From: Serripes groenlandicus
Taxonomy: Eukaryota; Mollusca; Bivalvia; Cardiida; Cardiidae
Reading direction: 5' to 3'
Length of the DNA stretch: 64,000 nucleotides
Assembly: GCA_031761405.1 (NCBI GenBank)
Contig: JASEVX010000017.1
Coordinates: 12,897,652-12,961,651 of the forward strand
The notes beneath the pieces are model-generated. The model made no database searches. It saw nothing but the letters and a program-made list of their open reading frames with translations, and was not told the DNA's origin. The translations under genes were made by a program, and so were the position numbers. Shown here one piece after another: positions 1 to 64,000 of this stretch (position 1 is the stretch's first letter; each line of letters opens with the position of its first letter).

Positions 1-805
1 TTACTCTATCACTCTATCCCACTGAGATGAAATATGTCAACCCGGATTAGATTGTGCGGACTGCACAGGCTGATCTAGGTCAAAACATTACGCAGAGTCC
101 ATAATGTTGGTTTCTCGTGATATGGCTCATATCATTGCGTTTCCTGGGTAAATTACCAGTACTGCTGATAAGGTTATGCTGACACAACGCATCAGTTGTA
201 ATGCTAACTTAACAACCCAGAACTAAGGAGGGATGGCACTACCGCCATAATTAGCTTATCGTTTTTTCGGAGAAATTGTAATACCCTTGGCATCGTTGTC
301 TGCATTGGCGTCACAAAACTTTAATCTTACCCAAAAACTCAAAAACCATTGAACATTTTCAAATGAAACTTGGTACACATGTTTCTAGGAACAATTCCCG
401 TATATATACCAGGTCACATAAATCTGGCTTTAATAATTATTCAGAAATGCATATTTTTTTACTTAGAAAAACAGATGAGCGTTGGCATTCGCTCTGCTGC
501 GCTCTTGTTAAAGTCTTTTGTATGACCCTGTTTTCCTGGTCTTAAGCTGTATGCTCTAACCACTACACAGCCACATGACTTTACACACACACAAAAACAC
601 ACACTTTTGATAGTTTTAAAAAACTTTCCCAGATACAGACACATTATTACGCATTTTCCTTTTTTTTTTTTTAGAGAATTTCCATATTTTTGCCTACATG
701 ATTTCACTGTCGTCTGCTGCAGTTTTTTTGTATGGGGGAAAGGGTTAAAATAGTTAATTTTGTCATCTGTCTGGTTATCCTTTCTGGTATAAATAATCTA
801 CAATT
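1..805. other. DHX38 intron sequence without recognised feature
   Basis: I see no exon, MITE or known repeat on either strand; 370-460 resembles a piece also present, reversed, near 12520-12610 (TTGGTACACATGTTTCTAGG), so it is an old dispersed repeat. Confidence 0.6.
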
Positions 806-1034
806 CCCTAATATCCCTCATACAACAATTCTGTAGCAGACGACTTTGAACATATTTTGTAAAAAAATGGAAAATCTCTATAATTGAATGGATAACATAT
901 GACTAAAAGTGGAAAACATTGTGGCAAAAGGAGAAATTGCTTGTTTTGAGCAATTTCTTCTTTTGTCAGTATGTTTCCAAAAAGCTGTCTGCTGTAAAGG
1001 CATCAGAAAGCATCTATATGAGGGAAAGGGTTAA
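806..1034. mobile_element. Fold-back TTAA MITE, 5' end degenerate
   Basis: It has the hairpin GGAGAAATTGCTTGTTTTGA and the end GAGGGAAAGGGTTAA; the left end is eroded. Confidence 0.8.
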
Positions 1035-1102
1035 ATAAAATTCAAGTTTGGGAGAATTTGACTTGGAATACAGTGCCGTCCTTATGATCTTCTTTTTACT
1101 GG

Positions 1103-1336
1103 TTAACACTTTCCCACATACAGACGCTTTCTGACGCCTCTGTAGCAGACAACTTTTGAAAAAATTGTGGCAAAAGGAGAAATTGCTCATCATATCATGA
1201 GCAATTTCTCCTTTGGTCACAATGTTTTCAACTCCATATAATATTTAAACTCTCATTTATGGAAATAGTTCATGTTTTTTCCAATATGTTTTATTACGTC
1301 GACTGCTGCAGATTTGTTGTATGTGGGAAAGGGTTG
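1103..1336. mobile_element. Fold-back TTAA MITE, full copy
   Basis: TTAA, then a CACTTTCCCACATACAGACG end; an inner hairpin pairs GGAGAAATTGCTCAT with its complement; the other end is GTGGGAAAGGGTTG. Confidence 0.85.
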
Positions 1337-1359
1337 AGTTTGGTGTATTAATAACTCAC

Positions 1360-31641
<30,282 letters not shown>

Positions 31642-32136
31642 GTTGTCTGTATCTTGATGTATAACTCTCTATTCACGTGTTATCCTAGCCTGTTATGTTA
31701 CCGTCTGTAAAAGAGTAAAACTCGTCCACAGGAACACCGCGCGAAAACCAATTACATTTCAATTTATTTCAGTAAAATCTACCGAATCTACCGTTTGAAG
31801 AACACAAAGCTAATCTCTTAAACAGCATGTATACAGTATACACCGAAAATAAGTTCAGATTCAACAAATAACATGAAAATAATAGTTTGAAAATATTTAA
31901 ACAACGTCGAAATGGTTTTAGTTGTTGTTGTTTCCAAAGCTGGAGCTCCGTTTTCGATCAATAATTCTGGAAATCCTCTATGATGCAGAGAACCATTTCA
32001 TTTAACGCGAGAATAGAGTAACCTCCCATGAGTCGGCAAACGAGACGGAAGTAAACAAAATATAAGATTAATAATTGTTTAAAATACAATCAAGATATGA
32101 CTTTTGCGTGACAAGTGACAGAAGACCTAGGTGTTG
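31642..32136. promoter_or_regulatory. Probable bidirectional promoter between DHX38 and the TRAF7-like gene
   Basis: The two start codons face away from each other and are 495 bp apart. The interval is free of the MITEs and other repeats that crowd the rest of the window, which suggests selection against insertions. I see no clear TATA box. Untranslated exons could lie here. Confidence 0.55.
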
Positions 32137-32336
32137 ATGGCTGATCAGGACATACCCACGTTGTTAGTTACAGAGCCAAGTCAGCATTTAAAATGTCCTG
32201 TATGTCAGAATCTGTACTCTGGCCCGGTTATAAACATTGCTTGTGGCCACACCTTCTGTTCTAAATGTGCCCATCAAACTTCATTCTGTCCAACTGATGG
32301 TAATGTGTGTGACCAAAAACAACTTGTAGTAAACAG
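32137..32336 (+). CDS. TRAF7: TRAF7-like exon 1 (RING finger)
   Basis: The chosen ATG gives MADQDIPTLLVTEPSQHL followed by the RING with CPVC, CGHTFC and SKC zinc ligands. The donor is AACAG|gttagt. No in-frame ATG lies between this start and the divergent DHX38 gene's promoter region. Confidence 0.85.
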
Positions 32337-35300
32337 GTTAGTATATGAATGAACAGATAAAATCATAACATAAGGAAAATAGACGAAGACTTCGATTAGT
32401 CCTTGATTGACATGACTACTTGGTTTGCCCTATTCCTGTATCCTCTTGCTTCTTATTTGCCTTTTGGGCTTAACAATTAGGAATTAAGTCAAATTGGGAA
32501 CGTCACACTTTATCTTGTGACTGTCAACAGGGAACTTGAGTCTCAGCTGTCAATATGGGGGAAAAGAGGACATTTTCAAAGGAATCGGATACTTAAATGT
32601 TAATTTTGAAACGAGCACAAAAAATATAGTAACATATATGACAATATTTGTAAGTTTATGTCTGAATACCTGTTTTTGATGCATATATCTGTCTGTGTTT
32701 ACAACATGTGTCACGGGTCAAACTTATACACAAATGGAGAGAGTGCATGCATATAAGTGGTCCAGTTAGCTCAGTCAGTGGAGTACTTGCCCTGAAAGCC
32801 AGATTTCCTGGATTTGAGCTCGGATTGGCTGCATGTTTTTCTCTCCAAGGTATAACATTGGCGTCCAGTAAGGGACAGTGACAGCACTACTTGGTCAGTC
32901 TAATGGCGCTTGCAGTGTGATTTATAGCATCCTTGGCACTGGAATTCCGAAATGCGAGGATGAATTTCCAGTTAAGCATGGATGTATGTCGCGGTTTGAA
33001 CTTATACTAGTTATACACTATTGGAGAGAGTCCATGTAAGCAGCCTGGTTGGCACAGTCATTAGAGTACTTACCCTGAAAGCGATAGATCCAGGGTTCGA
33101 GCCCAGGCTGGCTGGATGTTTTTCTCTCCTTGTGACACATGAAAATTCCTTTGTGATGTTTACAACCTGCGATGACATAAAAAATCATGCATAGAATACA
33201 GTTGTATAAAGAAAGAAACTGCACAATGTTGTAGGAAGGCACAAAGTCTGAAAGATATAAGAATTGGGATACAACAGAAGATACATGTAGGATCAAACCC
33301 AAACAGAGACTGAGACACACAGAAATTCTGAGAGGAACAAGTTCAACAACAGGCCTTCCATGCCTAATAATTTCATGAATAGAAAAAATTTGACAACTAA
33401 AGAGTAATTGATTTGAACACTTATTATTGCTTGCAAGAGGAAAACTAAAAGAATAACAATAACAACAAATTGTATTTATTGTTTGATCCACAATGTATTA
33501 ATCTCTATTGAGTATTAAATAATTATACTTTCATTTATAGAAATATGTAATATTTTGTCTACATATGATCAAAGTTATCTGCTGCAAAATTATTTATATT
33601 TTTTGTTAAAATTCAGACTTGTTGTGGGTCAAATTGAAGACTTGTTGATATACTGTCGGTATGGACTTGTTAAGGATGGTGATCACTATGTACCAGATGC
33701 AAGTGGATGCCAGGAAAAGATTGCACTGGGTAAGAATGATTCATAAACTGATATTTTATACATATATATCATTCCAAATTCTGGAGAAATGGATATTATA
33801 TGAGACCAAAGTAAGAAATGTTTGTTTAATTAGAGAAAGAGAAAAGAAATAGTTTTCAGACAATATTTTCTGCTGTATTGATCTAGGAGATCATGAATCT
33901 CAAATAGCATTTATCCCCAACTGAATGACAGTTTAACCCTTTCCCTCATATAGACACTTTCTGATAACTCTGCAGCAGACGGCTTTTTGAAAACATAGTG
34001 ACAAAAGAAGAAATTGCTCAAAACAAGCAATTTCTCCTTTTGTCACTATGTTTTCCATTTTTAGTCATAAGTTATCCATTCAATTATAGAGATTTTCTTT
34101 TTTTTTACAAAATATGTTCAAAGTTGTCTGCTGCATAATTGTCCTAGGGAAAGGGTTAAAAAGGTGAAGTATTGTCATATTGAAATCAATAATATTTTTT
34201 TTATTTTGTACAGTTGAAATAATTTCTAACTATTATTTTACTATATGTCTTGTAAAAAGAAATACATACATATATAAATGCCAAAATTGAGCATTTAGCT
34301 TATGTGATATTAAAGAGTAATCTTCTATGAAAACATCTGAATAAAACCCTAAATATAATTTGTAAACTTGGAAACGTGTATGATTTTGAAACAGGAAAGA
34401 TTGCTCATCTTGAGCTATTTCTCCTTTTGTCAGATGTTTTTTAAATAATATGCTGTTGAGCTGTGTTATGTCATCTTTAATATTGACAGGGTTAAAGTCT
34501 GACAAATATTTCAGGATCTAGGGTTAAACATGAAGGTAGCTGTGAGTTTATTCCAGTTTCTTGTCCAAACAAAAGTTGTTTAATAAGATTCCGGAAGAGC
34601 GAGCTTGACGACCATCTCAAAGTGTGTGTAAAGACACCATGCTCCAATGAAAATAAAGGTTCGTAGCTGGTTTTCTATCATATCTCAACTGTTTACCTTA
34701 TCATTATTTTTAGAAAATACCTTTAAAAAAAATATATGGATGAATGAGTATATGGCATCTAAATAATTGGCAGAACATATCTGACACAAGAATAGAAAGC
34801 AAAATGAGAAATTATTTATTTTAAGCCATTTCTCTTTTTCCCACAATGTGTTTTAAAACCCACTTGTCGTAAAGAGATGTCAAAAGCATCATGCAATGGG
34901 TTGACATATAAATGTGATAATTGTGCCTGTAAAAACACCCTTGAGTTTGTAATTCAAATCAATTTTTTATATAATTATGAAGGCCATCGGCCCTTGTATA
35001 TTTATATTTACAAAGCATATACAGAGGTAACAGAGCTCTAGATAAGGGACATTTTTCACATTCTTAAGTCCTTATTTGACACTCAAACCATATGTTGTGA
35101 ATACTCAAAAGAATTGTCTCACTGTGACAATTCTTTTGAGTACCCACAACATAGGGTTTGGCTTAGTGATAAGAGAGATATTGATGGAAAAGGAGCAGTT
35201 AACTCCCCATTAACTAGTCCTCTGCATATAATAAATGACATAATTAGGATGATTATAAATTACAGAATAGTTTTGTTGAGAGATATTTTAGATGTTTATA

Positions 35301-38300
35301 TTGTTAAATAGTGAATGGAAAATAAGATAACAACAACACTATATTCTTGTACACTTCTAAGTAGGTGATGGAATACACATTTTAGTTTCTAGTATACCAA
35401 GCAGACATCCAGTGTTTAAAGATCAAATTCAGATAGAAGAATTTTTTAAATGTTCGCTGCCTTCAGCTCATGTTAGAAATTCAGATAGAAGAATTTGTTT
35501 AATGTTCGCTGCCTTCAGCTCATGTTAGAAAAACTGTAAATGATGATTTTCGTTTTTTTAAGACTCATATTTCAATTGAAAAGGAATGAACTGTTTAAGA
35601 ATAGTAATTAGATAATTATATTTTATAAAGTAAGGAAAGGGTTGCCAATAAAAATAGATTTTTTTTTTCTGTATCAGGGAAAGGGTTAAAAGATAAAGTA
35701 TAGTTCATTTTTTTCGCAAATTTTCCAGGCTGTGAGTTTGAAGGGAGCACAGAAGAAGTTAAAGATCATGAAAAGACGTGTGGATACAGAGGCCTTCTTA
35801 AACCTTTAAGCCATGATTCTAGGGTGAGTGATTAGATCAGAGGCTCGTTTAACCCTTTTCCACATACAATAACTCTGCAGTGGACGACTTTGAAATTATC
35901 AAGGTCAAAATATAGAAAATCTCTATAAATGATACATGTAGTATTATTATTGAATAGAGTTGAAAATATTGTGACAAAAGTAAAAATTACTCGTTTTGAG
36001 CAGTTTCTTCTTTTGTCACAATGTTTTTGAATAAGTCGTCATCTGCAGAGGCATTAAAAAGCGTCTATATGTGGAAAAGGATTAAGTGGGATAAACTTAT
36101 CTTAGTCTGGCAATGTCCCTCTTATTACTTGATTATAACCTACTGTCCCTCTTATTACTTGATTATAACTCAATGTCCCTCTTATTACTTGATTATAACT
36201 CAATGTCCCTCTCATTACTTGATTATACCCCAATGTCCCTCTTATTACTTGATTATAACCCAATGTCCCTCTCATTACTTGATTATACCCCAATGTCCCT
36301 CTTATTACTTGATTATAACTCAATGTCCCTCTTATTACTTGATTATAACTCAATGTCCCTCTCATTACTTGATTATAACCCAATGTCCCTCTTATTACTA
36401 GATTATACCCCAATGTCCCTCTTATTACTTGATTATACGCCAATGTCCCTCTTATAACTTGATTATACCCCATTGTTCCTCTTATTACTTGATTATACCC
36501 TAATGTCCCTCTTATAACTTGATTATACCCCAATGTCACTCTTATTACTTGAGTATAGCCCAATGTCCCTCTTATTTCTTGATTATACCCCAATGTCCCA
36601 CATTTAAAAAGATTATACCCCAATGTTCCTCTATTAAAAGATTATACCCCCAATGTCCCTCTAATTACTTGATTATACCCCAAGGTCCCCCTTATTACTT
36701 GATTATACCCCAAGGTCCCTCCTATTAAAAGATAATACCCCAATGTTCCTCTATTAAAAGATTATACCCCCAATGTCCCTCTTATTACTTGATTATACCA
36801 CAATGTCCCTCTTACTACTTGATTATACCCAAATGTCCCTCTTATTACTTGATTATAGCCCAATGTCCCTCTTATTACTTGATTATACCCCAATGTCCCT
36901 CATTTAAAAAGATTATACCCCAATGCTCCTCTATTAAAAGATTATACCCCCAATGTCCCTCTTATTACTTGATTATACCCCAAGGTCCCCCTTATTACTT
37001 GATTATACCCCAAGGTCCCTCCTATTAAAAGATAATACCCCAATGTTCCTCTATTAAAAGAGTATACCCCCAATGTCCCTCTTATTACTTGATTATACCT
37101 CAATGTCCCTCTTTTTACTTGATTTAACCCCAATAATTTGTCTGAGTGATTTGCTTTGGTACCAATAACATACAGTTTTGTGTTCAAATAAATACCTAAC
37201 CCTTTCCAATGACCTGCTCGTTTTGAGCAATTTCTCCTTTTGTTAGTGTTTTCGAAAGTCGTCTGCAGCAGAGGCGACAAAAAGCTACTATATGTGATAA
37301 AGGGTTTAATTGTTTCATGGGAAATATTCTGTGTGGGTTTTTGTTGTAGACAAAGGTCATTGAAGAATCAAACAAAGATCTACAAGTCCAAGTGTCGACC
37401 ATGAACAAAAGACTTGGAATGATGGAAGAATCCAACACAGTTTTACAGGGACAGCTTAATGAGTGTCTTGGGTATGTTAGTCATTTTGAATCATTATACC
37501 CCCGCAAACATAGCATAATACATATCATTGTTTAAAAAATTGTATCAATTTGAGGTTGGACCAACTGTTCGTCCGTCCGTTTTAAAATATAGTTAACAAC
37601 CGGGGCATCCGTGTTCCATGGACACATTTTCTTGTTTTTTGTTAAAATCTAATCTCTTGTACTCCTCCTTCAGTTTCAACCTGATTTACTTCATACTTGG
37701 CATTCATACTTGGCATAAATGTTAATCAGGAGTAGTCGATGTGCAAGACTCAAATTTCATGTCCCTGTGACCTTCACCTCTGACCTTGAAATATAATTTT
37801 TTTTTGTTAAAATCTAATCTCTTGTACTCCTCCTTCAGTTTCAACCTGATTTACTTGATACTTGGCATAAATGTTAATCAGGAGTAGTAGATGTGCAAGA
37901 AGCAAATTTCATGTCCCTGTGACCTTCACCTCTGACCTTGAAATAGGATTTTTTTTCTTAAAATTTAATCTGGTACGACATACTCCTCCTTCAATTTCAA
38001 CCGGATTTACTTGAAACATGGCAAAATAGAGCCGTTTTGTGTGGCATCAGCTTGTCAGTCGGTCGGTCCAGATAAAAGGAGCAGTTTTGTGTTTGATATC
38101 ATCTTAGTATTTCTTTTTGATACTGATATTCAAATTGTCTGAGTCAAAGATAATACTGTGAGATATAATATGTGTCAGGGGTTGGGGCGGGGGTATTAAT
38201 CACCTTTAGTGATAGTTCTAGTTAACATTGAATTAATCCTTTCCAATATGCAGACACATTTCGACGCCTCTGCAGCAGACAGCTTTTGGAAACATTCCCG

Positions 38301-41300
38301 GAAAGGAATAACTGCTCATATTTAGCAGATTCACCTTTTAGCGTATTTTCAGCTCTGTTCAATTTTTAACCAGGTTTTCCAAAGGAAAAATCTGGTTATT
38401 AGTTTGGCGAAGTCGGAGGGTGGGCGGGCGGGCGTCAACTTTCCTTGTCCGGACCATAACTTTGCCATGCATAGAGATATTTTCAAATAACTTGGCACAA
38501 ACATGCACCATATCAAGACGATGTGCTAAATGCAAAAAAAAATCTGTAGATTCAAGGTCAAGGTCACAGTGATAAGAAATAGACTTTAATTGAACTTTTC
38601 TAGTCCGGACCACAACTTTGTCATGCATAGAGATATTTTCAAATAACTTGGCACAAACATGCACCATAACAAGACGATGTGCCAAATGCAAAAATAAATT
38701 CTGTAGATTCAAGGTCAAGGTCACAGTGATAAGAAATAGACTTTAATTGAACTTTTCTTGTCCGGACCATAACTGTGTCATGCATAGAGATATTTTCAAA
38801 TAACTTGGCACAAATATGAACTATATCAATATGATGTGTCACATGCAAAAAATTTGTCAGTAGCTTCAAGGTCAAGGTCACAGTGACAACAAATAGACAT
38901 CAGTTGAACTTTTCTTGTCCGGACAATAACTTTTTCATCCATAGAGATATTTTCAAATAGCTTGGAACAGATATACACCATATCAAGACGCTGTGTCATA
39001 TGCACAATGTCTGATCTGGGTCCGAGGTCATGAAACTTACTCAATTTGAGCATGTTAACATAATTATTACTATTGTAGTTACACACTTAGATTACAAGGC
39101 TAGGAAATTGGCTCGTTGCAAAGTAGATTTTTTTTTTCCCAAACTTTGTCCTCAAGCTAACAGAGCTTTTTTAGTTTGAGCATCATGCTCAAACTAAAAA
39201 TGCTTCGTAACCATGGCGACAAACTCCAACCATGGATATTATTCTCATCGTTGGTTTGTAATTTCACCCTATTTTGCAATGAGCATATTTCATAAACTTG
39301 TAACTCAAGCATCTAACTTCAACAACAATATTTCTATTACATGTTCAAATTAAGTAAGTTTCATAACCTCGGGCCCTGGATCTAGTCTGTTTGCAAAGGC
39401 ATAAACGCGTTACTATCAAGTAAAGGGTTAAGGCAGATCACTGATTATCAACCTGGCATTAGGGATCCTAAAATGTGGATTTGACAGATCTGTTAATTCT
39501 TAATCAAACACCTTCCATTATAGAAAACCTGGTTTCATGGAATTTCCATGTCTTGTTAAACTTTCTCTGATAGAGATTTTCAGTCATTTTGTGCTGATGT
39601 TTTCAAGGTCCCCTGATTCTGATTTGTTGTATGTTGGAAAGTGTTAAACCATAACACACATTACAAACCTACTAATTTCATTAGCTCACCTGGAATTCTT
39701 TTGTGATCACTTACTGTCCGTTGTCATCCGTCGTCTGTCTGTCTGTTCACATTTTCCTACAAAAGACTTCTCCTAAACCAACAAACCAAAGTCAAAATAA
39801 TTTTACAGGAATGTTCCTTAGGTGGTCCTCTTTCAAAGGTGTTCAAAGAATTTAATTTCATGTAGAACAGGGAGCTGCGGATACGGAAAAGGGGGGAAAT
39901 GCCAAAACTGTTAAAATCTTCTTGTACAAAAATACTGGCCTAATATAATAATTATTTTGCACAAATGTTCCTTGGGTGACCTCTACCAAGAGCGTTCAAA
40001 TTATTCTGATCTGTTCAAAAACATGGGCGCCAGGGGGCAGAGCTTGTTTTTCTTATATTTGTAAAGTAAAACTTCAAAAATCCTCTTGTCACAAGGTACT
40101 GGCCTGATTTGAAAATAGTTTGGCACATGACCCTCTTCAAAGAGATATATAGGGAAAAACTTTAAAAATCTTCTATTTTGAATACGAAAGCTTAGATATT
40201 TGATGAGTACAATGGTCTTGTGGTCCTCTACCAATATTGTTTGAATTATACCTCTGGGGTCAAAATTGGCACTGCCCTGGGGGTCACCTGTTTAACATAG
40301 AGATATATAGGGAAAAACTTTGAAAATCTTTTTGTTAAATACTAACTGGTACATAAACATTTCTTTGGTGATTTTTTAAGTCAAATTAACTTGACAAAAG
40401 ACAGACATCATAGGGTGTGGATTTTTCGCCTCTTGTATTAGCTTACCTGACCGCAAAATGAGTAATGGTTGGCATGACAAATCACATTGCATAACTCAGG
40501 TAAGCGATCAAGGGCCATCATGGCCTTCTTGTTTATGAAATTTCAAAGAAAAAAATGAATCCTTTAGATTTAGTTCTTTTTGACAACATTTGAAATGTTT
40601 TGTTTCAGAGCATTGAAAGAGCTGAACATAAAATATGAAAATTTATTGAAATCTGTTGACCAACTCGCATCTGTTAGAAACAGCAGATCATTTGGATCGC
40701 CTGGTAACGCTGTTGAAGGTCGATCAAGGTCATCATCTTCTTCAAGTGAGTGAACCTGTCATTTTTCATCATACCACCACATTCAGAGGCTTCTGACACC
40801 TCTGCATCAGATGAATTTTGGCACAACGTTTGCAACTTAATTCTATAATTGTTGTTTCATTTATAGAGAGTCTCCATATTATTTTACTAGTTTTCAAAGT
40901 CATCTGCTGCAGATTTGGTGTATTTGGGAAAGAGTTAAGCCACACCAGAATCAACCTTTGGGTGTTTATATTTGTAAAACAACAATTCAGATAAAAATGC
41001 TTGCTACAAAAAATGTATTGTGACAGGGGTGAAATTCCTGGTTGCTTATTACCAGGCCAGTATTCACCGACCATTCTAAATTTGTAGAATATCTAACTTT
41101 CAAAGTAACACCTTTAGGTTTAGCCAAGCAGAAATTGTGTTACTTTGTGTAAAAGTTGCATTTATATTTGGACAAAGGTTAGAATTCATTAAAAGAATAA
41201 CTATTGTTAAACAAAGAAGAATACAATGTGGAAAAAAAGGAGATACATGTATTGCATTTATAAGTATTGCTCTTTATTCTGCAATATTTTCTTAAGGTGT

Positions 41301-44300
41301 CTGCAGCTGATTGTTCAAAAGCCTCTTTTTCCAAAGACGCTAATAAGCAAACCTGCAATAGGCTTTTGGCCCTTTCCTTCATATGACAAGTCTGAAGCTG
41401 ATGACTTTGAATAACCAATGACTAAAAGTGGAAAGGAGAAATTGCTCATTTTGAGCATTTTCTTCTTTTGTCACTATGTTTTCAAAAAGCTGTCTGCTGC
41501 AGAAGCATTAGAAAGTGTCTATATGAGGGAAAGATTAATTATTATTAATGTACTTTCACAGGTTCATTCCGTAAATCTCTGTCAGGGAGTCCTCCTGCTA
41601 CAAGATATGAAAGATGGGCTATGCCATTCCAGTTTAAATGTATTGGTACTCTAAGGTAAATACAGACTACATATTCTTTGCTAATTATTCTAAAATTTGA
41701 GAAAACAGTTTTGCTTCATACCAAAGACTTTAAAAATGGTAGTAATGGCTTGGCGCTCAGGGTTGCAGGGTTAACATTATGACTGAGTGGTGTCAGGATA
41801 AATGGATCAGTAGTAATGGTTATTGATCCAGGAAGCGCCATGAAAGATTGTTGTAAGCGGCTTAAAACTCCAAACAATCAATGATTTAAAATCATCTCAA
41901 TGTTACAGAGGTCACCAAGATGAAGTCTTTCTTACCCCCCCCGCCAACCCCTACGTCATAACGATGTAGTTTGGTGTATGGTTACAAGGATGAGTGTGTT
42001 TATAACTATCTTAGCCTTTCTCTGATACTTACAGAGGTAAAAAAGATGTAGTTTGGTATATGGTTACAAGGATGAGTGTGTTTATAACTATCTTAGCCAT
42101 TCCCTGATACTTACAGAGGTCATAAAGATGTAGTTTGCTGTATGGTTACAAGAATGAGTGTGTTTATAACTATCTTAGCCATTCCCTGATACTTACAGAG
42201 GTCATAAAGATGTAGTTTGCTGTATGGTTACAAGGATGAGTGTGTTTATAACTATCTTAGCATTTCCTTGATACTTACAGAGGTCATAAGGATGTAGTTT
42301 GGTGTATGGTTACAAGATTGAGTGTGTTTATAACTATCTTAGCATTTCCTTGATATGTACAGATGTCAAAAAGATGTATTTTGGTGTATGGTTACAAGGA
42401 TGAGTGTGTTTATAACTATCTTAGCCTCTCCAAGATACTTACAGAGGTCATAAAGATGTAGTTTGCTGTATGGTTACAAGGATGAGTGTGTTTATAACTA
42501 TCTTAGCATTTCCTTGATACTTACAGAGGTCATAAGGATGTAGTTTGCTGTATGGTTACAAGGATGAGTGTGTTTATAACTATCTTAGCATTTCCTTGAT
42601 ATGTACAGATGTCAAAAAGATGTAGTTTGGTGTATGGTTACAAGGATGAGTGTGTTTATAACTATCTTAGCATTTCCTTGATACTTACAGAGGTCATAAA
42701 GATGTAGTTTGGTGTATGGCAACAAGGAAAAAGAAGCTCTACACAGCTGGAGCTGACACCACCATTAAAGTTTGGGACCTGGAGAGTCTTCAGCGGGGAT
42801 GTATCAAAACTATTCAAGGTCACTCCAAGGCGGTAAGGCCAGCTTGTTTCCTTACAAAACTGTATAAATATTTAAGAGCCACTCTACGTAAAATAATTTT
42901 ATATAGAAATTGATGACTGCAGCATAAAACACCATACAAACAAAGCAAATCAAAAGTTTCTGGTAAAACAATCTAATTTTAAAGTTTATATGAGTAAGTT
43001 AAAGTTACTAAACTAATTCCTTATTTAACCATTTACATTAAATGGCATTTTAAAATTATTCTGATTTGAAACATCTAGAGAACAAGCTTAACTTTTGAAA
43101 TATTGCATTAACACTCTCCCTCATATAGATGTTTTCTGAAGCCTCTGCAGTAGACAGCTTTTTGAAAACATGGTGACAAAAGAAGAAATTATGCAAAACC
43201 AGTAATTTCTCCTCAGGTCACTATGTTTTTAACTCTATCCAATTATTGTACTTTCATTTAAAGGGAGTTTCCCCCCAAAAAAATTAAGTTTTCAAAGTTG
43301 TCTGCTGCAGAGTTGTTGCAAGTGGGAAAACGTTTAATATATTTTTGATACAAAGAATAAAAAGAAGAAAGTGTTATCAAAATGCATCTAATATTATTGA
43401 TGTTTTATATTCTACAGATTCAGTGTATGACAGTGGATGGTACATTCCTGTACACAGGCGGCCATGACAATGCCCTATGTTGTTGGAGTCTAGAGGATTA
43501 TGAAGTCATCAATAAAGTAGAGGTTAGACTACACACAAATAATTTATGCTCTTAGGTTTGACTATACACCAAATATATTCCTTCTTTGTTTCCATGTAAA
43601 TCGACGAGTTTCAGTCCTCAATTGTCACACTTTCTAAGCGTTTTTCATGTAGAACACCCTATATCATTGAAAAGAGTACCTCTTAGCTTTAATACAATCC
43701 AAAGAAAATGTGGGGGTCATGCATTATGCAAGAAAGAACTCACCGGGCGAAAATGGTTACAGTCATTTTGGACCATTTCGGGCCCGAACAAAACCGGTGT
43801 TTATCATTCTCTACTTTCACTTTCTAACAAGGTCAAAATACTAAAAATTATCAAATCAATCATTTCCAGTGCATCATCCTATACACATTTACAATGAATT
43901 TAAACTCAATGTCATATATTCAATACATTCTGATGATGGTATACACTAATGTTTACGCAAACAAATTTTTTTTAGGGACAATTTGGGTAGATCAGCATTA
44001 CAGCGGATGTATTTTACGTAATTTGACCGTTATGCTCTTAGTATAGAATAGGTTAGACTACACACAAACAAGTTATGCTCTTAGTACAGAATAGGTTAGA
44101 TTACACACAAACAAGTAATGCTCTTAGTACAGAATAGGTTAGACTACACACAAACAAGTTATGCTCTTAGTACAGAATAGGTTAGATTACACACAAACAA
44201 GTTATGCTCTTAGTACAGAATAGGTTAGATTACACACAAACAAGTAATGCTCTTAGTACAGAATAGGTTAGACTACACACAAACAAGTTATGCTCTTAGT

Positions 44301-47300
44301 ACAGAATAGGTTAGATTACACACAAACAAGTTATGCTCTTAGTACAGAATAGGTTAGATTACACACAAACAAGTAATGCTCTCAGTGCAGAATAGGTTGG
44401 ATTACACACAAACAAGTTATGCTCTTAGTACAGAATAGGTTAGACTCCACACAAACAAGTTATGCTCTTAGTACAGAATAGGTTAGACCCCACACAAACA
44501 AGTTATGCTCTTAGTACAGAACAGGTTAGACTCCACACAAACAAGTTATGCTCTTAGTACAGAACAGGTTAGACTCCACACAAACAAGTAATGCTCTTAG
44601 TACAGAACAGGTTAGACTACACACAAACAAGTTATGCTCTTAGTACAGAACAGGTTAGACTCCACACAAACAAGTAATGCTCTTAGTACAGAACAGGTTA
44701 GACTCCACACAAACAAGTTATGCTCTTAGTACAGAACAGGTTAGACTCCACACAAACAAGTAATGCTCTTAGTACAGAACAGGTTAGACTACACACAAAC
44801 AAGTTATGCTCTTAGTACAGAACAGGTTAGACTACACACAAACAAGTTATGCTCTTAGTACAGAATAGGTTAGATTACACACAAACAAGCTATGCTCTTA
44901 GTACAGAACAGGTTAGACTACACACAAACAAGTTATGCTCTTAGTACAGAACAGGTTAGACTACACACAAACAAGTTATGCTCTTAGTATGGAATAAATT
45001 ATTGTTTACTTAAATCCAGTATCAAATACATGTATTTCATTTACACTTTATTTAGTAGATTTAGTTGTAAAAACCTTTGTGCCTCATCAAGCTGTTGCTG
45101 ATATACCACTTCAGGATATATCCCTTTTCCACATGCTGATACATTTTGACAAATCTGTTAAAGATGATGTGTTGATACATTTTCAATTCTCTTTTTTATC
45201 TCTACTGGCCAAAGGCCAGAAGGGCTTATGTCGTGGCGATTTGTCCGTCGTGCGTCCGTGCGTCCGTCCGTAAACAATTTCTTGTTAACACAATACAGTC
45301 TTCACTTTTGATTGTATCTCAACCAAACTTATACAGTAGTTAGATATCCATGAGAGCTCGGTTTCTTTCGAAAACCGCCCATGCATGACTGGATTATGGC
45401 CCTTGAAATGGTCAAAATTGCTATAAAAGAGCTTGTTAACACGATACAGTCTTCACTTTTGATTGTATCTCAACTAAACAAACTTATACAGTAGTTAGAT
45501 ATCTATGAGAGCTTGGTTCCTTTCGAAAATCAGCCAGATCCGCCCATGCATGACTGGATTATGGCCCTTGAAATGGTCAAAATTGCTATAAAAGAGCTTG
45601 TTAACACGATACAGTCTTCACTTTTGATTGTATCTCAACTTAACTTATACAGTAGTTAGATATCCATGAGAGCTCGGTTCCTTTCGAAAACCAGCCAGAT
45701 CCGCCCATGCATGACTGGATTATGGCCCTTGAAATGGTCAAAATTGCTATAAAAGAGCTTGTTAACACGATACAGTCTTCACTTTTGATTGTATCTCAAC
45801 CAAACTTATACAGTAGTTAGATATCCATGAGAGCTCAGTTCCTTTCGTAAACCAGCCAGATCCGCCCATGCAAGACTGGATTATGGCCCTTGAAATTGTT
45901 CAAATTGCTATAATTGAGCATGTGAACACAATAGAGGCTCTATTTACTATCTGATCTTCACCAAACTTAGATAGTAGTTAAATATTGATGAGAGCTTGGT
46001 TCCTTTTGAAAACCAGCCAGATCCGGCAAGACTGGATTATGGCCCATGAAATTGTAAAAATTGCTATAATACATCTTGTGAACACAAAAGAGCCTCCATT
46101 TACTATCCGATCTTCACCATAAGTAGTAGTATATTACCAATTCTGGGACATTTTCATTTTCTACCATACTTTTACCATGTAACTTTTAAACTTTTTATAG
46201 CCAGGGTACCATACCATTTTTAATTTATGGATAAATGCGCTCCATAAAAAAAAAAGATAGTAATAATTTAATGTCATAAATTGTCTTCTCCTGAGGGGCG
46301 CCCCACCCAACGTTGCGCCGGTTCTCCTACTGGTGGTTCTCCTACTGGTGGTTCTCCTACTGGTGGTTCTCCTACTGGGGGTTCTCCTACTGGGGGTTCT
46401 CCTACTGGGGGTTCTCCTACGGGGGCTGGGTTCTCCTACAGGCGCCAATGTCCATATGCAAACGTATGCACTCCATCCTCCTGAATGACCCTCTTGTCGT
46501 CGTTCGCTGACAAGGCGACCTTATTGATCTCCTCCGTGTACATCTGATGCCCATGACTCCGTATTACATTCATTTTCTTCATTTTCTCCTTTCTACTAAA
46601 CAGACAGGTCTTGTAGTCATCGAAGCTAATCTCCTTTTTGATTCCCCAAATTTGGGGAATCAAAAATTCATATGCGAGAAAATTATTGTCGGGGAATAGA
46701 AGCTACTGTTTTTTGCATATCACTTATAAGCAATAATAATTTTTGATGTTTTTGCACATGGTCTTTTTGCATTTTAATAAACATATTAACAAACGTTGTA
46801 TCTACATAATGCTTGGTAGCAGCATCCTGATTATTTAATGGATCAACAACGTTAGAGATTTTGTTTGTGTCCATATTGAGTGTACCTGATGCTGACTTAC
46901 TTCCATCCGTTCTTAAAAAATTATTGTTTAGGTAAGCCTTCAGTCTACTTACCTCTACCTCAAAGTTATAAAAATCGTTAGACATACCACCAAATTTATT
47001 AACAGGCATTTTTATAATAACAAGATTTGTTTTAATATATATGCCAAAAGGCATATATATCGGATATCAAATTAAATCAGATTGTTTATAATGTTTTGCA
47101 AGCTGTCTCCATCTGACAATCGTTTCAAAACATACAAGCATAGATGTCCACATATAACCGTCCCCGCCTTTTGCACTTGATGAGTGTTGTATGTAATTGG
47201 GAAAGTGGGGCGCCCACTTGGGATCCCCCGACGCGTGGAACAAAGTGACCTTTTAGAGGTCCCTGACGTCCCCAAATAGTTTATCAACTCAGTAGGTGGA

Positions 47301-50300
47301 TGTAAGCCATAGCTATCAAAATAGAACTTGTTATTTCCATCTTTCCACCATGCAACCCAATGTGTACCACCACCAGTCCTAGTTCCATATTGATCATTTA
47401 GGTTGTCGTTGTCATCTAGGTTGAGTATACCACACTCTTTTGTTTTAGGGTGCTGCTGCGCCCCACTAGGATGACCAATCAACTCATTACGCATAAACAC
47501 CCCTCTAAAATGTGGTATTTTTAATAACTTGACAGCATCTACCAATTCTAGATTGCTTAATGGTTTGTTTAGTAGGACTACATTGTCAACTGATATGTAC
47601 ATTTTATATTAACTATATTTTTGTTTAGGGTGCGGCTGGGGAACTTGTTGGGTGCGGCTGCGCCCCACTTCCCCCGACGCAACACGTTGCGCCCCACTAA
47701 ATATCAGAAAGGTCACTTCGTTCCACCCATGAATTAAACGACTCTGGATAACCAAACCACTTTACAAGAGCCTTTTTACCCTTTCTTCGTATTACCTTCT
47801 CAATCCTAAACATCTCTTGGTTAGTCTTTTGAAGCTCCTGCTCGTAGAATGTACCTTGAATTTCCTCTTCGTTGTAGTCTCTAATTTTGTATGTTACAGG
47901 GTTGGTATACTGAATCTCTGATACTGTAAACACCTCCTCAGTCCATCTCGGTGTGTACCCCTTCTCAAACGTCTTCTTCTTTTTAGTAATCCTAACCCTA
48001 TTACCAACAGCAAATTTCGGTTCTGAGTGACTTGTTGGCACTTCGTGCCCGACGCGTTGCGTTGGCATCCCCTTATACAGATTTCTATACACACGATTTT
48101 CATTCTTTTTCATACTAGCTTCTACAGGAGTCATCTTTATCGAAGAAGGCTTTGTGATGTTATATTGATCCACAAGATCATTCAATATATTAATGTATTT
48201 TTTGGTGGAATTAGCGGTGAAGTACTTCCACATTTGTTCCTTCATTGTTCTGTTCCATCTCTCAACCACAGATGACTTTTCTTCATTCTCCGTACTGTAT
48301 AGCTCAACAAGGTTTTGTACATTCTTGTTATAGAACTCTTTACCCTTGTCCACCCACATTTTCTTCGGTCTCCGCTCCTTAAAGATCTGTTTCAATGCAT
48401 CTGCAACAGACTTTCCAGTTTTATCTTTTAGCGGTATCATCCAACCATACTTTGAAAAGATGTCAATTACAGTCAACAAGTACTTGACGTTTTTGTTTTC
48501 TCTGGAAAAACTTTGCATGTCTACTAAATCAGCAGCCCAAATTTCATCTATACCATTAACGTAGACTCTTCTTTTTTGAAACTTTGTATTGACTGGCTTA
48601 TGTAATTCTTTAGCTAATTGGTTAGTCCAAACTATTTGAGCTTTTTTTTTTGTTGGGTGCGGCTGGGGGACTGGTCCCCCTGACGTACGTTGCGCCCCAC
48701 TTCCACACCCATCCCAAAGTTCATCTTAGTTCCAATTATTTTTTGGACGATGCTTCTGTCTAACCTTTCACGTACAGATGGGTTGTAAATTCCATCCAAC
48801 TCGTTAATCATGCTCTTATCACACACAGTATTCCTCGTGCTGGTGTCTTTATGTTTAGCATAACACACATCATGATGGTATGCAGCTTTATCAACACGAT
48901 TTATTGGGATGCTCCAAGGCTTAGGAGTCATGTCTATATTCAGCCTTTTGTTAAGCTTTGTTCCAGGGCCAGTAAAGTTATGACCTGGTAGATGCATTTC
49001 AAAAGGTAGCTTGTTGATTAGGTTATTGACAAATCCTTTACCCTCAACATTACAGGGTGCAAGGGTGCGGCTGGGGAACTTGTTGGGAAACAAGTTTCCC
49101 CGACGCGTGGAACAAAGTGACCTTTTAGCGGTCCCCCAACATATATTCCCCACAGAGCCTTTGACGAATTGGGTTTTTGTAGAACCGCAAACGCTACATT
49201 TACCCTTTTTCATATTTCTTCCATTTTTAGTGACAAGAGTTTCCAAGTCATAAGTATCAGTAAGCTCTCGACATTTCACGCAATACATTGTCATCGTTTT
49301 TAATATAAAAAGATATTGTTTATATTAAAAAACAATGGAAGTGAAAGATCTCTCGTGGAATGAAATGCAATACAAAAGGTTTAATCACTCTTTACTCCCC
49401 AAGTCAATACGGGGAGTAATTATTGGGAAGTCAGGTTGTGGAAAGACTACCTTGCTGTTGAATCTGCTACTCAATACGGGCTGGTTAGACTACAATCAAT
49501 TATCTATATTTGGTAAAAGTTTGTTTCAACCAGAGTATAGGATATTGAAAAAGGCTTTTGAGGAAAAGCTTCCTAAAGAAGCGATCATTCAGTTATTTAA
49601 CAATCAGGAGGAGATTATGAGTCTGGATGCTTCCCCGGAAACTATAGTTGAGGAGATGAGTAAAAATTTAAGATACAAGTCTGACATCAAATGCAGCTTT
49701 TATGAGACGTCAGAGGATGTACCAGATCCACGTGAACTTAATCCAAACAACAAAAACCTTATGATCTTTGATGATCTGTTGCTTGAAAAGCAGAACAAAT
49801 GTGAGTCATACTACATTCGTGGAAGACATTCAAATGTGGACTGTTTCTATCTATCACAAAACTATTTTAAACTTCCGAGACAGACTATCCGCGAGAATGC
49901 AAACTTTATCGTTCTGTTCCCCCAAGATCTTAAGAACATTAACCACATCTACAACGATCATGTCAGCAGTGATATGTCAAACGATGAGTTTAGAATTTTA
50001 TGCAAAAATACATGGGAACAACCACATGGTTTTGTTGTGATTGACTTGTCTTGTAAGAAACATAATGGAAAGTATAGGAGTGGGTTTGATAATTTTTACA
50101 TCCCATAAACAAATATATATGATATATAAAATGAATGTGGCAAACAATATTGATCTGCTAGTGGGGTGCAGCCGCACCCTAGAACAGATAGCAAAAAATA
50201 CAGAACCCAAACGCTCATTCCAGATTGTGGTGAGTGATAATAGTACGCATATCAAAACCAAATTTAATCCACCGTTACAACTCAATAGTGGGGCGCAGCC

Positions 50301-53300
50301 GCACCCTAAGAAGTATGAAATGGCTCTAGTCAACCTAGAGACGTACTACAGCTTTCCAAACATCGATTCTACAAACAACGTCTTTAGATACTCTCATGAC
50401 GGGGGTAATTCATGGGTGAAGATTATTATCCCTATAGGAAGTTATGAAATCAAAGATCTTAACGCAATTATTCAGTTAGAAATGAGGCAAAATGGTCACT
50501 ATAACATCCACAATAATGATGATTATATTAGATTATCAGCTAATTTTAATACTCAGAAAGCCATACTCACGTTAAAAAACAACTATCAAGTTAATTTTGA
50601 TAAGGGGCGTAATTCTATCAGAAATGTTTTAGGATTTAAGGGTAGAATTTACACTGATCTCTATAATGAGTCTGAAAAAGTGGTTGATATTATGTCAATT
50701 AATAGTATATTTGTCAACGTAGATATAATTTCAAGCTCATTTGTGAATGGAATATCAAGACCTATAATATATAGCTTTTTCCCTAACGTATCACCTGGAT
50801 ATAAAATCATTGAAAACCCGAAAAACTTGGTGTATCTTCCTGTAACGATGGACACGATCAGTAGAATGGATACAATTTTAACAGATCAAGACGGAAAACA
50901 GCTTAATCTCCGAGGAGAACAGTTGACCATGCGATTTCATATGCGAGAGATTTGATTTAAAAAAAAGAATATTGTATAAAATGAGTTATACGAATGTAAA
51001 AGTGTCAATTTCAGACGGTCAAAAGGAGAAGCTTAAATCAGGTCTGGGAACTTGTTCCCCTGAAGCTGTTTCTATAAGATTAAGCCATCACGATTTGAGT
51101 GGAGAAGATATACTCGCACTAACAAAGGCTCAAGTCACTAAAATGACAAAAGCTTATCAAGATGGAAAGGGGGTAACGTTCAAGATGAGTAAAACTCAAA
51201 TCAGACATAATCTTAAAGTGGAAGGAGGATTTCTCGGACTACTAGCAGGTTTAGCATCTAAAGTAGCTCCCTTTCTAATGAAATCAGTTCTCCCATCCTT
51301 AGGTATTGGAGCTCTGTCAGGATTAGCTAGTACGGGTGTGTCAAAGTTAATGGGAAGTGGGGCGCAGCCGCACCCAAATGGATTATACCTTAAAAAGGGT
51401 GGATGTGTTTGTCAGGTAGAAACAGACGGAAAAGGACTCTATTTGGGGCAATCGAGTGGTTCCGGGTTTGAATCAGTGGGGGATGGTTTGTATCTGAAAC
51501 AGGAGGGTGGTCTTTATGATGGACGGGGGTTATTACTTGGTAAAAACAGCCCCTTCAGTGGTATCCCACTCTTAGGATTGCTTTTGTAGTGGGGCGCATT
51601 GACATAGGTGCCACCCTAAAGTCTATCATGGCGATCATTTTTAGTGGGGCGCAGCCGCACCCTATACTCTTCATGGTATATAATACCTTATATATATGAT
51701 TTAAAAACATATAATCATATATAAAATTATGGAATGCAATTTAGGACATGAATATCGTTTACAGAGAATAAGTGAAATTCAGAAGTTGCTTGAAAATGAA
51801 CGCGATAAGCGACAGACTCTGAGTAAAAAGTATCATCGTGTATTTAACACGATATCATATATTTATACGGGTCTCATAACTGTTAGTATGGGGCTTGGTG
51901 TAAGTGGAATTGGTTTACTTTCAACCATTATCGCAGCTCCAGTAGTTGTTGCTATGGAAGCTGCAGCTCTAGGGATAGGATTACTTACCATCGGTGGAAG
52001 TTTTATAAATAAGAAACTCTCCTCAAAGGCGGAAAAACATTTACAGATTAAGATAATGGCAGAATCAAGCCTAGCCACAATCCAAGATTTTATTTCAAAG
52101 GCTCTTATAGACGACTATATGTCAGATGAAGAGTTTAGCTTGATAGCTTCTGAGTTAGACAAGTTCAACAAGATGAAAGAGGAGTTGAAACTAAGATCCA
52201 AAAAAGTCATAAAACAAGAATGTGAAGAAGCAACAAAGTCTTTCAGCAAAATGTTTGAAAAGAACGCAACACGTGCCAACAAGAAAACGTGATGAGAAAC
52301 GTGATGAAAAACGTGATGAGAAACGTGATGAAAAACGTGATGAAAAACGTGATGAAAAACGTGATGAAAAACGTGATAAAGATAATCTAGCCTCATTAAA
52401 AATGTCGTTTTTAAAAATAACAGACCCGAAGAAGAGGGATTTTATTGTTCAAGAGTTCCTCAAAACTAGACGGAATATTCAGCAAAGTAATATTTCTGAA
52501 CGCGTAGATGAACGGGAGTTGCAAGGTAATCTCTCAAAGTTCTTTAAACCTGTGACATCAAATCAACGGGAGTTGACGGAGGATATTCTTAGTGAGCTTA
52601 AACCTATAAAACAAGGGATTAAGGCGGTGCAGCAAGCTACACAAGAGATTCCAACGGCAATCCAATCGATAACGTTTCCTCAGTTTCCAAGTATTCAGAT
52701 GTTAGAGAAAAAAGAGCACCCTACAACAGAGACCAGCTTTATTGGTCCCATTGCGGAACAGTACTTAAGAAAGTTTGCATCAAAGGATGATGTTGATAAG
52801 ACCTATGGGATATATGACAAACATGGCAACTTCTTCATTGGTGATCAGCAACTGACAATTGTTGATGAGAGTTTATTTATTGGAAATAAAGAATATGAGG
52901 GGTCACCAGGTCTATGGGAATTATTGATGAGTAAGAAACCAGATCCTAATATTTACACGGATCAAGACTATAATAATTATGCTGAGATAATACACAGCAC
53001 CAACACATTACACAGGGGTAATAACCCTAATGTTAACCAACCAAAGGCGAGTAAGAGTTGGAAGTGGAAAAATCTCTTGAAAACGATGTGGCAGGCGCAA
53101 AACGTGAGTGCTCACTCCACATCTACCGGAAGTGGTTTGGCAACGCGTAGCGGTGACCTTCTCCCCAACGCAGACGATTTGGTGGCTAGGTTGGATCTCC
53201 TGATGGCAAGCAAGTCAGCGGGAAACACTGGAGTAAACGATGAGATTTTATACATTTTGAATCACTTGAAGAGTCAAAACATTATTGACAATGATTTATA

Positions 53301-56300
53301 TAAAAAAATGTTACTATAAAAAAAGTAAGCATGTTAATCATAAATCATCATGGATATGAAAACCGTTATGCCTATGGAGGATCGGGAATCTTTGAGTCTT
53401 TAGCAAATGTAGTTGGAAGAGTATTCTCATCCACTGCAGCGAAAACTCTAGGTAATGTTAGTTCGAATTTGGTTAAAGAAGGAGCAAAGAAGGCCTTACA
53501 GGCAGGACAGAAGGCAGCCCTCGATGCGGGTACAACTCTCGTTAAAAAGGGGGTGACCAAGTTGCTTATGGAGCCCTGGCGGAACTCTAGTAGGCCACAA
53601 CGTGTTGCGTCGGGGGAAGTGGGGCGCAGCCGCACCCAACAAGTTCCCCAGCCGCTCCCAACACTCAATCCTAAATCGCACGCAATCCTAGCTAAATACG
53701 CCAACCTAGTGGGGCGCAGCCGCACCCTAGCACCTAGTGGGGTGGCACCGCAAGGTGCCCGACGCTACGCGTTGCAAAGAAGCTCACATCATACCCCACG
53801 TCATAGTGGGGCGCGGCCGCACCCTAACATTAATAACTTAATAAATGGTTCTGGGGCGCAGCCGCACCCTAATCAAAACGCTATTGCAATACAAGATCTT
53901 GTTCGAAGGATGAACTTTAAGAAAAATTGAAAATGAGTTAAAGAAAAAATATCAGAAATTAAAACAATGGACATGAGTAATTTAGAATTTAAAAATGCAA
54001 TGTCATGCAGGTGTTATGATATTTATAACGATTCTGATTCTGATTCTGATTCCGAGTTGGAAGATGATGAGCTAGTAGGCTTCTTTAAAGGAGAGATCAT
54101 TGTCAAAAGAAGAAGAAATTCTATTGTATTTGAGGAAGATGATGAGGATCCTGAGGATGAGGAAGATGATGAGGATCCTGAGGATGAGGAAGATGATGAG
54201 GATCCTGAGGATGAGGAAGATGATGAGGATTCTGAGGATGAGGAAGATGATGAGGATTCTGAGGATGAGGAAGATGATGAGGATTCTGAGGATGAGGAAG
54301 ATGAAGGTTATGAAAGTGATGTTGAGGATTCTGAGGAGGATTGAGGATTTTGCGGAGTATTTTATATTAAGTAATAAGTTAAGTTAAACAAAAAGAATTT
54401 AGTAGTGGGGCGCAGCCGCACCCTAGGATATGTTTTGGTTTTTTTAACTTGTGGAAAATGAGTTAAAAAAATATCTTGTTATTATAAAAATGGACATTTT
54501 AAATTTTACCGAGACACCTATAGTAGATGAAAGTATTGAAGAATATCAATATCATGAGTATGAATCTGTTACGGGGACGAGTCTAAACAATCCTGGGGAG
54601 ATCAGGCTTAACATTGAGACACAGGATTTATTCACTCATCCGAGTGAGTCCTATCTCATTGTTGAGGGTCGACTTGTAAGATCTGATACAGGGGGTCAAT
54701 ATAATAATGTTAACAACATTACCCTTACAAACAATGCAATTATGTATCTGTTTAGTAATATTAAATATCAGCTTTCTTCGCAAGAGATTGAATCTATCAA
54801 CTCCCCAGGACAAGGAACCACGATGTTGGGATTGTTAAAATACCCCAACGACTTTAGCAAAAGTCAGGGTTTGAATCAGTTATGGTGTAAGGACAATGGA
54901 ATTAACGCAAAGTGGGATGCTGATGACGCAGGGTATAATGCAGGATATGCAATTAGACAACAATATCTCATCGGATCCCCAACACCTAAAGGAACTTTTA
55001 GCTTTCGAATCCCCCTAAAACATATCTTCGGTTTCTGTGAAGATTATACCAAAATCATTTACGGTCTTAAGCAAACGCTAACACTTGTTAGGAAAGGAAA
55101 CGATGATGCAATCTTTAGAAGCGCTGCTGATGCAGGAGGAGGAGCAGGTACTTTACCAGAAGCTGGTAAGGTAATTCTTGATAAGGTTTCTTGGTTTATG
55201 CCACACGTGTTACCAGCTGACAGCGAAAAGTTTCAGCTTTACAAGACAATTGAGTCTAAGGCAACTCTACCAGTTGCTTACCGTATGAGACAATGTGAAA
55301 GTATTTCTGTGCCTCCAACCACAAACTTTACCTGGAGACTGAGTGTTAAGTCTTCATCGGAAAAACCACGTTGGGTTATTGTTGCATTTCAAACTAATAA
55401 AGATAGTGACCAAACGACAAATCCAGCTGTTTTTGACAATCTTAATGTGAGGAATATGTGTGTCATGTTGAACTCAAGTAAATACCCAGCTGCTGATTAC
55501 AATGTATCATTTCCTAAGCAACAGTTTAGTCGATTGTATGGAGATGCCGTATCCTTCAGATCCAAGTTTTATAGCATGAATGAAATGGTAAGTAACCCTA
55601 ACATCACTCCAAGTGATTACAAGGATCTATACCCACTCTTTGTGTTTGATGTGAGCAAGCAGAGTGAAAGGTTAAAGATCTCTGTAACTGACATCCAAGT
55701 CAAAGCCCAATTTAATGCAAATGTACCTGCTAATACACAAGCCTTTGCTATGGTTATTTCAGACAGAATGCTCTCTTTTCAGTCAGACGGAAATAAGATG
55801 AGTGTTATATATTAGTAATGCAACGCGTGTAGCGGTGCCAATTTTTCTTAAAATGAGTTAAAGAAAACAAAATAATAATAAAAATGATAAATAACGCTAC
55901 GCTTCGGGCACCGCAAGGTGCCAAACTTCCAGAGTTAAAAAAAATTCTACGTCAAAATAAAATCAAGGGATACTCACACTACAACAAAAAACAGTTGGTT
56001 GAGTTGTTAAAAGGAAAGGGGTTGTTAGGGTGCGGCCCACTAGGGTGCGCCCCACTATCAGCAGAGGAGCCTCCACAACGCAACGCGATAATAAAACCAA
56101 AAAAAGAGGTAGATCCCAGGTTTGTGAGATTAAAGACAATCAGAACAAACCCCAAACAAGTTGTGTTGAAAAGTGTTAAAACGGGTGATGAGATTACATT
56201 TCCTTCAATTTACAAAGCATCACAATTTATAGGTAAGTCCCCCAGAATAATAACATTTTGGGATGGAAGGGTATGGAATAATTTGTATGAGATCACTGTT

Positions 56301-59300
56301 CGTAGTGGGGCATATATTTCGGATGAAAATCACCCTAAAGACCTTCAAGCTCGCAACAACAGTGAGGATAAATTGACCTTAATTACAAATTTAGAGGATA
56401 ATATATTGACCTTAATTACAAATTTAGAGGATGATATTAACAAGATGTATGATAAGGCAGACAAACTATGTGAGGAGTATATTGATTAAACATGTTATTA
56501 AAATATTTACATGTTATATGCGGTGAGAAGGTCACTTCGCTCCAGCGCATACAACATGACCAAAAAATACTTAGTTTTCACCATATTATAGCGAGGGACG
56601 AGCCCTTAGGGTGATTTTCATCCGAAATATATGCCCCACTTCCCCTAACGTAAAAAAATGAATTTTATGAATTTTATGAAAATAGCTTAAAGAAAATAAA
56701 TCTATAATAAAAATGAATATGAATATGAATATGTTTAGTAGAATCGGTAAAAAAGCTTTGAATGCTGTTTCAAGGGTAACGCCTCAGTTTATCAAAAACG
56801 CGGCAAAGGGAGCTCTAACACGTGTGACGCCTCAGTTTATCAAAAACAAGGCAACACAATTCACTGAATGGCTTAGTGATTATGTTGAGCCACAAACCTT
56901 CACCCAAACATTGGATGAGATTAAAGAGCATGTAAAAAATACATACAAGAAAGTGCAACCTTTCAAAGTTGAGGAAAGTAGGTCGGCTTTAAAAAGATTT
57001 ACTATACAATACGAGATTAAAGGAAAAAGCGGTTATGGAGCCCAATTCATTCCAGAAACATTTTTAAATGCTGTAAAGCCTGATGTTGTTAAACTTATTT
57101 CCGCAAACCGTATGACAAAAATTAAAGTAATTCTTAACTGTAGGATGGAGAAAACTAGTATATTAACAGGTGATGTTATTTCAGAACCTTCATCATTTCA
57201 CTCTCATATTGAGGTTAATTTAGAAGGAACAGATGCGAGTGATTTGTATGACACAATTACTGATAGAATTATGGAAGCATTATCAAACTTTCAAAGACAG
57301 GGTAGTAATTGGATCTTCAAAGAAATTATTAGTTTGGAGCTTCATACAGTCAAGTATAAACCACTACGAGGTAATTCTTATATCCCACTCCCCGGAAAGC
57401 TTGCATTAAAGAAGGCAATCATCAACATGAAAAACGAGGATGACATGTGCTTTAAGTGGAGTGTTGTTAGAGCGTTAAATCCGGTAAAATGTCATGAGGA
57501 GCGTATCTCAAAACTATTAAAACAACAATCGGAAGAACTTAACTGGGACAAGATCACATTTCCAGTTGACCTTAAAACCATAGATAGGTTTGAAAAACAA
57601 AATGTCACCATCTCCGTCAATGTCTTTGGTTATGAAAATGGAGACGTCTATCCTCTTAGGATTAGTAAGGCGCAACCGCAGCTGGAAGTGGGAAACGATT
57701 CCCACCCCATTAACCTTTTACTTATAGATAATGGGGAGAAACAACATTACTGCCTCATTAAAAGCATGAGCAAATTGCTATCCATACAAATGAGTAAAGA
57801 TGGACATACAAGACATTACTGCCTCCGATGCCTTAACTCTTTTATCTCAGAGGAATCCTTAGGTAAGCATAAAGAGTACTGCGACTCAAATGATGCTGTA
57901 AAAATTGAAATGCCGAAGGAAGGATCAACCTTAAAATTTAAACACTTTTTCAAACAAATGAAAGTGCCTTTTGTAGTGTATGCAGATTTTGAAGCCTTTA
58001 CTCAAAAGCTGGATACAACCCAGCCAAACCCAGAAAACAGTTACACCAAGCAGTATCAGAAGCATACTCCTAGTGGGTTTCGCTACTACATCGTCTGCTT
58101 TGATGATGAGGTTTACAAAAGGTTAAACCTAAAGGAAAATCCTGTCATTTACACTAAGAAATCTGAAGATGATGATGTACCTCAAATCTTTGTTGAAAGC
58201 CTGGAACAAAGCATGAAAAACATTTACAACAAATGTGGACATGCAAAGATGCTCATTACATCTGATGAGCAAAAGGCTTTCGAGAAGGCAACAGCATGCT
58301 GGATATGCCAAGAAAATTTGGATAGTGATAGGGTAAGAGATCACTGTCATTTCTCTGGTAAGTATCGAGGAGCTGCTCATAACACTTGCAACCTCAAGTA
58401 CCGAAAACCCAAGTTTACCCCCGTTTATTTTCACAACCTAAGTGGATATGACTCCCACCTGTTTATTAAAAACTTAGGTAAAACGGAGGGTAATATTAAT
58501 TGTATTCCTAACAACGAAGAAAAGTACATATCATTTACAAAAGAGTATGTAATTGACAGGTTCACCAACAAAAAAGGAGAAGAAAAGGAGGTGAAACATC
58601 AGCTGCGGTTTCTTGACAGCTTTAAGTTCATGCCATCTAGTTTAGCTGAACTGGTAGGCAATCTTCAGAAAGATCAATTTGTGAACTTAAGAAGCTATTT
58701 AGTAAATGATCAAATTAATTCTATGGGCTGGAACGGAGTGAGGAGCGTCGCCTCCCTCGATAAGAAGTTAAGTTTACTAACACGAAAAGGTGTCTATCCA
58801 TATGACTACGTCGATGGTCTTGAAAAGCTGTCTGAAAAACAGTTACCTCCAAAGGAAGAGTTCTATTCCAAGTTGAGTGGCGATAACATTTCAGACAAAG
58901 ACTATGTGCACGCACAACAGGTCTGGAAAGAGTTTGATTGTAAAACGATGAGAGATTATCATGATCTCTATCTTACATCAGATGTATTGCTTTTAGCAGA
59001 TGTCTTTGAAACTTTTAGAGATGTTTGTATGAAAAACTACTCATTAGATCCTGCTTGGTACTATACATCACCAGGTTTGTCTTGGGATGCTGCATTAAAG
59101 TATACCAATGTAAAGCTAGAGTTGTTAACAGATCCTGACATGCTACTTATGATTGAGAAAGGAATTAGAGGAGGTGTTAGCAGTATCATGACTCGGCATG
59201 GAAAGGCTAATAATAAATACATGGGAGATGAGTTTGATCCTAAAAAGGGTAGTACGTATCTGCAGTATCTCGATGCGAACAATTTATATGGATGGGCTAT

Positions 59301-62300
59301 GAGCAAACCTTTACCCACAAGCGGTTTTGAGTGGATGAGTGATGATGAATTAAATAATTGGAAAAAGGAAAAGTGCATTCTCGAAGTAGATTTAGAGTAT
59401 TCTAAAGAGCTACATGATTTACATAACGACTACCCTCTAGCCCCAGAACGAGTCACTGTAAATAAGGTTGAAAAACTTATTCCTAATTTAAATAATAAAA
59501 CTAAATACGTAGTGCATTACGAAAATCTTAAGCTATATGAAAGCTTGGGTTTAAAAATAACAAAAATTTATAGAGGTATTAAATTTAACGAAAGTAATTG
59601 GCTTAAAAAGTACATTGATCTCAACACATCTCTTCGTGCTAAAGCAACCAATGACTTTGAAAGGGACTTTTTTAAGCTTATGAACAATTCTGTTTTTGGA
59701 AAGACTATGGAAAACATTCGAAACAGGGTTGACATTAAACTTGTAAATGATGAAAGTAAGGCTTTAAAGCTTTCAGCAAAGCCTAACTACAAACATTGTA
59801 CTATCTTTGATGAAAACTTAATTGCAGTTCATATGAAAAAGACCAAGGTTAGGTTTGACAAACCGGTTTACTTGGGGATGTGTATTCTTGACATCAGCAA
59901 AACCTTAATGTATGATTTTCATTACAATTACATTAAAGCAAAATATGGGGAGGATGCTAAGCTATTATTTACTGACACTGACAGTTTAGCATATGAAATT
60001 AAAACTGAAGACTTTTACAAAGATATAAGTCCAGATGTAAATGATATGTTTGATACAAGTGGAATACCAAACAGTCATCCCTCTTGTATACAAACTGGTA
60101 TAAACAAAAAGGTTGTTGGTATGATGAAGGATGAATGTGGAGGAAAGATTATGAGCGAGTTTGTTGGATTGAGAGCAAAATTATATTCATATAAGATGTA
60201 TGAGGGTAAGGAAGAAAAACGTTGTAAAGGTGTTAAGCAGAGTGTAGTCAAAAAGGAGATTAGCTTCGATGACTACAAGACCTGTCTGTTTAGTAGAAAG
60301 GAGAAAATGAAGAAAATGAATGTAATACGGAGTCATGGGCATCAGATGTACACGGAGGAGATCAATAAGGTCGCCTTGTCAGCGAACGACGACAAGAGGG
60401 TCATTCAGGAGGATGGAGTGCATACGTTTGCATATGGACATTGGCGCCTGTAGGAGAACCCAGCCCCCGTAGGAGAACCCCCAGTAGGAGAACCCCCAGT
60501 AGGAGAACCACCAGTAGGAGAACCACCAGTAGGAGAACCACCAGTAGGAGAACCACCAGTAGGAGAACCTGCGCAACGTTGGGTGGGGCGCCCCTCAGGA
60601 GAAGACAATTTATGACATTAAATTATTACTATCTTTTTTTTTTATGGAGCGCATTTATCCATAAATTAAAAATGGTATGGTACCCTGGCTATAAAAAGTT
60701 TAAAAGTTACATGGTAAAAGTATGGTAGAAAATGAAAATGTCCCAGAATTGGTAATATACTACTACTACCATACATACATGCTCTGGATTGAAAATGAGC
60801 AAAGAACCATACCAGTGGAGCATAGGCCCTCATGGGCCTCTTGTTTATATTTTTACTGAGATTTTTTGGAAAATGTCTGCTGCAGATTTGATGAATGTGG
60901 GAAAGAGTTAAGTGAAAAAAATAAATGATTTTTAATGACTGGGAATGAATGTTGGTAATATGTAGTATTAAAAGGCATTTGTGTTCCTTGGATTTTCAGA
61001 GAGATCAATAGGTTGTTATATACATTTAGATTTGTTCTAACATATTGTTATTATGAGTCCTGAGTTAAATGGAGTTTTGTCAGATAAGGTATAATATAAT
61101 ACATAGATAACACAAGGCAATCAGTTTCATGACAATTTTAGTGTAATTATTTTCACTGTAGTAACTAACAAATGGTCAAATTTTGAGTAATCATTGTCAT
61201 TGTAGTAACATGTGTTCAAATCTTAGTGTGATTATATTCACTGTAGTAACATGTGTTCAAATTTTAGTGTAATTATTTTCACTGTAGTAACATGTGTTAA
61301 AATTTTAGTGTAATCATTTTCACTGTAGTAACATGTGTTCTATTTCAGAATGCTCATGATAATATAATATGTGCCATGGTGGCTGCAGGAGACTACCTCT
61401 TTACATCATCCTTTTCTCTTGTTAAAGTAAGTATCACAGCACATTTCTTTGACCTTTGTTGGGTAGATGTATGATGGCTTGAGTTACATCATACAGATCA
61501 ATTTGAATTTAAACTTGAGTAAGTGGTCACCTCTGTTAAGCGGTCATTTGAATGTTAACCCTTTCCCACATACAACAAATCTGCAGCAGACAACTTTGAA
61601 AACATATTGATAAAAACATGAAGTATCTACATTAATGAGAGTTTAATTATGAAATAGAGTTGAAAACATTGTGGCAAAAGAATAAATTGCTTGTTTTGAA
61701 CAATTTCTTCTTTTGCTACAATGTTTTCAAAAGTCATCTGCTGCAGAGGCGTCAGAAAGCATCTGTATGTGGGAAAGGGTTAACCAACAGACACTGCCTT
61801 ATATATATTTGACTTTTGCCATCAGTCTTAAGCATCCACATTTTTATTTCTCCCTAGGTCTTATGGCCTTAGTTGGACTAAAGTTTGCAATAAAATTTAG
61901 ATAGAGGATATTTCATGAGTGTTTATTTATTATCACGAGTTTACTAAGATGATATGCAGCGAACCTTGGCGAGTGTCTTTTTCAGCTTAGTTAAGAGTTT
62001 ATTCAAAGTGAAAATAAATAAACACAGATTAGGTGTTCTATTTATCACATAAAGTGATTTATGAGGCCTATTTCGAAAAAATGTACTTGAAATTTGCCAG
62101 TTTTGGGCCAATGTGACTAACGTTATATAACGTCAAACCGCTGACATGACGTCATTTTCATAGTTTGGTTTTCGCGTTGTAACTAAGACTTCAGCGTAAG
62201 ACTGGAAACCAATCTAGTAGTGTCATATGATATTTATGTAATGGGTTTTTGACACTCCCAGAGAGGGCTTTATGTGATACTCTGATATAAATTTCATAGA

Positions 62301-62594: not shown

Positions 62595-62629
62595 GTAAGT
62601 CATAACTGGACTGAATTATTTTACCTTTG

Positions 62630-62870
62630 ACCCTTTCCAACAGGCAGATGATTTTGACAAATCTGCAGCAGACAGCTTTTAAAAAGATTGTGCCAAAAGT
62701 GGAAATGGCTCATAATGACAAACTTCTCATTTGCCATTATATTTTTAACTTTATTGATGATAAAACAAGATCAAAGATTCCTTCGTTTATAGATAGTATA
62801 TAATTCATCTACAATATAGATGTTTTAATAGTCATCTGCTGCATGTTTGTTGTGTGTAAAAAAGAGTGAT
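62630..62870. mobile_element. Diverged fold-back MITE after TRAF7-like exon 11
   Basis: CCCTTTCCAACAGGCAGATG at the left and TTGTTGTGTGTAAAAAAGAG at the right. Confidence 0.7.
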
Positions 62871-63122
62871 AAATGTATTTTTGTTGTTGCCTTGTTGATT
62901 CTATGAAAAGTAAAAAGTAAAAGGAAATTGAATTTGTCCTATAAATCAGTGCCTATCTCTTGATAGAAACCCATTTGCCCAAATAATTTATGATGTTTTG
63001 AATACATTATGGAAAAAGGAGAATTTGTTAAAAAAATTATGACACCACCAAAACTTCTAAGTTGCATATATATAGCATTGCCCTCCGGAAAAAAATGCTT
63101 TAGTGGTTTTAGAGTTATTTTG

Positions 63123-63352
63123 TTAACCCTTTCCCTCATACGACATTTCTGCAGCAGACGACTTTGAATATATTTTGTCAAAATCTAGAAAATCTCTATA
63201 ATTGAATGGATAACCTATGATCAAAAATGAAAAACATTGTGGCAAAAGGAGAAATTGCTCGTTTTGAGCCATTTCTTCTTTTATCACTATGTTTTTAAAA
63301 AGCTGTCTGCTGCAGAGGCTTCAGAAAGCGTCTATATGAGAGAAAGGGTTAA
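63123..63352. mobile_element. Fold-back TTAA MITE, full copy
   Basis: TTAACCCTTTCCCTCATACG at the left and GAGAGAAAGGGTTAA at the right. Confidence 0.9.
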
Positions 63353-63671
63353 AAGAGAAGTGATTGACTTTCAAGTTCAACTATGAACATTTTAGAGATT
63401 TAAAGTTGCTGCTCATGTTCTTTATAATGCATGCAGCCATTTTGAGGATGTTTGGTGGGTTGTTGCGTGATGACAAGATACATATCAACTTTGAATTTAG
63501 TTCCTGTCAGATCACTTTTACCCTTAGTTATTTATAACGTTTGCTCTCATTTCAATTCAGCAACCAGATAGCACATTTTTGTTGTTCCAACACACTTCTA
63601 GTGTCACATTGTTTTCACATCCATAACAAACAATTTGTTCTGATTTCTCTACAAAACAGACACCTCTGATA

Positions 63672-63821
63672 TAACCTCTTTCCCACATGCATTTACAGGT
63701 GATGACTCCATATATCACAATGTTATACTCTTTGCTCAAAATGACATTTACAGAAATATCCCATATTTCACCCAAAGAAATGTCTTGTAGTGTAGATTTG
63801 TTGTATGTGGGAAAAGGTTAA
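63672..63821. mobile_element. Diverged fold-back MITE
   Basis: TAACCTCTTTCCCACATGCA at the left and GTATGTGGGAAAAGGTTAA at the right; the inside is unlike the family. Confidence 0.6.
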
Positions 63822-63880
63822 ACCCTTTTTTTGAAAACAAAATCCTTTATTGTTGATACTCAAAGTAACCACCTTACTAT

Positions 63881-64000
63881 TTAACCCTTTCTCACATACA
63901 AAAAATCTGCAGCAGACGACTTTGAAAACATGTTGGCCAAAATGTAAAATTCTACATATATGTTGGTTTTTTATTATTAAGTAGAGTTGAAATCATTGTG
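63881..64000. mobile_element. Fold-back TTAA MITE, cut by the window edge
   Basis: It begins TTAACCCTTTCTCACATACA and CTGCAGCAGACGACTTTGA follows. Confidence 0.85.

Follow-up and report, generated by a model that had tools for sequence, protein, structure and literature searches.

Short GC-rich cassettes with fixed ends and 2-bp flanking repeats in a single Polinton, many of them in frame within genes

The mitochondrial GC clusters of Saccharomyces (GC42 and others) are described as short, GC-rich units with short direct repeats at their ends, which are merged and shuffled and turn over fast among close relatives (PMC4478555). The same account presents their spreading mode as still open despite long knowledge of them. 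Rickettsia palindromic elements are reported to lie in frame in unrelated genes and to be read as peptide (PMC10969869). The Submariner elements of Pandoravirus salinus and the pithovirus M1 and M2 repeats are repeats that invaded the genome of a DNA virus with a 2-bp TA duplication, putative in the pithovirus case (PMC4495683, PMC10664404). Some Submariner copies are placed within coding sequence, and a related transposon is reported from the amoeba host (PMC4495683). The mitochondrial genes of Magnusiomyces capitatus are described with many short inserted blocks, at 81 positions (PMC5009743), and the hairpin elements of sponge and Allomyces mitochondria as repeated and spreading in a small genome (PMC2800124). 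Among the open-licence papers listed on Polintons, adintoviruses and short mobile repeats, none described repeats of this kind from a Polinton.

By analogy, the cassettes described here appear to work like the GC clusters of yeast mitochondria and to be used in frame as the Rickettsia elements are, while belonging to neither. They lie in a Polinton and not in mitochondrial DNA, and their flanks are TA or AA, whereas those described for the Saccharomyces clusters are AG or ACT. Their description also sets them apart from these clusters: lengths of 13 to 49 bp, ends GTGGGG and CACCC, a net length that is a multiple of three, and mostly genic positions. The likeness to Rickettsia palindromic elements, drawn in the initial annotation of this DNA, held for insertion in frame but failed on size, since those elements are given as about 150 bp long and encode a conserved peptide (PMC10969869), whereas the cassettes are far shorter and are read in several frames. 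Submariner and the pithovirus repeats are longer than the cassettes and are described with terminal inverted repeats (PMC4495683, PMC10664404). The Magnusiomyces inserts are reported to break the frame and to be bypassed by the ribosome (PMC5009743), whereas the frame reads through the cassettes; translational bypass was rejected here as unnecessary because the net lengths divide by three and the frames are open. The sponge and Allomyces repeats are described as mostly intergenic, those of Allomyces without flanking duplications (PMC2800124).

The analysis covered one Polinton in a 64-kb window (the whole stretch of DNA analysed) and protein relatives of its products. The Polinton (46122..60767) is bounded by the 6-bp direct repeat ACCATA (46116-46121 and 60768-60773), its target duplication, and ends in terminal inverted repeats of about 500 bp; of their first ten 50-bp blocks, eight are identical and two match at 98%. 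The other hallmarks of a Polinton were also found: an rve integrase (Pfam rve and Chromo), an A32-like ATPase (Pfam Pox_A32) and a double jelly-roll (DJR)-like capsid protein. A 1,246-aa ORF (56713-60453), named by reading, is presumably PolB, of the putative protein-primed type.

A scan of the window revealed 17 GC-rich cassettes of the form GTGGGN...CACCC, all in this Polinton. The initial annotation had noted a repeat with fixed ends and had not seen it outside the Polinton in the window, and this was confirmed: AGTGGGG-N5..35-CACCC gave 16 matches (two of which, at 47628 and 47650, overlap), none outside the Polinton, where shuffled sequences lead one to expect 0.04. The sequence AGTGGGGCGCAGCCGCACCC, with up to 3 mismatches, gave 11 matches against 0.00 expected. 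The wider pattern GTGGG[GC]-N0..60-CACCC yielded 18 rows, again with 0 outside the Polinton; the set of 17 was obtained by removing two chance pairings (47650-47697 and 53740-53799) and adding, by eye, the outer nested cassette 47628-47697, with a degenerate copy at 53850-53869 excluded. In the 49 kb of the window outside the Polinton the paired-end pattern was not found, and unpaired ends occurred as AGTGGGG (twice) and CACCCTA (seven times). Of the ten 19-bp cassettes, seven are identical in sequence, and the spread is therefore likely to be recent.

The fixed ends reported earlier stood, but their exact extent did not: the repeat itself runs from GTGGGG to CACCC, and the TA or AA next to the ends is a 2-bp direct repeat that lies outside the element. 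The borders and the target duplication that the initial annotation asked for could be defined. An identical dinucleotide, TA or AA, occurs on either side in 16/17 cassettes (p 0.002 by permutation, and 0.007 when the second nested copy is left out), and in those 16 the match is exactly 2 bp; the sole unlike pair, AA..TA, belongs to the cassette at 56609..56639. A 2-bp staggered cut would also leave the same two bases on either side. The elements measure 13, 19, 28, 31, 46 or 49 bp, which with one dinucleotide makes 15, 21, 30, 33, 48 or 51, each divisible by three. The Polinton integrase was rejected as the mover, its own duplication being 6 bp against 2 at the cassettes.

These flanks raise the possibility of a MITE-like miniature transposon, for which the Polinton would be only a landing place and which would be moved, with a 2-bp stagger at TA/AA, by a transposase or endonuclease from either the host or a relative. 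We regard such a transposase as the main rival of the template switching proposed below, and as a possible but unlikely explanation. The equal 2-bp flanks, of both TA and AA type, are what the target duplication of a MITE would look like. The AA targets, on the other hand, do not suit a strict TA enzyme, and Tc1/mariner enzymes have a strict TA target. The ends are only weakly or partly inverted and six lengths occur, where a MITE should have terminal inverted repeats and homogeneous length; the cores vary freely, truncated copies are present, and the 49 kb of DNA flanking the Polinton holds no copy. There are described precedents, namely the Submariner MITEs with TA duplications, 10/30 of them in coding sequence (PMC4495683), and the pithovirus repeats with a putative one (PMC10664404), but 13 to 49 bp is far below the sizes given for MITEs, 100-600 bp (PMC4495683) and 116-422 bp (PMC6004678). 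Set against the stable palindromic stem of mitochondrial GC clusters, folding of five cassettes was modest, which counts against the template switching proposed below, and a strong hairpin was not significant in the short ones (z of -1.3 at 19 and 46 bp, -1.6 at 49 bp, +0.2 at 28 bp and -0.1 at 31 bp).

Eleven cassettes lie inside six genes with the frame open, two at stop codons and four between genes; the varied cores, genic positions and open frames noted in the initial annotation were all recovered from reading frames and ORF positions. On the minus strand, a 19-bp cassette in the protease gene (47448..47466, TA..TA) reads SGAQQHP. The outer 49-bp cassette (47628..47697, minus, TA..TA) is predicted to fold as a double hairpin and encloses a nested 19-bp cassette (47650..47668, minus, AA..AA); the integrase gene takes its TAG stop from the outer one, and the flanks alone would spell TAA. 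A 46-bp cassette lying where the PLA2-like gene overlaps the open frame of the integrase (48655..48700, minus, AA..AA) has the same build as this outer cassette, minus the nested insert. The penton gene contains 19-bp cassettes close to its N-terminus (50161..50179, plus, TA..TA; VGCSRTL) and further on (50288..50306, plus, TA..TA; SGAQPHP). Within the PX-like gene there is a 19-bp cassette (51357..51375, plus, AA..AA; SGAQPHP), and at its end a 28-bp cassette (51589..51616, plus, TA..TA) supplies the TAG stop, where again the flanks alone would spell TAA. Intergenic 19-bp cassettes, each with TA..TA, lie at 51644..51662 and 54405..54423 (both plus). In the small basic gene, all on the plus strand, are 19-bp cassettes at 53619..53637 (AA..AA, enclosed by a truncated outer-cassette copy), 53709..53727 (TA..TA; VGRSRTL) and 53806..53824 (TA..TA; SGARPHP); the degenerate copy at 53850..53869 (plus), with left end TCT, is in frame as SGAQPHP. 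The SAP-like gene has a tandem pair of 13-bp cassettes with one common TA (56028..56055, minus, antisense to the gene; GCGPL and GCAPL) and a 31-bp cassette (56305..56335, plus, TA..TA; SGAYISDENHP), whose second copy is the intergenic one at 56609..56639 (minus). The genes for the ATPase, coil51, 52k, major capsid protein and PolB contain 0/17 cassettes (p 5e-06 if positions were random, 0.00075 without PolB).

Orientation follows the transcription of the surroundings in 14/17 cassettes (p 0.013), although the copies are not independent, as there is a nested and a tandem pair. This sense bias would suit an RNA-mediated spread, in which transcripts of the cassettes would enter new sites by reverse transcription or reverse splicing, as is suspected for yeast GC42 (PMC4478555). 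Besides the dependence among copies, it counts against this route that a scan of 10 Polinton ORFs, a set without PolB, 52k and the smaller frames, detected 0 reverse transcriptase domains, and we consider it improbable.

Empty sites were read throughout from protein sequences of relatives: the best 120 of 1,408 for penton, the best 120 of 1,045 for the protease, 29 for the SAP-like protein and two for the PX-like protein, with an insert defined as at least 4 aa. Three long penton relatives (P0025, P0036, P0043) were set aside on account of their length, leaving 117; P0036 and P0043 were used at the PX-like site. Clean empty sites were found for the protease and the PX-like protein, and nearly clean ones for the penton N-terminus and the SAP-like protein. 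At the first protease site 1/120 relatives (among the best 120 of 1,045) has an insert, of different sequence. At the PX-like site 0/2 relatives do, and the alignment reads KLMG[SGAQPHP]NGLYLKKGG against KVMG-QGLYLKKGG. At the second penton site 0/117 relatives (from the best 120 of 1,408) have an insert; the net gain there is 5 aa, not 7, the relatives being 2 aa longer than expected for a clean gain of 21 bp. Near the N-terminus of penton the relatives show LLE[KQ]IA, and the window protein has further extra residues upstream. The SAP-like site 56028..56055 has an insert in 0/29 relatives; the alignment there is off by one residue, and P0134 has an unrelated insert three columns on. The cassette at 56305..56335 falls in the variable SAP-like tail, with no clean empty site. 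The earlier reading of the segments as a mobile or recombining cassette is thus supported, in that the relatives compared are without the same segments.

The same comparison bears on two further explanations. Ordinary conserved protein or regulatory motifs, retained for a peptide or DNA function, might account for the fixed ends and for SGAQPHP-like peptides in frame in several proteins. Against this, one cassette DNA is used in several reading frames and both orientations inside genes (SGAQPHP, VGRSRTL, GCGPL), the ground on which a conserved peptide function was rejected; cassettes also occur at stop codons and in spacers, and they are absent from the relatives compared. We consider such motifs very improbable. 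An origin as remnants of a hAT-type element appeared more improbable still. The TAG..CACCCTA termini resemble those given for hATm, 5'-TAGGGTG and CACCCTA-3' (PMC6004678), and right end plus flank is CACCCTA in 13/17 copies, but it is CACCCAA in the other four. The duplications described for hATm are 8 or 9 bp (PMC6004678); 8-bp duplications were looked for in all 17 cassette flank pairs and not found, the pairs sharing at most 4/8 bases beyond the dinucleotide, and the net gain at the clean empty sites (protease, PX-like) is 21 bp.

Cassette parts are nested, tandem, truncated and shuffled; the stretches 53598-53655 and 49062-49132 hold truncated and hybrid copies. The same Polinton also holds GC-rich modules without the GTGGGG and CACCC ends. 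A second module type with an integrase-tail-like segment (GTGGAACAAAGTGACCTTT) lies in the protease gene (47224..47256, plus), where its protein insert is missing in P0150 and P0151. In the PLA2-like gene the same integrase-tail-like module (49098..49132, plus) is fused to part of the outer cassette. A related module at the start of the SAP-like gene (55894..55924, plus; NATLRAPQGA) is missing in the aligned relatives, and one of a different type lies within 52k (53117-53163). By reading, the modules at 47224 and 49098 match the integrase tail at 18/19 bases. Since the tail, WVERSDL, aligns without gaps in that part to HP1 chromodomains, comparison of the sequences makes it the likely source of the segment in both modules.

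P0150, the closest among the listed relatives, has a different insert at the same protease site, and this insert contains ERSDLL, which one reading frame of module 56520-56550 also spells exactly. For the inserts of P0122 and P0125, the best match is module 47198-47280 on its other strand. Of 12 insert peptides from relatives these three reached the floor p of 0.007, in a hand-picked set for which the likeness of P0150 and P0122 had been noticed beforehand, and the other nine showed no likeness to the GC modules; the set left out P0155, one window control and the remaining inserts of relatives. If the likeness is true, the DNA of the P0150, P0122 and P0125 inserts should contain a GGAACRAAGTGACC-like module with WA flanks. 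In viral contigs 28 and 18 stretches matched by pattern, none encoding a relative, and the other queries had no match; genome contigs searched for the relatives' DNA gave eight matching stretches, none a relative, and no match to a further query.

The borders, the 2-bp direct repeats, the nesting, the tandem pair that shares a TA, the truncated and shuffled copies and the absence from the relatives compared were observed directly. We lean toward the view that the 17 cassettes are inserts that spread by copy-and-paste, as predicted through template switching in Polinton replication. The polymerase would quit its template at a GC cassette, its end would re-pair at a new site via the two bases TA or AA, and the cassette would be copied, sometimes together with adjoining sequence such as the integrase tail. 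Selection would retain only cassettes that read open and whose net gain is divisible by three, and those retained would be the ones in loops, tails, stop codons or spacers. A more speculative extension, conceivable but doubtful, is that Polintons carry frame-neutral parasites of their own, whose ends are fixed, whose cores can be exchanged and which always add whole codons. Such parasites would pick up fragments of Polinton genes and leave them as peptide linkers in protease and capsid loops, and one such sub-50-bp mobile system would diversify virion proteins across a lineage of animal virus-like elements. In a compact virus-like element where the 2-bp borders are clean, sites in relatives are empty and lengths are whole codons, the spreading step becomes testable, and sister Polintons of one genome would serve as natural replicates; a route for short foreign peptides into capsid and protease loops would also be revealed.

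The inserted peptides, whose mapping on structures the initial annotation had proposed, could be placed on predicted models. Both protease inserts lie in coil (residues 46-52, and residues 114-132 at pLDDT <50). Penton residues 53-59 are also coil, in a weak model (mean pLDDT 67.7), and in the same model the N-terminal penton insert is a predicted helix at a pLDDT of about 50.

The Polinton at 46122-60767, the sole one in the window, is bounded by a 6-bp direct repeat (ACCATA). Its terminal repeats match over about 500 bp, with 8 of 10 50-bp blocks identical and the other two at 98%, so the insertion is likely young. Searching the window for AGTGGGG-N5..35-CACCC gave 16 matches against 0.04 expected, and all 16 fell within this element; the cassette pattern was not found in the remaining 49 kb of the window. 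A widened pattern returned 18 rows, from which two were removed by eye and to which one outer cassette was added, giving 17 cassettes (short GC-rich inserts with the ends GTGGGN...CACCC). Six lengths were observed: 13 bp (n = 2), 19 bp (n = 10), 28 bp (n = 1), 31 bp (n = 2), 46 bp (n = 1) and 49 bp (n = 1, counted with a nested insert set aside). The ten 19-bp cassettes comprise seven identical copies and three one-base variants.

The dinucleotide to the left of GTGGG is repeated to the right of CACCC in 16 of the 17 cassettes (TA in 12, AA in 4), the single exception being an intergenic 31-bp copy at 56609 with unlike flanks (AA..TA). This agreement was rarely reached when right flanks were randomly dealt (p = 0.002, or 0.007 without the second copy of a nested pair), and flank likeness extended beyond 2 bp in none of the 17. 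A transposase cutting with a 2-bp stagger would explain these matching flanks, but it leaves the tiny size of the cassettes and their loose cores unexplained.

Together with one dinucleotide, the cassettes measure 15, 21, 30, 33, 48 or 51 bp. All are multiples of three, intergenic copies included (p = 0.0014 for six such lengths by chance). In the sense orientation, a TA-flanked 19-bp cassette opens one of three frames with TAG and leaves two open; the same holds in antisense. Within genes, cassettes occupy exclusively open frames, and the TAG frame is used at two sites, where the integrase ORF and the PX-like ORF end. By reading, removing the cassette would leave flanks that spell TAA at both stop sites, so insertion there would have changed little. 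Eleven of the 17 cassettes are genic, even though the element is about 88% coding. None of the 17 lies in the ATPase, coil51, 52k, major capsid or PolB genes; 52k holds a GC module, a GC-rich segment lacking the cassette ends, of another type. In predicted structures, the protease inserts (model mean pLDDT, 79) lie in coil, as does the second penton insert; in the same weak penton model (mean pLDDT, 68), the N-terminal insert lies in a helix predicted with low confidence. The simplest interpretation is that cassettes inserted at many sites and that harmful copies were then removed.

Empty sites were judged from proteins, for one Polinton and the best 120 relatives listed per search (of 1,408 for penton and 1,045 for protease); searches of viral and genome contig collections for the relatives' DNA found none. 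The protease site reads GHP[SGAQQHP]KTKECG, against VGHL-KKNECG and VSRP-KKNECG in relatives, and the PX-like site reads KLMG[SGAQPHP]NGLYL, where both relatives seen have KVMG-QGLYL. These two sites are clean: their seven residues correspond to 21 bp, the length of a 19-bp cassette with one dinucleotide. The penton N terminus, DLL[VGCSRTL]EQIA against LLEQIA or LLEKIA, carries the insert in 0 of 28 relatives; it is less clean, with more extra residues upstream in the window and other short inserts there in relatives P0007 and P0098. The SAP-like site, LL[GCGPL][GCAPL]SAEE against LLPEE, is one residue off, and 0 of 29 relatives have an insert at that point. At the second penton site, none of 117 relatives among the best listed has an insert of at least 4 amino acids; the relatives exceed the length expected from a 21-bp gain by 2 residues, meaning that some bases were lost here or at an earlier stage.

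The closest listed protease relative, P0150 (92% identity over aligned columns), has no cassette and carries another insert, DERSDLLRS, at the same site; within this insert, ERSDLL can be read letter for letter from the GC-rich module at 56520-56550. The SAP-like relatives P0122 and P0125 contain ..REGHFIPKE, best matched by the module at 47198-47280 (..KGHFVPR) on the other strand. When 12 hand-picked insert peptides were compared with 26 GC islands translated in six frames, these 3 reached the lowest possible p (0.007), their likeness having been spotted before testing and P0122 and P0125 sharing one insert; the other 9 of 12 fell short of it. Related Polintons may also carry such GC modules, of which these peptides are a hint, not proof. 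The YLG-YNT loop of the protease (47190-47275, minus strand), which is extended by a long insert in this element and by others in P0152, P0173 and P0234, is a tolerant loop across Polintons.

Cassettes are also nested and shuffled. A 19-bp cassette, with AA on either side, sits within the palindrome GGGGAACAAGTTCCCC of the 49-bp cassette at 47628-47697; the 46-bp cassette at 48655 is built like this outer cassette, without the nested insert, and at 53598-53655 the small basic gene contains a left-truncated copy of the nested pair. A tandem pair of 13-bp cassettes (56028-56055) has one TA in common. At 49062-49132, part of the outer cassette is fused to a module that contains GTGGAACAAAGTGACCTTT; this segment recurs at 47224 and has a single mismatch over 19 bases to the tail of the integrase gene itself. 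That tail (WVERSDL), directly adjoining a cassette, aligns without gaps in that part to HP1 chromodomains and is therefore likely native, so the GTGGAACAAAGTGACCTTT modules have probably captured part of it. Genes and spacers also contain a second family of GC modules, around GGAACRAAGTGACCTT and shared with the integrase tail (47224-47256, 49098-49132, 53117-53163, 56525-56539 and 47708-47735). Palindromes resembling CGCAACGCG and GGCACCGCAAGGTGCC characterize a third type, present in three genes (integrase, small basic and SAP-like) and also following the capsid gene (48031-48072, 53735-53776, 55819-55842 and 55894-55924).

Cassettes likely spread by copying, predicted to proceed through template switching, which would explain the confinement to the Polinton, the truncated copies, the hybrid modules and the captured neighboring sequence. 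The sense bias (14 of 17 cassettes; p = 0.013) would be in line with RNA-mediated spread but rests on nonindependent copies. The folding potential of the cassettes is modest. They behave like the mitochondrial GC clusters of Saccharomyces and, in their in-frame use, like Rickettsia palindromic elements, but are assigned to neither kind. Viral MITEs (miniature transposons) are larger and bear terminal inverted repeats (PMC10664404, PMC6004678, PMC4495683).

Pfam analysis of the Polinton identified an rve integrase with a chromodomain, a Pox_A32-like ATPase, a double jelly-roll capsid protein and a PLA2-like domain. The scan, which covered 10 ORFs of the element, gave no match for the protease, penton, PX-like and SAP-like proteins; these names, and that of PolB, come from position, reading or the initial annotation. 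One SAP-like relative, P0131, bears PF07498. Within the terminal repeats, units resembling CAGTAGGAGAACC are arrayed in tandem (46301-46440 and 60450-60590), and the PolB ORF ends within a terminal repeat. Tandem AACGTGATGA(A/G)A units lie near the 52k ORF start (52264-52375), and a tandem acidic (Glu/Asp-rich) repeat occupies 54131-54309 in a small gene ahead of the capsid gene. On the minus strand (48519-48700), the open integrase frame reaches back upstream of its first ATG, past an A10 run and through the 46-bp cassette, until it enters the PLA2-like gene; the final codons of that gene overlap the integrase frame in a different frame, and no ATG was seen in that upstream stretch. Slippage or fusion may be used at this overlap.
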